A stretch of DNA of 64,000 bases from Candidatus Sulfotelmatobacter sp. (GTDB lineage: Bacteria > Acidobacteriota > Terriglobia > Terriglobales > Acidobacteriaceae), in NCBI GenBank assembly GCA_030041475.1, contig JASHNU010000012.1:1-64000 (forward strand). Reading direction: 5' to 3'. This document shows positions 1 to 64,000 of this stretch, one piece after another. The translations under genes and the position numbers were made by a program. Under the pieces are notes generated by a model. The model did no database searches. It was not told the DNA's origin and saw only the letters and a list, made by a program, of their open reading frames with translations. Position 1 is the stretch's first letter. The number at the start of each line of letters is the position of its first letter.

Positions 1-116
1 ACGCGCAGTTGGAGCGCGCGATCCAGGAAGTGATGAAGCAGATCGAGGCCAATCCGAAGAAGCTGCCGCCGCGTCCTCCGGATCTACCGGCATATCCGGA
101 AGGGCCGGCAATGTAG
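1..116 (+). CDS. C-terminal fragment of an unidentified protein (possibly tricorn-like/S41 peptidase)
   Basis: The frame is open from base 3 to a TAG at 114-116 and gives the last 37 residues of a protein whose start lies outside the window. The tail is a charged helix (AQLERAIQEVMKQIEANPKK) followed by a proline-rich end (PPRPPDLPAYP). This helix-plus-PPRPP ending resembles the C-terminus of tricorn-like proteases, but that is recall from a short stretch and weak evidence. No catalytic residue is visible. Confidence 0.5.
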   Translation, partial: AQLERAIQEVMKQIEANPKKLPPRPPDLPAYPEGPAM

Positions 117-267
117 GTCAACGGTTTGGGAAGGGCACGGCTTTAGCTGTGCCCGTGCTTTACCCGTGCCCGCGAAAGAGCGCCCAGTTGCTTTTGGCTG
201 GCGCAGCGCTTCCAGCGCTGCGATGAGGCTTCTCCTCTCAGGAGCGGGGTTCAGCCCCTGAGGGGAC
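117..267. repeat. Intergenic region with three consecutive hairpins
   Basis: Between two convergent genes there are three inverted repeats: 133-142 with 145-154 (10 bp, one G-U pair), a perfect 9-bp pair 202-210 with 214-222, and 234-242 with 258-266 (8 of 9 bp). The last lies directly behind the ssb stop on the minus strand and could help end that transcript, although there is no long T-run. Similar GC-rich hairpins recur in other gaps of this window. Confidence 0.55.
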
Positions 268-741
268 TTAGAACGGAATATCTTCGTCCGTGATGGGCCC
301 GGCGCCGGCTGGCTCCGGCTCCGGAGTGCGCTGATCGAAATTATTCCCGCCGCTTGCGGCCGCTCCGCGTGAGCTACCAGCATAATCGGCGCCGCCCTCG
401 CCGCGTCCGCCGAGCAGGATCAAGTCGCTGGCTACGACTTCGGTCATGTATTTCTTCTGGCCGGTCTGCTTGTCGTCCCAGGAGCGGGTCTGCAGGCGCC
501 CCTCAATGTAGACCTTGCCGCCCTTCTTCAGATATTCACCGGCAATTTCCGCCAGCCGCTGCCAGAGGACCACGTTATGCCACTCGGTGCGATCCTGCCA
601 TTCGCCGGACTTGTCTTTGAAGCGCTCGTTGGTGGCGATGGTCAGCTTGGCCACGGGCGTGCCCTGCGGCGTGTATTTGATTTCAGGATCTTTCCCCAGA
701 TTGCCGATCAACTGAACGCGATTGAGACTTTTTCCCGCCAT
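268..741 (-). CDS. ssb: Single-stranded DNA-binding protein
   Basis: A 157-residue SSB that coats single-stranded DNA in replication, recombination and repair. The N-terminal OB fold (about residues 5-110) carries the family motifs [27 protein letters not shown] and [10 protein letters not shown] glycine-rich linker follows, and the acidic tip DEDIPF is the peptide that docks partner proteins. Length is normal for bacterial SSB. The ATG has AAGGAG about 8 bases upstream. It stands alone, convergent with the truncated gene to its left; a possible -10 (TATAGT on the minus strand) lies near 766-771. Confidence 0.97.
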
Positions 742-875
742 GTCGGTGCTCCTTGTTTGCGGACACTATAGCAGAATGAGGCCGGTGGATAGCTGGGATA
801 CATCGCCGCAAGCGCCGCGGAGTATCATTTTGGGCGGGGGCTGTCTGGGGGATGCAAGGTTCTCAGGAGAGCTCT

Positions 876-1529
876 ATGTCTTGCGTTCCTGCTCGATTCC
901 GCGTTTGGCTCGTCGGAAGTTGGCTGGTTTTCGCGCTCGCCAGCTTATTGGCTTTGTCCGGCTGCTGGGTTGAGTCGATTAATGGACTTGACGAGGGAGA
1001 ATTCCTGGGTCCTCCAGACCATGACCGCACATCTGAGCCAGCACTCGTCGGGACGTGGACAATGCAGGAAGAAAAGTGCGCGGTTACGATCAACATCACC
1101 GCCGGAAAGGATGAGTACACGTGGCGGGAAATCGCTGAAGGCGAGGGTTGCGCCGATAACGGCGGGAAAAAAGAAGCCTACTATATCAGCACAGCCTACA
1201 AGCTCGACAACCACCTGTTCCTTGATCTCACTGCCCGATCTGAAGATGTATGCGACAGCTGCCGCCCTATGCACTCGATCTTCCTGGCACACCTCGACAA
1301 GGATTCATTGACGATGGCTGCCATCGATTCCGACTGGCTTGGCAAAGCGCGGAAAGCGGGTACCCTGACTCTGTCTACGCTGAGCAACGACACGGACGTC
1401 ATCACTGCGACACCAGCAGAATTGAAGGCGTTCTGCCGCAAATATGCCGACGACAAGGAAGCCTTCAAACCCCTCCCGGATTTCGTGCTCAAACGAAAAA
1501 ATGAAAGCAGCATGTCCAAGGGTAGCTAA
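876..1529 (+). CDS. Hypothetical lipoprotein
   Basis: A 217-residue protein of unknown function. I start it at the ATG at 876 because AGGAGA at 865-870 is well placed; an in-frame ATG at 852 lacks a site. The N-terminus is a lipoprotein signal: a hydrophobic helix ending in the lipobox LSGC, with the lipidated cysteine near residue 30. The mature part has several scattered cysteines (for example VCDSC) that could form disulfides in the periplasm. No known domain was recognised. It is followed 46 bases later by a ferredoxin gene with its own promoter. Confidence 0.8.
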   Translation: MSCVPARFRVWLVGSWLVFALASLLALSGCWVESINGLDEGEFLGPPDHDRTSEPALVGTWTMQEEKCAVTINITAGKDEYTWREIAEGEGCADNGGKKEAYYISTAYKLDNHLFLDLTARSEDVCDSCRPMHSIFLAHLDKDSLTMAAIDSDWLGKARKAGTLTLSTLSNDTDVITATPAELKAFCRKYADDKEAFKPLPDFVLKRKNESSMSKGS

Positions 1530-1559
1530 AGCCGGGAGCCAATAGCGAAGGGCCGTCTT

Positions 1560-1568
1560 TGTTATAAT
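1560..1568 (+). promoter_or_regulatory. Extended -10 promoter for the ferredoxin gene (possible leaderless start)
   Basis: The sequence TGTTATAAT is a perfect extended -10 element (TGn plus TATAAT at 1563-1568). The start codon of the ferredoxin is only 7 bases downstream, so transcription would begin at or next to the ATG. No Shine-Dalgarno sequence lies between, which fits a leaderless mRNA. No convincing -35 is visible, as is usual for extended -10 promoters. Confidence 0.55.
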
Positions 1569-1575
1569 CCCCTTC

Positions 1576-1956
1576 ATGCCGCCTGCACCCGGAGCCACAA
1601 AGGCCGTCGGGATGGTTCCCGACGAGCTCAAGTTTGAACCGAAGTCCAAGGGCTTGGCCACGCCGCGCAAGAAGAAGCCAAAAGAACTGGCAGTCATCAC
1701 CGAGTGCTGCACCGGATGCGCCGGCTCGCCTGCCTGCGTCGAATACTGCCCGGTCGAAGACTGCATGTTCTGGGTGCCTGACGAGGACAATCCGCCGTTC
1801 GGACGCATTCAGATCGACCCCATCCTGTGCATCGGCTGCAAGAAGTGCCTGAGCAAAGGTCCTGACGGCTGTTTCCTCGACGGCTGTCCCTGGGACGCCA
1901 TCGTCATGGTGGACATCGCAGAAGTGGAAAAAGAAGTCGGCCCGATGGCGATCTAG
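1576..1956 (+). CDS. 4Fe-4S ferredoxin-like protein
   Basis: A 126-residue soluble electron carrier. About 40 basic, proline-rich residues precede a ferredoxin fold with two cysteine clusters. The first is spaced unusually (CCTGCAGSPACVEYCPVEDC) and the second is CIGCKKC followed by CFLDGCPWDA, giving enough cysteines for two 4Fe-4S clusters. The extra residues between cysteines set it apart from standard 2[4Fe-4S] ferredoxins. It is a single gene, probably leaderless. Its partner is unknown; the low-potential 2-oxoacid oxidoreductase in this window has its own ferredoxin. Confidence 0.85.
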   Translation: MPPAPGATKAVGMVPDELKFEPKSKGLATPRKKKPKELAVITECCTGCAGSPACVEYCPVEDCMFWVPDEDNPPFGRIQIDPILCIGCKKCLSKGPDGCFLDGCPWDAIVMVDIAEVEKEVGPMAI

Positions 1957-2109
1957 GCCAGCTCCCAGCTTTCGGCGGCGTTTACCAAGAGCCATCCTAA
2001 CTAAGCCCCTGGGTTCGCCCGGGAATGCGGCCTGAACTTGACCGCTGAGCTTGCCGGGAGTATCTTTGCCTTTTCTTCCCCTCGTACGATCAGGAGGTCG
2101 CACAGCATT

Positions 2110-2487
2110 ATGAACGCAGAACGCCTCCATGCGATTGTCAAGGCACTGAAGCAGGAAATGGACGGAAATGGGCTGCCATCGAAGCTCCAAAACCTTATCA
2201 GCGGAATTCGTTCGGTCGTTCAGGCACCCAACGCGCAGAACCAGAACAACCTCGCTTCCTATCGCAACGACATGTACCAAGCACTGGCGAATTCGGACAG
2301 TGACCATTTCAGCCCCGCTTGGCGACAAACACTAAAGGAGATTGGCGGGGAGGAATTCTTTGGTGCCACACTAAAGGAGAAAATTGAGACTACCCTCGCC
2401 GCTAATCAGATGACTCCGAACGTCGCGGCTGACGAGCTCGAACCCCTGCGCCAGCGCATGGAGAGCTTTCGGAACGCCCTCAACTAA
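2110..2487 (+). CDS. N-terminal part of an interrupted gene of unknown function
   Basis: A 125-residue open frame starting at the ATG at 2110, with AGGAGG about 12 bases upstream; an earlier in-frame start at 2038 has no site. The product is mostly helical and polar (MNAERLHAIVKALKQEMDG at the start). It ends at TAA 2485-2487, but the same frame stays open beyond that stop for 22 codons and runs into the next frame, and the bridging residues look like normal protein. I therefore read this as the first third of a gene of about 386 codons broken by one nonsense codon. Function unknown. Confidence 0.7.
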   Translation: MNAERLHAIVKALKQEMDGNGLPSKLQNLISGIRSVVQAPNAQNQNNLASYRNDMYQALANSDSDHFSPAWRQTLKEIGGEEFFGATLKEKIETTLAANQMTPNVAADELEPLRQRMESFRNALN

Positions 2488-2556
2488 GCAACGTCAGCTT
2501 TCAACACCTTCGGGGTAAGTGACGAGAAGCTAGAGCCGGGCGAGTGCGAAATCGGC

Positions 2557-3270
2557 ATGCTCATTCCGAGAGGCGAAGTCGACAATCAACTGGTCAGCTT
2601 CGCAAACGAACTGAAGGAGCTGAGCTTCATACTGAACCAATTCTCGGAGGTCGCCACCGGCGCCCCGGACAGTCTGGAAATAAAGACGATCTCCTCCACA
2701 GACCTGCTTGTCTATTTGAACGCTGGAATACCCTTCGGTGCCTGCCTAGCCGTAGCAATCGAGCGCATCGTCGCCTTATACAAAAGCCTGCTCGAAATCC
2801 GGAAACTCCAGGTCGACATTCGGAAGCAGGGCGTTCCCGACGACGCGACCAAGGGCATCGAGGAGTACGCGAACCGACACATGGAAGAAGGGATAGAGAA
2901 GCTTTCCGTCGAGATCATCAGCGAGTTCTACAAGGGCAAAGACGGAGGCAGGAGGAACGAGCTGACGAGTGCGATAAAAATATCCCTGAACAGGATCGCG
3001 AATAGAATCGATCGCGGCTATAACATTGAGGTCCGCTGCGAACCGCCGGCGACGAATGACCCGAAGGCGCAGAGCGACGAAATGAAAACCGCCGTCTCCC
3101 AGGTCCTGGCGGCCTCGTCCAATATGCAGTTCCTGAAGCTTGAGGGGAGACCCCTCCTGCGGCTTCCGGAGAAACGAGACGAGTCCGAGCATCGGCAAAC
3201 CAACAGGCCGAAATCTAAGCCGCGACGTAGGTCCACGCCGCCCGGTCCAACAGGCGCACCCCAAAGCTAG
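2557..3270 (+). CDS. C-terminal part of the interrupted gene of unknown function
   Basis: A 237-residue open frame in the same reading frame as the preceding one, separated by the TAA at 2485-2487. The ATG at 2557 has no ribosome-binding site, so independent translation is doubtful. About residues 45-75 form a hydrophobic helix (YLNAGIPFGACLAVAIERIV) followed by a charged helix, and the end is basic and proline-rich. A similar arrangement occurs in uncharacterised bacterial proteins I cannot name. Its stop overlaps the stop of the convergent HEAT-repeat gene by 4 bases. Confidence 0.65.
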   Translation: MLIPRGEVDNQLVSFANELKELSFILNQFSEVATGAPDSLEIKTISSTDLLVYLNAGIPFGACLAVAIERIVALYKSLLEIRKLQVDIRKQGVPDDATKGIEEYANRHMEEGIEKLSVEIISEFYKGKDGGRRNELTSAIKISLNRIANRIDRGYNIEVRCEPPATNDPKAQSDEMKTAVSQVLAASSNMQFLKLEGRPLLRLPEKRDESEHRQTNRPKSKPRRRSTPPGPTGAPQS

Positions 3271-4175
3271 CCTCCCGCCCTCGCCCGTATCGCCTTCTCC
3301 GTCTCGATCGCCTGATTCCGCACATCATTCGAAATATCTGGCAGGTCGCGCTCGTAAGGACGAATCGCGTCGAGATCGTCTATCTGCCCGATGAGATACA
3401 GCGCGCGTAGCGCTTCCCACACCTGTTGGGCGTCCGGATCGACCACGACAACTTCCGCACCCACGGCCACGTTGGCGCCAGCCTGAGCAATCGAGCGACT
3501 GCGCCCGGGAATCGGCGAACGGATTTCGATCATCTGGCCACTTGCGTCTCGCAACTTCGCCAGCAAGCCTCCCTGATGAACCGCCGTGCCGGGGCGGTCG
3601 GAGTCAACGATTCGGCCGCTCACGGGCGCGGTGATGCGTGCAGGTTGCAACAATGCCACAATCTGCGGGCGTCCCGTTGCGTCGCCGAAACGCACCAGCG
3701 ACAGCGCCGCGTTGCCGCGAACCATGGGAGAAGAATCGGCGAGCATTTTCAGGAGAGCGTCGTGAAATCCCACGGCCGACGTGTCTTGTCCCATGACCCA
3801 TGCATCGGTGTTACGTACTTCTTCCACCGGGTACGCCGCCAGTCGCAACAAATCCGGATACCACCGTTTCACCGCCGCGTCGCCGCGTGCCATATTGTTT
3901 TGCCCCGTATTGTTTTGCCCCATGCGCTCGCTGATCTGCACCAGAGCCTGCTGAATGTGCCGCGGCTTTTTGTCGTCATGCAGATATTCGTTCAACTGTT
4001 GGTCGGTGAGATGCCGCCCGAACCACGTGTTCCACCAGAACAGAAACGGCATGAGGACGATCAGCCAGCCGGTTGCGAAGAACAGAATCTTCTGCGTGCG
4101 CGACACGCCGCGCTTGGAGGCGGCCTGCGGCACTTCGACCGAATCGGGTTGGACTATGTTTGAGTTCGCCGACAT
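3267..4175 (-). CDS. Membrane-anchored HEAT-repeat protein with an inserted lipoyl/biotinyl-like domain
   Basis: A 302-residue protein with one membrane helix (about 29-48) after a short cytoplasmic tail. Helical HEAT-type repeats lie at about 100-178 (including DSSPMVRGNAALSLVRFGDA) and again at 250-298. Between them, about 179-247, is a beta-rich segment (ITAPVSGRIV, then GAEVVVVDP) with the hammerhead pattern of lipoyl/biotinyl and HlyD-type domains, but the turn has PIPGR where a modified lysine would sit, so it is probably not modified. It closes the minus-strand respiratory gene block and may serve complex assembly; this is inference. Confidence 0.75.
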   Translation of the reverse strand: MSANSNIVQPDSVEVPQAASKRGVSRTQKILFFATGWLIVLMPFLFWWNTWFGRHLTDQQLNEYLHDDKKPRHIQQALVQISERMGQNNTGQNNMARGDAAVKRWYPDLLRLAAYPVEEVRNTDAWVMGQDTSAVGFHDALLKMLADSSPMVRGNAALSLVRFGDATGRPQIVALLQPARITAPVSGRIVDSDRPGTAVHQGGLLAKLRDASGQMIEIRSPIPGRSRSIAQAGANVAVGAEVVVVDPDAQQVWEALRALYLIGQIDDLDAIRPYERDLPDISNDVRNQAIETEKAIRARAGG

Positions 4176-4244
4176 AAATGATTATTCGATCATAGAGGCC
4201 GTAGAAATTTCTGATCCAAACCCAAGGTCCCTCGACTTCGCTGA

Positions 4245-4340
4245 GTCCTCCACGTGCGGAGGACCCAGCTCCGCTCGGAATGACAAGAATTGAATGTCCA
4301 AGTCGAGCTGCGCTCGACCCGACAGCCGAGGGCGGCTGTC
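4245..4340. repeat. Intergenic palindrome cluster (three hairpins)
   Basis: Three perfect short palindromes lie in a row: GTCCTCC 4245-4251 with GGAGGAC 4258-4264; GTCGAGC 4302-4308 with GCTCGAC 4312-4318; GACAGCCG 4321-4328 with CGGCTGTC 4333-4340. A CGGAATGACA motif sits between the first and second. The last two palindromes occur again, in reversed order, at 13800-13838, which marks them as a dispersed repeat rather than a gene-specific signal. They lie in the 180-base gap between two minus-strand genes. Confidence 0.65.
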
Positions 4341-4355
4341 GCTATACGTTTCTTC

Positions 4356-4622
4356 TCAATCTTCCACATCGGCATCGAGGACACGCTCCTGCTCCAGATA
4401 GTGCGACATGGCATACTGCGCCAGAAGCGGCGTCTGCAGCCGGATTTCAGCGCCGATCCATTCGCCCTTGCCGTGTGGCGCTTCGGGAGCGTGATTGTGG
4501 GTGCTACTGCCGTATTGCGGCCCGAAATCCGCGGATTGAATCTGATCGAACTGATTGATCTCGCGCCAGGCGGCATCGCCCACGGTGCCAGAGACATCAA
4601 TCTTTAGTCTTAGCGTCGACAT
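4356..4622 (-). CDS. Small hypothetical protein
   Basis: An 88-residue protein starting at an internal ATG (MSTLRLKIDVSG), three codons after an earlier ATG at 4631. It is acidic at the end (LDADVED), contains a histidine-containing middle (STHNHAPEAPHG), and has no signal peptide or membrane helix. I prefer this frame over the overlapping plus-strand frames because its composition is balanced while theirs are arginine- and serine-rich. It is inside the minus-strand block but is flanked by repeats on both sides. Function unknown. Confidence 0.5.
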   Translation of the reverse strand: MSTLRLKIDVSGTVGDAAWREINQFDQIQSADFGPQYGSSTHNHAPEAPHGKGEWIGAEIRLQTPLLAQYAMSHYLEQERVLDADVED

Positions 4623-4640
4623 AAAAAGCAAAATCTAACA

Positions 4641-4707
4641 GGGAGGCACGGAGGCCCGGAGAGAACCAATTCGATGACTTTTCTCCGTGTCTCTATGACT
4701 CCGTGGT
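4641..4707. repeat. Imperfect inverted repeat (CACGGAG type)
   Basis: The left arm (4641-4664, containing GGCACGGAGGCCCGGAGAG) and right arm (4681-4707, containing CTCCGTGTCTC and ACTCCGTGGT) are imperfect reverse complements around a 16-base centre. It fills most of the gap before the DUF420 gene. The composition is that of a dispersed intergenic repeat; no coding potential was seen. Confidence 0.5.
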
Positions 4708-4722
4708 AGAAGCTTTCTCTCA

Positions 4723-5202
4723 CTAGCTGTGCGGAAACCACTGGTACAGCATGAAGTACACGATCACGCCCGTGACAGAAACATACATCCACAGCGGCCA
4801 CGTCCACTTGGCGATGGCGCGATGCTTGTCGTAGCGGGCTTTGAGCCCTCGGTTTAAAGTCACAATCGCCATGGGAACAATCACAATGGCCAAAGTGACG
4901 TGAGAAATAAGAATCGAGAAATAAACCGGCCGCGACCACCCCTCGCCGAGAAATCGAATATTGCCGACCTCGAAGTGAAAGAACAAATAGCAGCACAGGA
5001 ACAGCGCAGAGGCGACCATGGCCGCGATCATGCAGGCGCGATGAGCGGTGATGCGGCCTTTGGCGATGAACAAGCGGCCCGCGAGCAGCAACACGGCGCT
5101 GGTTCCGTTCAAAGTTGCGTTGAGGGCAGGGAAGTAGGCGAATTGTTCAGGGATTGACGTTCCAAGAATCCAATTTTCGACCATCCAATTTGTCACGATC
5201 AA
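4723..5202 (-). CDS. DUF420 family membrane protein
   Basis: A 159-residue integral membrane protein with four or five hydrophobic helices (for example TLNGTSAVLLLAGRLFIA, MIAAMVASALFLCCYLFF and MYVSVTGVIVYFMLYQWF). It matches DUF420 (YozB-like), a family usually found beside cytochrome oxidase and heme A genes and thought to help their assembly. The TTG at 5202 is used because GAGG lies 8 bases upstream; an ATG at 5184 is an alternative. It begins 10 bases after the ABC permease gene, so the two are very likely co-transcribed, consistent with a role in respiratory complex biogenesis. Confidence 0.85.
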   Translation of the reverse strand: MIVTNWMVENWILGTSIPEQFAYFPALNATLNGTSAVLLLAGRLFIAKGRITAHRACMIAAMVASALFLCCYLFFHFEVGNIRFLGEGWSRPVYFSILISHVTLAIVIVPMAIVTLNRGLKARYDKHRAIAKWTWPLWMYVSVTGVIVYFMLYQWFPHS

Positions 5203-5212
5203 GCGGCAAGCC

Positions 5213-6043
5213 TCATCTGGGAGAGGATTGGGTACGGCGGTTGGCCATCAGGAAAGCGAGTGCGAACATGACGAGCGAAAACAGTACCAGAGTCGCCATG
5301 GCTGAGGACAGCGGAAAACTCGTTTCCGCGCCGGGATAGAGCAGGGCGCGGAGCGCCTCCACCCCGTACGTGAGCGGGTTCACGTACATGATGGCGCGAA
5401 TCCATCCGGAGGCGCCGCTAAGTGGAAACAGCGCGCCGGAAAGCAGCCAGAGCGGAATTAGGAACAGATTCACGATGCCGTGAAAAGCCTGTGACGAATC
5501 CATCGGCCAGGCGATGGCAAAACCGAGAGCGGTCAAGGCGAACGAAATCAGGAAGACCACCAGCGCAACCAGCAGCACGCGCACGGGATCGAGGTGCACC
5601 CCGGCAAAGGGCGCAAAGATCAGGAAGATCATTCCCTGAAGTGCGGAAAGCGTCGTTCCTCCCAGCACTTTGCCCAGCACAATCGCGGAGCGTGGTACCG
5701 GTGCGACCAGCACGGACAGGAGGAAACCCTCCTTGCGATCTTCAATTACGGACATCATAGTGAAGATCGAAGTGAAGAGAACGATCATGATTAGCGCGCC
5801 AGGATAAAAATAGTCCAGATAGTGCTGCTGTCCCGGCCCGCCGCCGGAACGAAACGATGTGCCGAAACCGGAGCCAATCACGAGCCAGAACACCAGCGGC
5901 GAGGCGAGCACCCCAACCACGCGCGTCGTTTGGCGGTAGAAGCGGACGACCTCGCGCAGCCATAGCGTGAACGCCGGCAAGAATACTCCGGTCGTTGCCT
6001 GCGGAATCACTGGCCGCGCCATGGTTGTGACTTGAGTCGCCAT
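5213..6043 (-). CDS. ABC-2 type transporter permease
   Basis: A 276-residue permease with six predicted membrane helices and the ABC-2 fold (VVGVLASPLVFWLVIGSGFG early, then FYPGALIMIVLFTSIFTMMS, and GIVNLFLIPLWLLSGALFPL near the end). It forms the membrane part of an exporter whose ATPase is encoded upstream at 6335-7342. Gaps of 2 bases to the preceding small membrane protein and 10 bases to the DUF420 gene indicate one operon. The substrate is unknown; the position between heme A synthase and DUF420 suggests a task in oxidase or haem-protein maturation (inference). Confidence 0.92.
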   Translation of the reverse strand: MATQVTTMARPVIPQATTGVFLPAFTLWLREVVRFYRQTTRVVGVLASPLVFWLVIGSGFGTSFRSGGGPGQQHYLDYFYPGALIMIVLFTSIFTMMSVIEDRKEGFLLSVLVAPVPRSAIVLGKVLGGTTLSALQGMIFLIFAPFAGVHLDPVRVLLVALVVFLISFALTALGFAIAWPMDSSQAFHGIVNLFLIPLWLLSGALFPLSGASGWIRAIMYVNPLTYGVEALRALLYPGAETSFPLSSAMATLVLFSLVMFALAFLMANRRTQSSPR

Positions 6044-6045
6044 AG

Positions 6046-6315
6046 TTAACTTGCCTTCGCGGCCGGCGCCTTGGTCGATTCTCTAGATTTCTTCGGCAGC
6101 AATCCTTGGTCACGCGCCTCCCAGAAGGCGTTCAACAGAAAACAGGCTGAGAGCATGAGCAGAATCAAGCTCATGAACAGTCCGTCGACGGTGGCGGCCG
6201 GCGGCCACAAGGTCAACATTCCATTGGCAAGAATCCAGCCCACGCCCAGCAACGGGACAATGCCGAGCACCAGAGACAGAACCAGGATCATCAGACGCAA
6301 GCTACCTCCTGCCAT
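6046..6315 (-). CDS. Small two-helix membrane protein of the ABC exporter operon
   Basis: An 89-residue protein with two or three hydrophobic segments (LMILVLSLVLGIVPLLGVGW and LFMSLILLMLSACFLLNAFW) and a basic, alanine-rich C-terminal tail. It lies between the ATPase and permease genes, 19 bases after the former and 2 before the latter, so it is almost certainly co-expressed with them. No named family was recognised. It may be an accessory subunit of the exporter. Confidence 0.8.
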   Translation of the reverse strand: MAGGSLRLMILVLSLVLGIVPLLGVGWILANGMLTLWPPAATVDGLFMSLILLMLSACFLLNAFWEARDQGLLPKKSRESTKAPAAKAS

Positions 6316-6334
6316 TCAAGTTCCATCCTCCAAT

Positions 6335-7342
6335 TCAATTCGCCACAGAATTTTCTTCGCCGCCCTCGCTCCAGAACTTGTGACCGGTGCGGTGGATGAA
6401 CACATCCTCCAGCGCCGGCTTGCTCACGGAAATTGCCTGAATCTCTCCGGGGAAGGCCTCGACCACATCGGGGACGAAACGATGGCCGCCCTCCTGTTCA
6501 ATGCGGACCTGATTTCCCAGCACGGTCGTCTCGACGTGAAAGCGCGCCCGAATGCGGTCCGCGAGCAAACCAGCGTCGCGCGCAGCATCCAACAGGATGA
6601 CGTCGCCACCAATTTCGCTCTTCAGTTCCGCCGGCGTCCCCAATGCCACCAGGTTGCCCTCACTCATGATGGCCAGGCGGTCGCAGCGCTCGGCCTCTTC
6701 CATAAGATGAGTCGTAACCAGCACGGAAACGTGCTCTTCGTCGCGCAGAATCTGCAAGTATTGCCACAGGTCGCGACGCGCTCCGGGATCGAGACCGGTG
6801 GTGGGTTCGTCGAGCAGCAAGACACCGGGGCGATGCAGCAGGCCCTTGGCCAGTTCGATGCGCCGCTGCATTCCGCCGGAGAAAGTTTCGACTCGCTCCT
6901 TGGCCCGGTCCGCCAATCCCACGCGTGCCAGAATCTCACCCACGCGGCGTTTCAGCAGCGCTCCGCGCAGGCCATACAAATGTCCCTGATGCCAGAGGTT
7001 TTCGTAAGCCGTGAGTTTGGGGTCGATGCTTTGTGCCTGAAAAACTACGCCGATCTCGCGCCGCACGCTGGCGGAATCCTGTGCCGCATCGAATCCCATT
7101 ACCAGCGCCTTGCCGGATGTCGGAATCATTAGCGTCGAGAGAATGCGGAACAGTGTAGTCTTCCCGCTGCCGTTGGGGCCGAGCAAGCCGAAGAGTTCGG
7201 CAGGACGCACTTCGAAGGAGACGCCGTTGAGCGCGGTGCGGCTTTCGTAGCGATGAACCAAATTGTGTACGGAAATGTTGGGCGCCGACGCGCGTTCCGT
7301 CTCCGATCCGCGATCTGCGAGCGCAGCGACTCTGGTGACCAA
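6335..7342 (-). CDS. ABC transporter ATP-binding protein
   Basis: A 335-residue ATPase of the ABC-2 drug/polysaccharide exporter type. Walker A GPNGSGKTT (about 55-63), Q-loop in VVFQAQSIDP, signature FSGGMQRR, Walker B VLLLDEPTTGLD and the switch histidine in TTHLMEEAE are all present. The last 90 residues form the extra C-terminal domain of this subfamily (ALEDVFIHRTGHKFW). The start is TTG at 7342, supported by AGGGGA about 7 bases upstream. It drives the permease at 5213-6043 and is the first gene after heme A synthase on the minus strand. Confidence 0.93.
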   Translation of the reverse strand: MVTRVAALADRGSETERASAPNISVHNLVHRYESRTALNGVSFEVRPAELFGLLGPNGSGKTTLFRILSTLMIPTSGKALVMGFDAAQDSASVRREIGVVFQAQSIDPKLTAYENLWHQGHLYGLRGALLKRRVGEILARVGLADRAKERVETFSGGMQRRIELAKGLLHRPGVLLLDEPTTGLDPGARRDLWQYLQILRDEEHVSVLVTTHLMEEAERCDRLAIMSEGNLVALGTPAELKSEIGGDVILLDAARDAGLLADRIRARFHVETTVLGNQVRIEQEGGHRFVPDVVEAFPGEIQAISVSKPALEDVFIHRTGHKFWSEGGEENSVAN

Positions 7343-7483
7343 AAGCGTTCCCCTGGGACTGTTACCAGTTTACGACATCACGGAATTTCGCACGAGAAGT
7401 CGCGTACTCGCTGGAATAACACCGCCCGTGCCAAGAAGTTGCCTGAAATGCCTCGAGGGGCGTGGCGTTCAAAGAGGGCAGCG

Positions 7484-8434
7484 TCAAGCCGCCGATGGAT
7501 CCCGTTGCGCGTGCGGGAGTCTCTCTTCGAAAGCGACAGGAACGTGACGCCAGACCTGAATCGCCAGGATGGCCGCGGTAGCCAGAAGCAAGGCCCCGAC
7601 CACAACGTGCGCCACAGTCGAGATCACCATGGGAAGCTCGGGCTGCACGGCGTCTTTGCCCCATTCCACGCGTGTGAGGAATGCCAGGAAACCGAGACAC
7701 AGCTGGGCGATAACGAGCGACAGCATGATAACGGCCGGCCGCCTCACAGCTTCGATATGCGAATACACGGTGAGCGCCCGGACAGCCGTCCATGCCAGTA
7801 CAAACGACACGACCACCGCGTTGGCTACATGCGGCCACCAACTCAGCCCGTGGTGCCGGAACATCGCCCCCAGAAGCAACTGGACGTAAAGCACGAAAAT
7901 CGAGAGCAATGTCAGCGTGAACAGACTCGGACGGCGCTGATCAAGCTCCACGCGGGGTTGCTCCTGGACCCATTTCTGACCGGTGAACAACGCCATCGCG
8001 ACCGCGATGCAGAAAAACGTTTGCGCCAATGCCGCATGCGCAGATGAAATTGCCGGCGGCAAATAAAACAGAACGGTGAGACCGCCTAGAACTCCCTGCG
8101 CGATTACGGTTCCGAGAGCGGCCAAGCCCAGAATCCGCATCCAGCGGCGCTTTTCAGCGCGCCAGGTCCAGACGGCAACAATAATGGTGAGCACCCCCGC
8201 GACCTGCGCGATCATACGGTGCGTGTGTTCGAACTGCACTCCGCCCACAAGTTTCGGAATCTTGTACAGCGAGCCGAATGACGTCGGCCAGTCCGGCACG
8301 GAAAGGCCCGCATCGTTGCTGGTTACCAGCGCACCGGCAATGATCAGGAGAAACGTCCAGCAGGCGAGACCCACCGCCAGCCGGTGAAGGCCGCGGTTAT
8401 AGGGCGTGGCGATGCCTCTGAAGGGTGTGTTCAT
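7484..8434 (-). CDS. ctaA: Heme A synthase (COX15/CtaA family)
   Basis: A 316-residue membrane enzyme that oxidises the methyl group of heme O to give heme A for aa3-type oxidases. Eight hydrophobic helices are visible, and the haem-binding histidines appear as FEHTHRMIAQ, SSAHAALAQ, RHHGLSWWPHVANA and TVAHVVVGA. GALVTSNDAGLSVPDWPTS is the conserved periplasmic segment after helix 1. I choose the ATG at 8434 (MNTPFRG) over a start 25 codons upstream because the family begins close to helix 1. No oxidase subunit is encoded in the window; the enzyme sits with other assembly genes. Confidence 0.92.
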   Translation of the reverse strand: MNTPFRGIATPYNRGLHRLAVGLACWTFLLIIAGALVTSNDAGLSVPDWPTSFGSLYKIPKLVGGVQFEHTHRMIAQVAGVLTIIVAVWTWRAEKRRWMRILGLAALGTVIAQGVLGGLTVLFYLPPAISSAHAALAQTFFCIAVAMALFTGQKWVQEQPRVELDQRRPSLFTLTLLSIFVLYVQLLLGAMFRHHGLSWWPHVANAVVVSFVLAWTAVRALTVYSHIEAVRRPAVIMLSLVIAQLCLGFLAFLTRVEWGKDAVQPELPMVISTVAHVVVGALLLATAAILAIQVWRHVPVAFEERLPHAQRDPSAA

Positions 8435-8548
8435 CGATCGTGGAGTAGGACCTATGAAGACCTTGAGCAGGCCGCTCCTAGCCCGCAGCCTGCCGGTCCA
8501 ACGCAGCATTCTAGCACCGGCTCTTGGCCCGACTGAAGTCGTGGCGCG

Positions 8549-9340
8549 TTAGTCGGCGGCCGGTTTGAAGCTCTGATCCACCGTCTTGCTTTCCTTCGCG
8601 GCGACGGTCACCTTTTGATCCTGCTCTCCCAGTTTTTCCTGCACGAAGGCGATCGTGTAGTCGCCCGGGGGCAGACCCTTGATCGTGTACTTCCCCTCCT
8701 TGTCGGTCACAGCATAGAACGGGCTCTTCACGACGTTGATGTACATCTTCATCCAGGGGTGCTGGTTGCACTTCACGGGCAGCATGATTTCTTCGCGGGC
8801 GAAGCTCTTGTCGATCGCCGGCGAGGACGGCGGCTGCGATTCATTCCACTCGCGATTGTCTTTCGGTGTGGGATGAATGTTGTGCGTGGTGGGATCGTCG
8901 TTCTTGATGTCGATGGTCTGTCCCGCCATCACTCCCAGAACGTGCGGGTGGTACTGGCAGCCTTTCTGATCGAGAACGATTGAATCCTTGGGCACGTCGA
9001 AAGTGCGGTTGCCCAGGCCATCTTTCACGTAGACGAAGACGTTCGCCAGGTCGCCATTCGTGACCACAATATTTTCGGCTTCGTTTGTGCCTTTGCAGCC
9101 GGGATCCTGGCTCATGTCAATCTTTGAGGCCTTGGGAGCGGTGCCGTCGAACTTTACCGTACCGCTGATCGTCGCTACCGTAGACGGATCGATCGGAGTG
9201 GCGGCCGGCTGCGCTGCTGGTTGCTCAGCCGCGGGAGCGGCGGGTGTTTCTTCCTTCTTGCTGCACGCCGACAGAACCAGCAGCGCGCACAGGGCCGATG
9301 TTCCTAACGTGATTCTCACCCAACTCATCTTCCTATTCAT
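8549..9340 (-). CDS. Cupredoxin-like lipoprotein (plastocyanin-type copper protein)
   Basis: A 263-residue exported lipoprotein. The signal peptide ends in the lipobox LSAC (Cys26), followed by an alanine/proline-rich linker. The fold at about 55-200 has a probable type-1 copper site: His153 (TTHNIH) with Cys191, His194 and Met197 in KCNQHPWM. The last 60 residues form a carboxypeptidase-regulatory-like beta domain (GKYTIKGLPPGDYTI). Start ATG at 9340 is preceded by AAAGG. Being next to the eight-haem cytochrome and heme A synthase, it may pass electrons from the bc complex or help copper delivery; either role is inference. Confidence 0.85.
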   Translation of the reverse strand: MNRKMSWVRITLGTSALCALLVLSACSKKEETPAAPAAEQPAAQPAATPIDPSTVATISGTVKFDGTAPKASKIDMSQDPGCKGTNEAENIVVTNGDLANVFVYVKDGLGNRTFDVPKDSIVLDQKGCQYHPHVLGVMAGQTIDIKNDDPTTHNIHPTPKDNREWNESQPPSSPAIDKSFAREEIMLPVKCNQHPWMKMYINVVKSPFYAVTDKEGKYTIKGLPPGDYTIAFVQEKLGEQDQKVTVAAKESKTVDQSFKPAAD

Positions 9341-9438
9341 GATGTCGCCTTTCGTGGAGCTGAAATGTGTGAAGTTCATTCCGAACGAGCCGGAGCGAAC
9401 GCGGCGACCCGTCCATCCGTTTTTCTGTCGTGGGAATT

Positions 9439-12400
9439 CTACCGCGAACCTCCACTCGCCGCAGCGTGCGATTCCAGGGCCGCATGCCGGCGATCGCTCG
9501 GCGTTTGTACTGCGGCCTTGGCCCGCGGCATGGAAGCTGCTACCCGGCGCTGCTCTTCCGGTGTTAGCTGAAAGATATAGTCGGTTAACAGCTTTCGGTG
9601 ATCACCGGTATATCCGTTAAACGACGGCGGAGTAGGCCCGGCAAATACCCACTGATTGTTTTGCTGCTTGAACAGTCCCGAGGGCATGGAAGTGCCCGGG
9701 CTGACGGCCTGCGGATCGGTGATCCAGCGCTCGACCCAATCCGGCTTCAGGCGTTCCTTCGCCAATAGGAAATTCGGCGCCGTCGCGATCTTGTCGTGAT
9801 TCGGATCGCCGCTGGCGTGGCACTTCAAGCACGGCGCGGCCGTGCTCGAGAACAGGCTGCGCGCCATGTCGGTTTCTTTAGCCGTGAGAACGGGCACCTG
9901 CTCCGGAATGTAGGGCATCGGCTGTTGCGACAGCGCCTGGAAAAATCGCACCAGCTTGCGGAGTTCGTTGTCGGAGAACGAAAACGTCGGCATACGGACT
10001 TTCAAATAAGGCCGCACTCCGTTGCGATTCGTATCCGTCGTGCTCAGAGCGGGATTCGACAGGAATTTCCGCAGCCACTCGGGATCGACGCGCGCGCCTT
10101 CGGTCAGCAGCTTCGGCGGCAATTGCTCTTGCGCGTCCTGATACTGCGGCAGCCCCATCAGAGCCGTGAGCTGGCCGGGAATGATCTGGTGGCAGGCCAT
10201 ACAGTTGTATTTCTGAATCACCCACCAGCCTTCCTGAATGTCGTGCCGCGCGTCGCCCGGCTTGTACTGGTAACTGGCGGGCAGGGAAGTCTCCTGACTG
10301 CCCAGAAGGAACGTGGTAAGACTCAGGATTTCGTTCTTGCTCAGGTGCAAATTCGGCATGCGCAGCGCTTCGGTTTCGCTCTTGACCATGCCCTGGTCAA
10401 AGACGTTCGGCTCGGCCAGCTTGTGCTCAAAAAATCCCTTGTGGTCGTACCAGGGTTTGTTGGCCGGGCCGTCAGGCAAACGCGCCAGGTCTTCGTTGTC
10501 TTTAATCGGCTCCGACTCTTTCCCGCCGCGCTGGGCCGGCTCCGTCGACAAAGCAAAGTCGAGACGCTCAATCGGTTTCGAGCCTTCAAACGTAAGTTCT
10601 GTGCCAATGCGGCCTTCCTCTTCAAAGCCCGCGATCTCATGGCATCCCGCGCAGCCGAAGTGCCGCACCCACTTCTTGCCTTCCTCCTTCAGCGCCGGGT
10701 CGTCCATGAACGCCGCGTTCGGATACGCCGACGGGTCTTGCTTTTTCTGCGTCAGCAGATACGTCGCGATGTCTTCGGCATCTTCGGGACTCAGCCGCAG
10801 GCTCGGCATGACGGTCATGTTCTGCACTTGCAGTTCGTGGCCGTCGTTCGGGCACTTGCTGTGCTCGAGATCGAACTGATAGGGAAGTCCCTTCTTCGCG
10901 TAATCCTCTGGGCCGATGTCTTTCTTTTCGTACGGACAATACGGCCGGGTACGCTCGCGCGCGTTATGAATCCAGCGGACGAGATAATCGTAGTTGGCCT
11001 TCTCGCCCACGCGCGTCAGGTTCGCGGCAAACGTTCCACCCTTCATCTGATCGCCTTCGCCGATGGAGTGGCAGGCCAGGCAGCCGCGGCTTTCAAACAG
11101 CTCTTTGCCGTGCGCGGCGTTGCCAAGTTTGTGCTTGGGCAGCGTGTCGGTGAATCCGGATTGCCAGATGAACGCCGAGATCGCCCGAATCTGATGATTG
11201 TTCAGGCGGAAGTTTGGCATCTTCGTCGTGGGACGGAAATCGGTCGGCTTCTTCAGCCAGACCGGAATCCAGTTCTTGTTGAGCTTGAGCCGGACATCTT
11301 TCAGATTCGGGCCAATCTTCTTCATATCCTGCATCAGCGAATGCGACTGGAAATCGAGTTGCTGCAGGCGGCCGTCGAGCTTGCTGTTGGCGACGCGCAG
11401 ATCAACCGCTCGGGTGTTGAGCGCGTTCGCTTCTTCGTTGCTTTCGGCAGCGTCGGCCTGCTTCATCAGGTAGGCGGTCTGCTTCAAGTTGTCGATCTTT
11501 TGCGATTCGATCTGCTTGATCTGCTGGCCGACGTTGTTCAGATCTTCCGGCTCTCGGTCGTAACCCTCATAGCGATGGCAGCCGTTGCATCCGCGGCGGC
11601 GGAAGAGTTCCTTGCCGCTGTTGATGGTCGAGAACTGCACGTCGCCACTGACCAGCACCATATCTGCGGAGTGGCAGGTCTGGCAGCCGGCCTGGGCATT
11701 TTCTTTGGGGAAGAGCGGCCACAGCCAGTGCTCGTAGTTTCCGTGCGCCTTCTCGACACTGGTCGTGGCGCGGCCGTTACCCTGGTGGCAGGGCGAGCAG
11801 CCGAACTTGTCGGGATCGTGAATGCTCAACAATTCCGGTTCGGGATGGCTGACGAATGCCCTCGCGTACTCATCCGGTTTTTTTTCGCCCCTGGGCGTCA
11901 TGTCTGCGGCCGTGATCTTCAGCGGTTCACGCGCGCCCATGTGGCAGGATTCGCACCGATCGACGATGTTGGCTTCCGCCACATTGATCTGCACGATCTT
12001 GGGATCCCAGTCGGCCGTTTTCTTCTTGAGACCGTCAATCTGCTGCGGCGTCAGGTCGACCATGTGGTCGGTGACATAGTCATCGAGCTTTGTTCTGGCG
12101 TCGGTTGCGGGCTTCAGGACGTCGCCGAGTTCAAGGCTGAGCCGCGTTCGCTCGTCGCGGATGTCGTTGTAGGTTTCCTCGAGCTGCTGGAAGTTCAACT
12201 TCTTCTTGCTGCGGTCGGGAAATTCTACCGTCGCGAGCTCAGCCTTGTACGCGTCGATTTCTTTTTGCCTGCTCGCTTTGTCGGAAGGGCTGGTGCTGGT
12301 CTCCCACTCGTAGGTCAGTGCGTTGACATAGGCGCGACGGTCGGTGAAAACGGTTTGTACCGCGAGCAGGCGTGCACTGGCATCGTCGAGTTTGTCGCGA

Positions 12401-12705
12401 GTTTGTTTCGCCGCAACGGCGGAGTTGTCGGTGGCTGTCTTTAGCGCCGCCGAGAGTTCCACATACTGAGGGTTCTTCTCAACGTCCTTCTCCGACGCCG
12501 TCGACTTTGACCTTGCCGTGTTCAGGAATGCGCTGTAGCGGTCCTTCCACTTTTCCTGAAACTCCTTCCACGGCCGCTGGCCCCACGCCTCGTCCCACAA
12601 CGCCCAGAATAGCGTAGCCATCAGGATGACCGTCGCGATCATGTAATGCGCAGCATATGATTTGCTGGTGATCGGATCCTGCTCGGGCGTGGGTTTATCA
12701 GCCAC
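9439..12705 (-). CDS. Large octahaem membrane cytochrome c of a bc-type complex
   Basis: A 1088-residue protein with one N-terminal membrane helix (about 19-38), a charged helical region (about 40-245) and eight CxxCH haem sites at about 251, 303, 341, 373, 542, 685, 835 and 959. Candidate axial methionines occur in MPNF, MPSL, MPNL and MPTF. The second half resembles repeated mono-haem cytochrome c modules; the first four sites are close together like a tetrahaem domain. It follows the Rieske, cytochrome b and subunit IV genes on the same strand, so it probably replaces cytochrome c1/f as the electron outlet. Such a long fusion is unusual. Confidence 0.9.
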   Translation of the reverse strand: MADKPTPEQDPITSKSYAAHYMIATVILMATLFWALWDEAWGQRPWKEFQEKWKDRYSAFLNTARSKSTASEKDVEKNPQYVELSAALKTATDNSAVAAKQTRDKLDDASARLLAVQTVFTDRRAYVNALTYEWETSTSPSDKASRQKEIDAYKAELATVEFPDRSKKKLNFQQLEETYNDIRDERTRLSLELGDVLKPATDARTKLDDYVTDHMVDLTPQQIDGLKKKTADWDPKIVQINVAEANIVDRCESCHMGAREPLKITAADMTPRGEKKPDEYARAFVSHPEPELLSIHDPDKFGCSPCHQGNGRATTSVEKAHGNYEHWLWPLFPKENAQAGCQTCHSADMVLVSGDVQFSTINSGKELFRRRGCNGCHRYEGYDREPEDLNNVGQQIKQIESQKIDNLKQTAYLMKQADAAESNEEANALNTRAVDLRVANSKLDGRLQQLDFQSHSLMQDMKKIGPNLKDVRLKLNKNWIPVWLKKPTDFRPTTKMPNFRLNNHQIRAISAFIWQSGFTDTLPKHKLGNAAHGKELFESRGCLACHSIGEGDQMKGGTFAANLTRVGEKANYDYLVRWIHNARERTRPYCPYEKKDIGPEDYAKKGLPYQFDLEHSKCPNDGHELQVQNMTVMPSLRLSPEDAEDIATYLLTQKKQDPSAYPNAAFMDDPALKEEGKKWVRHFGCAGCHEIAGFEEEGRIGTELTFEGSKPIERLDFALSTEPAQRGGKESEPIKDNEDLARLPDGPANKPWYDHKGFFEHKLAEPNVFDQGMVKSETEALRMPNLHLSKNEILSLTTFLLGSQETSLPASYQYKPGDARHDIQEGWWVIQKYNCMACHQIIPGQLTALMGLPQYQDAQEQLPPKLLTEGARVDPEWLRKFLSNPALSTTDTNRNGVRPYLKVRMPTFSFSDNELRKLVRFFQALSQQPMPYIPEQVPVLTAKETDMARSLFSSTAAPCLKCHASGDPNHDKIATAPNFLLAKERLKPDWVERWITDPQAVSPGTSMPSGLFKQQNNQWVFAGPTPPSFNGYTGDHRKLLTDYIFQLTPEEQRRVAASMPRAKAAVQTPSDRRHAALESHAAASGGSR

Positions 12706-12736
12706 CTAGTCTCCCCCTTGGCGAATCACGAGAGCG

Positions 12737-12812
12737 ATTTCAGATTTCTGATTGCAGATTTCAGACTGGGTCGCTGAACCTACCGGACAAATCTGCAATC
12801 TGAAATCTAAAA
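12737..12812. repeat. Imperfect inverted repeat (CAGATT type) between bc-complex genes
   Basis: The arms 12737-12764 (containing TTTCAGATTTCTGATTGCAG) and 12788-12812 (containing CAAATCTGCAATCTGAAATC) are near reverse complements. The element sits in the 121-base gap between the subunit IV and octahaem cytochrome genes. Its AT-rich composition differs from the neighbouring DNA. It has the look of a dispersed repeat, but could also modulate the relative expression of the two genes. Confidence 0.55.
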
Positions 12813-12826
12813 CTCTGCAATGCCGT

Positions 12827-13774
12827 TCAAATGTTGAACCACGGTGTAATCCACACGTACTTGATGTGCCATAGCAGACGCAGAGACATCTTCAGGGGCA
12901 AGGCGACCATGGTGAGCCACAGGAACGCCATCAGTGAAAACTGGAGCAGGCTCATGCGCTGAAAATCTTTCGCCATACGCCGCCGGAAAAGCGAATACAC
13001 CGCACCGCCTCCGATCAGGTAATATCCGCCGACAACGATCGCGCCAAAGACTCCCTTCGCCCAGTTGGACGTAATGGGCCCACCGAGCCAGCGCGGCACT
13101 TCGTCCGGCAAGTCGCGGTTCACTTCGTAAATCAGCCGGTTGTGGTCCCAGGTCTGCCCCGGCCAGAACCATTGCCATCCCGGCCCGCGAATGAATGTGC
13201 CGATGATGATCATCGCGACCCAGAGAATCACGAAGCCGAACAGAAAAGTCGAAATCGAAAACCGGCGCTGCTTCCATGTGTAATAACCGCTGCCCAGCGG
13301 ATTAGTATCGATGTACGGGATCACCATCAGTCCGATGATGATCATCGTGGGCATGACGACGCCGGCAATCCAGGGATCGAAATAAACCAGCATTTCCTGC
13401 AGGCCTAGGAAGTACCACGGCGCCTTCGCCGGATTCATGGTCAGGTTGGGATTGGCCGGCTCTTCGAGCGGCGCGTTCAGCGTGATCGACCAGATCATCA
13501 GGATGATGGTCACGATGATGGCGCCGAGAAACTCGATGCGCAGCAGGAACGGCCAGACGTGGACTTCCTTTTGCCAGCCGGGTTTGAACGGCCACGTCTT
13601 GCGATGGTGCGTCTTGGCCAGAGCGGGGTCGGCCTCGAGTTGCCCGATCAGTTGATCGTTGGCATGCGCCTGCCTCCACGCCAGGTAGATGTAAAAGGCG
13701 AGCAGCGGAATCAGGGCTACGATCGGAACGTTATCCGGCGCCGAGCAGATTTCCCAAAGTTGTCGCCAATCCAT
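12827..13774 (-). CDS. Cytochrome b/b6 C-terminal subunit (subunit IV-like)
   Basis: A 315-residue membrane subunit corresponding to the C-terminal part of cytochrome b. It holds part of the quinol-oxidising (Qo) site. The ATG at 13774 is chosen for GGAG 5 bases upstream. The Qo motif reads APWYFLGLQE, so the proline-glutamate of the usual PEWY is replaced by AP. There are about five hydrophobic helices, two more than chloroplast subunit IV, and the protein is roughly twice its length. It lies between the b6-type cytochrome b gene and the octahaem cytochrome gene. Confidence 0.9.
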   Translation of the reverse strand: MDWRQLWEICSAPDNVPIVALIPLLAFYIYLAWRQAHANDQLIGQLEADPALAKTHHRKTWPFKPGWQKEVHVWPFLLRIEFLGAIIVTIILMIWSITLNAPLEEPANPNLTMNPAKAPWYFLGLQEMLVYFDPWIAGVVMPTMIIIGLMVIPYIDTNPLGSGYYTWKQRRFSISTFLFGFVILWVAMIIIGTFIRGPGWQWFWPGQTWDHNRLIYEVNRDLPDEVPRWLGGPITSNWAKGVFGAIVVGGYYLIGGGAVYSLFRRRMAKDFQRMSLLQFSLMAFLWLTMVALPLKMSLRLLWHIKYVWITPWFNI

Positions 13775-13799
13775 AATTGCTCCACGAAACATGTAGGAA

Positions 13800-13980
13800 C
13801 AGCCGCCGTTCGGCTGTCCGGTCGAGCGAAGCTCGACGGGTTCTGCTCGTTCCGTCTCAAATCTTCATGTCATCCGAATGTCATTCCGAACCCGCGCGAA
13901 GCGGCGGTGAGGAACCTGCGTTTTCAAGCGCGGCTAAAAGCAGGTTCCTCACAAGTCCTGCGGACTTGTACGAAATGACA
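13800..13980. repeat. Composite palindromic repeat region between the two cytochrome b genes
   Basis: Several perfect palindromes are packed together: ACAGCCG/CGGCTGT (13800-13818), GTCGAGC/GCTCGAC (13822-13838), TGAGGAACCTGC/GCAGGTTCCTCA (13908-13919 and 13940-13951) and CAAGTCC/GGACTTG (13952-13958 and 13962-13968). The right part is bounded by TGTCATTCCG (13879-13888) and CGAAATGACA (13971-13980). The first two palindromes match those at 4302-4340. The region separates genes of one complex and carries no frame I would accept as coding. Confidence 0.7.
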
Positions 13981-14000
13981 TCGTGTTTTGCACGGCCTGA

Positions 14001-14948
14001 TCATTCTCCTGCTGCCTTCGGTCCTCTGCGCGGCTTGTCTGCCTCTTCCGTCAGCATGACTGGTGCTGGCCCGGAAATGCCGCCGTCTTTTCTCACACGC
14101 CAGAAGTGCACGATCATCAACACCGACGCCACAATCGGAATCCCGATGCAGTGCCAGATGTAGGAACGCAACAAGGCATTGGCATCCACAATGGAGCCGC
14201 CCAGCAAACCGAAGCGCACGTCGTTGTAGGGAGTCATGCCCAGTTGCGATCCGAACGGCCCTTCGTGTCCGAGCAATGGAGTCGCGCGCGCCATGTTCGT
14301 GCCCACGGTGACCGCCCAGAATCCGAGTTGATCGTCGGGCAGCAAATATCCGGTGAACGAAAGCAGCAACGTAAACACCAGCAGCAGCACCCCGATATTC
14401 CAGTTGAACTCGCGCGGCTTCTTGTAAGAGCCGGTCAGGAACACACGGAACATGTGCAGCCATACGGCAATCACCATCAGGTGAGCGGCCCAGCGGTGCA
14501 TGTTGCGCAGAATCTTGCCGAACGGTACGTCGTGCTCGAGATAAAGCACGTCGCGAAACGCCTGCACCTTGCTGGGGTGGTAATAGAACATAAGCAGGAC
14601 GCCCGTGTAGGTGAGGATGATGAATAAGTAAAACGTGATGCCGCCCATGCCCCAGGTATAGCTGTAGCGCACCGCGTCGCGATTGATCTTTGCCGGATGC
14701 AGGTGCAGGAACACGTTGGAAAGCACGCCCAGCGCGCGGTTTCGCGGCGTGTCGTCGTGCTTGTGGCGGAAAATCGAGGTGTAGACCTGGGTCTTCGTCG
14801 GGTCCTTCAGCCCCTCGATCTGCTCCTTCGCCTTCGCAGGGATGTCGGTCTTGAGGGCTTGAATGTCGTCCTTGACGCCAGTGGTTACTTTGTCGAGCAA
14901 GCCCGTCTTGTTGCCGTTTTTCCCGTTCGCGTTGTTTTCGTCAGCCAT
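14001..14948 (-). CDS. Cytochrome b6-type subunit (cytochrome b N-terminal domain)
   Basis: A 315-residue di-haem membrane subunit. After about 60 hydrophilic residues there are four main helices. Haem b ligands are His151/His165 (HRWAAHLMVIAVWLH) and His266/His281. The second pair is separated by 14 residues, the spacing of cytochrome b6 rather than of bc1-type cytochrome b. The position equal to the haem-ci cysteine of b6 appears to be glycine (WGMGGIT), so the extra haem is probably absent. It is encoded between the Rieske and subunit IV genes. Confidence 0.93.
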   Translation of the reverse strand: MADENNANGKNGNKTGLLDKVTTGVKDDIQALKTDIPAKAKEQIEGLKDPTKTQVYTSIFRHKHDDTPRNRALGVLSNVFLHLHPAKINRDAVRYSYTWGMGGITFYLFIILTYTGVLLMFYYHPSKVQAFRDVLYLEHDVPFGKILRNMHRWAAHLMVIAVWLHMFRVFLTGSYKKPREFNWNIGVLLLVFTLLLSFTGYLLPDDQLGFWAVTVGTNMARATPLLGHEGPFGSQLGMTPYNDVRFGLLGGSIVDANALLRSYIWHCIGIPIVASVLMIVHFWRVRKDGGISGPAPVMLTEEADKPRRGPKAAGE

Positions 14949-15017
14949 GAATGATTCCCAATCTCAACTTGTTATTCCGAGAGCGATTCTTGCGCGAGGA
15001 ATCTGCTTCGGCCTGGC

Positions 15018-15671
15018 TTATACCCCGGTCAAGAACGCCCCCGGATCGTTGAAGTGAGTCGGTTGTCCCTTGGGCCAGGAGTAAAGCTTGGCCGTGTCCA
15101 CCAGAACCTGCCCATCGGGCGCGAGCTCAATGTGTGCCCGGTCCATGGGCCGCGGCGCCGGCCCTTCGAAGTTGATGCCCTCGCTGTCGTAGCCGCTGCC
15201 ATGGCAGGGACACTTGAACTTGTTCTCGCTCGGCTTCCAGTCGGGCGTGCAGCCCAAATGCGTGCATCGCGCGTAGATCACAAACAACCGGTCGGGCGTG
15301 CGATCAACCCAGATTCGATATTTTTGCTGGAACTTGGTGTCGACTCCGAGCGCGAATTCGGAAGGATATCCGATTTTGAAAACGGTATTCGGTTCGAAAA
15401 GAGTGCGCGGAAGGAAGAAGCGGAAAAACGCCAGGAACCACGCCGTCAGAAAGCCGGTCACCATCACCCATACAAAGCGCCGGTGCCGGCGATCAGTTTC
15501 GGTCGAGGGTGCGGTCCCCGCGATTCCCGCTGCCGCCGCGGCCTTCGATGTTCCCACCGCAGGCGTACCTACATACTTGGTAGCATCCGCCGCGGGCTTA
15601 GCCGGTGGCGAGGCTGCCGGTTTCGCCGCCTCGGGATTCGGATTTGGCGTGCCGACTTCCTGGTCGGCCAT
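15018..15671 (-). CDS. Rieske iron-sulfur protein
   Basis: A 217-residue protein with an alanine/proline-rich N-terminus, one membrane helix (about 65-88) and a Rieske domain. The 2Fe-2S ligands are in CTHLGC (Cys136, His138) and CPCHGSGYD (Cys154, His157), with the disulfide cysteines Cys141 and Cys156 present. The two ligand loops are only about 12 residues apart, a short form of the domain. The ATG at 15671 has GGAGG 7 bases upstream and avoids overlap with hemH; an upstream in-frame start at 15788 is less likely. It takes electrons from quinol in the bc complex encoded downstream. Confidence 0.95.
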   Translation of the reverse strand: MADQEVGTPNPNPEAAKPAASPPAKPAADATKYVGTPAVGTSKAAAAAGIAGTAPSTETDRRHRRFVWVMVTGFLTAWFLAFFRFFLPRTLFEPNTVFKIGYPSEFALGVDTKFQQKYRIWVDRTPDRLFVIYARCTHLGCTPDWKPSENKFKCPCHGSGYDSEGINFEGPAPRPMDRAHIELAPDGQVLVDTAKLYSWPKGQPTHFNDPGAFLTGV

Positions 15672-15727
15672 GAGCTTCCTCCCTGTCCTCAAACGAATTT
15701 CGTCGACCGAATAAACCGCGATCTGTG

Positions 15728-16780
15728 TTAATCCAACCCCGCGGCCGCAGCATACTGCGGCGCAGCCAACTGCCTCCTTGGGCTGCAAATCGGAATTGCG
15801 TGATGCACCGGCTCGTCCAGAGCCTTCCGCACAATCTGGCCCAGAGCCTGGATGAACCGGGGTGAGTCGTTCAGTCCCGCGGTCATTTCGAACTGCGTAA
15901 AACCGAGCCGCTGCGCCCGCTCGCGCGCCTCGTGGTCGATTTCGCCTAGAGTCTCCACATGATCAGAGACGAACGCCACGGGCACCACGCACACCTCCCG
16001 CATATTTTCGGCAGCAAGCGTGTCTAGAGCGTCCCGCAGCGATGGCTGGAGCCAGCGGCTGGCGCCTACTTTGCTCTGGTAGCAGAGCTGGTGTGGATTG
16101 CTCCATCCGCCGTGCTGCATCAGAAGTCGAACGGTCTCTTCGATTTGCTGCTGGTACGGGTCGCCCTTCTCGATCGCCGCCATGGGCACACTGTGGGCGC
16201 TGAAAAGAATTTCCGGTCGATCCGGCTGGGGGAAGCGGCCCAGCGCTTGATTCACCCTTTCCACCATCGCGTCCAGATATATCGTATTACGATAGAACGT
16301 CTCGACGCAATGCAGGGGGAGATCATCCGTGAATCGGCGCTGCCATTCGTTCAGACTTGATCCTGTCGTCGTGGATGAATACTGAGGATACATCGGCAAG
16401 AGCACGACTTCGGCGCACTCGGCAGCGCGGAGCCGCTTGATCGCCTCCTCGGTGAAGGGATGCCAATACCGCATGGCCACGAAACATCGCGCGTCCACAC
16501 CCTGGCCGCGCAACTCGTTTTCGAGCGCGCACGCCTGCTGCTCGGTGTGACGGCGTATGGGCGAGCCTCCGCCGATCGTCGCGTAATGGTGCTGCACTTT
16601 CCGCGCACGCGTGGTAGAGATCAGTTTGGCCAGAGCTTTGCGCCCGACGCGAGCAAAAGGGAAGTCGATAATATCGGGATCGCAAAAGAGGTTATAAAGA
16701 AAAGGTTCGATCGCTTCCAGCGTGTCGGGTCCACCGAGCTGAAAGAGAACTACCCCCACACGCCGAGCTTTGCGCGTCAT
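15728..16780 (-). CDS. hemH: Ferrochelatase
   Basis: A 350-residue ferrochelatase that inserts Fe2+ into porphyrin at the end of haem synthesis. Family features: GVVLFQLGGPDTLEAIEPFL at the start, MRYWHPF, LLPMYPQYSSTTTGSS, the catalytic histidine region FSAHSVPM, and late CVVPVAFVSDHVETL. The glutamate of the metal site is in DHVETLGEID. Length is typical for the bacterial enzyme. It heads the minus-strand respiratory block, 56 bases before the Rieske gene, which fits a supply of haem for the complex. It is divergent from the glycosylase gene across a 148-base gap that should hold both promoters. Confidence 0.95.
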   Translation of the reverse strand: MTRKARRVGVVLFQLGGPDTLEAIEPFLYNLFCDPDIIDFPFARVGRKALAKLISTTRARKVQHHYATIGGGSPIRRHTEQQACALENELRGQGVDARCFVAMRYWHPFTEEAIKRLRAAECAEVVLLPMYPQYSSTTTGSSLNEWQRRFTDDLPLHCVETFYRNTIYLDAMVERVNQALGRFPQPDRPEILFSAHSVPMAAIEKGDPYQQQIEETVRLLMQHGGWSNPHQLCYQSKVGASRWLQPSLRDALDTLAAENMREVCVVPVAFVSDHVETLGEIDHEARERAQRLGFTQFEMTAGLNDSPRFIQALGQIVRKALDEPVHHAIPICSPRRQLAAPQYAAAAGLD

Positions 16781-16928
16781 CTTCCCCCAGAACGACTTTT
16801 ACTGCGCCCCAGAACCGAAGAAAATTTACTCCCAACGCGCTGTGAGAGTCAATGGCGGAAATGTAAAGGCGTTGGAGATTTTGCGCGGCATTGCCAAATC
16901 CTCAGGCGGACATGCAAGCTGATACGGA

Positions 16929-17828
16929 ATGCCCGAGTTACCGGACATCTCGGCCTACATCACCGCGCTCGAGTCGCGCATTGTTCATAAAAAGCTCGAG
17001 CGTATACGACTGGCCAGCCCGTTCCTGCTGCGAACCGCGCAGCCTCCGTTGGCGGCCGCTGAGGGCCGCAACGTGCGTGGACTCCGGCGCATCGGCAAGC
17101 GCATCGCCATCGGCCTGGAAGACGATCTCTGGCTCGTGCTGCACCTGATGATTGCGGGTCGCCTGCACTGGCGGCCGCCAAACGCGAAGCTGTCCGGACG
17201 CCAAAGTCTGGCGGCGTTCGATTTTCCTGAGGGATCCTTGGTGCTCACCGAAGCCGGTTCGAAGCACCGGGCGTCCCTGCATGTTGTGAGTGGCGAAGAA
17301 AACCTGGCTGCTTACGATGCTGGCGGAATCGATGTTCTTGCGGCCGATCTGGATTCGTTCCGTACGGTGCTCACCGTAGAAAATCACACGCTGAAGAGGG
17401 CGCTGACTGATCCTCGATTGCTGAGCGGCATCGGCAACGCGTACTCCGACGAGCTTCTGCATGCGGCACAGTTGTCTCCAGTCACACTGACACAAAAGCT
17501 CAAGCCAGACGAGTGGGAGCGGCTGTTTGCCGCCACGCAGAAAACTCTGAAAATTTGGATCGACCGGCTCGGTGCCGACGCTCAGGCCGACTTTCCCGAG
17601 AAAGTTACTGCGTTTCGACCGGAGATGGCCGTGCATGGCCGGTATGGGAAGGCCTGCCCGCGGTGTGGCGACAAGATTCTGCGAATCCGGTATGCCGATA
17701 AAGAAACGAACTACTGCGCCCGCTGCCAGACCGGCGGCAAAGTGCTGGCGGATCGCAGCTTGTCGCGCCTGCTCGGATCGGACTGGCCGCGGACGCTTGA
17801 GGAACTGGAAGCCCTGAAGCGCCGCTGA
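16929..17828 (+). CDS. Fpg/Nei family DNA glycosylase
   Basis: A 299-residue base-excision repair enzyme that removes oxidised bases and cuts the strand. The N-terminus MPELPD keeps the catalytic Pro2 and Glu3, although the usual MPELPEVE continues differently here (DISAYI). The helix-two-turn-helix region has NHTLKRALTDPRLLSGIGNA, and the C-terminal zinc finger has Cys pairs in ACPRCGDKI and YCARCQ. The exact substrate group (Fpg or Nei) cannot be decided by eye. Its end is 6 bases from the end of the convergent isocitrate dehydrogenase gene. Confidence 0.92.
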   Translation: MPELPDISAYITALESRIVHKKLERIRLASPFLLRTAQPPLAAAEGRNVRGLRRIGKRIAIGLEDDLWLVLHLMIAGRLHWRPPNAKLSGRQSLAAFDFPEGSLVLTEAGSKHRASLHVVSGEENLAAYDAGGIDVLAADLDSFRTVLTVENHTLKRALTDPRLLSGIGNAYSDELLHAAQLSPVTLTQKLKPDEWERLFAATQKTLKIWIDRLGADAQADFPEKVTAFRPEMAVHGRYGKACPRCGDKILRIRYADKETNYCARCQTGGKVLADRSLSRLLGSDWPRTLEELEALKRR

Positions 17829-17834
17829 AGGAGC

Positions 17835-18863
17835 CTACACGCGGGCCGGTTCGGCAACGCCTTTCTGCATTTCTTCGATCACCGCATCCGCGAACTGGGA
17901 CGTTCCTGCCTGCCCGCCGATGTCGCGCGTTAGTTTCTCGCGGTGACGATAGACTCGCTCCAGTGCGTTGCGAATCTGCGTCGAAGCCCCGTGTTCGTTG
18001 AGATGTCGAACCATCAGGAGGGCGCTACGCAGCAGGGCCGTCGGGTTGGCGAGATTTTTTCCGGCAATGTCCGGGGCCGATCCGTGCACAGCTTCAAACA
18101 TGGCGCAATCGTCGCCGATGTTCGCGCTGGGCACAAAGCCCAACCCGCCCACAAAGGCAGCGCAAAGGTCAGACAAAATGTCGCCGTACAGGTTTTCCAT
18201 CACCAGCATGTCGTACTGGTAAGGGTTCATCACCAGCTGCATGCAGGTGTTGTCGACGATGTGCTCGCCGTAGTTGATGTCGGGATAGTCTTTCGCAACG
18301 GCGCGGCAGCAGCGCAGGAACAGGCCGTCCGACATCTTCATGATATTGGCTTTGTGGATGGCGTGAATCTTCTTGCGCTGATACCTGCGCGCATACTCAA
18401 ACGCGAAGCGGGCAATGCGGGTCGAAGCTTTTTCGGTGATGATCTTCAGGCTCTCCACTACTCCGGGAACGACCTCGTGTTCCAGGCCGGAGTAAAGCCC
18501 TTCGGTATTCTCTCGCACGATGATCAGGTCGACGTCGGGATAACGCGTGGGAATGTGAGGGAGGTTGCGAATCGGCCGGAAATTGGCATAGAGATCGAAC
18601 TTCCGGCGGAGTGCGACATTAATGCTGGAGAATCCGCCGCCGACCGGCGTGGTTACCGGCCCCTTCAGCACGACGCGTGTGCGCTCGATCGATTCGATGA
18701 CTTCCCTGGGAATGTATTCGCCGCTTTTTTCGTAGGCGTCGGCGCCGACTGCGAATGTCTCCCACTCGAACTTCACCCCGGTTGCTTCCAGGATGCGCAC
18801 GACAGCGTTGGTCACCTCGGGGCCGATGCCGTCGCCGGGAATGAGTGTAATTCTGTGAGCCAT
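17835..18863 (-). CDS. NAD-dependent isocitrate dehydrogenase (isocitrate/isopropylmalate dehydrogenase family)
   Basis: A 342-residue beta-decarboxylating dehydrogenase. The start ITLIPGDGIGPEV, the substrate loop SSINVALRRKFDLYANFRP (isocitrate-type serine and asparagine), the metal site in MENLYGDILSDLCAAFVGG and the cofactor loop HGSAPDIAGKN are visible. An aspartate where NADP enzymes have Lys-Tyr argues for NAD. Length is close to the short bacterial and mitochondrial NAD-type subunits. It starts 8 bases after nrdR, so the two are probably one transcript. Isopropylmalate dehydrogenase is a less likely alternative because of the substrate loop. Confidence 0.88.
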   Translation of the reverse strand: MAHRITLIPGDGIGPEVTNAVVRILEATGVKFEWETFAVGADAYEKSGEYIPREVIESIERTRVVLKGPVTTPVGGGFSSINVALRRKFDLYANFRPIRNLPHIPTRYPDVDLIIVRENTEGLYSGLEHEVVPGVVESLKIITEKASTRIARFAFEYARRYQRKKIHAIHKANIMKMSDGLFLRCCRAVAKDYPDINYGEHIVDNTCMQLVMNPYQYDMLVMENLYGDILSDLCAAFVGGLGFVPSANIGDDCAMFEAVHGSAPDIAGKNLANPTALLRSALLMVRHLNEHGASTQIRNALERVYRHREKLTRDIGGQAGTSQFADAVIEEMQKGVAEPARV

Positions 18864-18871
18864 GACTTTGA

Positions 18872-19330
18872 TTATGCCTTCGCTTTCACCAGATCCTTCA
18901 ACTCGTTCATGAACTCTTTGACGTCCTTGAAATCGAGGTAAACAGACGCGAAGCGCACATATGCGACCTTGTCATGGCGTCGAAGGCGGTTCATGATCAG
19001 CTCGCCCAGTTCGCTCGTCTTGCGCTCACGCTCGGGCGACTCGATGACGAACGACTCGGCCTCGTTCACGATCTGTTCCAGCTTGCTGATCGGGACCGGC
19101 CGCTTCTCGCATGCCCGCAGCAGCCCGTTAAGCACCTTCTGGCGATCAAACTTTTCGCGGCGGCCGTCTTTTTTCACCACCATGTAGGGAATTTCGTCGA
19201 TGCGCTCGTACGTGGTGAAGCGCTTGCCGCACTTCAAGCACTCGCGACGGCGGCGAATCGATTCCGCCTCCTTGCTCTCGCGCGAGTCCACTACCTTGTC
19301 ATTGCCAAATCCGCAAAAAGGGCATTTCAT
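18872..19330 (-). CDS. nrdR: Transcriptional repressor NrdR
   Basis: A 152-residue regulator of ribonucleotide reductase genes that senses nucleotides through an ATP-cone. The N-terminal zinc ribbon has MKCPFCGF and RRECLKCGKRFTTYER; the ATP-cone (about 49-139) begins VVKKDGRREKFDRQKVLNGL. I start it at the ATG at 19330 because the family begins exactly with MKCPFC; a longer frame reaching 19600 reads through a structured leader. It is followed after 8 bases by isocitrate dehydrogenase. No ribonucleotide reductase gene is in the window. Confidence 0.96.
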   Translation of the reverse strand: MKCPFCGFGNDKVVDSRESKEAESIRRRRECLKCGKRFTTYERIDEIPYMVVKKDGRREKFDRQKVLNGLLRACEKRPVPISKLEQIVNEAESFVIESPERERKTSELGELIMNRLRRHDKVAYVRFASVYLDFKDVKEFMNELKDLVKAKA

Positions 19331-19660
19331 GGCGCTGTTATAAATTGGCTGTTTTGAACGATAACTTGAAATTGTAACAGTTGAGGAGGAGGAGACCGGC
19401 GCAGCGAGAAACCATGGAACTAGCCGCGCACGGCACAGAAGCAAAACGGCACTCACACCCCCTGCGGTGCGAGTGCCTGTTTTTCTCCATGTTCTCCCGG
19501 TGACGGAGAACGCGAAGGTCTCGATTCCCACACGATCAGTGCCCTGGGTGTTCAGCGTCAAGAATCTACAGGGGGAGAATGCCAGAGCACGCCGCTGCAT
19601 TTGTCAAGATATTGTCTCTATTTTGCAAAAAGCTCCAGTCAAGGCTCTGCGACGCTGGGG
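19331..19660. other. 330-base intergenic region with several possible RNA structures
   Basis: No convincing gene lies here. On the minus strand it forms the leader of nrdR after the anti-sigma gene, with TTGACA at 19606-19611 as a possible -35. Structures seen are the hairpin at 19448-19477, a second hairpin GTTCTCC/GGAGAAC (19491-19497 and 19505-19511), and the complementary heptamers CCCCCTG (19458-19464) and CAGGGGG (19569-19575). The first heptamer lies in the loop of the 19448 hairpin, so alternative pairing or a pseudoknot is possible. A 29-codon plus-strand frame from 19414 is probably chance. Confidence 0.4.
19448..19485 (+). terminator. Rho-independent terminator-like hairpin (plus strand)
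   Basis: A stem GGCACTC (19448-19454) with GAGTGCC (19471-19477), extended inside by ACC/GGT pairs, is followed at once by TGTTTTTC. On the plus strand this is a good intrinsic terminator. No plus-strand gene precedes it for more than a kilobase, so it would end a short untranslated RNA or block antisense transcription into the sigma/anti-sigma genes. Confidence 0.5.
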
Positions 19661-20509
19661 CTAGCTCTGGATGCGGGTCAAGGAACTGGCGGGGACTGGC
19701 TGATCGGCATGGAAGTACTTTCGGTATGCCGCGATCCAGTCGGTGGAAATGTCGCGCTGCGCCGTGGCCAGGTCGAGATCTCCGCGGCAAACCAACTGTC
19801 GCAGCCGATCTTCGAGCTGATCTTTCACGTGTGCGTTCCAGACCGTGTGATCATAAGGTTCAGGCCAAAGGTTGTGAATGTCGGTGGCCCCGCCAAGTTC
19901 GGGAGTAATCAGATAGTCCACCTCGTAGGCCTCACTTGGCGCGTCCGCGATGCCGTACTGATGCAGCACCTGTGTCTTCATCGCTACCGGGATGTTGGCC
20001 TGCGACTCGGAGTCGGAGCACACCTGTCCTTGCGTGGCGGCGACTACCGCCCCGGGGGTGAAGCGAGCATCCGGCATATCGGAAAGCGCGGTCACCGCCA
20101 TGCTCGTAATCGGAGCAGCAGGCCGCGGTGTGCGCTGCGTCATGAAGATCACTGCCAGCACGATGGTCGCGACAGCCACTGCACTGCTCCAATTCAGCAA
20201 CCTCTGCGGGGAAGTCCATGCGTTGGGCTTGGAACGCTCGGAGACAGAAGTCCCTCCGCGAGGCAAATCGGCAAGCTGAGCCTTCAGCAACGCCCGCGGC
20301 CCGGCCGAGGACGGTAGAGGCTGAGCTGCGATCTGTAAATGCACGGAACGAATCTCGCAAAATATGCCTTGTAATTCTGCGAGACGCGCCCTGCAATTCG
20401 CGCAGTGTTCCAAGTGAACAGAAACCTCCCGGACATGCGGCTCGGCCAGGTCGCCCGCGGCGTAGAGAAGCAGTTGGTCGTCGCGCACATGCAAGGGGCT
20501 ATTCGTCAT
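19661..20509 (-). CDS. Membrane anti-sigma factor fused to an HNH-like C-terminal domain
   Basis: A 282-residue protein. The N-terminus is a zinc-binding anti-sigma domain with the Hx3Cx2C motif (His32, Cys36, Cys39). One membrane helix lies at about 107-123. The C-terminal part (about 180-265) reads EVDYLITPELGG then DIHNLWPEPY, WNAHVKDQLE and AQRDISTDW, the layout of an HNH-nuclease-like family whose members carry DHLIPLELGG. Here the histidine of the DH pair is Tyr199, so nuclease activity is unlikely. The start codon overlaps the sigma factor stop by 4 bases (ATGA), typical of a sigma/anti-sigma pair. Confidence 0.82.
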   Translation of the reverse strand: MTNSPLHVRDDQLLLYAAGDLAEPHVREVSVHLEHCANCRARLAELQGIFCEIRSVHLQIAAQPLPSSAGPRALLKAQLADLPRGGTSVSERSKPNAWTSPQRLLNWSSAVAVATIVLAVIFMTQRTPRPAAPITSMAVTALSDMPDARFTPGAVVAATQGQVCSDSESQANIPVAMKTQVLHQYGIADAPSEAYEVDYLITPELGGATDIHNLWPEPYDHTVWNAHVKDQLEDRLRQLVCRGDLDLATAQRDISTDWIAAYRKYFHADQPVPASSLTRIQS

Positions 20510-21090
20510 CGTATCCCTCCATCTGCGCGACTCAACTTGCCCAGCGAGCGGGCCAGCGACGCCGCTACCGAGCCCAGGGAAATGCCCAACATGTTCCCGA
20601 TGTCGCGGTATCGGAGGCCCTCAGCGCGGAGGAATAAGCAAACCTGGTCCTGCTCCGGGAGTGCCCTGACCACAGCCCATAAACGTTCTTGCCGCTGCCT
20701 ATCAGACATCTCCTGTTCGGGATTTGCATCGCGATCCGAGGGAAGTCTGGCGAGAGGCTGATCAAATTGAAACCGTCTGGCGCTGGCGCGATTTTCGCGA
20801 TGCACCTTGAGTGCAAGGTTTCGCACCACGCCGAACAGCCAGCCGCGCAGATTCTCGCGCGATTTGCCGCGCTGCAGGTGCTGGAACAGGAGCAAGAACG
20901 ACTCCTGCACAATCTCTTCTCCGTCGTGAAGCTGCACCCCCAGACAGAGCAGGTAACGGAGAAGGCGGTCGCGCATCTCATCAAACAAACCTACGACTTC
21001 GTCCTCCAGCCGCGTGGTCTGCACACGCGAAGAGCTCTCTACCGCCGCTGGCAGCGGAAGTCGAAGGCTAAGATCGGTCGGAGGGGTCAA
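20506..21090 (-). CDS. ECF-type RNA polymerase sigma factor
   Basis: A 194-residue extracytoplasmic-function sigma factor. Region 2 is at about 35-105 (RLLRYLLCLGVQLHDGEEIV, then NLRGWLFGVVRNLALKVHR) and region 4 at about 130-185, with a helix-turn-helix (GLRYRDIGNMLGISLGSVAA). It would direct polymerase to its own set of promoters when released by the membrane anti-sigma factor encoded 4 bases overlapping downstream. The divergent TonB-dependent receptor gene, 259 bases away, is a natural candidate target, but no shared promoter motif could be proven. Confidence 0.95.
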   Translation of the reverse strand: MTPPTDLSLRLPLPAAVESSSRVQTTRLEDEVVGLFDEMRDRLLRYLLCLGVQLHDGEEIVQESFLLLFQHLQRGKSRENLRGWLFGVVRNLALKVHRENRASARRFQFDQPLARLPSDRDANPEQEMSDRQRQERLWAVVRALPEQDQVCLFLRAEGLRYRDIGNMLGISLGSVAASLARSLGKLSRADGGIR

Positions 21091-21349
21091 GCACGTAACC
21101 CTGTTTCTTCAAAGTTTCTTCGAATCTTTGGGGGAATCGCGAGTTTAGCACACAACGCGCGCAGGGCCGCTTCAGAGATCCTCCTCCGAAGACTAAAGAA
21201 ACATCAAAAAAGGCTGAACAAGACCGCTGCAAAAGGAATATAGGATGTTGTAGCCTCGCTTCCTCTTTTGCCTTGAGTTCCCGGTACGGAAGTAATTTCC
21301 TCAAAACCGAAAGGTCCGTAAGACTAAGAGAGGTAGAGTCCTGTTCTCT

Positions 21350-23797
21350 ATGCGCATTCGAAACGTCATTCTGTCGTGCGGTGCCGTGCTCGTGCTCCTG
21401 CTTGCCGCGCGAGCCCAGAGCAATAGCGGAGAATTGCGCCTCAAGGTGCTGGACCCCGACGGCTTCGGAGTCCGCAGCACGGTCGAGCTGGTAAGTGAGG
21501 CCAATCAGTATCGCTATACATTCACCACAGACGATCAGGGCAGCCTGGATGCCAAGCGACTGCCTTATGGCATCTATCAGGTTCAGATTCAGGCACCTGC
21601 TTTTGCTCATGTTTCCGAGGCGGTGGAAATACGTTCCGCTCTCCCTGTCGACCGTACGATCCGACTGAAAGTCGCTTCCGTTTCCGAATCCGTGAACGTT
21701 AGCGCGGACGCCACTTTAATCGACCCGTACCGCGCAGGCTCGGTCAACCAGATCGGTGAAGAGACGATACAGAACCGCTTGACTGCGTTGCCCGGCCGGT
21801 CGATGCAGGACCTGGTGAACTCTGAGCCGGGCTGGCTCTACGAAGGCAATGCCGTTCTCCACCCGCGCGGATCGGAATATCAGACGCAATTTGTTGTGGA
21901 CGGCATACCGCTTACCGACAACCGCTCGCCCAGCTTTGGCCCGGAACCTGCCGACGCCGATGACATTGAGTCCGTCGTAATCTATACCGCCGGAATTCCC
22001 GCGGAATTTGGCAGGAAGATGGGCGGCGTAGTTGAGGTTAATACTCTCAAGAACCAGGATCCGGGATTTCACGGCCAGCTCACGCTTTTCGGCGGCGCCT
22101 ACAACACGGCCGGGATCGATACTCAGGACCAGTACACATGGAATAAGAATACGTTTGGACTGAGCGCCTCCGGTGATATGACGGGCCACTATCTCAACCC
22201 GGTCGTCCCAGAGAATTACACCAACAACGGTACGATCGGCAGTTTTTCGATGAGCTATGAGCGCGATCTTACGCCGAAAGACCGTCTTACTCTGATTGCC
22301 CGGCATGACCTCGCGCGCTATGAGATCCCCAACGAACTGGTACAACAGAACGGGGCATATCTGCCGAACTCGAAGAATACGACAGGTTGCCCGGCCGTTC
22401 CGCCCAGTCAGGAGCCAAGCGATTGCGTTTTCATTCCCGGGGGGCAGCTACAGACCGGCGACAACTTTGAGACCATGGGCAGCGTCTCCTACCAGCATAT
22501 TTTTTCCTCCGACACGATAGGCGTGCTGCGAGGAATGTCCCGCGATAATTCTCTCGATTTTTATTCCAACCCGGAATCCTGGCCTCTGATTGCCGCCCAG
22601 CACAATGACTTCAAAGAGATTTATTTCAATGGCAGCATCTCCGTTCATCATGGCAGGCAGGAATGGAAAGCGGGCATCGAGTCGGACAACATATTTCTGC
22701 ACGAAAACACCAGTTACGTGATACCGGCCTGTGTAAATCCGAACGACCCGCAATGTCCTATCAATCTGGGGATCTTAGATTCCGGCGCGACAACCTTTGC
22801 CTTTCAAGGCCACCGTCCGGATCTTGAACAAGGCGCCTATGTTGAGGATTTAATCCGCCTCGGCAATTGGACGGTGAACGCCGGCTTCCGCTGGGACCAC
22901 TATCAACTGTTGTTGAATCAAAATGCGGTGAGCCCGCGCCTCGCGGTATCGCGCTATTTCCCCTCTATCGGTTTAAATATTCACGCCTCCTATGACCGTA
23001 TCTTCCAGACGCCATCTTTCGAAAATATCCTCCTGTCCAGCTCTCCTGCCGCAGAAGCTATAGACACGAGCCTTCCCGCACTGCAGCTGCCGGTCCAACC
23101 TTCTCACGGGAACTACTATGAATGGGGAGCCACGAAGGCATTTCTCGGGAAACTGCGTCTGGACGCGACCGCGTTCCGCCGCCAGGTGAACAATTACGCC
23201 GATGACTCCCAAATTCTAAGCACGGGGATCAGTTTTCCCATCGCATTTGACCATGCCGTTCTCTACGGTGCGGAGGCCAAGCTGGAAGTTCTACGATGGC
23301 GGCGTTTCTCAGGCTTTGCCAGCTACTCCTACATCGTCGGAAATGCGTGGTTCCCGGTCACGGGGGGATTGTTCCTAGGAGATGATGCGATCAACCCTAC
23401 GACTGGCCATTTTCCAGATTCACAAGACCAGCGCAACACGGTGCGTGCCCGCGTCCGCTATCAAGTGGCCCCGCGCTTGTGGTTCGCCCTGGGATGCGAT
23501 TACAACAGCGGACTGCCGTTTCAACCGGATTTAACACCGCAGCAATATGCCACGGAATACGGTCAAGTGGTGGTGAATCACCTCAATTTTAATCGCGACC
23601 GCATCCTTCCGTACTTTACGCAAAACGCCTCGGTGGGTGTTGATCTCTATAATAAGGAAAAACGCTCGGTACGCTTCCAGGCGGACGCCGCAAACCTGAG
23701 CAACACCCTCGAAGTAATCGACTTCGGAGGGTTGTTTTCCGGCAACGCACTCGGCCCGTCGCGTACGTTCACGTTTCGTCTGCAGACTACGTTCTAG
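21350..23797 (+). CDS. TonB-dependent outer-membrane receptor with carboxypeptidase-like N-terminal domain
   Basis: An 815-residue outer-membrane transporter. A signal peptide (about 1-22) is followed by a carboxypeptidase-regulatory-like beta domain (about 26-105, with DDQGSLDAKRLPYGIYQV), a plug (about 125-235, with IESVVIYTAGIPAEFG) and a beta barrel that ends in the aromatic residue needed for insertion (RTFTFRLQTTF). This is the layout of the very abundant acidobacterial receptors for glycans, siderophores or other bulky ligands; the ligand cannot be predicted. It is divergent from an ECF sigma/anti-sigma pair. Confidence 0.92.
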   Translation: MRIRNVILSCGAVLVLLLAARAQSNSGELRLKVLDPDGFGVRSTVELVSEANQYRYTFTTDDQGSLDAKRLPYGIYQVQIQAPAFAHVSEAVEIRSALPVDRTIRLKVASVSESVNVSADATLIDPYRAGSVNQIGEETIQNRLTALPGRSMQDLVNSEPGWLYEGNAVLHPRGSEYQTQFVVDGIPLTDNRSPSFGPEPADADDIESVVIYTAGIPAEFGRKMGGVVEVNTLKNQDPGFHGQLTLFGGAYNTAGIDTQDQYTWNKNTFGLSASGDMTGHYLNPVVPENYTNNGTIGSFSMSYERDLTPKDRLTLIARHDLARYEIPNELVQQNGAYLPNSKNTTGCPAVPPSQEPSDCVFIPGGQLQTGDNFETMGSVSYQHIFSSDTIGVLRGMSRDNSLDFYSNPESWPLIAAQHNDFKEIYFNGSISVHHGRQEWKAGIESDNIFLHENTSYVIPACVNPNDPQCPINLGILDSGATTFAFQGHRPDLEQGAYVEDLIRLGNWTVNAGFRWDHYQLLLNQNAVSPRLAVSRYFPSIGLNIHASYDRIFQTPSFENILLSSSPAAEAIDTSLPALQLPVQPSHGNYYEWGATKAFLGKLRLDATAFRRQVNNYADDSQILSTGISFPIAFDHAVLYGAEAKLEVLRWRRFSGFASYSYIVGNAWFPVTGGLFLGDDAINPTTGHFPDSQDQRNTVRARVRYQVAPRLWFALGCDYNSGLPFQPDLTPQQYATEYGQVVVNHLNFNRDRILPYFTQNASVGVDLYNKEKRSVRFQADAANLSNTLEVIDFGGLFSGNALGPSRTFTFRLQTTF

Positions 23798-23846
23798 CCC
23801 GTGCGCTTGAAATACTGCACTGCAAGCTCACGCTTCTTCGCCGCAG

Positions 23847-23978
23847 CTAACGAGAAAACGTACCCAGATTCTTGCGCTTTCCGGTCTTCGCATCCTTCTT
23901 GGGCGAGTACAGCCGATACTCCCCACATTCCGAATCATGACAAAGAAGATGCAGCTTCGGGGCTTGCGGTTGGTGGAG
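23847..23978 (-). other. Protein-like in-frame extension behind the metH stop codon
   Basis: Directly after the metH TAA the same minus-strand frame stays open for 43 codons to a TAG. The translation looks like real protein, with a zinc-type or basic character: KLHLLCHDSECGEYRLYSPK followed by KDAKTGKRKNLGTFSR. There is no ATG, GTG or TTG in this stretch, only CTG, so it is not a normal gene. It may be the remnant of a gene tail or a small protein with a non-standard start. Confidence 0.3.
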
Positions 23979-26900
23979 TTAAACCACGAAGTACTTCGCC
24001 GCGGGGTGATGCACCACGATCGCCGATGTACTCTGCTCGGGTTCGAGCAGGAAGCCGGAAGTGAGCCGCACGCCGACATTTTCTTCCGGCTTTAGCAGAG
24101 CGAAGAGTTTTGTCTGATCTTCCAGGTTCGGACAAGCCGGGTACCCGAACGAATAGCGCGAGCCGCGATATTTCTGGTGAAACAGGTCGCGAATCTCCGG
24201 CCCATCTTCCCCTGCAATTCCTAATTCCTGGCGCATGTTCCGGTGATGCAACTCAGCCAGCGCCTCCGCGGTTTCCACGCTCAGCCCATGCAGGTAGAGA
24301 TATTTCGTGTACTCCCCGCCTTCAAATAGACGCTGCGTCTCTACCGTAGCCGTCGATCCGATCGTGACCAGCGAAAGCCCGAGCACGTCCATTTTTCCCG
24401 AGCTCTTGGGCGCGAAGAAATCTGAGATGCAGAGACGCCGTCCTTCTTTCTGCCGCGGAAACGTAAACCGCAACATCTCGTGTGGGACCGGATTGTTGAT
24501 CCGGTCGGGTTCGTACACAATCACATCATTGTCTTCGCTCTGCGCCGGGAAGTAACCCCAAACGGCCTGCGGCTGAAACAGGCCAGACTGCGCCACCTCC
24601 TCTTCCAGCTTGCTCAAAATCGGGCGGAATTTCTCTTCCACTAGCCGGAGGTAATCCGACTGTGATGCCGTCTTCAACTGCCACTGATTCTTGAAGAGCG
24701 CCGTTTCGTTGATGTAACGAAACACCTCGCGCACGTCGTAATCCTTGCGCACGCGCAGTCCCCAGAACGGAGGCTGCGGAATATTTGGTGCGTCACCGAC
24801 GACCGGACTGCGCTCGGCAAACACCGGCCCACTTTCTTCGTCTACTGCAGTGGCTTTCGCGTACTCTTTCACCGTGCGGCCTTCCTGCAGCCGCTTTTCC
24901 CGATTGCCGTCGGCAATCGCGAGATCCTCCATGATGTGCAAGCCGCTGAACGCGTCTTCGGCGTAGAAAACAGCGTTGGCGTACTCGCGCCGCAGGTCGT
25001 CCTCCACGTACTTGCGCGTCAGCGCAGCTCCGCCGCAGATCACCGGGAATTCAAGCTTCTGGCGCTGCAAGTCCTGGATGACGTATTTCATCTCCAGCGT
25101 CGATTTCACCAGCAAACCGCTCAAGCCGATGGCGTCGGCGCCATGCTCCTGCGCCGCGTGGATAATGGCATCTCCCGGCTGCTTGATCCCGAGGTTGACG
25201 ACCTTGTATCCGTTATTCGACAGGATGATGTCGACCAGATTCTTGCCGATGTCGTGCACATCGCCCTTTACGGTCGCGAGCACGATTGTGCCTTTCTGCG
25301 AGCCTGAACTCTTTTCCATCTTCGGCTCGAGATAGGCGACGGCCTGCTTCATCACACCCGCCGAATCAAGCACGGACGGCAGCTGCATTTTGCGCGCGCC
25401 GAACAGATCCCCGACGGTCTTCATTCCGTCCAGAAGAACGGTGTTGATCAGTTCGAGCGGCAAATAGCTGGTGAGGGCATCGTCCAGCAACTGCTCCAGC
25501 GATTTTTTGTTCGCTCCCTCGCCCACTGATTTTTCGCCGTTAATGATGGCGAACTTCAGCTTGTCCTCGACCGACAGCGTGTCGACATGCGCGGTGGTCG
25601 TAGCGGCTGGCTTGCCCTTCATACCGGCGAAGTGCGCCATGTAGTTCTGCAGCGGATCACCCGCTGATTCGTCGCGGAAAATCAGCCTGCGCGCCAGTTC
25701 CACTTCTTCCTGCGGAATCTTGTAGAGCGGATAAATCTTGGTGTAGTTGACGATGGCCATGTCGAGGCCATGGTCGACCGCCTCGTGCATGAAGACTGAA
25801 TTCAGCACGCGCCGCGGATACGGATCAAGGCCGAAAGAAATGTTGCTGACGCCGAGAATCGTTTTGACCGAGGGCAATTCTTTCTTGATCCGCTCGACGG
25901 CCTTCAGCGTCTCGATTCCCGCCGTGCGGTATTCTTCCTGACCGGTTGAAATCGGAAGAGTCAGAGCGTCGAAGATGAGATCGGTGCCGTCGAGCCCGTA
26001 TTTCTTCGTCGCCAGATCGAAGATGCGATGCGCAATCGCAGTCTTCTTGTCTGCGGTCAACGCCATGCCTTCTTCATCAATCGTGAGCGCGATCACGGCT
26101 GCCCCGTAAGTCTTGGCCATGGGCAACACTTTTGCTGTTCGCTTCTCGCCATCTTCCAGATTGATCGAGTTGATGATCGCCCGGCCAGGAATGCGCTTCA
26201 GCGCTTCTTCCACAACGTCGGCCTCGGTCGAATCCACAAGAATCGGTGCTGGAACACGCGTCGCGATTTTTTCGAGAATGGAAGTGATGTAACCCTTCTC
26301 GTCCTCGCCCACGATCGCGCAGCACAAATCCAGCATGTGCGAGCCGTCGTTCACCAGCTTTTTCGCCAGCGCCAGAATCTCGTCATTCTTTTTCGCACGG
26401 ACCAGGTTGCGGAAATGCTCGACCCGCGTGGTCGTGTTCATTTCCTCGGCAACGATGAGCGGCTTTGGCTCTAGGTCGAGCGGAACTGAGGTATACGCGC
26501 TCGACGCGGCGCCAACGCGCTTCACATCACGCTTCGCAGGCTCGACTCCGGAGACCGCATCAACCACGGCTTTGAGATGCTCAGGCGTCGTCCCGCAACA
26601 GCCGCCAACAATGCGAACACCGTAGTCCTGCACAAAGTGCTTGTGATATTCCGCCAACTCCGCCGGGGTCAGCTTGTAAACCGCGTGTCCGCCGACGTTG
26701 TGCGGCAACCCCGCGTTGGGCAATACCGAGACGTACTTCGTGGAATTTGCACCCAGAAAGCGCACCGCGTCGTTCATTTCAACCGGGCCGGTGGCGCAGT
26801 TCAGCCCGATCACATCGACGTCATATGGTTCGAGCGCGGTGAGTGCTGCTCCGATTTCGGTGCCCAGCAACATCGTTCCGGATTCCTGCAGCGTGACTTG

Positions 26901-27461
26901 CACCGTGACCGGCAATCGCTTGCCCGACTTCCGCACGGCTTCAAGCACACCGATGGTCGCGATTTTCGCCTGCAGCAGATCCTGCGAAGTCTCCACCAGC
27001 AACACGTCCACGCCGCCTTCGATCAGCGCCGCTGCCTGCTCTTCATAGGACGCCACCATGGCATCGAACGTAATGTGCCCCAGCGATGGCAGTTTGGTCG
27101 TGGGACCGATAGATCCGGCCACAAAGCGAGGCTTGTCTTTGGTCGAGAACTGTTGCGCGATTTCTTTCGCGAGTTGCGCCGCTTTCACATTGATCTCGCG
27201 CACACGGTCGCGCAGATCAAACTCACCAAGGACGATCGACGTGCCGCCGAACGTGTTCGTCTCGACTACGTCGCAGCCTACGCCCAAGAAATCGGCGTGA
27301 ATCTCTCGGATGATGTCCGGCCGGCTCAACACCAGCACTTCGCTGCAGTTTTCCTTGCCCCAGAAGTCATCCAGCGTGGGATTGCGCTTCTGGATGTTGG
27401 TCCCCATGGCGCCGTCATATACGACGACGCGTTCCCGCACGGTTTGTAGAAAGTCAGCCAT
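23979..27461 (-). CDS. metH: Cobalamin-dependent methionine synthase
   Basis: A 1160-residue enzyme that moves a methyl group from methyltetrahydrofolate via cobalamin to homocysteine. All modules are present in order: homocysteine domain (about 1-325; zinc cysteines in GLNCATGP and VGGCCGTTPEH), pterin-binding domain (about 340-610; SINLEDGE, GVSNISFGL), cobalamin domain (about 640-890; GDVHDIGKN with the cobalt-ligand histidine) and the reactivation domain (about 900-1160; SFGYPACPNLEDQ). The ATG at 27461 (MADFLQTV) matches the family start. It follows nuoI on the same strand after 140 bases. No B12 riboswitch was seen upstream. Confidence 0.97.
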   Translation of the reverse strand: MADFLQTVRERVVVYDGAMGTNIQKRNPTLDDFWGKENCSEVLVLSRPDIIREIHADFLGVGCDVVETNTFGGTSIVLGEFDLRDRVREINVKAAQLAKEIAQQFSTKDKPRFVAGSIGPTTKLPSLGHITFDAMVASYEEQAAALIEGGVDVLLVETSQDLLQAKIATIGVLEAVRKSGKRLPVTVQVTLQESGTMLLGTEIGAALTALEPYDVDVIGLNCATGPVEMNDAVRFLGANSTKYVSVLPNAGLPHNVGGHAVYKLTPAELAEYHKHFVQDYGVRIVGGCCGTTPEHLKAVVDAVSGVEPAKRDVKRVGAASSAYTSVPLDLEPKPLIVAEEMNTTTRVEHFRNLVRAKKNDEILALAKKLVNDGSHMLDLCCAIVGEDEKGYITSILEKIATRVPAPILVDSTEADVVEEALKRIPGRAIINSINLEDGEKRTAKVLPMAKTYGAAVIALTIDEEGMALTADKKTAIAHRIFDLATKKYGLDGTDLIFDALTLPISTGQEEYRTAGIETLKAVERIKKELPSVKTILGVSNISFGLDPYPRRVLNSVFMHEAVDHGLDMAIVNYTKIYPLYKIPQEEVELARRLIFRDESAGDPLQNYMAHFAGMKGKPAATTTAHVDTLSVEDKLKFAIINGEKSVGEGANKKSLEQLLDDALTSYLPLELINTVLLDGMKTVGDLFGARKMQLPSVLDSAGVMKQAVAYLEPKMEKSSGSQKGTIVLATVKGDVHDIGKNLVDIILSNNGYKVVNLGIKQPGDAIIHAAQEHGADAIGLSGLLVKSTLEMKYVIQDLQRQKLEFPVICGGAALTRKYVEDDLRREYANAVFYAEDAFSGLHIMEDLAIADGNREKRLQEGRTVKEYAKATAVDEESGPVFAERSPVVGDAPNIPQPPFWGLRVRKDYDVREVFRYINETALFKNQWQLKTASQSDYLRLVEEKFRPILSKLEEEVAQSGLFQPQAVWGYFPAQSEDNDVIVYEPDRINNPVPHEMLRFTFPRQKEGRRLCISDFFAPKSSGKMDVLGLSLVTIGSTATVETQRLFEGGEYTKYLYLHGLSVETAEALAELHHRNMRQELGIAGEDGPEIRDLFHQKYRGSRYSFGYPACPNLEDQTKLFALLKPEENVGVRLTSGFLLEPEQSTSAIVVHHPAAKYFVV

Positions 27462-27548
27462 GAAATTTGTCGTTAGTCGGCTGGTCATTCGTAGTTGGCC
27501 GTTGCCCCAGCTGGCCACCATCGACCTATGACCGTCCCCATGCGACAA

Positions 27549-27571
27549 CGCCGGTCTGGAGTGGACCGGCG
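27549..27571. repeat. Perfect 8-bp hairpin upstream of metH
   Basis: CGCCGGTC (27549-27556) pairs with GACCGGCG (27564-27571) around a 7-base loop. It is in the 140-base gap between nuoI and metH, without a T-run on either strand. It might be a weak terminator behind nuoI or a leader structure of metH. Nearby, 27467-27505 has a loosely repetitive stretch of GTTAGTCGG / GTAGTTGGC units. Confidence 0.45.
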
Positions 27572-27601
27572 TATCATCGAAATCCGAATTCGTTTCGGAG
27601 C

Positions 27602-28132
27602 TCAGCTACCCGGCACCAGCTGCGCGGGCGCCCCCGCATTCACGTCGGCCTGATTGAACACGATATTGGCTCCCATGTGTGCCGGCCGGGGGGCCAGCAT
27701 CTGCTCCTTGCGGTAGACCAGATTGCTGGCGTTGAACGTGGCCAGCTCAAAACCATGCCCGTGCGTGATGGCGTCGGTGGGACAAGCCTCAACGCAATAT
27801 CCGCAGAAAATGCAACGGTTGTAATCGATGTTGTAGACCTTGGCGTAGCGCTCAGCCCCGCTGACGCGGTTTTCCGCCGTGTTCTCAGCCGCTTCGATAT
27901 AGATGCAGTTCGAGGGGCAGGCCGCAGCACACAGAAAGCAGGCGACGCACTTTTCCAGGCCATTTTCATCGCGCTGCAGCACATGCGCGCCGCGGAAACG
28001 CGGCTGGAAGACGGCACCCTTCAACGGCCCCTTGCCATCCGGATAATTCTCCACGATCGTGGGCTGGAACATCTCCATGAAGGTGATGCTCATGCCCTTG
28101 GCAATGGCCGCGATGTTCTTCAGCACCGGCAT
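27602..28132 (-). CDS. nuoI: NADH-quinone oxidoreductase subunit I
   Basis: A 176-residue subunit of complex I that carries the two 4Fe-4S clusters N6a and N6b, passing electrons towards the quinone site. The two motifs are CVACFLCAAACPSNC and CIFCGYCVEACPTDAI. It is on its own here, away from other nuo genes except nuoB, which is also alone 19 kb away. In the window it precedes metH. A split nuo locus of this kind implies that the remaining subunits are elsewhere in the genome. Confidence 0.95.
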   Translation of the reverse strand: MPVLKNIAAIAKGMSITFMEMFQPTIVENYPDGKGPLKGAVFQPRFRGAHVLQRDENGLEKCVACFLCAAACPSNCIYIEAAENTAENRVSGAERYAKVYNIDYNRCIFCGYCVEACPTDAITHGHGFELATFNASNLVYRKEQMLAPRPAHMGANIVFNQADVNAGAPAQLVPGS

Positions 28133-28235
28133 CCGTGCTTCAAGTATACCGAAAGACCGTCGAAGCCGTCGCGGCCGCCGCGTGCGACCTGCATATCAAA
28201 GTGGGACGGCCCTGAGTGGTCTACGATTGAAAATC

Positions 28236-28457
28236 ATGACTCGCCTCGAGAAGGATAAGCGTCCTGTAGGCCTGTGCATGGATTGCCGCTTCATGCGAAC
28301 GATGCGATCCGACCGCGGGTCTACCTTCATTCTCTGTGAACGCTCCAGGATCGATGACGCTTACCCGAAATATCCACGACTGCCCGTGCTGCAATGCCCC
28401 GGGTATGAGCGGTCAGGGTCGAATGAACACGACCGGGCAAAGGGCTCATCTGAGTGA
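28236..28457 (+). CDS. Small cysteine-containing conserved hypothetical protein
   Basis: A 73-residue protein starting at the ATG at 28236. Four cysteines are arranged as CMDC, LCERS and LQCPGYE, a pattern suited to binding one zinc or iron ion. The core RGSTFILCERSRIDDAYPK then YPRLPVLQCPGYE resembles a small conserved family of unknown function in soil bacteria. A longer in-frame start at 28059 overlaps nuoI and is rejected. It is divergent from nuoI across about 100 bases. Confidence 0.75.
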   Translation: MTRLEKDKRPVGLCMDCRFMRTMRSDRGSTFILCERSRIDDAYPKYPRLPVLQCPGYERSGSNEHDRAKGSSE

Positions 28458-28735
28458 CTGGCGTCACTGCCAAAACAGCCAAATTGCGCCAGCATAAATG
28501 GGAATTTCGAGAAGTCCGCGAGGAACCGAAATCACGCTACCGAAAGTTCTAGCCGTTGTTGCGCTCGGAATCTTTTTCGTTTGACTCGTCGCCGTGCCAG
28601 GCGTGGAGCTAGAACAGTTTCTCGCAACGAATCGCGGGTGTGGTCTTGCTAGTTGCATTTGGATTTGCCGCGATGTGGGGAGCTCGCGTACTGCACCTGA
28701 TTCGCTACAGATTCGATCGCGGCTCGAGCCGTCGT

Positions 28736-30298
28736 CTAGTAGATCCCCAACTCTTTTGCCAGCGCCTTCCACTTGCGGTCCACCTGGGCCTTGGTCTTCG
28801 CGTCCATCACGATCTCGTCGGGCCAGGGACGCGTGAAGCCCTCGCTGGCCCATTTGCGCGTGGCGTCAATACCCATTTTCGACCCGTAGTCGGGCAGGCG
28901 CGAAGCGTGGTCGAGAGAATCCACCGGACCGAGGGTGAACTGTATGTCGCGTTCCGGGTCGATGTGATTAAGAACCTTCAGCACGACGTCGCGCAGATCC
29001 TGCACGTCCACGTCTTCATCCACGACCACGACGCACTTGGTGAACATTGCCTGGCCAAGCGACCAGATTGCGTTCATTACTTTACGCGCCTGGCCGGGAT
29101 ACGACTTCCGTATCGAGACGATCATCAAATTGTGAAACACGCCTTCGACGGGCAGATTGATGTCGACTACCTCCGGGATAGCCAGCTTCATTAGCGGGAC
29201 AGACAAGCGCTCGACAGCCTTGCCCATATACGCGTCTTCCTGTGGAGGCTTGCCGACAATGGTCGTTGCATAGATCGCGTCCTTGCGGTGTGTCACGCAA
29301 CTAACATGAAAAACCGGATATAAGTCTTCCAGAGAATAAAAGCCGGTGTGGTCGCCAAAAGGGCCTTCGCTGCGAAGTTCCTCGAGATGGATGTGACCTT
29401 CGAGAACGATTTCGCTCGAGGCGGGAACTTCCAGATCAACGGTCTCGCATTTCACCAGGTCGACCGGCGCTCCGCGAAGGAAGCCGGCGACGATGTATTC
29501 CTCGAGATCAGGCGGCGCCGGGACAATCGCGGAAAAAGTCAGAGCCGGATCAGTGCCGATCGCGACCGCTACCTGCATTTTTCCCGAGGGCCGCTCGCCC
29601 TCGGCCAGAACGCTGCCGCCGGAAGATCGCGCCATGATGTCGACTGCCGCCGATTTGCCTTCGACTGCCGCCCGCATGCGGTCGCGCGCGTGTTCCGCCG
29701 CGACTTTCTGCCGCTGCCAATGCATTCCGGTCGTGCGCTCGTCATAGATCTGCATGCGGTACATGCCGATATTGCGCTTGCCGGACTTGGGGCTGCGAGT
29801 CACAACGCATGGCAGGGTGATGAAGCGTCCGCCGTCTTTCGGCCAGCATTGCAACACAGGGAAATCCAGAAGTGAAAAATTGTCGCGTTTGACGACCTCC
29901 TTGCATGGACCAGTCGCCACGGTGCGCGGGAAAAATTTCCCGGCTTCGGTCAAGAGGGGAAGCAGCTTCAACTTGTCGAGGAAGCCCTGCGGCGATTTGA
30001 CGTCCATGAACATGCGGACGCGATCGGCGACTTCGTCGTAAGAACTGATGCCGAGGGCGAGCTTCATCCGCGCCTCGGAACCGAACTGATTGATGAGAAC
30101 CTTCGCCCCGGGATGGCCTTTGACGTTCTCAAAAAGGAGCGCGGGGCCGCCGGCGGCTCCCTTGCCGTCGCGGCCCTTCGAAACCCGGTCCGTGATTTCC
30201 GCGATCTCAAGAATCGGATCGGCTTCGGTTTGAATTCGCTTCAGTTCACCGGCTTTGTCGAGCGCGGCGATCCACTGGCGCAGGTCGTCGAAGGGCAA
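28736..30298 (-). CDS. UbiD family decarboxylase
   Basis: A 520-residue decarboxylase of the UbiD family, which uses prenylated FMN to remove CO2 from aromatic or unsaturated acids, for example in quinone synthesis. Seen are the N-terminal LRQWIAALDKAGELKRI, the cofactor and catalytic region with RNIGMYRMQIYD and LEEYIVAGFLRG, and the acidic catalytic motif in SEGPFGDHTGFYS. The start is TTG at 30298 with GAGG 6 bases upstream. TATAAT (plus-strand ATTATA 30322-30327) gives a promoter with a short leader. The prenyltransferase UbiX is not in the window. Confidence 0.93.
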   Translation of the reverse strand: MPFDDLRQWIAALDKAGELKRIQTEADPILEIAEITDRVSKGRDGKGAAGGPALLFENVKGHPGAKVLINQFGSEARMKLALGISSYDEVADRVRMFMDVKSPQGFLDKLKLLPLLTEAGKFFPRTVATGPCKEVVKRDNFSLLDFPVLQCWPKDGGRFITLPCVVTRSPKSGKRNIGMYRMQIYDERTTGMHWQRQKVAAEHARDRMRAAVEGKSAAVDIMARSSGGSVLAEGERPSGKMQVAVAIGTDPALTFSAIVPAPPDLEEYIVAGFLRGAPVDLVKCETVDLEVPASSEIVLEGHIHLEELRSEGPFGDHTGFYSLEDLYPVFHVSCVTHRKDAIYATTIVGKPPQEDAYMGKAVERLSVPLMKLAIPEVVDINLPVEGVFHNLMIVSIRKSYPGQARKVMNAIWSLGQAMFTKCVVVVDEDVDVQDLRDVVLKVLNHIDPERDIQFTLGPVDSLDHASRLPDYGSKMGIDATRKWASEGFTRPWPDEIVMDAKTKAQVDRKWKALAKELGIY

Positions 30299-30321
30299 GG
30301 TTTCCTCTCTGGTGACCGACG

Positions 30322-30327
30322 ATTATA
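30322..30327 (-). promoter_or_regulatory. -10 element of the UbiD-family gene
   Basis: A perfect TATAAT on the minus strand, 24 bases before the TTG start. Transcription would begin near 30315, leaving a leader of about 17 bases that still contains the AGAGAGG ribosome-binding site. The -35 region is not recognisable. Confidence 0.45.
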
Positions 30328-30418
30328 AGGGATTGAACTTCCCGATGCTGGTGTCTAATAGGTCCAAGCAGGAAGGAATGGGACAACGCAGTTGCCATTT
30401 CGTAGGTGAAAAGCCAAG

Positions 30419-31216
30419 ATGATGAATTCACTACCGCTTTTATTGCTTTGGACCGTTGCCATGAGTTCTCAAGTGGTGGAGAACGACGCGGCCCTCGTCA
30501 AGTTTACGCGCGCCCAATTGGAAGTCGCGATCCAAAAGACCAAGCGTGAAGACACTCGGCTCGATGGGCTCCACGATCTGATCCGAATGGCCGGACCACG
30601 TCTATATGAGGGGTCGATGATCTCTGGAGATCCTGACCCAGAAGTGTTCCGTTTGCGAGGAGAGGCGGCCAGAGCGACCGCAACATGCCGCGATGTAGAA
30701 ACGGTCGAAAAGGCACTCGATAGTCCACTGCGGAGCGTTCGCACGTGGGCTGTATTGTCGTTCGAGACTAGGAACGAATACAAGGAAGCATGGCATCCGC
30801 TGGTTCCAAAACTGCTGAAGATGTTATCCGATCCCGATCCTGGATTCCGACAACTTGCCGTGGACAAGCTCTGGTACTACCCCGAGGGAAAGGTTGCCAT
30901 TGCTGACCGTGCCCGTTTCGAAACCGACCCTGACGTCCTGTTACGCATGGCTCGATCAGGCAGCAATCCCGACCTCTATCGCTCGCTGGTCCGCCTTCTC
31001 GCCAGCAGCGACGAAGAGGTCCGTGAAGGGGCTCTGTCTTTCATCTATTTCAACCTTTGGAATAAGGCCACGGCTCCGATGTGGAGACTCGATTTCAACC
31101 AAGATGTTTACGACCGGGTTTCGACTCTTTCACACTCACCTTCACAGCGAGAAAGAGAGAGCGCGCAGCGGGCGTTGCGGGAACTCGAACGTCTGAAGCA
31201 GACGGGCGCTCGCTGA
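30419..31216 (+). CDS. HEAT-repeat protein with short hydrophobic N-terminus
   Basis: A 265-residue protein of unknown function. The first 16 residues (MMNSLPLLLLWTVAMS) look like a signal peptide, so it is probably periplasmic. The rest is made of helical repeats of the HEAT type, such as SPLRSVRTWAVLSFET, SDPDPGFRQLAVDKLW and SSDEEVREGALSFIY, which usually bind partner proteins. It is divergent from the UbiD gene (start codons about 120 bases apart) and convergent with the peptidase gene. Confidence 0.8.
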   Translation: MMNSLPLLLLWTVAMSSQVVENDAALVKFTRAQLEVAIQKTKREDTRLDGLHDLIRMAGPRLYEGSMISGDPDPEVFRLRGEAARATATCRDVETVEKALDSPLRSVRTWAVLSFETRNEYKEAWHPLVPKLLKMLSDPDPGFRQLAVDKLWYYPEGKVAIADRARFETDPDVLLRMARSGSNPDLYRSLVRLLASSDEEVREGALSFIYFNLWNKATAPMWRLDFNQDVYDRVSTLSHSPSQRERESAQRALRELERLKQTGAR

Positions 31217-31222
31217 TCACAT

Positions 31223-33034
31223 CTATTTGCGTTGCTCCAGCTTCACGCTCGCCGTCACCGGCTGGCCATCGCGAAGGACCTTCACCTCGACCAGGTCGCC
31301 CACTTTACTGCGCCGCAGCGCGTCGGTGAAATCGTAGAGATTCTTGATCGGCTTGTCGCCGAACTGAATCAGCACATCGCCGGCCTTCAATCCGGCCTTG
31401 GCTGCCGGCGAGTTCGGTTTTACGTCCGAAAACTTCACGCCGTTTTCCGTCTGCCCGAAGTCCGGAATCGACCCAAAGTACGGGCCGTAGCCGGCGCCAC
31501 CTCCTCCCCCGGGAGGTTTTTCTTCAGCCACAACCTGGAAGGCAGGCGTGTCGTGTGCATTCGCCAACTGCACAGTCACACTCTCCACCATGTCGAGCAG
31601 CCGAGCGGCCGAGGGAGCGTTGATCTTGTCCCATGTGTCGGAGGGCTTGTGGTAATCGGAGTGGAGGCCGGAGAAGAAGAACAGAACCGGAATTCTTTTC
31701 GCGACAAAGGAAGTGTGGTCGCTCGAAGAATACCCGCCGGCCGAATACTCAATTTTGAACGGCGCATCTTTCGCCGCCTGCTCCAGCACCGACTTAAACG
31801 TCGAACCCGTGCCCACGCCGCCGATGTAGACCTTGTCGTCTTTGATGCGGCCGATCATGTCCATGTTCAGCATGGCTACAGCCTTGTCGAGCGGGCGCGT
31901 CGGATTCTTGACCCACGCTGCTGAACCGAGCAGGCCAAGTTCCTCGCCGGCAAAATTCATGAACAAGATGCTTCGCTTCAACTGCCCCCGTTGCGGGGCG
32001 AGCAGGCGCGCCAGTTCCAGGACGCCCGCGGTGCCGCTGGCATTGTCGTCGGCGCCGGGATGAATCTGGCCGATCTGCGATGGCGCGAGCGAATCGACGT
32101 TGCCGCGGCCAAGGTGATCGTAATGGGCTCCGACAATCACGTATTCGTCGCTCTCGCCGGGCAGCCACGCCAGAACGTTGTGCACGGTGGCGCGGGTGGT
32201 TTCAATGTCGATGTGCAGCGAGGCATGCAGCGCTTCAGGAAAGACAAACGGGGCCGGCTTTGACGTGGAATTGATCTGATCCTGCATCTCCTTTAGAGAT
32301 TTGCCGGCGGATCGAAACCACGATTCCGCAACGTCGTTCTTCACCTGGACGAAGATGATGCCAACATCCTCCGGGCCGCTGACGCTGCCGAAGCGGGTTA
32401 GGAGATCCTCTTCTCCGTCGCCGAGCTTGCCGTTAATCACCACCATGGCCTTCGCCCCGTGATTGCGTGCGTTAATCGCCTTGGTGATGACCTGGGAGTG
32501 TTGGGTGAGCCCATGATTGCCGCTTTTTTCCGCAAAGCCCGACGGCTCGTAGCGCAGCACGACAACGATCTTATCTTTCACATCGAGGCCGGCGTAGTCG
32601 TCGTAATTGAATTCGTCGGCGGTGGCGCCGTATCCCGCGAACACAATCGGCCCATCGGCTTCGCCGGAAGATGAAAAGCTGAAGGGAACAAAATCCTGAT
32701 CGACCTTCAGATTTTTCTTCCCCTCCGCGCCCTGCACGGAAAAATAATTGTCGGACTTCAGGCGCGCCCCGGTCACGACGGTGAAAGCTTGGGTATAGTC
32801 CCTTACACCTGCAGGTTCCAGGCCGAGTTCCTGGTATCGCTTCTCAATCAGATGTTGGGCGCGAGTGAGGCCCTTGGTGCCGGCGCCGCGGCCTTCCATC
32901 TCCGGCGAGGCGAGAGATTTGACGTCGTTGAGATATCGCTCCGGATCGGCCTGCGGGCGCGGTGTCGCAGCCGCGGTGAGCAGGAAAGCCGCGAGAAGAA
33001 ATAAGACCGCGGGAAACCGTTGGCGATTCTTCAT
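31223..33034 (-). CDS. M28 family metallopeptidase with PA insert and C-terminal PDZ domain
   Basis: A 603-residue exported peptidase. A signal peptide (about 1-28) precedes an N-terminal part with a protease-associated insertion (about 130-270). The di-zinc M28 core has ligands in VGAHYDHLG, HPGADDNASG, NFAGEELGLLG (with the catalytic glutamate pair), NMDMIGR and SSSDHTSF. A glycine-rich linker leads to a PDZ domain (about 515-603; KAGLKAGDVLIQFGDK). It most likely trims peptides at the cell surface. It is convergent with the HEAT-repeat gene. Confidence 0.94.
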   Translation of the reverse strand: MKNRQRFPAVLFLLAAFLLTAAATPRPQADPERYLNDVKSLASPEMEGRGAGTKGLTRAQHLIEKRYQELGLEPAGVRDYTQAFTVVTGARLKSDNYFSVQGAEGKKNLKVDQDFVPFSFSSSGEADGPIVFAGYGATADEFNYDDYAGLDVKDKIVVVLRYEPSGFAEKSGNHGLTQHSQVITKAINARNHGAKAMVVINGKLGDGEEDLLTRFGSVSGPEDVGIIFVQVKNDVAESWFRSAGKSLKEMQDQINSTSKPAPFVFPEALHASLHIDIETTRATVHNVLAWLPGESDEYVIVGAHYDHLGRGNVDSLAPSQIGQIHPGADDNASGTAGVLELARLLAPQRGQLKRSILFMNFAGEELGLLGSAAWVKNPTRPLDKAVAMLNMDMIGRIKDDKVYIGGVGTGSTFKSVLEQAAKDAPFKIEYSAGGYSSSDHTSFVAKRIPVLFFFSGLHSDYHKPSDTWDKINAPSAARLLDMVESVTVQLANAHDTPAFQVVAEEKPPGGGGGAGYGPYFGSIPDFGQTENGVKFSDVKPNSPAAKAGLKAGDVLIQFGDKPIKNLYDFTDALRRSKVGDLVEVKVLRDGQPVTASVKLEQRK

Positions 33035-33094
33035 ATCGACTCTCGTGAACGAAGAATCGTAAGGGGTACGTTGGCCGCCGTCAATGGCAGCACA

Positions 33095-33724
33095 TCAGGA
33101 GCCGGGCAATTCCGGATAAAGCTGCCGCCGGCAATCCGGACAGATTCCGTGGCTGAAGTCGGCCTCGGTATGCTTTCGAATATAGGTCTCGAGATGGTGC
33201 CACGTTCCTTGTGCGTCCCGAATCTTGCGGCAGGAAGCGCAGATGGGCAGCAGTCCGCTCAGAGTCTTGACCCGTCCCAGCGCTTCCTGGAGCTCTTTGA
33301 TCAACCGATTGCGCTCCGCTTCGTGAGCTTTGCGTTCCGTAATGTCGCGGACGATCAGGCATGTTTTGACTCTGCCGCTGGGCCCCTTAAAAACGACCGA
33401 CGAGAACTCGATGGGAAAGAGCGAACCGTCTTTGCGCCGCGCAACCAGTTCTCCCTGAGCGCAGCCGGTCCGCTGCCGCTCTGCCAGGAGAGCCGGCAGG
33501 TTGGGATCTGACTCATCAATGAGTCCGCGACGTCCCCCCTCCAGAATCTCTTCTCGAGTCCTGTCGAAGATTCGGCAAGCAGCAGGGTTCGCATCCAGAA
33601 TGGACCCATCCGGTGCGGTCAGCATGATGCCGTCACCGCTGTTTTGAAACAGGAGGCCGTAGAGAGCTTCGCCTGTGGAGAGGATGCCCTTCTTTTCCAC
33701 TTCCGGGGTCTTTCTCGACGTCAT
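33095..33724 (-). CDS. PAS-domain sensor protein with C-terminal cysteine motif
   Basis: A 209-residue single-domain sensor. The PAS/PAC region (about 15-135) includes NSGDGIMLTAPDGSILDANP and KTCLIVRDITERKAHEAER. A short helix connects to a conserved tail, LLPICASCRKIRD then FSHGICPDCRRQLYP, which has four cysteines placed as in a small metal-binding motif often found behind PAS or response-regulator domains. There is no kinase, cyclase or DNA-binding domain. The output partner is unknown. Confidence 0.85.
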   Translation of the reverse strand: MTSRKTPEVEKKGILSTGEALYGLLFQNSGDGIMLTAPDGSILDANPAACRIFDRTREEILEGGRRGLIDESDPNLPALLAERQRTGCAQGELVARRKDGSLFPIEFSSVVFKGPSGRVKTCLIVRDITERKAHEAERNRLIKELQEALGRVKTLSGLLPICASCRKIRDAQGTWHHLETYIRKHTEADFSHGICPDCRRQLYPELPGS

Positions 33725-33858
33725 TCGTCTAAAGCTCTTTCAAATTCCAGGTTCGCGACTTCCGAGGGGTCGCGTAAGTGGCGATTAGAAGATTTTATGC
33801 GAAGCCTTGGGACGCGACAACGAAACAAAAGAGAAAAGAGATACGGTTGTTATAAGAC

Positions 33859-34653
33859 CTATCCGATCAGCTGCACGACGGTCTCTTCTACCTGCTTCCA
33901 CGCGGTGGTGCGCGGGTCGATCAGATCAAAGTGCCCGGCGCTTGGAATTTCAAGCAGATTCACGTCTTCCTTCTGAATGCCCGCTCGCTTCGCGGCAACA
34001 TAGCTGCGGCTGAAGGCTGGCGGGACGGTATCGTCGGCCAGGCCATGAATCACCCATTGCCGGGCGCTTGGAAGGGAAAGGTGCATCGGATCGGCTTCAT
34101 GGTAGTGGTCGGGAACTTCACGAGGCGTCCTACCAAGAAACTCGACCACGGCATCATTGCTGAGATGAAGCTGATAAGCGCGCTCGAGATCGACCACTCC
34201 CGCCAGCGTGACAACGCGTGTTACGCCAGGCTCGTGCGCGGCGAGGCAGAGCGCCAGTTGGCCTCCAGCGGAGTGACCCATCACGACCACGTGCCGCGGG
34301 TCAATCCGATATTCTTTTGCGTTTTGCACCAGAAAGCTGTACGAGGAACGAATGTCGGCGAAGGTGCCGGGCCACCCGCCGCCTTCATTGCCCACACGCC
34401 GGTATTCCAGGTTGGCTGTGACCAATCCCTGGGCTGTTAGCGCCGCGCACAGGTGGCCCGCATGTTCGAGCCCATATTTGGCACGCCAGAAACCGCCATG
34501 GATATTGATAACCGTCGGAAACAGCGGGCCCTGCTCTTTCTTCGCAGCGTTCTTCGGGGGGAAACGCAAATCCGCGAATTGATTTGGGTCTGACCCGTAG
34601 GCGACGCGCTTGTCGGCGCGCGGCGGTGTCAATGTAAGAATGTCCTCAGACAT
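33859..34653 (-). CDS. Alpha/beta hydrolase (BD-FAE / kynurenine-formamidase-like)
   Basis: A 264-residue esterase-type hydrolase. The oxyanion motif is INIHGGFWR (HGG type), the nucleophile is in VMGHSAGGQLA, and the acid and histidine are in GLADDTVP and SAGHFDLID. This arrangement fits the BD-FAE group of carboxylesterases and formamidases. No signal peptide is visible, so it is cytoplasmic. No tryptophan-degradation genes are nearby, so the substrate is open. Confidence 0.87.
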   Translation of the reverse strand: MSEDILTLTPPRADKRVAYGSDPNQFADLRFPPKNAAKKEQGPLFPTVINIHGGFWRAKYGLEHAGHLCAALTAQGLVTANLEYRRVGNEGGGWPGTFADIRSSYSFLVQNAKEYRIDPRHVVVMGHSAGGQLALCLAAHEPGVTRVVTLAGVVDLERAYQLHLSNDAVVEFLGRTPREVPDHYHEADPMHLSLPSARQWVIHGLADDTVPPAFSRSYVAAKRAGIQKEDVNLLEIPSAGHFDLIDPRTTAWKQVEETVVQLIG

Positions 34654-34722
34654 GACTGATTCCGATTCTACGATTTTCGTTCAAGAAGATGGCCGCGTTT
34701 TGTCGTGATCGGAGGTGAGCTT

Positions 34723-35964
34723 CTATTCGTAGCGCAGGGCTTCGATGGGATCGAGGCCGGCTGCGCGCATCGCCGGCACCATGCCGCTCACCACGCCCAC
34801 CACGGCAAGAATCGAAGTTGCCACCAGCAGAGTCATCGGCGAAACGATCAGGCGAATATCTCCCGCCTCGGCGTGCTTGGCCAGCGCGCTATAGAAAGTG
34901 AGACGACCAACGGAGATCGAAACAGCGTAGGAGAGCAGAATTCCGAGAATTCCACCCACGGCCGTAATCACCATCGCTTCCGCGAGGAACTGAAACAGGA
35001 TGTCATGCCGCCGTGCGCCCAGCGCCTTCTCCACTCCGATCTCGCGCGTGCGCTGGGTCACCGAAACCAGCATGATGTTCATCAGGCCGACGCCGCCGAT
35101 GCCCAGCGTGATCGTGCCAATGAACGCGAGCAGGAGCTTCAGTGCCATGCTGAGGATGCTGAACTGCGCCAGCTGCTTCTGTGCATCGAACAAGAAGATC
35201 GCGCGGGGATCGTCCGGTTTGAAATTGTGAGCGGTGGCGAGGGTTTCGCGGATGGTCTTCTCCAACTTGTCGTGGTCGAGCCCCGCTGAGTCTAGCCACA
35301 TCCCGTCCAGGTAATGAGGGTCTTTCAAAACATCCATCGAGTTGAACGGGAGATAAACCACGCGGTTGTTGTCGTTGTCGCCTTCCTGCATGCGCGGTTT
35401 GCCCACGCCAATCACCTCGAAACTCACGCCGTCGATGCGGATGGTCTCGCCCAGCGCGGGCATGCCGGAAAACAGTTTGTCGCGCGCCTCCGATGCAAGC
35501 ACGGCGTATAGCCCGTGCGACAGGTTGTCGGCGTCGTCGATGAATCGGCCTTCCTCCAGTTCGAGATTCCAGATGTCCTGGATCGAAGCATCAAAGCCCA
35601 TCACAGGAAAAGTGTAGGAACGGTTTTCATTCTGCACCGTGGACTGCTTGTCCAATTCCCGCGAGACGTGGCGGCACAGAGGCACATTGTTGCGCAGGAG
35701 TTCTAGATCATCATTGGTGAAGCGAATCTGCACGCCCGCCTTGTTACCGCCCGCTTGCTGGGAGGTGCGGCCCGGGAAGACGCCGACCGAAGTTGCGCCG
35801 AAGGCCTGGAAAATGTTCTCAATGGCGCGGCCGAAGCCGTTTCCATAGGAAAGCAGCAGAACCACCGTGGCGATGCCCCACGCCATGCCCGCCATGGTGA
35901 GCAGGGTGCGGCGCAGGTCATGACGCATGGCCGAAACGGCTTGCTGGAGCAGATCGCGGTGCAT
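34723..35964 (-). CDS. MacB/FtsX-type ABC transporter permease
   Basis: A 413-residue permease of the MacB type: one N-terminal helix (LLTMAGMAWGIATVVLLLSY), a periplasmic MacB-like domain (about 50-260) and three C-terminal helices of the FtsX domain (ending ILAVVGVVSGMVPAMRA then DPIEALRYE). The ATG at 35964 is used because it is one base after the preceding permease gene; the longer frame to 36099 overlaps that gene. It forms a pair with 35966-37225, but no ATPase or membrane-fusion gene is adjacent. Confidence 0.92.
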   Translation of the reverse strand: MHRDLLQQAVSAMRHDLRRTLLTMAGMAWGIATVVLLLSYGNGFGRAIENIFQAFGATSVGVFPGRTSQQAGGNKAGVQIRFTNDDLELLRNNVPLCRHVSRELDKQSTVQNENRSYTFPVMGFDASIQDIWNLELEEGRFIDDADNLSHGLYAVLASEARDKLFSGMPALGETIRIDGVSFEVIGVGKPRMQEGDNDNNRVVYLPFNSMDVLKDPHYLDGMWLDSAGLDHDKLEKTIRETLATAHNFKPDDPRAIFLFDAQKQLAQFSILSMALKLLLAFIGTITLGIGGVGLMNIMLVSVTQRTREIGVEKALGARRHDILFQFLAEAMVITAVGGILGILLSYAVSISVGRLTFYSALAKHAEAGDIRLIVSPMTLLVATSILAVVGVVSGMVPAMRAAGLDPIEALRYE

Positions 35965-35965
35965 G

Positions 35966-37225
35966 TTATTCTTTGCGCAACGCCTCCACCGGTTCGAGCA
36001 TCGCCGCGCGCCGTGCCGGATAGAGCCCGGCCGCAACGCCGGCGATGGCCAGCGATAGGACTGCCAATGCTGCCGTCGCGGGAACCAGCCGTGGGGCATC
36101 GAAACCAGGCGAAATCTCGACCCCGGAAAAAGGCGCCATTATCGCCGCCGCTCCGGCGATCCCAATCCCGCCGCTGAGCAGAGTAAGAAATGCGCCTTCC
36201 ACGAAAAACTGAAACATGATGCTGCCGTTGGTGGCGCCCAACGCCTTGCGCAAGCCAATTTCGCGCGTCCGGTCAGCCACGGCGACCAGCATGATGTTAA
36301 TGATGCCGATCGCACCCAGGGCCAAAGTAACCAGTCCCACGCTCCCGAGAAAAGTGTTCATGGCGTCGAATATCTTGCCGACTTGGTCCACCGTATTCAC
36401 GGTGTCCCACTCGTCAAACGAGTCGGGATTGTCAGGGTCGAAGCCATGATTGCGGGCGATGACCTTATGTACTTCCTCCAGTGCCGCCTCGTGCAACGCC
36501 CGCGACTTGGGCTGGTAGTCGATGACCGAGATGACATCGGGATCGATGCCGACATTCGTCAGCCGGAAATATTCGCGCATGGTATTAAACGGAATGACGC
36601 TCTTCAGATTCAGGGCCATGTTGTCGCCATGGCCGATTCGTTGCAGAGTTCCAATCACGGTGAAGCGCACGCCGTTCAGCAGAATCGTGCTGCCCACCGC
36701 CGGCCGTCCCAGAAAAAGCGTGCGGCGGGTTTCGTCGCCGAGAATGATTACGGGACGCTTCTGCTGGTTATCCATTTCATTGATCCAGCGGCCGTCCTTG
36801 ATGGGCATGTAGCGGATCGTGTTGAACTCGGGCTGTACTCCTAAGATTTGGCCACTCGCTTGGTAGAAGTCGCTGACGGCGCGGATGTCGCTCCGCTGGA
36901 TGAGGGGTGTAGCCGCGCCCACGCTGTGGCACTCGCGCAGGATTTCCTCATAATCGCGGTAGGTCAGGTAGTACTGGCGCAGGGCCGTGAAACTGCCTTG
37001 CACCATGGGCGCGCGCGACGACCAGATGAACATGACGTTCTCGCCCAGCGAATCGAATTGCTTGCGGTTTCCGGAGCGGAATCCCTCGCCCAGCCCCACT
37101 AGCAGGAGCAGGGAACCGACGCCCCAGGCAATGCCGAACATGGTTAGGAATGAGCGCAGCTTGTGCGCCCAGAGGGTTCGCAGTGTCTGGCCGAAGATAT
37201 CGGGAATCGAGCGAAGGAAACGCAC
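35966..37225 (-). CDS. MacB/FtsX-type ABC transporter permease
   Basis: A 419-residue paralogue of the downstream permease. It has an N-terminal helix (LTMFGIAWGVGSLLLLVGLG), a periplasmic domain (about 50-285), and three FtsX helices with the signature DRTREIGLRKALGA, ending PVEALRKE. The start is GTG at 37225. TATAAT ends only 5 bases upstream of it, so the transcript may be leaderless. Such permeases export peptides or macrolides or act in lipoprotein transport; without the ATPase the substrate cannot be guessed. Confidence 0.92.
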   Translation of the reverse strand: MRFLRSIPDIFGQTLRTLWAHKLRSFLTMFGIAWGVGSLLLLVGLGEGFRSGNRKQFDSLGENVMFIWSSRAPMVQGSFTALRQYYLTYRDYEEILRECHSVGAATPLIQRSDIRAVSDFYQASGQILGVQPEFNTIRYMPIKDGRWINEMDNQQKRPVIILGDETRRTLFLGRPAVGSTILLNGVRFTVIGTLQRIGHGDNMALNLKSVIPFNTMREYFRLTNVGIDPDVISVIDYQPKSRALHEAALEEVHKVIARNHGFDPDNPDSFDEWDTVNTVDQVGKIFDAMNTFLGSVGLVTLALGAIGIINIMLVAVADRTREIGLRKALGATNGSIMFQFFVEGAFLTLLSGGIGIAGAAAIMAPFSGVEISPGFDAPRLVPATAALAVLSLAIAGVAAGLYPARRAAMLEPVEALRKE

Positions 37226-37230
37226 AAGCC

Positions 37231-37236
37231 ATTATA
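37231..37236 (-). promoter_or_regulatory. -10 element directly before the permease GTG start
   Basis: Minus-strand TATAAT ends 5 bases before the GTG at 37225. Transcription would start at or next to the start codon. There is no ribosome-binding site between, so the mRNA may be leaderless. No clear -35 was found. Confidence 0.4.
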
Positions 37237-37396
37237 CGGGCCGGCTAGTCGGAAGGCCGATTGGACCTGAGGTTCCGGCCTCTATCCCTAGCGATGAGTT
37301 CCGGCCCCTGGCAGGGGCAATTCACTCGCAAAAATCGTTGCAGGCGAGACGGATTTTCGTTCCGAAACCGGCGTGAGTTGGTTATTCTGGCGGGTG

Positions 37397-38644
37397 ATGA
37401 CGCTTGCTCTCAGCGAACTGTTGGGCGCCACGGTCTACGACCAGTCCGGCGCGGCCAGCGGGCGGGTGCGCGAAGTCGCGCTCGCGCCGCAGGAGGACCG
37501 TTCGCGGATTCAGTCGCTGATAGTCAAGACAAAATCGGGCAACCGCGTCTTGCCGTCCTCGGCGGTTTCGGCCATCAACGGCGGCGTGCGCGCGGCCACC
37601 GCGGCCGCAGACTGGCCCGCTGCGAATGGCACGGAAGGCTTGTTTCTGCTGGAGCGCGACTTGCTCGATCAGCAGGTCATCGACATCAACGGGCGAAAAG
37701 TCGTGCGGGTCAACGACGTCGATCTCCAGCTCGAGACGCAAAAGACTCCCGGACAGAACCCTGTGCTTCGCGTCTACTCGGTCGACGTTGGCGCGCGCGG
37801 CGCGGTGCGGCGCCTGCTCCGAGGGCTGGCGCCAAGGGCCGCTCTCCATGCTCTGCTCGGCAAGATTCCGCCCCGCACTATTCCCTGGAATTTTGTCGAC
37901 GTGATCGAAACCGATCCGGCGCGCCGGGTGAAACTGAAGATCTCGCACGAAGGCCTGGCCAAACTCCATCCGGCCGACATTGCCGACATCGTCGAAGAAC
38001 TGGCGCCGGACGAGCGCGAGGCCGTGTTTGAGACTCTGCCCGAAGAAAAAGCAGCGGAGGCCCTCGAAGAGGTCGAACCCAAGGTTCAGAAGGCCATCGT
38101 TGAATCCCTGGACTCCGAACGCGCCGCCGACATCGTCGAAGAGATGAATCCCGACGCGGCAGCGGACCTGCTCGGCGAACTGCCCGAGGAGCGCACCGAG
38201 CAGATTCTGGTGCAGATGGAGCCCGAAGCGCAGCAGGATGTGGTCGAGCTCCTCGAGCATAAGGAAGAAACTGCCGCTGGCCGCATGACCACCGAGTTCC
38301 TGGCTCTGCCGGTGTCGGCATTGGTACAGAACACCATCGATTCCATGCGCGAATTTGAAGGCGGCGTGGAGGCGGTTAGCACGATTTATCTGGTCGATTC
38401 CCACGGCACGCTGACCGGCGCCGTGCCGCTGGCCAGAATTGTCTTGGTTCCTCCCACAACCCCTATGCTCTCGCTTACCCAGGAGCCGTTGATCCTAGCG
38501 CATGAAAGCGCGTCGGAAAACGAGGTCGCCGAACTATTCGACAAATACAACCTGAGCTCGTTGCCCGTCGTGGACGAACATAACAAGTTGACCGGCATCA
38601 TTACCTCCGACGACGTGATCAGCATGCTGCGGGCGAAGCTGTAA
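37397..38644 (+). CDS. PRC-barrel / MgtE N-domain / CBS-pair protein
   Basis: A 415-residue cytoplasmic protein. Two PRC-barrel-like segments (about 1-85 and 85-175) are followed by a MgtE N-terminal helical domain (about 185-285; KLHPADIADIVEELAPDERE, LPEEKAAEALEEV) and a CBS pair (about 290-415; SSLPVVDEHNKLTGIITSDD). In MgtE channels these last two domains sense Mg2+, but here the membrane channel is missing. The NRAMP-family transporter two genes downstream probably supplies it. The ATG at 37397 is preferred over a GTG at 37373; neither has a strong ribosome-binding site. Confidence 0.9.
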   Translation: MTLALSELLGATVYDQSGAASGRVREVALAPQEDRSRIQSLIVKTKSGNRVLPSSAVSAINGGVRAATAAADWPAANGTEGLFLLERDLLDQQVIDINGRKVVRVNDVDLQLETQKTPGQNPVLRVYSVDVGARGAVRRLLRGLAPRAALHALLGKIPPRTIPWNFVDVIETDPARRVKLKISHEGLAKLHPADIADIVEELAPDEREAVFETLPEEKAAEALEEVEPKVQKAIVESLDSERAADIVEEMNPDAAADLLGELPEERTEQILVQMEPEAQQDVVELLEHKEETAAGRMTTEFLALPVSALVQNTIDSMREFEGGVEAVSTIYLVDSHGTLTGAVPLARIVLVPPTTPMLSLTQEPLILAHESASENEVAELFDKYNLSSLPVVDEHNKLTGIITSDDVISMLRAKL

Positions 38645-38655
38645 GGAGGCTGATT

Positions 38656-38973
38656 GTGGCAAATGCTTTTGGAAGCGATATCCTCATCCAAGCCCCGGAT
38701 CCAAAGGAAGCGGCCGCCTTCTATGTAGAACATCTTGGATTCGAGATCAGCGATCCTAACCCGAAGATGATTGGACTGCGTGGCAACCACATCAACCTGT
38801 TTATCGAGCCCGGCCCGGCGCTTGGACCGGTTCTGGAAGTAACGGTGGACAACGTCGAAGAAGCGAAACGCCGGCTCGTCAAGAATGGATGCAAGGTCGT
38901 CAAAGACGAGCCACATTTTCCCCGAGTCTACGTCAAGGACCCCTTCGGCTTGATCTACAACCTGACCAAATAA
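38656..38973 (+). CDS. VOC (glyoxalase/bleomycin-resistance) family protein
   Basis: A 105-residue single-module VOC protein with the paired beta-alpha-beta-beta-beta motifs (DILIQAPDPKEAAAFYVEHL and VYVKDPFGLIYNL). Start is GTG at 38656 with AAGGAGG 6 bases upstream. Potential metal ligands of the fold are few: glutamate in FIEPGP is visible, while the first histidine position is occupied by another residue, so enzymatic activity is uncertain. It lies 11 bases after the PRC/MgtE-N/CBS gene and is probably co-transcribed. Confidence 0.85.
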   Translation: MANAFGSDILIQAPDPKEAAAFYVEHLGFEISDPNPKMIGLRGNHINLFIEPGPALGPVLEVTVDNVEEAKRRLVKNGCKVVKDEPHFPRVYVKDPFGLIYNLTK

Positions 38974-39088
38974 AGAAGGGCAATAAATCCCTGTCGTTCT
39001 CACTTTTCCTTTGGCCAGATTCGCTACTGCGTTTATCCTGTGGCGTCGTTCGTAGCTATCATCCGCTCCATCCCTATGTCTGCGAAAT

Positions 39089-40345
39089 GTGCGCATGAGG
39101 TTCCTGAGACGCTGGAAAACCCGGATTCTGCTGTTCTTCGCAGTAGTCGGGCCGGGATTCATCACTGCGAACGTCGACAATGATGCCGGCGGCATCCTGA
39201 CCTATTCTCAGGCCGGAGCACAATACGGACATCTTCTGCTGTGGACCATGATCCCGATCACGCTTGCGCTGATCGTGGTGCAGGAAATGTGCGCTCGCAT
39301 GGGCGCGGTCACCGGCAAGGGTCTCAGCGACCTGATCCGCGAAGAATTCGGCCTGCGGATTACCTTCTTCATGATGATCGGCATCCTGATCACGAATTTC
39401 GGCAATGTGGTAACCGAGTTCATCGGCATCGCCACCAGCCTGGAATTGTTTGGAATGTCGCGCTACATCACCGTGCCGGTCTGCGCTTTCATTGTCTGGC
39501 TGATCGTGGTATATGGGCAGTACAAGAGCGTAGAGAAGATTTTTCTGGCTGCGTCGTTCTTCTATGTGACATACATTTTCGCCGGCGTGCTGGCGCATCC
39601 CGCTTGGATTGACGCCACGAAAGCCACGTTCGTGCCGCCGAAATTGAGCGCCTTCCGCGAGCAGGCGTACCTATACATGGTCATCGGCGTCGTCGGCACC
39701 ACGATCGCTCCCTGGATGCAGTTTTATCTGCAATCATCAATCGTTGAGAAAGGAGTCACGCGCCGCCAGTACAAGGCGTCAATGCTCGACGTGGTCACCG
39801 GATGCATCTTCACCGACATCGTGGCCTGGTTCATCATCGTCGCATGCGCGGCCACGCTCTACGTTCACGGATACCGCGACATCAAGTACGCCGCCGATGC
39901 GGCTCAGGCGTTGAAGCCTCTGGCAGGCGATTACGCCTACATTCTGTTCGCGGTGGGATTGTTCAATGCGTCACTGTTCGCGGCCTCCATCCTGCCGCTG
40001 TCGACGGCCTACACGGTATGTGAAGGGCTCGGCTTCGAATCCGGCGTAGGCATGAAATTCGGCGAGGCGCCGCTCTTTTATTGGTTGTATACGTTGCTGA
40101 TCGCCGCCGGCGGTGCGGTCGTGCTCATCCCCGGGCTCCCTCTGGTTAGGATCGCCATCTTGTCGCAGGTGGTCAACGGCGTGGTGCTACCCTTTGTCCT
40201 GATCTTCATGCTGCTCTTGATCAACCGCAAAGACTTGATGGGCGAATACGTCAACACGCATCTGTTCAACGCTATGGCATGGGGGACTACTGTGGTGATG
40301 ATCGGCTTGACGATCGCCTGGTTCTGGACAATACGGTCGGGCTAG
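39089..40345 (+). CDS. NRAMP-family divalent metal transporter with altered metal-site motifs (probable Mg2+ type)
   Basis: A 418-residue transporter with 10-11 membrane helices. In helix 1 the canonical DPGN is replaced by DAGG (GPGFITANVDNDAGG), keeping the aspartate but losing proline and asparagine. In helix 6 the usual MPH is replaced by APW (TTIAPWMQFYLQSS), so the methionine that selects manganese and iron is missing. These changes, with the MgtE-N/CBS protein upstream, suggest Mg2+ rather than Mn2+/Fe2+ transport. GTG at 39089 and ATG at 39095 are both possible starts. Its end overlaps the convergent Nudix gene by 4 bases. Confidence 0.88.
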   Translation: MRMRFLRRWKTRILLFFAVVGPGFITANVDNDAGGILTYSQAGAQYGHLLLWTMIPITLALIVVQEMCARMGAVTGKGLSDLIREEFGLRITFFMMIGILITNFGNVVTEFIGIATSLELFGMSRYITVPVCAFIVWLIVVYGQYKSVEKIFLAASFFYVTYIFAGVLAHPAWIDATKATFVPPKLSAFREQAYLYMVIGVVGTTIAPWMQFYLQSSIVEKGVTRRQYKASMLDVVTGCIFTDIVAWFIIVACAATLYVHGYRDIKYAADAAQALKPLAGDYAYILFAVGLFNASLFAASILPLSTAYTVCEGLGFESGVGMKFGEAPLFYWLYTLLIAAGGAVVLIPGLPLVRIAILSQVVNGVVLPFVLIFMLLLINRKDLMGEYVNTHLFNAMAWGTTVVMIGLTIAWFWTIRSG

Positions 40346-40734
40346 AGCAGTTTGCCTGCAGCCAGATCCCGCACTAATGTTTGGTCTGCTTCCAGGAAAT
40401 CGAATTTCGGCAGGTCATTCGGTGCGGCCCACTGAATATCGCGGAAGATCAGATTCTCGACTTCTCCGCGATAGTCGCGCACCACGAAAAACCGCAGCTC
40501 CACCATGGAGTGATTGGGATATTCGTGCTGGATGCGCGCGACTTCGTCTCCAACCGTCGCCACAATTCCCAGCTCCTCTTCAAGTTCTCTGCGCAGCGCG
40601 TCGCGCGGTTGCTCTTTTTCTTCGATCTTGCCACCGGGAAACTCCCATTTTAGGGGCATGGTCTGGTGGCGCGTGCGCTGGCACACCAGTACTTTGCCGT
40701 CTTTCACAATCAGACCCGCTACCACGCGCTTCAT
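40342..40734 (-). CDS. Nudix hydrolase (MutT-like)
   Basis: A 130-residue pyrophosphohydrolase. The Nudix box is complete: GGKIEEKEQPRDALRRELEE followed by ELGI. The N-terminus VVAGLIVKDGKVLVCQR and WEFPGG are typical of the MutT group, which removes oxidised nucleoside triphosphates or similar substrates. The ATG at 40734 overlaps the stop of the GAF gene by 4 bases (ATGA), so the two are translationally coupled. An earlier in-frame start at 40776 lies inside the GAF gene. Confidence 0.93.
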   Translation of the reverse strand: MKRVVAGLIVKDGKVLVCQRTRHQTMPLKWEFPGGKIEEKEQPRDALRRELEEELGIVATVGDEVARIQHEYPNHSMVELRFFVVRDYRGEVENLIFRDIQWAAPNDLPKFDFLEADQTLVRDLAAGKLL

Positions 40735-41216
40735 GAACGGGAGTTTTCCAGTTTCTTCCCCACCACCGCAGCGCAAAACTGCACCAATTCCTGGTCTTCG
40801 GGAGTGAAGGCCGCCGGGAAGTGGCTGTCGATATCGAGCTCGCCCGCCACCTTCCCTCGCACAAACACCGGCACGACAATTTCAGACTTCGTTTCCAGCG
40901 AGCAGGCCAGATAGCGGGGATCTTTGCTGACGTCGTCCACCACAACCGTCCGTCCACTCGACGCCGCCGCGCCGCAAATACCCTGGTTGAGCGGGATGCG
41001 GGTGTGCGGCGTCATGGCGCCCTCAAACGCTCCCAGAACCAGAACCGGCGGCTGGGCACCCGGTTCGAGCATGTAAAAACCCACCCAGTTGTACTTCAGC
41101 ATGCGATCGTGCAGCAGTTTCACCATCGACTTCATCAGGTCCTGGGCGGTAGGCGAAGCTGCGGACAGTCCCTCCACCTCGTTGCGCAGGTCTGCAATCT
41201 TGTCGGCTGTGGGCAT
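40731..41216 (-). CDS. GAF-domain protein similar to free methionine-R-sulfoxide reductase
   Basis: A 161-residue single GAF domain close to fRMsr, which reduces free methionine sulfoxide. Conserved stretches are NWVGFYMLEPG, NQGICGAAASSGRTVVVDDV, ACSLETKSEIVVPVFV and GELDIDSHFPAAF. Two of the three cysteines of the E. coli enzyme are present (GICG and LAC); the one before RIP is replaced by threonine/histidine (TPHTRIP). The protein may use a two-cysteine cycle or be a sensor. It is coupled to a Nudix hydrolase gene, which also fits repair of oxidative damage. Confidence 0.88.
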   Translation of the reverse strand: MPTADKIADLRNEVEGLSAASPTAQDLMKSMVKLLHDRMLKYNWVGFYMLEPGAQPPVLVLGAFEGAMTPHTRIPLNQGICGAAASSGRTVVVDDVSKDPRYLACSLETKSEIVVPVFVRGKVAGELDIDSHFPAAFTPEDQELVQFCAAVVGKKLENSRS

Positions 41217-41230
41217 GGGTAAATGTTAAC

Positions 41231-42085
41231 TCAAGGTTCTGAATACGACACTTGGGAAGCAGGAACCTCAGTAATCTGCCGTGTTCCTTTCGTGCGCGGA
41301 AACAGTTCGGGGTGAATCGCGAAGGCCAGTGCATCCAGACCGAAGACCAGCGTGGGCGCAGGAGTGTTCAGATATTCATCGCGAATCGAGAAGACCCGCC
41401 CGGTTCGCGCGGCTGAACTCGATTGCCAGCCTCGTTCGGCAACGATCTTTTGCAGCGGAACGCGTTCTCCAGCACCGCACCAGGAGGCGATGATCACCTC
41501 CGGATCGAGCCGGAGCACTTCCTCGCGCGAGACGGCGGCGCCTGGCTTGCCGACAAAATCTCCGCCGGCAATCTCCACCAGCTCCGCAACCCATGGTTGC
41601 GAAGCGAGAATTGGCTTGCCCCATTCTTCGCAGAAAACCCGCGGCCTCTCGGCTGTTGCAGTGCGAGAACGTACCTCGTCGAAGTGCCGCTGCATCTCGG
41701 CGATGACTTCTTCGCCGCGCTCCGTTGCTCCGACCGCACCGGCGATCGTGGCGATGTCGGTATAAATGTCCGCCAGAGTCTTTGGCGCCAGGCCTAGAAA
41801 GCGCGAACCAGACTTCAGAATTTCGCTCACTGCCTTCTCCTGGTAGGGAACGGCAGCAATCACAAGATCGGGCTGTGCGGCGACAATCTCGTTCGCGTCG
41901 GCTGTCCAGGAGTCGGAAAGAATCACGCGTTCGCCGTCAGCAATCCCCGGCACAACATCCGCACAATAGCGCGTGCACGCCACTACTCGGCCAAGTTCCC
42001 CGATTGCGTGAAGAATGACGCTCGCACTCGGTTGCAGGCAGGCGATGCGAATTGGGGAGTGGGAATTGGGCATGGTGTAGGTCAT
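41231..42085 (-). CDS. BtuF-like cobalamin/iron-complex binding protein without signal peptide
   Basis: A 284-residue protein of the periplasmic-binding family of corrinoid and siderophore importers. Features include RIACLQPSASVILHAIGE, QPDLVIAAVPYQEKAVSEIL, FCEEWGKPI and RLDPEVIIASWCGAGER. There is no signal peptide or lipobox, so it would remain in the cytoplasm. The start overlaps the stop of the IscU-like gene (ATGA), indicating coupling. No permease or ATPase is next to it. It might bind a corrinoid inside the cell or act in a different pathway from uptake. Confidence 0.85.
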   Translation of the reverse strand: MTYTMPNSHSPIRIACLQPSASVILHAIGELGRVVACTRYCADVVPGIADGERVILSDSWTADANEIVAAQPDLVIAAVPYQEKAVSEILKSGSRFLGLAPKTLADIYTDIATIAGAVGATERGEEVIAEMQRHFDEVRSRTATAERPRVFCEEWGKPILASQPWVAELVEIAGGDFVGKPGAAVSREEVLRLDPEVIIASWCGAGERVPLQKIVAERGWQSSSAARTGRVFSIRDEYLNTPAPTLVFGLDALAFAIHPELFPRTKGTRQITEVPASQVSYSEP

Positions 42086-42441
42086 TGCTCAAGCTGCCGG
42101 AGTGCTGTCGACAGCGCGTCCAGCGCCAGCTGCGCCGCATGCGTCGAAGCCTGCGGCAATCCCCCGACCGCGGCGATCAAATCTTCACTGCGAAGTCGCC
42201 GTGCGTGGTCCAGAGTTTTTCCCGCGATGATCTCCGTCATGGCGGAAGCGCACGCCATCGAGGGCACGCAACCCTTCGCTTTGAACCGGACGTCGATCAC
42301 GCGGCCGGAGTCGACTTTCATGGTCAGGCGGAGCCGGTCCCCGCACACCGGGTTTTCGACCTCCGCCGTGGCGTCGGGGTCAGAAATGTCACCGGCATTG
42401 CGCGGATTCTGAAAATGATCGAGCAGTTGCGCCGAATACAT
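42082..42441 (-). CDS. IscU/NifU-N-like iron-sulfur scaffold protein lacking the third cysteine
   Basis: A 119-residue scaffold beginning MYSAQLLDHFQNPRNAG, the typical IscU/NifU start. The first two cluster cysteines are in NPVCGD and KGCVPSMACAS. At the third position the usual HC is HA (LPQASTHAAQLALDAL), so one ligand is missing. Cluster building may use another residue, or the protein may have another role. A frame reaching further upstream to 42828 is overlap with the phosphatase gene and is rejected. Its stop overlaps the start of the BtuF-like gene. Confidence 0.87.
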   Translation of the reverse strand: MYSAQLLDHFQNPRNAGDISDPDATAEVENPVCGDRLRLTMKVDSGRVIDVRFKAKGCVPSMACASAMTEIIAGKTLDHARRLRSEDLIAAVGGLPQASTHAAQLALDALSTALRQLEQ

Positions 42442-42550
42442 CCTGCTCAGATTGTAAACGGGCAGCGGCCGTAGAGTACGCGAGGTGAAGTCGACCTTCC
42501 AACTGGAAGGGCATTCCGGCTCAATCTGCAGAAAACGTGGGGCGACGAGT

Positions 42551-43264
42551 TCACCGTCTGCCGTCGGGAAAGTAGATAGACCATCCGCGCTCGCGCGCTT
42601 TCGTCTCGAGATCAGGATTCGGATTGACCACGAAGGGGTGCCTTGTCTGTTCGAGCATTTCCGTGTCCCAGCGCGAATTGCCGAAGGCAGCATCGATTTC
42701 CCGGCCCACCACCTCGCGCAGGGCGTCTGCCTTGCCCGGCCCCGACGGAATGCGTATGAGGCGGTCCGTGACCGTGCCATTCTCCAGCTGAGCCTTGGTC
42801 GCGAGAATGTGATCGTCGGAAATGCCAAACGGTTTCATTCCGGCGCGAATTACCCATTCATTCGACGACGAGACCACCCACAGATCGCAGCCACTTTGCC
42901 GCAAGCGCCAAACCAACTCCTGCATTTCCGGGAAAATCGAGCCGGGGAACGAATGCTGCATAAAATCGGATGCCGCCTGCATCACAATTTCTTCCGACAG
43001 GCCGCGGTGCATGGTGACCATCTCGCCACACATGTCGTCTTCGGTGACCCTCCCGGCTTTGTATTCGGCGTAGCGGGCGCGCATGGCCACGCCGACTTCA
43101 GCCGGCACGATCCCCTGTTTGATTTCCCAATCGAAGAAACTTTCGCCCGCATCACCCGACCACAGCGTCCCGTCGCAGTCGAATGCGGCCACGCGCGCCT
43201 CGAGCCGCAGGACGGAGTCGAGGAAATCCTGGCGGGAGAGAATATTTGCATTCGGCGTGGCCAT
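42551..43264 (-). CDS. HAD-superfamily phosphatase (SerB-like)
   Basis: A 237-residue hydrolase. Motif I is AFDCDGTLW (nucleophile and acid aspartates), motif II the serine in LWVVSSSNEW, and motifs III/IV are in SGPGKADAL and FGNSRWDTEML. The cap region and length match phosphoserine-phosphatase-like and HAD-IB enzymes. Substrate unknown; serine biosynthesis genes are not adjacent. It is encoded between the IscU-like and MocA-like genes, all on the minus strand with short gaps. Confidence 0.88.
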   Translation of the reverse strand: MATPNANILSRQDFLDSVLRLEARVAAFDCDGTLWSGDAGESFFDWEIKQGIVPAEVGVAMRARYAEYKAGRVTEDDMCGEMVTMHRGLSEEIVMQAASDFMQHSFPGSIFPEMQELVWRLRQSGCDLWVVSSSNEWVIRAGMKPFGISDDHILATKAQLENGTVTDRLIRIPSGPGKADALREVVGREIDAAFGNSRWDTEMLEQTRHPFVVNPNPDLETKARERGWSIYFPDGRR

Positions 43265-43314
43265 GTTGATTTGACGATAACGGCAGACAATACAATGCGC
43301 AAACCGGCAAGGGC

Positions 43315-43953
43315 TCAGCCTGTCGCCTTCTCCACCAGAGCCGCGTAGTCCTCGGGTGTGTTGACGTTCAGGGCGACGAAAGGATCGCTCACCGTAACGT
43401 AACGAATGTGCTCCTGATAACGGTGCTCGACGTCGCGGGCGCTGGCCGTCGCCGGCGCTTGCAGAAAAGCTTCGATGAGTTCGCGGCCGGCCAGCAGCGG
43501 ATGCCCGTGCTGGCCGGAAAATTCCGGCACGACCGCCCAGGTTGTTGCCGGTGCGCTTTGAAATGTTGCGCGCAACAGGTCAAGCGTCACTGAGCGAACT
43601 GGAGGCCGGTCGACCAGCGTAATCATTGCCGCATCGCGGCCCTGATTGAGCACTTCCTGCAGTCCCAGTTGCAGCGAGCTGAATTGGCCGCGGCTCGTGT
43701 CGGGATTGACCACGATGGAAGCTCCATTCGCATACACCACCGGGGCCAGCGCGGCCTCGTTCTGACCGACAACTACCACGACGAAGTCAGTGGAAAGCGA
43801 AAGGGAGCGGATCGCCGCCGAAAGAAAAGTTTCCCCCTGCCCCGCCTGCCCTGCGGACTGCGGAGGCCAGGGGAGCAGTCCTTTGTCGGTGCGCATCCGC
43901 GAGGATTCGCCCGCCGCCAGAATCACACCAGCGAAGCTCGCGGAACGGGTCAT
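43315..43953 (-). CDS. MobA/MocA-like nucleotidyltransferase
   Basis: A 212-residue NTP transferase of the MobA/MocA family, which adds CMP or GMP to the molybdenum cofactor. Seen are the nucleotide loop GVILAAGESSRMRTDKGLLP, the acidic VDRPPVRSVTL (a DRP where DxP is usual) and the substrate region GQHGHPLLAGRE. It lies 46 bases after the XdhC-like gene; this pair commonly serves the maturation of molybdenum hydroxylases. No such hydroxylase is in the window. Confidence 0.88.
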   Translation of the reverse strand: MTRSASFAGVILAAGESSRMRTDKGLLPWPPQSAGQAGQGETFLSAAIRSLSLSTDFVVVVVGQNEAALAPVVYANGASIVVNPDTSRGQFSSLQLGLQEVLNQGRDAAMITLVDRPPVRSVTLDLLRATFQSAPATTWAVVPEFSGQHGHPLLAGRELIEAFLQAPATASARDVEHRYQEHIRYVTVSDPFVALNVNTPEDYAALVEKATG

Positions 43954-43998
43954 GGTGCGGAAGATAGCAGAAAGCGGGGAGAAAGTCAGTGAGCAGAA

Positions 43999-44883
43999 TC
44001 AAGGCTGCTGCTCATTATCGACGGCTCGCTCCGTCACTTGCTCCAAGGCGCGGTCTGGATCCGCGCCGCCGCGTTTTGCTGAAGCGAACCAGCTCATGTG
44101 TGGTAGAGTCGCGCTCGCGTTCCGGCGCACCGCGATCAGCTCCGCCGTGATGGCAACCGCAATTTCTTCCGGCGTAATCGCCCCGATGTCGAGCCCGATC
44201 GGAGCGTGCACGCGCTCAAAAAGATGAGCAGGCAGTCCCTCCTGCCGCAGCGTCTCAAAAATCTTGATCACCTTGCGCTTCGATCCGATCATGCCCACGT
44301 AGCGCGCCCGCGTCTGCACTGCCCAACGGAGAATGTGCATGTCGTCGCGGTGCCCGCGGGTCACGATGACGATGGAAGAAGACTCGTTCGGGTCGAGCTG
44401 CCGCATGGCTTCGTCGAAATCGAGCGCGTGCACTTCGCGCGCCGCCGGGAAGCGCTCTTTGGTCGCGTACGAGGAGCGATCGTCGCTCACAATCACGTCG
44501 AAGCCCGAAGCGGCTGCCATCTGGCAAAGGCTGGCAGCAACGTGACCTGCGCCGAAAATATAAAGTAATGCTGGAGGCAGCACCGGCTCGACGAAAACCT
44601 CCAGCGTGCCGCCGCACACCAAGCCAGTATCGTATTTGGGATCCTGATTCAGATCGAAAGTGAGCGTGCGCGGCTTCTCCGATTCCATGACTTCCCGCGC
44701 CGCCTGCCAGACCTCGGCTTCCACGCAGCCGCCGCCGATCGTGCCCGCAATCGAACCGTCGTCACGCACCAGCATCTTCGCCGTCTTGAACGAAGGAATC
44801 GACCCGCGCACGTTCACGATCGTGGCAACTGCGCCCCGGCGTCCCTGGCGGCGTAGCTCGACTATTTGTTCGTAGATGTCCAT
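43999..44883 (-). CDS. XdhC/CoxI family protein (molybdenum hydroxylase maturation)
   Basis: A 294-residue protein that in this family helps insert or sulfurate the molybdenum cofactor of xanthine-dehydrogenase-like enzymes. The XdhC/CoxI domain has GSIPSFKTAKMLV, GTIGGGCVEAEVW and GLVCGGTLEVFVEP; the C-terminal Rossmann-like domain has YIFGAGHVAASLCQ and YVGMIGSKRKV. The ATG at 44883 (MDIYEQIVEL) fits the family; a start 15 codons upstream is less likely. It precedes the MocA-like gene on the same strand. Confidence 0.93.
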   Translation of the reverse strand: MDIYEQIVELRRQGRRGAVATIVNVRGSIPSFKTAKMLVRDDGSIAGTIGGGCVEAEVWQAAREVMESEKPRTLTFDLNQDPKYDTGLVCGGTLEVFVEPVLPPALLYIFGAGHVAASLCQMAAASGFDVIVSDDRSSYATKERFPAAREVHALDFDEAMRQLDPNESSSIVIVTRGHRDDMHILRWAVQTRARYVGMIGSKRKVIKIFETLRQEGLPAHLFERVHAPIGLDIGAITPEEIAVAITAELIAVRRNASATLPHMSWFASAKRGGADPDRALEQVTERAVDNEQQP

Positions 44884-45055
44884 GGTCAAGCCATTCACGA
44901 AAATGCAGTTCGCTCTGATGATTATCAATGGGTCAACAAGAGCGAGTCAATTTAAAGTAAGTGCAGGCATCGGACGGGTTTTGGAGGCGTAGCAGCCCTG
45001 CCTTGCCGGGGAATACAATCATCAGTCGGTTTGACGACCGAGAAAGGAGGTCAGG

Positions 45056-45622
45056 ATGAGCCCTAGGCATATTGCGCCAGCGCGGATTCTTACCAAGATG
45101 GTCCGGTTCGGAATTTTCCTGGCCACCCTGCTCCTGAGCGTAGCACCGGCTTCCTTCAGTCAACAACCGAGAGGATTTGTCCCGGCTCCGGTTCCGTCTC
45201 AGATCTACGCGGCAAAGAGAGTGTTCATCTCAAATGCCGGCGGGGAGAGCTTTGAAAACATCATCGAGCAGACCGTGTTCGACGGCGGCCCAGACAGGCC
45301 GTATAACCAGTTCTACGCCGCGATGAACGATTGGGGCCGATACGAACTGGTAACATCTCCTGCTGATGCTGACCTGGTTTTGGAAGTCAGCTGGGCGCTC
45401 ACTGACGTTGACCTCAGGCTTCCGGTTCTCGGGCAGCTTCGCGTTACCGTGATCGATCCGAAAACGCACATCACCCTGTGGAATCTGACTCAGTACGTGC
45501 GCGGCGCCGTACTCCTGAGCAATCGCGACAAGAACTTCGACCAGGCCATAACGACCATCACCAATCGCCTGAAAATTCTCGCAACTGCGCCCTCGGCTGA
45601 TGCAGCCACATCGCAGAAATAG
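45056..45622 (+). CDS. Hypothetical periplasmic protein
   Basis: A 188-residue protein with a signal peptide (about 1-36; FGIFLATLLLSVAPASFSQ). AAAGGAGG lies about 6 bases before the ATG. The mature part has alternating strands (ISNAGGESFENIIEQ, RYELVTSPADADLVLEVSW) similar to small acidobacterial exported proteins of unknown role. No catalytic motif was recognised. It ends 8 bases before the dehydrogenase gene, so the two may share a transcript. Confidence 0.82.
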   Translation: MSPRHIAPARILTKMVRFGIFLATLLLSVAPASFSQQPRGFVPAPVPSQIYAAKRVFISNAGGESFENIIEQTVFDGGPDRPYNQFYAAMNDWGRYELVTSPADADLVLEVSWALTDVDLRLPVLGQLRVTVIDPKTHITLWNLTQYVRGAVLLSNRDKNFDQAITTITNRLKILATAPSADAATSQK

Positions 45623-45630
45623 GACGACAC

Positions 45631-46653
45631 ATGAAAGCCGTCCGCATTCATCAATTTGGTGGTCCGGAAGTTTTGACTTATGAGGACGTTCCCGATCCTG
45701 AGTTGCGCAAGGATCAGGTTTTGGTGCGCGTTAAAGCTTGCGCCCTCAACCATCTCGACGTGTGGGTGCGCAAAGGACTGCCTGGGGTGAAACTTCCGCA
45801 TATTCTGGGCAGCGATGTGGCCGGCGAAGTGGTCGAAACAGGCGAGTACATCAGCGGCTTCAAGACGGGCCAGCGTGTGCTGCTCGCGCCCATGCACTAC
45901 TGCGGCTACTGCGCCAAATGTGTCGCGGGCGTGCAGAACCAGTGCCGCGAATTCACTGTCCTAGGCAACGGCGTTGACGGCGGCAACTGCGAGCTGATCG
46001 CTGTCTCTCCCGCGAACGTGATTCCCATTCCCGACTCGCTCGATTTCAATCAGGCCGCCAGCGTGCCCCTCGTCTTTGTGACAGCCTGGCACATGCTGGT
46101 GGGACTGGCGGGCATTCGCCCCGGTCAAACCGTGCTGGTGCTCGGTGCGAGTTCCGGCGTGGGCATCGCTGCCATCCAGATTGCGAAGATGTTCCACTGC
46201 CGCGTCATCACGACCGCCGGCGACGAGAAGAAGCTCGAAAAGGCGCGGGCCCTCGGCGCCGACTATGGCATCGATCACTACAAGCAGAAAATTTCCGAGG
46301 AAGTCCGCAAGATTACGAACAAAGAAGGCGTGGATATTGTCGTCGAGCACGTCGGCCTTGCAACCTGGGACGAGAGCATGCGCTCGCTCAAGACCGGAGG
46401 CATGCTGGTCACCTGCGGAGCGACCACCGGGCGCGAGGTGAGCCTCAACCTGGGGCACCTGTTTGGTCGCCAGTTGAGCCTGCGCGGCTCCTACATGGGC
46501 ACCATGGGCGAGTTGCACGAAGTTCTGGCGCATGTCTTCGCCGGGCGCCTGAAAGCAATCGTGGACCGCGTCTTCCCGCTGAAGGACCTGCGCGCCGCCC
46601 ACGAGTATCTGGAGAAGAGCCAGATGTTCGGCAAGATCGTGGTGAACCCCTAA
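45631..46653 (+). CDS. Zinc-type alcohol dehydrogenase / quinone oxidoreductase family protein
   Basis: A 340-residue medium-chain dehydrogenase. The start MKAVRIHQFGGPEVLTYEDV is typical of quinone-oxidoreductase-like members. The catalytic-domain motif LGSDVAGEVVETG and a cysteine-rich loop (YCGYCAKC then QNQCRE) that binds structural zinc are present. The NAD(P) site is VLVLGASSGVGIAAIQIAK. It keeps histidine and glycine at the usual active-site positions, but the substrate is unknown. Confidence 0.92.
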   Translation: MKAVRIHQFGGPEVLTYEDVPDPELRKDQVLVRVKACALNHLDVWVRKGLPGVKLPHILGSDVAGEVVETGEYISGFKTGQRVLLAPMHYCGYCAKCVAGVQNQCREFTVLGNGVDGGNCELIAVSPANVIPIPDSLDFNQAASVPLVFVTAWHMLVGLAGIRPGQTVLVLGASSGVGIAAIQIAKMFHCRVITTAGDEKKLEKARALGADYGIDHYKQKISEEVRKITNKEGVDIVVEHVGLATWDESMRSLKTGGMLVTCGATTGREVSLNLGHLFGRQLSLRGSYMGTMGELHEVLAHVFAGRLKAIVDRVFPLKDLRAAHEYLEKSQMFGKIVVNP

Positions 46654-46758
46654 GACCTGACGCGCACCGCAGATCTTAAGAGTGACATGGGTCACATACA
46701 AGGGTATTGGAGCGCACAGCGTCGAGAAGGAAACAGGAGTACCCGTGACGACAACGAT

Positions 46759-46944
46759 ATGGACGCATCGGGGCTCGATCAAATCGCCACCGAACTGTGC
46801 CGGTTGCTCCAGGAACAGGTTGAAACGGTCATCGGGCGCAAGTTCAATGATCTAAGCGAAGAAGAGTTACAGGCCTACGACAAGCGGAAGGCGCGAATCC
46901 TCGAGCTCCGCGCAGAGCTACACAATTTTGTTCAACCAACATAG
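46759..46944 (+). CDS. Small helical hypothetical protein
   Basis: A 61-residue protein starting MDASGLDQIATELCRLL. It is almost fully helical and charged, with EELQAYDKRKARILELRAEL forming a possible coiled coil. The start is uncertain: an in-frame ATG at 46687 would add 24 residues that look non-conserved, and neither has a good ribosome-binding site. No function recognised. It is convergent with the next small gene, 16 bases away. Confidence 0.6.
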   Translation: MDASGLDQIATELCRLLQEQVETVIGRKFNDLSEEELQAYDKRKARILELRAELHNFVQPT

Positions 46945-46960
46945 TTGAACTTCGCCGCGA

Positions 46961-47170
46961 CTACGGTCGAGGTACGTTGCTGCGCCGTACTCGACCCGTG
47001 CTTTCTTCGCCGGCCGCTTTCTTCTCCCATGCTGTCAATAGCTCATTCATTTTGTCGATGAGAGCGGCAAGCTTCTTTGGATCTCTCTCGCGTTGCGCTT
47101 TTTCCTGTAGCTCGCGCCAACCGTCCGGCTCATTTAGCGGCGCTGGTCCGGGCTTGGTACGGTCGGACAT
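46961..47170 (-). CDS. Small hypothetical protein
   Basis: A 69-residue, soluble, helical protein (MSDRTKPGPAPLNEPDGWRE followed by a lysine/arginine-rich helix KAQRERDPKKLAALIDKMNE). Such short proteins are frequent in acidobacterial genomes, but no function is known to me. It is placed on the minus strand between two plus-strand genes; a cross-frame plus-strand reading has poor composition. Confidence 0.6.
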   Translation of the reverse strand: MSDRTKPGPAPLNEPDGWRELQEKAQRERDPKKLAALIDKMNELLTAWEKKAAGEESTGRVRRSNVPRP

Positions 47171-47271
47171 GCGGTAAGAATACGGCTACCCGGCACACTT
47201 AGCAATCGACGAACTTTAATCGGGTCGGCAGTGGCTGAATTGGCTTCCGAAGTAGTTTAGAATGAATTGTG

Positions 47272-47832
47272 ATGCCCCGCGAACTGAACTTCGGCCCCTA
47301 CGTTGACGTCGAGCACGGCAAGAAGGTCGTCAAAGACCTGACCTTCGGCAACCCAACGCCGGAGGGCGTGAACCTGTTTAGTCTCGATGCCGTCGTCAAC
47401 TGGATGCGCAAGAGCTCGATCTGGCCGATGACCTTCGGCCTAGCCTGCTGCGCCATCGAAATGATGTCGATGGGGGCGGCGAGGTTTGACATTGCACGCT
47501 TCGGCGCCGAGGTGTTCCGTCCTTCGCCGCGGCAGAGCGATCTGATGATCATCGCGGGCCGCGTCTCAAACAAAATGGCGCCGGTCATCCGTCAGCTTTG
47601 GGAGCAAATGCCCGAACCCAAGTGGGTCATTTCGATGGGCGCGTGTGCCACCTCGGGCGGAGTTTTCCAGAATTATGCCCTGGTGCAGAGCGTCAATCAG
47701 GTTATCCCGGTCGATATCTACGTTCCCGGCTGCCCGCCGCGCCCGGAACAACTGATTTACGCCATCACACTTCTGCAGGAAAAAATCCAGAAAGAACGCG
47801 GCACGATCCGCAAGGCGCTGAATCTGGCGTAG
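47272..47832 (+). CDS. nuoB: NADH-quinone oxidoreductase subunit B
   Basis: A 186-residue subunit of complex I that holds cluster N2, the last iron-sulfur centre before quinone. Ligand cysteines are in [20 protein letters not shown] and [11 protein letters not shown] use the ATG at 47272, as the preceding GTG is less likely. TAGAAT (47258-47263) ends 8 bases before the start codon and no ribosome-binding site is seen, so a leaderless mRNA is possible. Like nuoI it is isolated from other nuo genes. Confidence 0.95.
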
Positions 47833-47917
47833 GACGGGCGTCAGCCCTCCGCAATCGAAGCTACTTCTTTGCCGCATAGGCGCTGGTTTCGCGCATCGCC
47901 CTTTTTCCAAACGGGGC

Positions 47918-47923
47918 TATAAT
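47918..47923 (+). promoter_or_regulatory. -10 element of the exported proline-rich protein gene
   Basis: A perfect TATAAT, 29 bases before the ATG at 47953. A transcript starting near 47930 would still contain the GGGGTG ribosome-binding site at about 47943-47948. No clear -35 was seen. Confidence 0.45.
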
Positions 47924-47952
47924 GGCTGCAGTCTACGTTCTTGGGGTGCTTT

Positions 47953-49116
47953 ATGGAACGTCTTCGCGGAGCGTCCTTCCTGTGTTTTGCTCTTCTTCTG
48001 GCTTCCGCGCTCTCCTACGGACAATCCGCTCCCCCACCAAAGGCCGACGCGCAGCAGCCCGCTTCGCCAGCCGCACCCGCATCAGCCGCTCCAGCTCCGG
48101 CAGCTGCGGTGCCAACAAGTCCGGCAAACGATGCCCCCGATTACCGGCCGCTCGCGCCGCCCATTGACCCTCATGCCCCGCACATGTCGAAACAGACGCG
48201 CTATGAAATCATTCGCGATTTCGAGACCCAGATCGTCTACTCGCGCACCGCATTCCCCATGAGCGCCAAAGGCCTGATTCTGAAAGATGGCGTAACGCTG
48301 CCCAACGGAAAGGAGTTGCAACAGCAACTGGCGCTGTGGGGACCAGCCATCAAGCCGGGTGACCCGGCCAACATTTCTTTCGTGAAGATTGCGAACGATC
48401 ACATCCAGTTTGAACTCAACAATGGCCCGATACGGCGCAAGAAGTGGTACCAGCACATCGAGGTCACGGGTGCCTACGGGCAGGACGTCACTCCGCAGGA
48501 GAGTGAGCGGGTGAAGAATCCTCACGGATCGTATCTGGAGATTTATTTCGACAAGTATGTTCCGGAAATGACCGCGCAGCAGTTGCGCGATCTGCTGCTT
48601 CCCGTGCTCGATTTCAGCGCCCGCAATAAGGAGCAGGCTTATCTCAACACTTTGCCGCCGAAGGTGAAGGAAGCCATTCAGGCGCACCATGTGCTGGTCG
48701 GCATGGATTCAGAGATGGTGCTGCATGCCAAAGGCCGGCCGCCGAAAAAAGTGCGCGAGAACGACGGCAAGACCGAATACGAAGAGTGGATCTACGGCCA
48801 GCCGCCCCAGGACGTGGATTTTGTCCGCATCGTGAACGATGAAGTCGTGCGCGTCGAAACCATGAAGGTTGGCGGCGAGAAGATCGTTCGCACCGAGAAG
48901 GAAGTGATCCTGCACAAGCCCGACCAGGACGTCGAGGCCAAGAAGCAGCAGGAAGAACATCCCTCCAATGCGCCGAGCCTGCGGCGGCCCGGGGAAGATC
49001 CGGAGAATGTGCCCAAGCCGGCCAATGGGCCAAATCCCGCGCAGCCGGTCCCTCCGCCGATGCCGCCTCAGCCCGGCGATCCTGGGCCAGGTGCGACCTG
49101 GGCGGGGCTAAATTAG
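47953..49116 (+). CDS. Exported proline/alanine-rich hypothetical protein
   Basis: A 387-residue exported protein starting MERLRGASFLCFALLLASAL, with a signal peptide of about 24 residues. A long alanine/proline-rich linker (about 25-65) leads to a globular domain (about 75-310), and the end is again proline-rich (PNPAQPVPPPMPPQPGDPGP). The domain includes TRYEIIRDFETQIVYSR and EYEEWIYGQPPQDVDFVRI; the latter resembles short outer-membrane-assembly-type repeats, but I cannot name the family. It is convergent with the transglutaminase gene, 11 bases apart. Confidence 0.82.
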   Translation: MERLRGASFLCFALLLASALSYGQSAPPPKADAQQPASPAAPASAAPAPAAAVPTSPANDAPDYRPLAPPIDPHAPHMSKQTRYEIIRDFETQIVYSRTAFPMSAKGLILKDGVTLPNGKELQQQLALWGPAIKPGDPANISFVKIANDHIQFELNNGPIRRKKWYQHIEVTGAYGQDVTPQESERVKNPHGSYLEIYFDKYVPEMTAQQLRDLLLPVLDFSARNKEQAYLNTLPPKVKEAIQAHHVLVGMDSEMVLHAKGRPPKKVRENDGKTEYEEWIYGQPPQDVDFVRIVNDEVVRVETMKVGGEKIVRTEKEVILHKPDQDVEAKKQQEEHPSNAPSLRRPGEDPENVPKPANGPNPAQPVPPPMPPQPGDPGPGATWAGLN

Positions 49117-49127
49117 CGGCTTCGCCT

Positions 49128-50114
49128 CTATTTTGCCGCTACCGTCGATCCCACATCGGCGAACGAAAGGGCCAACGACACGTTCGGCCACTCCTGCCCA
49201 TCCACTTCGACATAGGGATAGACGAAATAATTCAGCGGCTTCCCGTCCTGCGCGGGACTCAGCCGCAAGTCGCGGCCCATGCTGAACTGCACGCGGTTCA
49301 CATCGTGCGATCCGAAGAAATAATCGCGCTTCTCGGGATGCTTCCACGCTTCGGAAATATCCACGGGGATCCATCCCATGCCCTTGATGTAGAAATCCGA
49401 CCAGCAGTGATAGCCGGCGATCTCGGCGGAATGCTTGTCGGGCGGCAAGGGAAATCCGATCTCGAAGCGCGCCGGAATGCCCTGCGAGCGCGCCATGGCG
49501 ATGAACAGAGAATGAAAGTCGGTGCAATTGCCTTTTTTCGCGTCGCAGGCGTAGAGCACATCGCCGCGTCCCCAGCCGGTGCCGGTTTTGTCGTAGCGCA
49601 TGGTGGTGAAGACGTAGTCGTAAATAGCGCGCGCTTTCTCGAGCGGCCCGTTCTTGTCAGCCGTCACTTTTACCGCCAAGTCGGCGGGCAGGCCGGTAAT
49701 AGGGACGAGCGCGTCGGGCTGCAGGTCTTCTTTTCTCTCTCTGGAAGTTAGCGCAGTTGTAAGAACCATGCGACCAGCGGGAGTGAATGCGCTGCGCTCG
49801 TGCCGTACGACGTCGTACTCGATCTCAAAGTGCAAATCGACCGGATGGGTGCGAAGGGTTTCTGCGTAGTAAATCTCATTGCCAAACCTGGATTCACGGG
49901 TTTTGGTCAGAGGCATACTGCCCTGCGTAGAGACAACCTTCACTTCCTGCCATGCGTCGGACTGCGCCGCGGGAATCCAGATGCGAACCTTCTTCCCGGC
50001 TGGCAGATTCTTGACTGTGAAATCGTAATGAAAAGTGAAATGGCGTGACTCCTGCGCGAAGGCGCTTAGAGTCAGTGCAAATAGAGACAGCAATACGCAG
50101 ATTCTGCGCAGCAT
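49128..50114 (-). CDS. Exported transglutaminase-like protein
   Basis: A 328-residue protein with a signal peptide (about 1-21; LSLFALTLSAFAQ). The ATG at 50114 has AAAGGGG about 6 bases upstream. The transglutaminase-core triad is complete: Cys in KKGNCTDFHSLF, His in IAGYHCWSDFY and Asp in IPVDISEAW. Bacterial members are usually peptidases or peptide-modifying enzymes in the periplasm. An N-terminal beta domain (about 25-130) precedes the core. Confidence 0.92.
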   Translation of the reverse strand: MLRRICVLLSLFALTLSAFAQESRHFTFHYDFTVKNLPAGKKVRIWIPAAQSDAWQEVKVVSTQGSMPLTKTRESRFGNEIYYAETLRTHPVDLHFEIEYDVVRHERSAFTPAGRMVLTTALTSRERKEDLQPDALVPITGLPADLAVKVTADKNGPLEKARAIYDYVFTTMRYDKTGTGWGRGDVLYACDAKKGNCTDFHSLFIAMARSQGIPARFEIGFPLPPDKHSAEIAGYHCWSDFYIKGMGWIPVDISEAWKHPEKRDYFFGSHDVNRVQFSMGRDLRLSPAQDGKPLNYFVYPYVEVDGQEWPNVSLALSFADVGSTVAAK

Positions 50115-50140
50115 GGCGGCCCCTTTCCATTTTTCTGGCA

Positions 50141-50164
50141 ACTGGCCACTGACGACTGGCCACT
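50141..50164. repeat. Short direct repeat ACTGGCCACT
   Basis: ACTGGCCACT occurs at 50141-50150 and again at 50155-50164, in the 198-base gap between divergent genes. It belongs to a low-complexity class (loosely repeated CTGGC/ACTGG units) that also appears near 27467-27505. No gene was found in this gap. Confidence 0.45.
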
Positions 50165-50312
50165 GGTCTCAACGACACCCGGGCGTCTTAGAGGGAACGC
50201 CGTCAAGTGAAGCCGCGCTGGAGAATGCGCATAAGAACCCGCATGGAAAGATGCTGCAATGCTGTGCAGCGATGCGGTATTTTAGCAGCATCATTCCTCG
50301 TGGAGGTGCTTC

Positions 50313-50627
50313 ATGTCTCGAGAAGACGCTGTAACACTGGCCAGCCGCTCACTCGCCCTGCTGCTGACACTATACGTGCTCATCGAGGTGTCTTACTTGC
50401 CGTCCGAGATCCTGGGCTTCCGGCACTATGTCGGTCATGAGATCACTTCGTCGAGCGACGTCGAGTATTGGCAATACTGGCGTCACCGCTACCTGATTGA
50501 GATCGCCTTCCTCATTACGCGAATCATAAGTCTCTCTCTAATGGCTAGGTGGCTCTTTAAAGGCGGTCTGCAGATCCAGGAGCTCTTGCTGCCTTCTGGA
50601 TCGAAACCGGAAGCGGCTGAGGGTTAA
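50313..50627 (+). CDS. Small membrane protein
   Basis: A 104-residue protein with two membrane helices (LALLLTLYVLIEVSYLPS and YLIEIAFLITRIISLSLMA) separated by a polar loop with histidines and tryptophans. GGAGGTGC stands 4 bases before the ATG. The end overlaps the convergent HxlR gene by 71 bases, which is long for bacteria and suggests that one of the two C-termini is not essential. No function known. Confidence 0.72.
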   Translation: MSREDAVTLASRSLALLLTLYVLIEVSYLPSEILGFRHYVGHEITSSSDVEYWQYWRHRYLIEIAFLITRIISLSLMARWLFKGGLQIQELLLPSGSKPEAAEG

Positions 50628-51012
50628 GCTTCCGCCCCGATTTCCCATGGGATTTTGCGTTTGTTTCACTACACGCAAATGTCCGCCCTTCGCGGGTTTG
50701 TTTGCCCCAGGCGTACATGGCTTCGAGAACGGGTAGCAGGGTTTCGCCGAGCGGCGTAAGGCGGTATTCAACCCTGGGCGGGACTTCCGCATACACCGTT
50801 CGCTGCACGAGGCCGTCGCGCTCCAGTTCGCGAAGTTGCTGCGTGAGTATTTTGGGTGTGATCCCCTGCAGGAGTCGTCTTAGCTCCGCGTGGCGACGAA
50901 TTTTGCCTCGAACCAGATGCGCAACGATGAGGATTTTCCAAGCGCCGCCGATATAGCGAAGAGCATATTCGCAAGGGCATTCGCGAGCCGTTTCGATCCC
51001 GATCTTCCGCAT
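50557..51012 (-). CDS. HxlR-family transcriptional regulator
   Basis: A 151-residue winged-helix regulator. The conserved start CPCEYALRYIGGAWKILIVA, the recognition part LLQGITPKILTQQLRELERD and the wing VYAEVPPRVEYRLTPLGETL are clear. The ATG at 51012 is used (GGGAG 9 bases upstream). The cysteine near residue 12 may sense reactive compounds, as in other HxlR proteins. It is divergent from the DUF1330 gene, 131 bases apart, which is its likely target. The last 40 residues are poorly conserved in type and overlap the membrane protein gene. Confidence 0.9.
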   Translation of the reverse strand: MRKIGIETARECPCEYALRYIGGAWKILIVAHLVRGKIRRHAELRRLLQGITPKILTQQLRELERDGLVQRTVYAEVPPRVEYRLTPLGETLLPVLEAMYAWGKQTREGRTFACSETNAKSHGKSGRKLNPQPLPVSIQKAARAPGSADRL

Positions 51013-51143
51013 CGGGCATTCTCCCTGGTATCCAGCTGGGTAGTATGTCTCAAAATTGTGCGTTCTTGACCGAACCCCATTCGCCACCTAGTTTACATCT
51101 ATGGTTTGGTCGTTCGCACACGTACACGGAGGAGGATGAGCTC

Positions 51144-51542
51144 GTGAAAACCAATCACAAAGTGGTGCTGGCGCTACTGGCAGGCGTTTCTATGGGCGTT
51201 GCCGGCGCGAGGCTGATTCATGCGCAGCAAGTCAAGACGCGCCCTGCATATGTCATCGCCGAAGTCGAGAGGACGGACCCCGATCCCAATGCCACGAAAG
51301 AGTATGCAGAGAGGGTGCCGGGAATCATCGCGGCTTTCCATGGCCACTATGTCGTTCGCGGCGGAAAGATCGAGACTCTGGAGGGCGAAGCGCCGAAGGG
51401 TTATATCGTGGTTCTGGGTTTCGACAGCATGGAGCAAGCGCGTAGCTGGTACAACTCGCCAGCCTATCAGGCGATCGCGCCGATCCGGCAGCGCGCCACC
51501 AAGAGCCGCTTGATTCTTGCCGAGGGCGTTGCCTCCGAGTGA
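51144..51542 (+). CDS. DUF1330 family protein with signal peptide
   Basis: A 132-residue protein starting at GTG 51144, supported by GGAGGAGG about 10 bases upstream. The first 27 residues (KVVLALLAGVSMGVAGARLI) are an export signal, and the rest is a ferredoxin-like DUF1330 domain (PAYVIAEVERTDPD, GFDSMEQARSWYNSPAYQ). Members resemble small antibiotic-biosynthesis monooxygenase folds, but the activity is unknown. It is divergent from the HxlR regulator, so its expression may respond to the compound sensed by that regulator. Confidence 0.85.
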   Translation: MKTNHKVVLALLAGVSMGVAGARLIHAQQVKTRPAYVIAEVERTDPDPNATKEYAERVPGIIAAFHGHYVVRGGKIETLEGEAPKGYIVVLGFDSMEQARSWYNSPAYQAIAPIRQRATKSRLILAEGVASE

Positions 51543-51669
51543 AGTCCACTTTTGCCGTTCGGCCTGAATCGTCAGCCCCGGCAGGAACGTTTCACCGCTG
51601 GCCGATGAGAGGCCTGCTGAGAGACCCGATGGGAAAGCCGATGACGAAACGGTGCGTTAAAATGCCTGC

Positions 51670-52602
51670 GTGGCTGCCGCCATCCAGTGCCGCGACTTGC
51701 GCAAGACCTACGACAGCAAAGTCGAAGCCGTCCGCGGGCTGAACCTGGAAATCCAGGCCGGCGAATGCTTCGGCCTGCTGGGGCCGAACGGGGCGGGGAA
51801 GACCACGACCATCGAAATCCTGGAGGGCCTGCTTGCGCCCACTTCGGGCGAGGTGTTCATCTTCGGCCACACCTGGCACGAGAACGAGCGCGAGATGCGC
51901 GAGTGGCTGGGAATCTCCTTGCAGGAAACGCGGCTGTCGGAAAAGCTGAGCGTGCGCGAGACTATTGAACTGTTCGCCAGCTTCTATCGCGAGCCCCGCT
52001 CCTCCGACGAAGTGCTGGAAGAACTGCAGCTCACCGAGAAGGCCGACGCCTGGGTCGGCAAGCTTTCGGGCGGACAGCGACAGCGGCTGGCGGTCGCGAC
52101 GGCTCTGGTGTGCAATCCGAAGATTTTGTTTCTCGATGAGCCCACGACCGGCCTCGATCCGCAGAGCCGGCGGCAGCTCTGGGACATCATTCGCCAGTTT
52201 CAGCAGGACGGCGGCACCGTTTTGCTGACGACTCATTACATGGACGAAGCCGAGCGCCTTTGCGACCGGCTGGCCATTGTGGACCATGGCCAGATCATCG
52301 CCGAAGGCTCGCCCGCCGATTTGATCGAGCGGCTCGGCGGGCACCACGTGGTCGAGTTCTCCACCAGCGGCAATTCCGACGGTGCATCGTTACAAGCCTG
52401 GCGCGGCTTGCCCAGCGTGGAATCCGTTCGCGAGGACTCAGGCGTGATTGCTCTGAACGTGAAAGAACCTCACCTCACGATCCCGGCGCTGCTCGAAGCC
52501 GTGGGCCAGAGAGGAAGCGAATTGCAGCATCTGACCACGCGCCAGGCAAGTCTGGAAGACGTGTTTGTTCGGCTGACGGGCCGGCATCTGCGGGATGAAT
52601 AA
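51670..52602 (+). CDS. ABC transporter ATP-binding protein
   Basis: A 310-residue ABC-2-type exporter ATPase. Walker A GPNGAGKTT, signature KLSGGQRQR, Walker B ILFLDEPTTGLD and the switch histidine in TTHYMDEAERL are intact. The C-terminal 80 residues (SLEDVFVRLTGRHLRDE) are typical of this subfamily. The start is GTG at 51670. It pairs with the permease at 52719-53825 across a palindromic repeat. Substrate unknown. Confidence 0.94.
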   Translation: MAAAIQCRDLRKTYDSKVEAVRGLNLEIQAGECFGLLGPNGAGKTTTIEILEGLLAPTSGEVFIFGHTWHENEREMREWLGISLQETRLSEKLSVRETIELFASFYREPRSSDEVLEELQLTEKADAWVGKLSGGQRQRLAVATALVCNPKILFLDEPTTGLDPQSRRQLWDIIRQFQQDGGTVLLTTHYMDEAERLCDRLAIVDHGQIIAEGSPADLIERLGGHHVVEFSTSGNSDGASLQAWRGLPSVESVREDSGVIALNVKEPHLTIPALLEAVGQRGSELQHLTTRQASLEDVFVRLTGRHLRDE

Positions 52603-52614
52603 CGGACTTCTCAG

Positions 52615-52689
52615 CCACGGATTACGCGGATTTTCACGGATAAGACCAGGAGACACGATTTAATTCGTGTGAATCTGCGGAATCCTTGG
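52615..52689. repeat. Imperfect inverted repeat inside an ABC transporter operon
   Basis: The arms begin CCACGGATTACGCGGATT (52615 on) and end AATCTGCGGAATCCTTGG (to 52689); they are imperfect reverse complements of about 30 bases. It lies between ATPase and permease genes of one exporter. It looks like a dispersed element of the type CACGGATT...AATCCGTG. A stem this long could affect translation of the permease. Confidence 0.6.
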
Positions 52690-52718
52690 CGAGAGGAAGT
52701 TTCTGAGGATGGCTTCGA

Positions 52719-53825
52719 ATGACGGTTGCCCAACAAACTCCGGCTATAACGACAAGGTCGACGGCCACTCCTCCGCGCCGCAACGGCCGCTGGTCGGGGT
52801 ATTGGCACCTGCTGATGGCGCGCATGCTCGAACTGAAGCGCGAGCCGGAGGTGGTCTTCTGGGTCTTCGCGTTTCCGCTGCTGCTGGCCGTTGGCCTCGG
52901 CATCGCATTCCGCAACAAGCCGGCCGACGCCGTCTCGGTTGCGATCGTGGACCCAGCAGGCAACCTGCAGGTCATGCTCGCCAATTCGCCACAGCATGAC
53001 CTGTTCAGGCCGCACGTATTGCCGCAACAGGAAGCCGAGACCGGCTTTCGTCTGGGAAAATATGACCTGGTCGTTGCCTCCGACGGCAAGGGAGGTTTTG
53101 CCTACCGCTACGATCCGGCGCGGCCGGAGAGCGTGCTGGCCAAGACCGAAGTCAACGATGCCCTCCAGGCTGCCGCGGGCCGCAAAGACGCGGTCGCCAC
53201 GACTGCCACAGCTTCCTCCGAACCTGGCTCGCGCTACATCGATTTCCTCATACCCGGCTTGCTGGGCATGAACTTGATGAACTCCGGCATGTGGGGCATC
53301 GGCTTCGCGCTGGTCGATATGCGCCAACGCAAGCTGCTGAAGCGGTTTATCGGCACTCCCATGCGCCGCGGAGATTTTCTGCTGGCGATCATGACCAGCC
53401 GCCTGGTGCTGATGGTGCTCGAAGTCGGCCTGCTCCTGGTATTCGGCATTCTGCTGTTTCACATGCGCGTGCTGGGATCGCTCGCCGCCATTGCGCTGAT
53501 CGCCGGTCTGGGCTCGCTGACGTTCGGCGGCATCGGCCTGCTCACTGCCAGCCGCGCGCAGAAAATCGAATCCATCAGCGGTCTGATCAATCTGGTCATG
53601 ATGCCGATGTGGATCTTCTCCGGCGTGTTCTTCTCCTACGAGCGCTTTCCGGCGGTGATTCATCCGCTGATCAAGGCCCTGCCGCTCACAGCGCTCAACG
53701 ACGCCCTCCGCGCCTGCATTCTCGAAGGCACGCCGATCCTGCACCAATGGCCGCGCTTACTGGTGATGATTCTCTGGGGTGGGATTTCTTTCGTGCTGGC
53801 CCTGAAATGGTTCCGCTGGACGTAA
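52719..53825 (+). CDS. ABC-2 type transporter permease
   Basis: A 368-residue permease with six membrane helices: one near the N-terminus (VVFWVFAFPLLLAVGLGIAF), an extracytoplasmic domain (about 65-170) and five helices in the C-terminal half (such as LINLVMMPMWIFSGVFFSYE). This is the YhhJ/ABC-2 layout. It pairs with the ATPase at 51670-52602. In membrane topology and with no fusion protein nearby, it could export a lipid, drug or polymer. Confidence 0.93.
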   Translation: MTVAQQTPAITTRSTATPPRRNGRWSGYWHLLMARMLELKREPEVVFWVFAFPLLLAVGLGIAFRNKPADAVSVAIVDPAGNLQVMLANSPQHDLFRPHVLPQQEAETGFRLGKYDLVVASDGKGGFAYRYDPARPESVLAKTEVNDALQAAAGRKDAVATTATASSEPGSRYIDFLIPGLLGMNLMNSGMWGIGFALVDMRQRKLLKRFIGTPMRRGDFLLAIMTSRLVLMVLEVGLLLVFGILLFHMRVLGSLAAIALIAGLGSLTFGGIGLLTASRAQKIESISGLINLVMMPMWIFSGVFFSYERFPAVIHPLIKALPLTALNDALRACILEGTPILHQWPRLLVMILWGGISFVLALKWFRWT

Positions 53826-53951
53826 ATCCCGAAAGACAAGACTAATTTTTCACCCGCCTTAGCCCCGCTAGCCCCGTCCGCACATTCTGGGAGAAGTTAC
53901 GAACGAGGCGTCCGCGGTGCTTGCGAAGATAGTGCAGTACGACTTGACGAG

Positions 53952-54170
53952 CTAGGCGGCGGCTTGTTTCCGCACCTTCGCCCAGCGTCGCCTTTGCGCC
54001 TCGGCGATCCGCCGGCGGGCGTCCTTGCTCAAGACACGTTTCGTGCGCTTGAACCCATTGCCGCTGACGTGGCCGAGGGCGTTTAATGCTTTCCCTACAC
54101 GCTCCATCTCTTTTCCGAGACGGGCATACTCACTCCGCAGGGAAGTGACTACCTTGTTCAGGTTGGTCAT
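53952..54170 (-). CDS. Small basic protein with C-terminal RRRIAEAQRRRWAK motif
   Basis: A 72-residue basic protein. The first half is a helix (TNLNKVVTSLRSEYARLGKE) and the second half contains LSKDARRRIAEAQRRRWAKV, a motif common in small soil-bacterial proteins and reminiscent of AT-hook or helix-type DNA-binding tails. GAGGGGG stands before the ATG. No function is established. It is transcribed alone between plus-strand and minus-strand genes. Confidence 0.72.
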   Translation of the reverse strand: MTNLNKVVTSLRSEYARLGKEMERVGKALNALGHVSGNGFKRTKRVLSKDARRRIAEAQRRRWAKVRKQAAA

Positions 54171-54242
54171 ATTACCCCCTCTTACTTACAGACTAACATG
54201 CGAAAAGCGGAGGATAAGAATAATTAGAAAGGAAAAATTGAC

Positions 54243-54866
54243 TCACTGTGGTTTCCAGTCCAGCGAAAGCATTCCCTGTACCTTGCTCCAGTCATCGGTG
54301 TCGCGATTGAACGTAACCTCCCGCCGCGAATCAGAGTATCGCGTGTCCAGCAACAGGAGCTTGTGAATCATGTACGCATTCCCGGTACCGTCGGAGGCGA
54401 CCGTCTCATCGTATACCGCGCCGTAGACCACATAGAGGTGCGATCCCCACACCATGAGCATGGCATGCTTCTGCAGCAGATGGCCAAGGATCCAGTAAGA
54501 CAAGTCAAGTCCCGGCGTCAAAGACAAAACATCGGTCGTGACCATGATTGGACGGCCATCGCTTAACAACCATCTCCCGTCCACTTTGGAAGCGATTTCT
54601 CTCACCGACAGGGGATTAGCCGCAGTGGCCCGGTCCTCCAGCGCAGAATCTTTGCCGCAGCAGACGCTGGGGTCGTTGACGATGGTGTCGAGCGAGCTCA
54701 GCAGCACATCGGAGGGATCGTGGGAGCGGGCCATGAGCGAAGGCAACGGTCGGACACGTAACTCTTGGTTAGGAAAATACGTGATATAGCCTCCGGTATT
54801 CTGCCCAAAGGCAAGGCACGAAGCCAGAAGCAGGAGCGCGGAGCCACACCAGCGGAGTCTGGCCAT
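54243..54866 (-). CDS. Exported hypothetical protein
   Basis: A 207-residue protein. The ATG at 54866 has GGAGGTGC upstream, and the first 21 residues are a signal peptide (RWCGSALLLLASCLAFGQ). The mature domain contains SVCCGKDSALEDRA and GLDLSYWILGHLLQKHAMLM; a cysteine pair and several histidines are visible, but no known family was recognised. A longer frame to 54917 is rejected because it lacks a ribosome-binding site. Confidence 0.75.
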   Translation of the reverse strand: MARLRWCGSALLLLASCLAFGQNTGGYITYFPNQELRVRPLPSLMARSHDPSDVLLSSLDTIVNDPSVCCGKDSALEDRATAANPLSVREIASKVDGRWLLSDGRPIMVTTDVLSLTPGLDLSYWILGHLLQKHAMLMVWGSHLYVVYGAVYDETVASDGTGNAYMIHKLLLLDTRYSDSRREVTFNRDTDDWSKVQGMLSLDWKPQ

Positions 54867-54969
54867 AAGCACCTCCGGTTCTCTTTCAATTGTAGGTTGT
54901 CCAGGAGCGATTGCCATCTGCTTTGCCTAACTTTACATCCATGCGGGCATGGCCTTCCGCCCAACCAGG

Positions 54970-56613
54970 TCACCCAACCGACGGGAGAAACTTCGGCGCC
55001 TGCCGTGCCTTGGTCGCCTGTTCGAATGAGTAAGCCAGTTTGATCAGCGTGGGCTCGCTCCAGGCGCGGCCGAAGAAAGAAATTCCTACCGGCAAGCCCG
55101 AGATGAACCCCGCAGGTACGCTGATATTGGGATATCCGGCCACGGCTGCCGCATTCGAACTGCCTCCAGCCTGGTGATCGCCATTGATGAGGTCGGTCAG
55201 CCAGGCCGGACCACCGGTGGGCGCCACGATGGCGTGCAGTTGGTGCTTGTCCATGAGCGCGTCGATGCCATCGGTGCGCGCCAACTGGTGATTCTTCGTG
55301 ACCGCATCGGTGTACTCCTTCTCGGTCAAAGGACCTTTAGCTTCCGCCTTCACAAATAAGTCCTGTCCGAAGTAAGACATTTCTTTCTGACGATTGCGCT
55401 CGTTGAAATCAATAACGTCCTTCAAAGTTCGTACCGGCGCGGCCGGACCCAGACGCGCCAGATACGCGTTTAAGTCGGCTTTCAACTCGTACATGAAAAC
55501 CAGTAACTCGCTCTCGTCGAACTTCCCGAGCGTCTCAATATCGGCGGGATCGACCAACGTCGCGCCTTGCTTCTTGAGAACGCCGAGCGCCTGTTCCATG
55601 AGCGCATCGACGGCATCATTAAATCCGAAATATTTTCGTGCGACGCCGATGCGCGCGCCTTTCAATCCGTTCGGATCGCAGAATTGGGAATAGTCGTTGA
55701 GACCGCGCCAGTCCAGGATGAAAACGGAAATATCATCGCGATCCACACCTGCCAGCACACCCAGCAGAATTGCCGCATCGCGCACGGTGCGGCACATAGG
55801 CCCGGCGCTATCCTGGGTGTGTGAAATTGGAATGATCCCGCTGCGACTGACGAGCCCCACGGTCGGCTTGATCCCGACCAGACCGTTCGACGACGAGGGG
55901 CAGACGATTGAGCCATCGGTTTCCGTCCCGATCCCGACTGCCGCCAGGTTCGCGGAAATGCCCGCTCCGGTACCCGAACTCGACCCGCAGGGATTTCGGT
56001 CGAGAGCGTAGGGATTGCGGGTCAGGCCGCCGCGCCCGCTCCATCCGCTGGTCGAGTGACTGGAACGAATGTTCGCCCACTCGCTCAGATTCGTCTTGCC
56101 TAGAATCACCGCGCCCGCCGCGCGCAGCTGCTGCGCGACAAAAGAATCTTTGGGAGGTTTCGATCCCACTAATGCCAGCGACCCGGCTGTGGTCATCATG
56201 CGGTCTGCGGTGTCGATGTTGTCTTTAATCAGCACCGGAATACCATGCAATGGTCCGCGCGGGCCCTTAGCCTTGCGTTCCCGATCCAGTGCGTCGGCAA
56301 TCGCTTCGGCGTCGGGATTCGTTTCAATGACTGCATTGATCACGGGGCCTTGCTTGTCGATCTCGGCGATGCGGGTCGAATACTTTTCCACCAGCGATCG
56401 CGCGGTAAGTCGTCCCGACTTCATTCCCTCCTGCAACTCTCCGATCGTCATCTCCTCCAGCTCGAACGGCTTGAGTTCAGACCCCGCGGTTTCCCCAGGT
56501 TGGGCGATCGCGCGGCTCGCGCTCAGGGCGGGGTAAATCGTCGTGGCAGCGCCGGTAGCGATCACCGTCTGCAAGAAGCTGCGGCGGGAACCGGCGGAGT
56601 CAGATTTGGGCAT
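54970..56613 (-). CDS. Amidase with Tat-like signal peptide
   Basis: A 547-residue amidase-signature enzyme that hydrolyses amide bonds. The N-terminus SRRSFLQTVIATGAATT looks like a twin-arginine signal, so the enzyme is probably exported folded. The catalytic Lys-Ser-Ser set is seen as lysine in GIPVLIKDNID, then NPCGSSSGTGAGISANLAA and TETDGSIVCPSS. The ATG at 56613 is preferred over 56688. The C-terminal part has NISVPAGFISGLPVGISFFG, typical of this family. Substrate unknown. Confidence 0.93.
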   Translation of the reverse strand: MPKSDSAGSRRSFLQTVIATGAATTIYPALSASRAIAQPGETAGSELKPFELEEMTIGELQEGMKSGRLTARSLVEKYSTRIAEIDKQGPVINAVIETNPDAEAIADALDRERKAKGPRGPLHGIPVLIKDNIDTADRMMTTAGSLALVGSKPPKDSFVAQQLRAAGAVILGKTNLSEWANIRSSHSTSGWSGRGGLTRNPYALDRNPCGSSSGTGAGISANLAAVGIGTETDGSIVCPSSSNGLVGIKPTVGLVSRSGIIPISHTQDSAGPMCRTVRDAAILLGVLAGVDRDDISVFILDWRGLNDYSQFCDPNGLKGARIGVARKYFGFNDAVDALMEQALGVLKKQGATLVDPADIETLGKFDESELLVFMYELKADLNAYLARLGPAAPVRTLKDVIDFNERNRQKEMSYFGQDLFVKAEAKGPLTEKEYTDAVTKNHQLARTDGIDALMDKHQLHAIVAPTGGPAWLTDLINGDHQAGGSSNAAAVAGYPNISVPAGFISGLPVGISFFGRAWSEPTLIKLAYSFEQATKARQAPKFLPSVG

Positions 56614-56689
56614 GGCGTCCCGGACGTTACACAGAGAAATGTGAACTGCGGCCGGATTATTAAAGCACGAATCGCTACCCGGATTCATG

Positions 56690-56820
56690 TAGGGGCAGCC
56701 GCCGCTCTTCAGCCTGCCCTGAGCAAGCGCAGGGCGTCGAAGGGGCTGTGGGGGCGAACGACGCTCGACAGATGCTGGCAGAGTTGAGAGCGACGCCTTA
56801 CGGTGATAAGCTTACGGCAG
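56690..56820. repeat. Intergenic repeat related to the 13790 element
   Basis: The start CATGTAGGGGCAGCCGCCG (56687 on) is nearly identical to CATGTAGGAACAGCCGCCG around 13790-13808, and a further palindrome CAGCCTGCCCTGAGC... with ...GCGCAGGGC follows. It lies just before the minus-strand amidase start and is followed by the tRNA region. No protein-coding frame is credible here. Confidence 0.5.
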
Positions 56821-56821
56821 T

Positions 56822-56856
56822 GCCCGGAGTAGTTCAGCGGTAGAACGCCAGCCTGA
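56822..56856 (+). pseudogene. Truncated tRNA-Gly (5' half copy)
   Basis: Bases 56826-56852 are a 27-base exact copy of the 5' half of the real tRNA-Gly (56960-56986): acceptor end, D-arm and the 5' side of the anticodon stem. After the stem the sequence changes completely, there is no T-arm and no matching acceptor strand, so it cannot be a functional tRNA. Behind it lie hairpins AGCAGGC/GCCTGCT (within 56864-56892) and ATCCT/AGGAT followed by CTTTTCC (56899-56932). Confidence 0.75.
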
Positions 56857-56956
56857 GCCGTCTAGCAGGCGTGAGCGAAGCGGGAGCCTGCTGGCGAAAT
56901 CCTGAGCGCAGTTTGCGAAGGATCTTTTCCAGTCTCACCAGTTGAGTCGTAAATGA

Positions 56957-57031
56957 GCGGGAGTAGTTCAGCGGTAGAACGCCAGCTTCCCAAGCTGGAT
57001 GTCGCCGGTTCGATCCCGGTCTCCCGCTCCA
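56957..57031 (+). tRNA. tRNA-Gly (anticodon CCC)
   Basis: A complete cloverleaf of 72 bases plus an encoded CCA. The acceptor stem GCGGGAG (56957-56963) pairs with CTCCCGC (57021-57027), the anticodon stem is CCAGC/GCTGG with loop TTCCCAA, so the anticodon is CCC and the tRNA reads GGG. The T-arm is GCCGGTTCGATCCCGGT, with a standard TTCGA. CCA is encoded at 57029-57031. A copy of its 5' half lies 134 bases upstream. Confidence 0.96.
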
Positions 57032-57398
57032 TCGTCCTACAACGTTAATCAGCGCGGAGGAGGAAATGCCCTGACGCGTTTCCGTCTCTCGGCCTATTCT
57101 CCCTCGCATCTGTTGTAAACGGATCGGCCTCCTCGGCTTTTGCTTCTTCTTCGCGTGCTGGCGCACATTCCTGACCCCGTTTTTCGATCCTCGCCTTGTT
57201 CTCATCCCCTGAAGTTACTTTGGTTTGCGCAGAACCGTAAAACCGTGATTCGGATCACCGATAAACGTGACGTGGGCCATTTGCCCAGGGCTTGCCATCG
57301 CAGAAGATAAGTTACGGATAACAAGAGATGTGACCGCTGGGGCCACGTCTCGCTATAGCGCCGAGCCAAACCAGGCCGGCGGGTTGGGGAGGCTGCAA

Positions 57399-58286
57399 AT
57401 GAAAGGCACAATCGACATCCACGAACCGCCAGTAGGCGAAACAGAGGCTAAGCAAGCCCAACCGTCCAGCCGACCTGCAGCCGCAGTGTTGCCACGGGCG
57501 GAACTCGTGATTGGGCCGAAACTGCCGCCACGGCCCATGTTTTCCGACAGCCTGCTGGAATTTGGACAACAGCGCAAGCGGAAGGCTTTGGCGACCACAA
57601 CCTCGTTTATTGTGAATGTTTTGCTGGTCTCGGCATTGTTGATTACACCGCTGGTGTTTACTGAGACCCTGCCCAAAGCACAATTGTTGACCTTCCTGGT
57701 GGCGCCGCCACCCCCGCCGCCCCCGCCTCCTCCGGCCGCAGCGGAGCAGGTTCAGAGGGTAATCAAGCAGATTCAGACGGATATGCTTTCGAGCGGGCAA
57801 TTGCGCACACCCGCCAGGATTCCGCAGAAGGTCCAAATGATCAAGGAAGAAGAAGCGCCGCCTCCGATGCCTGCCACCGGTGGAGTAGTCGGAGGAGTCC
57901 CGGGAGGGATTCCGGGCGGGCAACTCGGAGGCGTGATCGGAGGTATCGTGAGCGCCACGTCGAGCATGGCCGCTGTCCCGAAACTGGCCCTGCCGCAACG
58001 GGTGCGCATTTCTCAGGGCGTGACCAAAGGCTTGCTCATTCATCGCGTCGAGCCGGTGTATCCACCGCTCGCCAGGGCGGCACGAGTGCAGGGTGAAGTC
58101 ATCCTGACGGCGATCATCGACACCAACGGCGCCATCAAGAACCTGCAGTTGGTGAGCGGCCACCCCATGCTGGTGCCGGCGGCGATTAGTGCCGTCCAGC
58201 AATGGCGTTACAAACCGTACCTTTTGAACGGCCAACCGGTTGAGGTGGAGACCACCATTACGGTGATCTTCTCACTCACCACCTGA
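57399..58286 (+). CDS. TonB-family energy-transducing protein
   Basis: A 295-residue TonB-like protein. The ATG at 57399 has GGGAGG about 7 bases upstream; an earlier frame start at 57267 is rejected. A cytoplasmic part of about 65 residues precedes one membrane helix (about 68-86). A periplasmic polyproline stretch, a glycine-rich segment (GGVVGGVPGGIPGG) and a C-terminal TonB domain (about 205-295; VEPVYPPLARAARVQGEV, YLLNGQPVEVETTITV) follow. It could power outer-membrane receptors such as the one at 21350. ExbB/ExbD genes are not in the window. Confidence 0.92.
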   Translation: MKGTIDIHEPPVGETEAKQAQPSSRPAAAVLPRAELVIGPKLPPRPMFSDSLLEFGQQRKRKALATTTSFIVNVLLVSALLITPLVFTETLPKAQLLTFLVAPPPPPPPPPPAAAEQVQRVIKQIQTDMLSSGQLRTPARIPQKVQMIKEEEAPPPMPATGGVVGGVPGGIPGGQLGGVIGGIVSATSSMAAVPKLALPQRVRISQGVTKGLLIHRVEPVYPPLARAARVQGEVILTAIIDTNGAIKNLQLVSGHPMLVPAAISAVQQWRYKPYLLNGQPVEVETTITVIFSLTT

Positions 58287-58322
58287 GATGGAAGGGCGCC
58301 AGCAGAGCGCCAGGAGTGAACT

Positions 58323-58814
58323 ATGGCTGCTGAATATACCTATCGCGTTTCGGCCTGGTGGACTTCAGGCCGCACGGGACTGGCCAAGTGCGAGTCCTCT
58401 CCCAACACGATTCATTTCTCCGAGGCCGCGGAACTGGGCGGCCTGCAGGGCCGCTGGACTCCGGAGCAATTGCTGCTTTGCGCCCTGGCCGGCTGCTTCA
58501 CGACCACGTTTCACGAGGTGGCGCGCAGCGCCCATTTTGACTTCACCGATCTCGAGGTCGAGATCGAGGGCTGCGTGCGTCGCAGCCGGACAGCTGGCTG
58601 CAACTTCAGCGAAATTCTGATCCGTCCCCGCCTAACCGTACCGTTGGAGGAGCAGCGGGAAGCGGGGTTGGCATTGCTGCGGCGGGCGAAAGCCGGATGC
58701 ATGATTTCGCGCGCCATCACCGTCCCGCAGACGCTGGAACCGTCGGTGGAAGCCGGTAAGGTGCCGGTCGAGGGCTGGACCAGCCAGGACGCGGCTTTAA
58801 AGGTCGGGGTCTAA
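58323..58814 (+). CDS. OsmC/Ohr family peroxidase-like protein
   Basis: A 163-residue OsmC-fold protein. Both peroxidatic and resolving cysteines are visible: AGCFTTTFHEVA and KAGCMISRAI. Such proteins reduce organic or fatty-acid hydroperoxides. It lies 36 bases after the TonB-like gene and 32 bases before the RsbRD-like gene, and the run of plus-strand genes suggests a common transcript with the oxygen-sensitive 2-oxoacid oxidoreductase downstream. Confidence 0.9.
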   Translation: MAAEYTYRVSAWWTSGRTGLAKCESSPNTIHFSEAAELGGLQGRWTPEQLLLCALAGCFTTTFHEVARSAHFDFTDLEVEIEGCVRRSRTAGCNFSEILIRPRLTVPLEEQREAGLALLRRAKAGCMISRAITVPQTLEPSVEAGKVPVEGWTSQDAALKVGV

Positions 58815-58846
58815 AGCCGCCCGCGTAGTAGCCGAAGGGGGTGAGT

Positions 58847-59317
58847 ATGATGTTCTCCTACAGATTGGTCCGCCTGATCGAATCCCATGCTGATGCGCTC
58901 GCCAATGGACTGGAGGAAAGAGTCCAAACCAGCCCGCAGGTGACCCATTTTCGCTGTATCCCGCCGCATGAGCTGCGGGAACGCGTGTACGAAATCTATC
59001 GCCACCTGGGCGAGTGGCTGCTGGGCAAGAATGAACTGGACATCGAACATCGTTACCGTGAGATCGGAGCGCGCCGTGCCGGCCAGAAGATCCCGCTCAG
59101 CGAGGTCATCCAGGCCGTCGTCCTGACCAAGGAAAACCTCTGGGAGTTCCTCAAGAGCGAAGCGGTTATGGACCGCGCCGTGGAAATCATGGGCGAACTG
59201 GAACTTCTGCAGATGCTCGAGATGTTTTTCGACCGTGCCATTTACTATGCTTCTGTGGGGTATGAAGAGGCAGTTGCGCGCGCGGCGCAGGAAGAGGCTG
59301 AGCTGCGCGTCCGTTAA
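58847..59317 (+). CDS. RsbRD-type N-terminal domain protein (sensor)
   Basis: A 156-residue all-helical protein (LVRLIESHADALANGLEERV, LHVYEIYRHLGEWL-like middle, ELELLQMLEMFFDRAIYYA). The pattern matches the globin-like N-terminal domain of RsbRD/RsbR co-antagonists, here without the C-terminal STAS domain. GAAGGGGGTGAGT lies before the ATG at 58847; a GTG at 58841 is also possible. In stressosomes such domains sense signals. It is inside the run of genes of the 2-oxoacid oxidoreductase, 12 bases before the CoA-transferase. Confidence 0.75.
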   Translation: MMFSYRLVRLIESHADALANGLEERVQTSPQVTHFRCIPPHELRERVYEIYRHLGEWLLGKNELDIEHRYREIGARRAGQKIPLSEVIQAVVLTKENLWEFLKSEAVMDRAVEIMGELELLQMLEMFFDRAIYYASVGYEEAVARAAQEEAELRVR

Positions 59318-59329
59318 GGGGAAGAAGCA

Positions 59330-60694
59330 ATGTCGATGTCGTGGGAAATGGATTACAAGAGAAGGCTGAAGACTGCCGACGAGGCGCTGCGTTGCGTGCA
59401 ATCGGGGATGCGCGTATACATCCAGCCGGGCTGCGCCGAACCGGAGACACTGGTCGAGGCGCTGATGCGCCGGGCGCCCGATCTTTATGACGTGGAAATC
59501 GTGCACATGATGACCATGGGCTGCGCGCCCTACGTCGCCCCGGAAATGGCCGGCCACTTCCGGCATAACGCGATGTTCATCGGCGGAAACGTGCGTGAGG
59601 CCATTAATGACGGCCGCGCCGACTACACTCCCATCTATCTGAGCGAAATCGAAGAACTGTTCGAGAGCGGGGCGATGCCGATCGACGTGGCGCTGATCGA
59701 GGTTTCTCCTCCCGACTCGCACGGCTTCTGCAGCTTTGGTGTGGGCGTGGATACGACCCTGACTGCCTCGCAATGCGCGCAGTATGTCGTGGCCCAGATC
59801 AACGACAACATGCCGCGCACCTACGGCGACAGCTTCATTCATGTCAGTGACATTGATGCGTTTGTCGAGTCGTCGCGGCCGCTATGCGTCATGAAAAAGT
59901 CGATCGTCACCGACCTGCAGGTCGCCATCGCCCGCAACGTGGCCGGGCTGATTGAAGACGGGGCCGTCCTGCAGACTGGCATTGGAGGCATTCCGGATGC
60001 GGTATTGCCCCTGCTGGCCGACCGCAAAGATCTCGGAGTGCACAGCGAACTGGTTTCTGACGGCGCGATTCCGCTGATTGAAGCCGGCGTCATCACCGGC
60101 GCCCGCAAAAACTTCAAACCGCGCAAAATCATTCTGGGATTTGCCCTGGGAACCAAGCGGCTGTTCGATTTCATGGACAACAATCCCATCTTCGAGTTTC
60201 ACCCCACCGCCTACACCAACGATCCCATCCTGATTGCGCGCAACGACAACATGATCGCGATCAACTCCGCCCTGCAGGTCGATCTGACCGGCCAGGTCTG
60301 CTCGGACTCGATCGGCAACCAGTTCTACTCGGGCATTGGCGGGCAGGTGGACTTCCTGCGCGGGGCCTCGCATTCGAAGGGCGGCAAGCCGATCATTGCA
60401 ATCTCGTCGACGGCAAAGCAGGGAACCATCTCGCGGATTGTGCCTATGCTCGATCCCGGGGCGGGAGTCGTGACTTCGCGCGGCCTGGTCCGCTACGTCG
60501 TCACCGAATACGGTGTGGCGTATCTGCACGGCAAGTCGATTCGCGAACGGGCCAAGGCTCTGATCGAGATCGCGCATCCCAAGTTTCGTGCAGAACTGTA
60601 CGAGTACTGCGAAAAAACCAAGTGGTTGCAGCATCCCAAGCCGGAGTACTTGAAGGCACAAGCGGCTGCGACGAGGTCAGCCGAATATGTCTAG
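59330..60694 (+). CDS. Acetyl-CoA hydrolase/CoA-transferase family protein
   Basis: A 454-residue enzyme of the 4-hydroxybutyrate/acetate CoA-transferase group, which moves CoA between acyl groups. Motifs: [30 protein letters not shown], the CoA-binding [11 protein letters not shown] (about 216-226) and [11 protein letters not shown], whose Glu240 is the probable catalytic glutamate. The late [14 protein letters not shown] is typical too. It overlaps the ferredoxin gene by 8 bases, tying it to the 2-oxoacid oxidoreductase whose acyl-CoA products it could use. Confidence 0.92.
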
Positions 60695-60986
60695 CCCATC
60701 CAAAGCGGAAGCGGCGCGCGGCAACGTCACCGTCAATGTTGAGGAGTGCAAAGGATGCGGGCTGTGTGTGGAGTCGTGCCCGCCGAAGTGCCTGGAGCTG
60801 GCGCCGGAGCTGAGCGCCTACGGCGTGCACCCGGCGCGCTACATCGGGCACGACTGCACCGGATGCGGCATTTGTTTCTATTGCTGTCCGGAGCCGGGCG
60901 CGATCACGGTGTACCGGCGGCTCGCCCCGTACAAGCCCGTCGCTCCACGAGAAATTCCAGGAGAGCAACATGCGGCAACTTTGTAA
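60687..60986 (+). CDS. 2[4Fe-4S] ferredoxin subunit of the 2-oxoacid oxidoreductase
   Basis: A 99-residue protein with two complete cluster motifs, [16 protein letters not shown] and [15 protein letters not shown]. It corresponds to the delta/ferredoxin-like subunit of the 2-oxoacid:ferredoxin oxidoreductase encoded next, which passes electrons from the thiamine site to soluble ferredoxin. Its 5' end overlaps the CoA-transferase gene by 8 bases and its 3' end overlaps the alpha-subunit gene by 17 bases. Confidence 0.93.
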
Positions 60987-62022
60987 AGGCAACGTTGCGG
61001 TCATCAAGGGCGCAGTGCTGGCGGGTTGCCGGGCGTATTACGGCTACCCCATAACGCCGGCGAGCGAAGTCGCAGAAGCGGCGGCCCTGTACATTCCCGA
61101 GGTCGGCGGCACATTCGTGCAGGCTGAAAGCGAGACCGCCGCCATCAACATGGTTTATGGGGCGGCCTCGGCGGGAGTGCGCGCCATGTCGGCCTCCTCC
61201 GGCCCGGGACTCAGCCTGATGCAGGAGGGCATCTCCTATCTTGCCGGTTCCGAGCTGCCCTGCGTGATCGTTGATATCATGCGCGGAGGTCCCGGCCTCG
61301 GCAACATCGCCCCCGAGCAAAGCGACTACTTTGCCATGGTCAAGGGCGGAGGCCACGGCAACTATCGCAACATCGTCGTTGCGCCAGCTTCGGTGCAGGA
61401 GATGGCCGACCTTACGATCCTTGCCTTCGAACTTGCTGACAAGTACCGCAATCCGGCCATCGTCCTGACCGATGGTTTCGTTGGGCAAATGATGGAGCCG
61501 CTCAACCTTGAATACCGCGAAATCCTCGCCCCGCCAAAGCCGTGGGCGGTGCAGGGAACTGCGGGCACGCGCAAGAACATGATCAGCTCGATCGTGCTCG
61601 AACCCGATGAACTGGAAGAGCACCAGCGCCGCATGGAAGCGAAATATATCCGCTGCCAGCAGACCGAGACCCGCTGCGAAGAATACTGCACCGAGGACGC
61701 GGAATTGATTCTAGTGGGCTTCGGCATTGTTTCGCGCGTGCTGCGCTCGGCCGTGGACCAGGCGCGCAAGCAGGGAATCAAGGCGGGATTATTCCGGCCG
61801 ATCACGTTATGGCCGTTCCCGTCGACGGAGTTGGCTGCTTGCTCGGCGCGGGCGGAGAAGATTCTGGTCGTTGAACTAAGCAACGGCCAGATGGTCGAAG
61901 ATGTCCGCCTGGCGCTCAATGGAACGAAGCCCATCGACTTCTATGGGCGAGTCGGGGGCAATGTGCCGACCGTCGAGGAATTAGTGGTGAAGATTGAGGA
62001 GCAGATTCCAGCTTCGGTGTAA
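60970..62022 (+). CDS. vorB: 2-oxoacid:ferredoxin oxidoreductase alpha subunit (VorB-like)
   Basis: A 350-residue alpha subunit. VorB-type features are [66 protein letters not shown] and [19 protein letters not shown]. The C-terminal part is the domain II transketolase fold. Similarity by eye is best to the 2-oxoisovalerate type; 2-oxoglutarate or pyruvate types are alternatives. ATG at 60970 overlaps the preceding gene by 17 bases. Confidence 0.93.
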
Positions 62023-62043
62023 TGGCCGGGCAGGGAGCTAGCT

Positions 62044-63561
62044 ATGGCATTGCAAGACACGATCCAAGTCGTCGAACCGGCGGAGGAACCCAAGGTGGCG
62101 ACCGACAACTATGAAGTCGTGCATGAGAAGTCGAAACTGTTCTATCCGGAGTACGAGCGGAAGTCTGATCTCAAACATCAGACCCATTACTGTCCCGGCT
62201 GCGGCCACGGCGTCGTCCACAAGCTGATCGCCGAGGCGCTCGAAGACCTGGGCGTGCAGGACGAGACGATTCTGGTCAGCCCCGTGGGCTGCTCGGTCTT
62301 CGCCTACTACTATTTCGACGTCGGCAATGTGCAGGTGGCCCATGGCCGTGCCCCGGCGGCAGCGACCGGGCTGAAGCGCGCCTGCCCGGACAAGATCGTC
62401 ATTGCCTACCAGGGAGACGGCGATCTGGCTGCGATCGGAACCGCGGAAATCGTGCACGCCGCCAATCGCGGCGAGAAGATCACGGTGTTCTTCGTCAACA
62501 ATGCGATCTATGGCATGACTGGCGGGCAAATGGCGCCGACTACACTCGTGGGGCAGCGCAGCACGACATCGCCATGGGGCCGGCGTCCGGTCAACGAAGG
62601 GTTTCCGCTGCACGTGTGCGAACTGCTTTCTTCCCTTGAAGCCCCGGTCTACATCGAGCGCGTCGCCCTCTCAGACAACAAAAACATCATGAAAGCGCGG
62701 CGGGCAGTGCGCAAGGCGCTCGAGTTGCAAAAGAATGGCGCCGGCTTTACGTTCGTCGAAATTCTTTCTCCCTGCCCGACGATCTGGGGCAAGGATCCGG
62801 TGGAAGCGCGCAAGTGGGTAGGCGAGAAGATGATTCCTAACTTCCCGCTGAACGTCTATCGCGACCGCAAGGTGGAGATTCCCAACAATAACGCCCCGCC
62901 GCACAAGACGGTGGAGGAAATTGTCAGCGGGGAACGCAAGGCTGCGGCTGAAGGCATGGTGCCGGGCCGGCAGCATCACTTCCGCGAAATGGGCATCAAG
63001 ATCGCCGGTTTCGGCGGGCAGGGTGTACTGCTGCTCGGCCAGCTACTGGCCGAGATGGGCATGCGCGAAGGTCTGGAAGTCAGCTGGCTGCCGTCTTACG
63101 GCCCGGAGATGCGTTCGGGCAGCGCCCATTGCCACGTCTGTCTGTCGAAAGAGCGAATCGGATCGCCGCTCCTTTCGCGCCCGGATGTTCTGATCGCGAT
63201 GAATGAGATCTCGTTGCGCAAATTTGCTGCGCAAGTCGCGCCCGGCGGCACCATCCTCTACGGACGCGAGCGGTTGCCGGAAGATGTTCAGATCGAACAC
63301 GCTCAGGTGATCTGCATCCCGGCGTCGGAAATCGCGGACAAGCTTGGGTCTGCCAAAGTGGCAAATGTGGTCATGATGGGTGCTTTGCTCGAAGAGACGG
63401 AGTGCCTGTCATCCGCGACTGCGATGAAAGTGCTGGAGGCGAAGGTTAAGAATCCGGCGTTGCTCGAGCTGGATCGTAAAGCTCTCGACGCCGGCCGCGT
63501 CTACATTGACCACACTGTCGCCGTCGGTGCCGTCACGCAGGCCGATGGCTTTGCTCAGTAA
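62044..63561 (+). CDS. 2-oxoacid:ferredoxin oxidoreductase, fused beta and gamma subunits
   Basis: A 505-residue fusion. The first 275 residues are the thiamine-diphosphate-binding beta subunit (cluster motif CPGCGH at 50-55, VGCSVFAYYY, thiamine motif GDGDLAAIG at 124-132, NNAIYGMTGGQ). A linker follows, and from about 316 a gamma subunit begins (IKIAGFGGQGVLLLGQLLAE, SYGPEMRSGSAHCHV). In many organisms these are separate genes. With the ferredoxin and alpha subunit it makes a full oxidoreductase: 2-oxoacid plus CoA to acyl-CoA, CO2 and reduced ferredoxin. Confidence 0.94.
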   Translation: MALQDTIQVVEPAEEPKVATDNYEVVHEKSKLFYPEYERKSDLKHQTHYCPGCGHGVVHKLIAEALEDLGVQDETILVSPVGCSVFAYYYFDVGNVQVAHGRAPAAATGLKRACPDKIVIAYQGDGDLAAIGTAEIVHAANRGEKITVFFVNNAIYGMTGGQMAPTTLVGQRSTTSPWGRRPVNEGFPLHVCELLSSLEAPVYIERVALSDNKNIMKARRAVRKALELQKNGAGFTFVEILSPCPTIWGKDPVEARKWVGEKMIPNFPLNVYRDRKVEIPNNNAPPHKTVEEIVSGERKAAAEGMVPGRQHHFREMGIKIAGFGGQGVLLLGQLLAEMGMREGLEVSWLPSYGPEMRSGSAHCHVCLSKERIGSPLLSRPDVLIAMNEISLRKFAAQVAPGGTILYGRERLPEDVQIEHAQVICIPASEIADKLGSAKVANVVMMGALLEETECLSSATAMKVLEAKVKNPALLELDRKALDAGRVYIDHTVAVGAVTQADGFAQ

Positions 63562-63659
63562 GTCGGCAGCAGTTGGGCCGCCTGCATCGTTAATTTTCGG
63601 AGAAATCTTGGTTCCTCCCAATTGACGAGGCGCCGGACGGCGTTTAAGCTGCCTTGCCT

Positions 63660-63887
63660 ATGAGCATAGAGAATCTCGACCAGTTACGCCTCGCGTACAA
63701 AAGCGCAGTCGATGCCTGGGTGGACGCCATTCGCGCCGAAGAGGCTCTGGCTACGGAAGACCACTCGATGACTGCGTGGGAGCGCTGGGACGCTGCTCAC
63801 TTCCGCGAGCACGACGCCCATACTGAAGCCACCGCGGCACGCGAGGCCTACAAGGACGCTCTCCGGAGCGAAAATATCGGGATTTAG
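63660..63887 (+). CDS. Small hypothetical protein
   Basis: A 75-residue, acidic, fully helical protein (MSIENLDQLRLAYKSAVDAW, REHDAHTEATAAREAYKDAL). No ribosome-binding site was found before the ATG at 63660. It has no membrane helix, signal peptide or cysteine. It follows the oxidoreductase operon by about 100 bases. No function recognised. Confidence 0.6.
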   Translation: MSIENLDQLRLAYKSAVDAWVDAIRAEEALATEDHSMTAWERWDAAHFREHDAHTEATAAREAYKDALRSENIGI

Positions 63888-64000
63888 TGGGCATCTCAAG
63901 AGGTTTGCCGGTGGCCAGTACGGCCGCGCCATGGTCCTTATACCAGTCTGGCTATCTTCTTGAAAACAAGCTCCTGCCGGCGTTCCCGTGACTCCAATCA
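63888..64000. other. End of window, no feature recognised
   Basis: The last 113 bases contain no convincing gene start, repeat or terminator. A reverse frame of 82 codons over 63684-63932 is only the shadow of the small plus-strand gene. Confidence 0.4.

Follow-up and report, generated by a model that had tools for sequence, protein, structure and literature searches.

A putative Mg2+ uptake module in an acidobacterium: an NRMT-type carrier gene co-inherited with the gene for a soluble MgtE-like sensor

The 64,000-nucleotide stretch of acidobacterial DNA analyzed here (the window) carries the gene for a soluble protein that sequence comparison identifies as a homolog of MgtE's cytosolic, Mg2+-sensing half, upstream of and co-inherited with the gene for an NRAMP-family carrier. 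We consider it probable that the two make up a conserved Mg2+ uptake module, with an NRMT-type carrier and a putative feedback sensor in trans that may bind and gate it. A soil acidobacterium thus appears to import Mg2+ by means of a carrier whose family typically transports Mn or Fe, with the sensor made separately. The pairing itself was published in 2014; new here are its co-inheritance across the phylum, the near-exclusion of MgtE, the status of the carrier as sole recognized importer, and the mapping of the sensor's sites. All on the plus strand, the genes run sensor (37397-38644), VOC/glyoxalase-like gene (38656-38973), carrier (39089-40345). A preliminary description of this DNA had set the sensor beside the carrier; the two are near each other on the same strand but not directly adjacent, as the VOC gene intervenes.

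The carrier matched PF01566 (E = 2e-96) and scored 370 bits against EleNRMT (7qia). Sequence comparison gave metal-site motifs of D-A-G-G in TM1 (39182..39193) and T-T-I-A-P-W in TM6 (39698..39715), in place of the D-P-G-N and M-P-H of MntH/Slc11 NRAMPs. The preliminary description had read the same replacements (DPGN to DAGG and MPH to APW), which comparison with DraNramp (D-P-G-N, A-T-V-M-P-H) confirmed. D-A-G-G and T-T-I-A fit the published NRMT signature, DxxG in TM1 and TxxA/T in TM6 (PMC8806188, in excerpt), and both window motifs are identical to those of EleNRMT, in line with the earlier remark that NRMT carriers differ at these positions. The phylogeny against NRMT and MntH that had been proposed as a check placed the window carrier with EleNRMT and apart from MntH (node values 94/89 for NRMT and 100/100 for MntH, with a FastTree value of only 0.44 for the NRMT node). 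As for the proton-coupling residues, the TM6 His is replaced by W and the TM3 Asp by V, and the TM3 Glu is retained as in EleNRMT. Phylogeny and binding-site signature together support assigning the carrier to the NRMTs.

The sensor gene opens with an ATG at 37397, with an alternative start possible at 37373, and its stop codon ends at 38644. Its PRC, MgtE_N, and CBS Pfam matches were all above cut-offs, which upheld the reading of an MgtE N domain, CBS domains, and a PRC-barrel part in one protein. The MgtE_N domain (PF03448, site mapping) spans residues 190 to 291 (37964..38269), and the CBS pair (PF00571, fold match, site mapping) spans residues 292 to 415 (38270..38641). The absence of a channel was likewise borne out: TIGR00400 (MgtE, 450 positions) aligned only over positions 24 to 252 (148 bits, below the cut-off of 233), no membrane segment was found in the sensor (highest 19-residue Kyte-Doolittle mean, 1.3), and its C terminus corresponds to about residue 256 of Thermus thermophilus MgtE, ahead of the plug helix and channel. 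PF01769, the channel domain, had no match in the whole genome. The best matches of the predicted fold were MgtE cytosolic domains (2yvy and 2zy9; Z of about 20, 29 to 30% identity), at middling model confidence (pLDDT 76, pTM 0.42).

Two barrels precede these domains. We call the first (residues 4 to 63; 37406..37585) from Pfam (PF05239), alongside a low-confidence fold (64.5) of residues 1 to 166 alone. The second, barrel-like domain (about residues 85 to 162; 37649..37882; boundaries approximate) had no Pfam call and is drawn from predicted strands and conservation, including a block of invariant residues at 85 to 107. The PRC barrel matched the folds of reaction-centre H and archaeal CdpB. 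No PRC chain appeared when the entire sensor was compared by VIA-align, whose list mainly covered residues 253 to 415.

With residues counted from 37397, and with Mg-site information drawn in part from PMC5882242 (in excerpt), the sensor retains the MgtE residues of sites Mg4, Mg6, and Mg7 but not those of Mg2, Mg3, and Mg5. The MgtE_N domain contributes E221 (Mg7), D253 (Mg4), and D257 (Mg6), and the CBS pair contributes D406 (Mg4). The Mg5 positions are N and S, and the Mg2 and Mg3 positions fall past the C-terminal end. The Mg6 role of D95 is transferred from T. thermophilus; this residue is invariant in all 69 sensors, yet just 4 of 20 MgtE channels from acidobacteria have D there, and because of that variability, a Mg2+ role for this residue in these proteins is uncertain. 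At the position of D226 (Mg5), 10 of the 20 channels have N, so D250 alone argues for loss of Mg5. We also considered whether the CBS pair senses ATP and rejected this, R187 being lost in the window; the F227 position is uninformative on this point because it is L in 17 of 20 MgtE channels as well. The carrier's TM1 motif was weakly linked to the state of Mg4 in the sensor (Fisher P = 0.035, with kinship ignored and 2 of 109 pairs dropped as gapped).

The two genes are paired beyond chance. Among 149 acidobacterial genomes (4 + 145), the carrier occurred in 36, the full-length sensor occurred in the same 36, and both were missing from the same 113. Thresholds (E ≤ 1e-110 for NRMTs; query start ≤ 5 and E ≤ 1e-56 for full-length sensors) were set after gaps had been seen in the match lists. 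In the count of relatives, partial sensors at contig ends were scored as present and MgtE-like-only matches (E of about 1e-30 or weaker) were excluded; a second clade, in nine genomes (G102, G116, G119, G126, G128, G157, G162, G177, and G185), was counted apart. A lack of conserved co-occurrence had been named beforehand as a refutation of the module, and since every one of the 36 genomes with one gene has the other too, the module was not refuted on this ground. That the genes are neighbors with no functional tie is hardly credible: the VOC gene intervenes in the window, and 12 of 80 sensor loci extend downstream for over 6 kb with no carrier, but against this stand the shared presence and the 26 of 36 genomes in which the pair lies within 6 kb, always on the same strand and with the sensor first. 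The pair is also adjacent on a plasmid of Alicyclobacillus (Bacillota). Of 50 homologous loci in which the pair is linked, only 2 have the VOC/glyoxalase-like gene between sensor and carrier; we therefore regard it as incidental and dropped it as a third component.

An unlikely alternative is that the carrier imports Mg2+ and the MgtE-like protein acts as a Mg2+ buffer, a chaperone, or a switch on another target, never touching the carrier. In 2014, when the sensor was found unnecessary for transport, a role as a chaperone was put forward as another possibility (PMC4072509, in excerpt). The genes are unlinked in 10 of the 36 genomes (on different contigs in 9 and 199 kb apart in 1), and PRC barrels, as the CdpB and reaction-centre H matches illustrate, are general protein-docking folds. 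Identical presence and absence across the phylum speaks against a separate role, as do related sensors that adjoin related outgroup carriers. One of the two related Nramp-outgroup carrier clades is mostly on plasmids among those found.

The pair nearly excludes the MgtE channel, which was present in 5 of 36 pair genomes versus 82 of 113 other acidobacterial genomes; this pattern suggests a single sensing domain coupled to two kinds of transporter that are unrelated to each other. In the window's genome we found no match to MgtE or CorA, and no Mg2+ P-type ATPase passed the cut-off; the carrier is therefore the only recognized Mg2+ importer there, which lends indirect support to Mg2+ transport by it. 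Three open reading frames with weak matches to the ATPase proved to be two heavy-metal types and KdpB, and one CorA match below the cut-off (in G243) was dropped from the genome counts. A search for an M-box gave none between 33000 and 44000 in the window and none in 45 genomes (under stricter filters for more than 40 of them). An M-box is not a requirement of the pair, because the Acidobacterium capsulatum pair lacks one as well (PMC4072509).

For A. capsulatum, the suggestion of Shin et al. was that the carrier chiefly imports Mn2+, with the MgtE-like protein answering to Mn2+, an account that is rather unlikely for the window. The A. capsulatum carrier fully rescued a Mn2+ uptake defect, but its rescue of a Mg2+ defect required low millimolar Mg2+ (PMC4072509), and EleNRMT also carries Mn2+ (PMC8806188). 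The window's genome contains no ZnuA/MntC-type binding protein that we could find, and neither of its two NRAMPs has the canonical D-P-G-N. Set against a Mn2+ importer are the lack of another recognized Mg2+ importer in the genome, the general scarcity of MgtE in pair genomes, and a second NRAMP that adjoins a DtxR/MntR-type regulator. In addition, a same-family genome that we take to be A. capsulatum (G264) differs from the window in its pair: it has D-P-N-G and S/H at Mg4, whereas the window has D-A-G-G and both Mg4 aspartates intact. The Mn2+ result may for that reason not transfer to the window.

In the Mg2+ module that we favor, Mg2+ would enter uncoupled from protons, with the Mg2+ gradient and the membrane potential as driving forces; we infer this because the EleNRMT metal-site motifs are present and the MntH TM6 His and TM3 Asp are missing. 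As cytosolic Mg2+ rises, it would bridge the sensor's N domain to the CBS pair through Mg4, Mg6, and Mg7, and the sensor may close by analogy with MgtE. The closed sensor, its PRC barrels attaching it to the carrier's cytosolic side, would then slow transport, giving feedback inhibition in trans. Counting against the module are the A. capsulatum results (no effect of the sensor on Mg2+ rescue, and Mn2+ rescued better than Mg2+ by the carrier), the tighter Mn2+ binding of EleNRMT, the lack of an M-box, the unlinked pairs, the 12 sensor loci with no carrier downstream, and the variable D95. We also propose, tentatively, that PRC-MgtE_N-CBS proteins are detachable Mg2+ sensors for NRMTs and two Nramp-outgroup clades, reusing the MgtE switch, and that classical importers were replaced in this lineage. 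If they are detachable subunits, a decayed Mg4 site in the pair used would account for the co-expression failure of 2014, and a LeuT-type carrier unrelated to MgtE would have taken over the MgtE feedback switch in trans. How cells with NRMT carriers avoid Mg2+ overload has been a question since 2014, with the MgtE-like partner having no effect in one test. The intact D-A-G-G and Mg4, Mg6, and Mg7 residues, with no other recognized importer, make the window pair better suited and the regulatory-subunit idea directly testable.

In the literature searched, we found no paper joining a PRC barrel with a CBS domain and MgtE or a magnesium transporter; among the matches listed, only Shin et al. 2014 combined NrmT with MgtE-like or MgtE with cytoplasmic domain (further candidates on the topic, in excerpt, are PMC8806188, PMC9606685, and PMC13209247). 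Shin et al. had already printed the sensor-carrier proposal for NrmT genes adjoining an MgtE-N-like gene, with the Ca_c0685 operon of Clostridium acetobutylicum and Acp2976/Acp2977 of A. capsulatum as pairs; in the latter, sensor co-expression gave no better Mg2+ rescue (PMC4072509). EleNRMT, 48% identical to the window carrier and in the same clade, is a solved, uncoupled Mg2+/Mn2+ transporter whose binding is tighter for Mn2+ (about 100 µM) than for Mg2+ (about 400 µM); the excerpted text of PMC8806188 treats it alone, with no sensor partner, whereas the window carrier has a sensor upstream.

The MgtE channel (2yvy, 2zy9) has the N domain, CBS pair, and Mg4, Mg6, and Mg7 residues in common with the window sensor, which lacks the plug helix, channel domain, and Mg2, Mg3, and Mg5 residues and adds tandem PRC-type barrels. 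The carrier's family has the same fold as canonical NRAMPs. DraNramp (8e5s) and Escherichia coli MntH belong with it to PF01566, at 25% and 24% identity, but their D-P-G-N, M-P-H, and TM3 Asp are missing from the window carrier, which falls in a separate clade. The pairs of Shin et al. are closest: the carriers are of the same clade and a separate gene for an MgtE cytosolic domain lies upstream. An MgtE-N-like gene near an NRMT gene on the same strand, as in those pairs, is found in the window and in 26 of the 36 phylum genomes, with the difference that in the window the VOC gene lies between the two. In the genome that we take to be A. capsulatum, the pair follows the same order as in the window, with a carrier 66% identical and a sensor 50% identical.

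The window comes from an acidobacterium of the Terriglobia, near Candidatus Sulfotelmatobacter. Its plus strand encodes a 415-aa putative sensor (positions 37397 to 38644; 97% identical to the nearest named record, L063), a 105-aa VOC/glyoxalase-like protein (38656 to 38973), and a 418-aa NRAMP-family carrier (39089 to 40345). A MacB/FtsX-type gene pair lies 5' of the sensor on the opposite strand. The VOC gene was kept out of the module because it intervenes between sensor and carrier in just 2 of 50 homologous linked loci. Downstream, genes for a BtuF-like binding protein and a HAD-type phosphatase were recognized by eye from translations, both on the minus strand (41231 to 43264). By eye, these look common with genes at positions 5131 to 6678 of L262, the locus of a genome from the same family (G264) that we take to be Acidobacterium capsulatum; the neighborhood therefore seems conserved.

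The sensor's PRC, MgtE_N, and CBS domains all score above Pfam cutoffs and were matched in 22/22 homologues scanned (E ≤ 0.01). The MgtE model aligned over positions 24 to 252 of its 450, below the cutoff, and no hydrophobic stretch was found in the sensor by hydropathy. These results bear out the preliminary description of a protein with the Mg2+-sensing N and CBS domains of MgtE but no channel. The best matches to its predicted fold are MgtE cytosolic domains (2yvy, E = 2.9e-20; 2oux, Z = 20.2). The N-terminal part, predicted alone with low confidence (pLDDT 64.5), matches the tandem PRC-type proteins CdpB1/CdpB2 (E = 1.8e-4) and, weakly, reaction-center H subunits.

The best solved relative of the carrier is the Mg2+/Mn2+ transporter EleNRMT (7qia; 370 bits), followed by a DraNramp MntH chain (111 bits); identities are 48% to EleNRMT, 25% to DraNramp, and 24% to an Escherichia coli MntH. 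The carrier has D-A-G-G in TM1 and T-T-I-A-P-W in TM6, identical to EleNRMT, whereas the canonical DraNramp has D-P-G-N and A-T-V-M-P-H. The replacements of DPGN and MPH read earlier from the sequence are therefore real, and, as had been suggested for NRAMP-related Mg2+ transporters, they match the NRMT signature DxxG plus TxxA/T described in the part of PMC8806188 consulted. In a maximum-likelihood tree of 50 rows, the carrier groups within the NRMT clade (support, 94/89), apart from the MntH clade (100/100); a quicker FastTree analysis gave the NRMT node a support of only 0.44. The carrier has W and V where MntH has its TM6 His and TM3 Asp, in agreement with the lack of proton coupling reported for EleNRMT (PMC8806188). 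EleNRMT moves both ions (Kd of ~100 μM for Mn2+ and ~400 μM for Mg2+, according to PMC8806188), so Mn2+ transport alone is no bar to a role in Mg2+ uptake.

This NRMT-type carrier is coinherited with the sensor, in line with the co-occurrence expected of the two genes. Among 149 acidobacterial genomes, each at least 90% complete, 36 encode NRMT, and the same 36 encode a full-length sensor. Twenty-six of these pairs lie within 6 kb, all on the same strand with the sensor first; nine are on different contigs, and one is separated by 199 kb. Among 101 nearer relatives, 84 have NRMT, 89 have the sensor, and 82 have both, with 42 pairs within 6 kb, every one on the same strand and sensor first. Eight of the nine one-sided genomes are less than 90% complete; the ninth, G005 (95% complete), is either a real exception or a gap. 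Within the window's family, counting genomes with a completeness of 95% or more, NRMT occurs in 209 of 219. Of 240 sensor loci from named genomes, the best 80 were examined: the carrier follows downstream in 50 of them; of the other 30, 12 have more than 6 kb of downstream sequence without it, and 18 have less sequence.

An MgtE channel domain was found in 5/36 NRMT genomes versus 82/113 others (Fisher P = 5e-10, kinship ignored); CorA showed no such bias (19/36 versus 75/113; P = 0.17). Both MgtE and CorA are absent from 20 of the 149 genomes. Of these, 15, among them the window's genome (99.6% complete), have the NRMT pair, 2 have a related pair, and 3 have neither. Three near-complete acidobacterial genomes (G135, G166, and G213) had no match to MgtE, CorA, or NRMT. 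In the window's genome, three P-type ATPases matched the Mg2+ ATPase model to any extent: KdpB and two heavy-metal types, one called from HMBD plus YHS domains and the other from a copper-ATPase model. The second and last NRAMP of this genome, with an unusual metal site (D-G-P-S and A-T-V-T), lies on contig C50 (164500 to 170000; L208, 1233 to 3544) and closely follows the gene of a FeoA-domain regulator of the DtxR/MntR type, for which named NCBIfam models scored under their cutoffs. This NRAMP is the likelier Mn/Fe importer; no ZnuA/MntC-type binding protein was found in the genome. By elimination, NRMT is therefore the main recognized Mg2+ importer of this genome, beside which an importer of an unknown family may exist, and we infer that Mg2+ is its main physiological substrate.

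We mapped the Mg2+ sites of MgtE, as named in the part of PMC5882242 consulted, onto nonredundant sensors of the NRMT type (n = 69) and MgtE channels of acidobacteria (n = 20). The Mg4 residues D91 and D247 are present in 58/69 and 59/69 sensors, respectively, and in 20/20 channels; the Mg7 position is E or D in 54/69 sensors and 17/20 channels, and the Mg6 residue D95 is present in 69/69 sensors versus just 4/20 channels. At Mg5, 19/20 channels have D250, a position where sensors mostly carry S, A, E, or N; D226 is N in 63/69 sensors, yet also in 10/20 channels. E258 and D259 (Mg2 and Mg3) fall past the sensor's C-terminal end. Sensors therefore largely retain the residues linking the N domain with the CBS pair, and the plug residues are absent. 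Among 109 pairs, D95 is always retained, and Mg4 has both aspartates in 93, G/Q in 11, G/N in 2, S/H in 2, and G/D in 1. In 17 phylum-set genomes of the window's family, all six CorA-bearing genomes have G/Q at Mg4; CorA and MgtE are both missing from six further genomes with G/Q or S/H and from the four in which the two aspartates are kept. Our data establish the carrier's identity and its coinheritance with the sensor. In the favored mechanism, Mg2+ would enter through NRMT, driven by its electrochemical gradient, and the soluble sensor would close upon Mg2+. We infer that the sensor docks on the carrier, putatively via its PRC barrels, and gates it by restraint.

Two further Nramp-outgroup clades, which the tree separates from NRMT, are likewise paired with an MgtE_N-CBS gene. 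This gene is present at 7/7 acidobacterial loci fetched for the first clade (L199 to L205) and at six of seven plasmid loci of these clades (exception, L223) hand-picked from the carrier search among 40 matches listed of 366 records; the Serratia and Citrobacter plasmid loci also came up in the sensor search. No sensor was found in the few flanking kilobases of six other outgroup-type loci (L206, L207, L208, L224, L254, and L255). With residues numbered from 37373, D104, D115, and W172 are invariant in 83/83 nonredundant sensors of both kinds. Adjoining outgroup carrier and MgtE_N-CBS genes were seen on actinobacterial, Citrobacter, and Serratia plasmids (L218 to L222 and L257 to L260), and in the Citrobacter, Serratia, and Cellulomonas records they lie next to genes for a P-type ATPase and for a regulator of the ArsR or winged-helix type. 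The main-text parts of PMC4072509, PMC8806188, and PMC9606685 consulted do not mention this wider pairing.

The idea of a transporter with a separate sensor subunit was already published: in the part consulted, Shin et al. (2014; PMC4072509) state that most NrmT genes adjoin a homologue of the MgtE cytosolic domain and put forward feedback control or a chaperone role for it. The nearest published test is partly against the idea. According to the same part of PMC4072509, the A. capsulatum carrier Acp2977, with or without the sensor Acp2976, gave Mg2+ rescue solely at low-millimolar Mg2+ and full Mn2+ rescue, and the sensor brought no benefit. The A. capsulatum candidate has the pair in the same order as the window (sensor 50% and carrier 66% identical), but its TM1 motif is D-P-N-G rather than D-A-G-G, and its sensor has S and H at Mg4, with Mg6 and Mg7 kept. 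Both Mg4 aspartates are retained in 93/109 pairs. The tested pair is therefore atypical in both partners, and its results would transfer less well to the window's pair. To a known kind of pair, our analysis adds evidence on function and a possible reason for the earlier failure, as atypical partners may have contributed to the null result with the A. capsulatum sensor.
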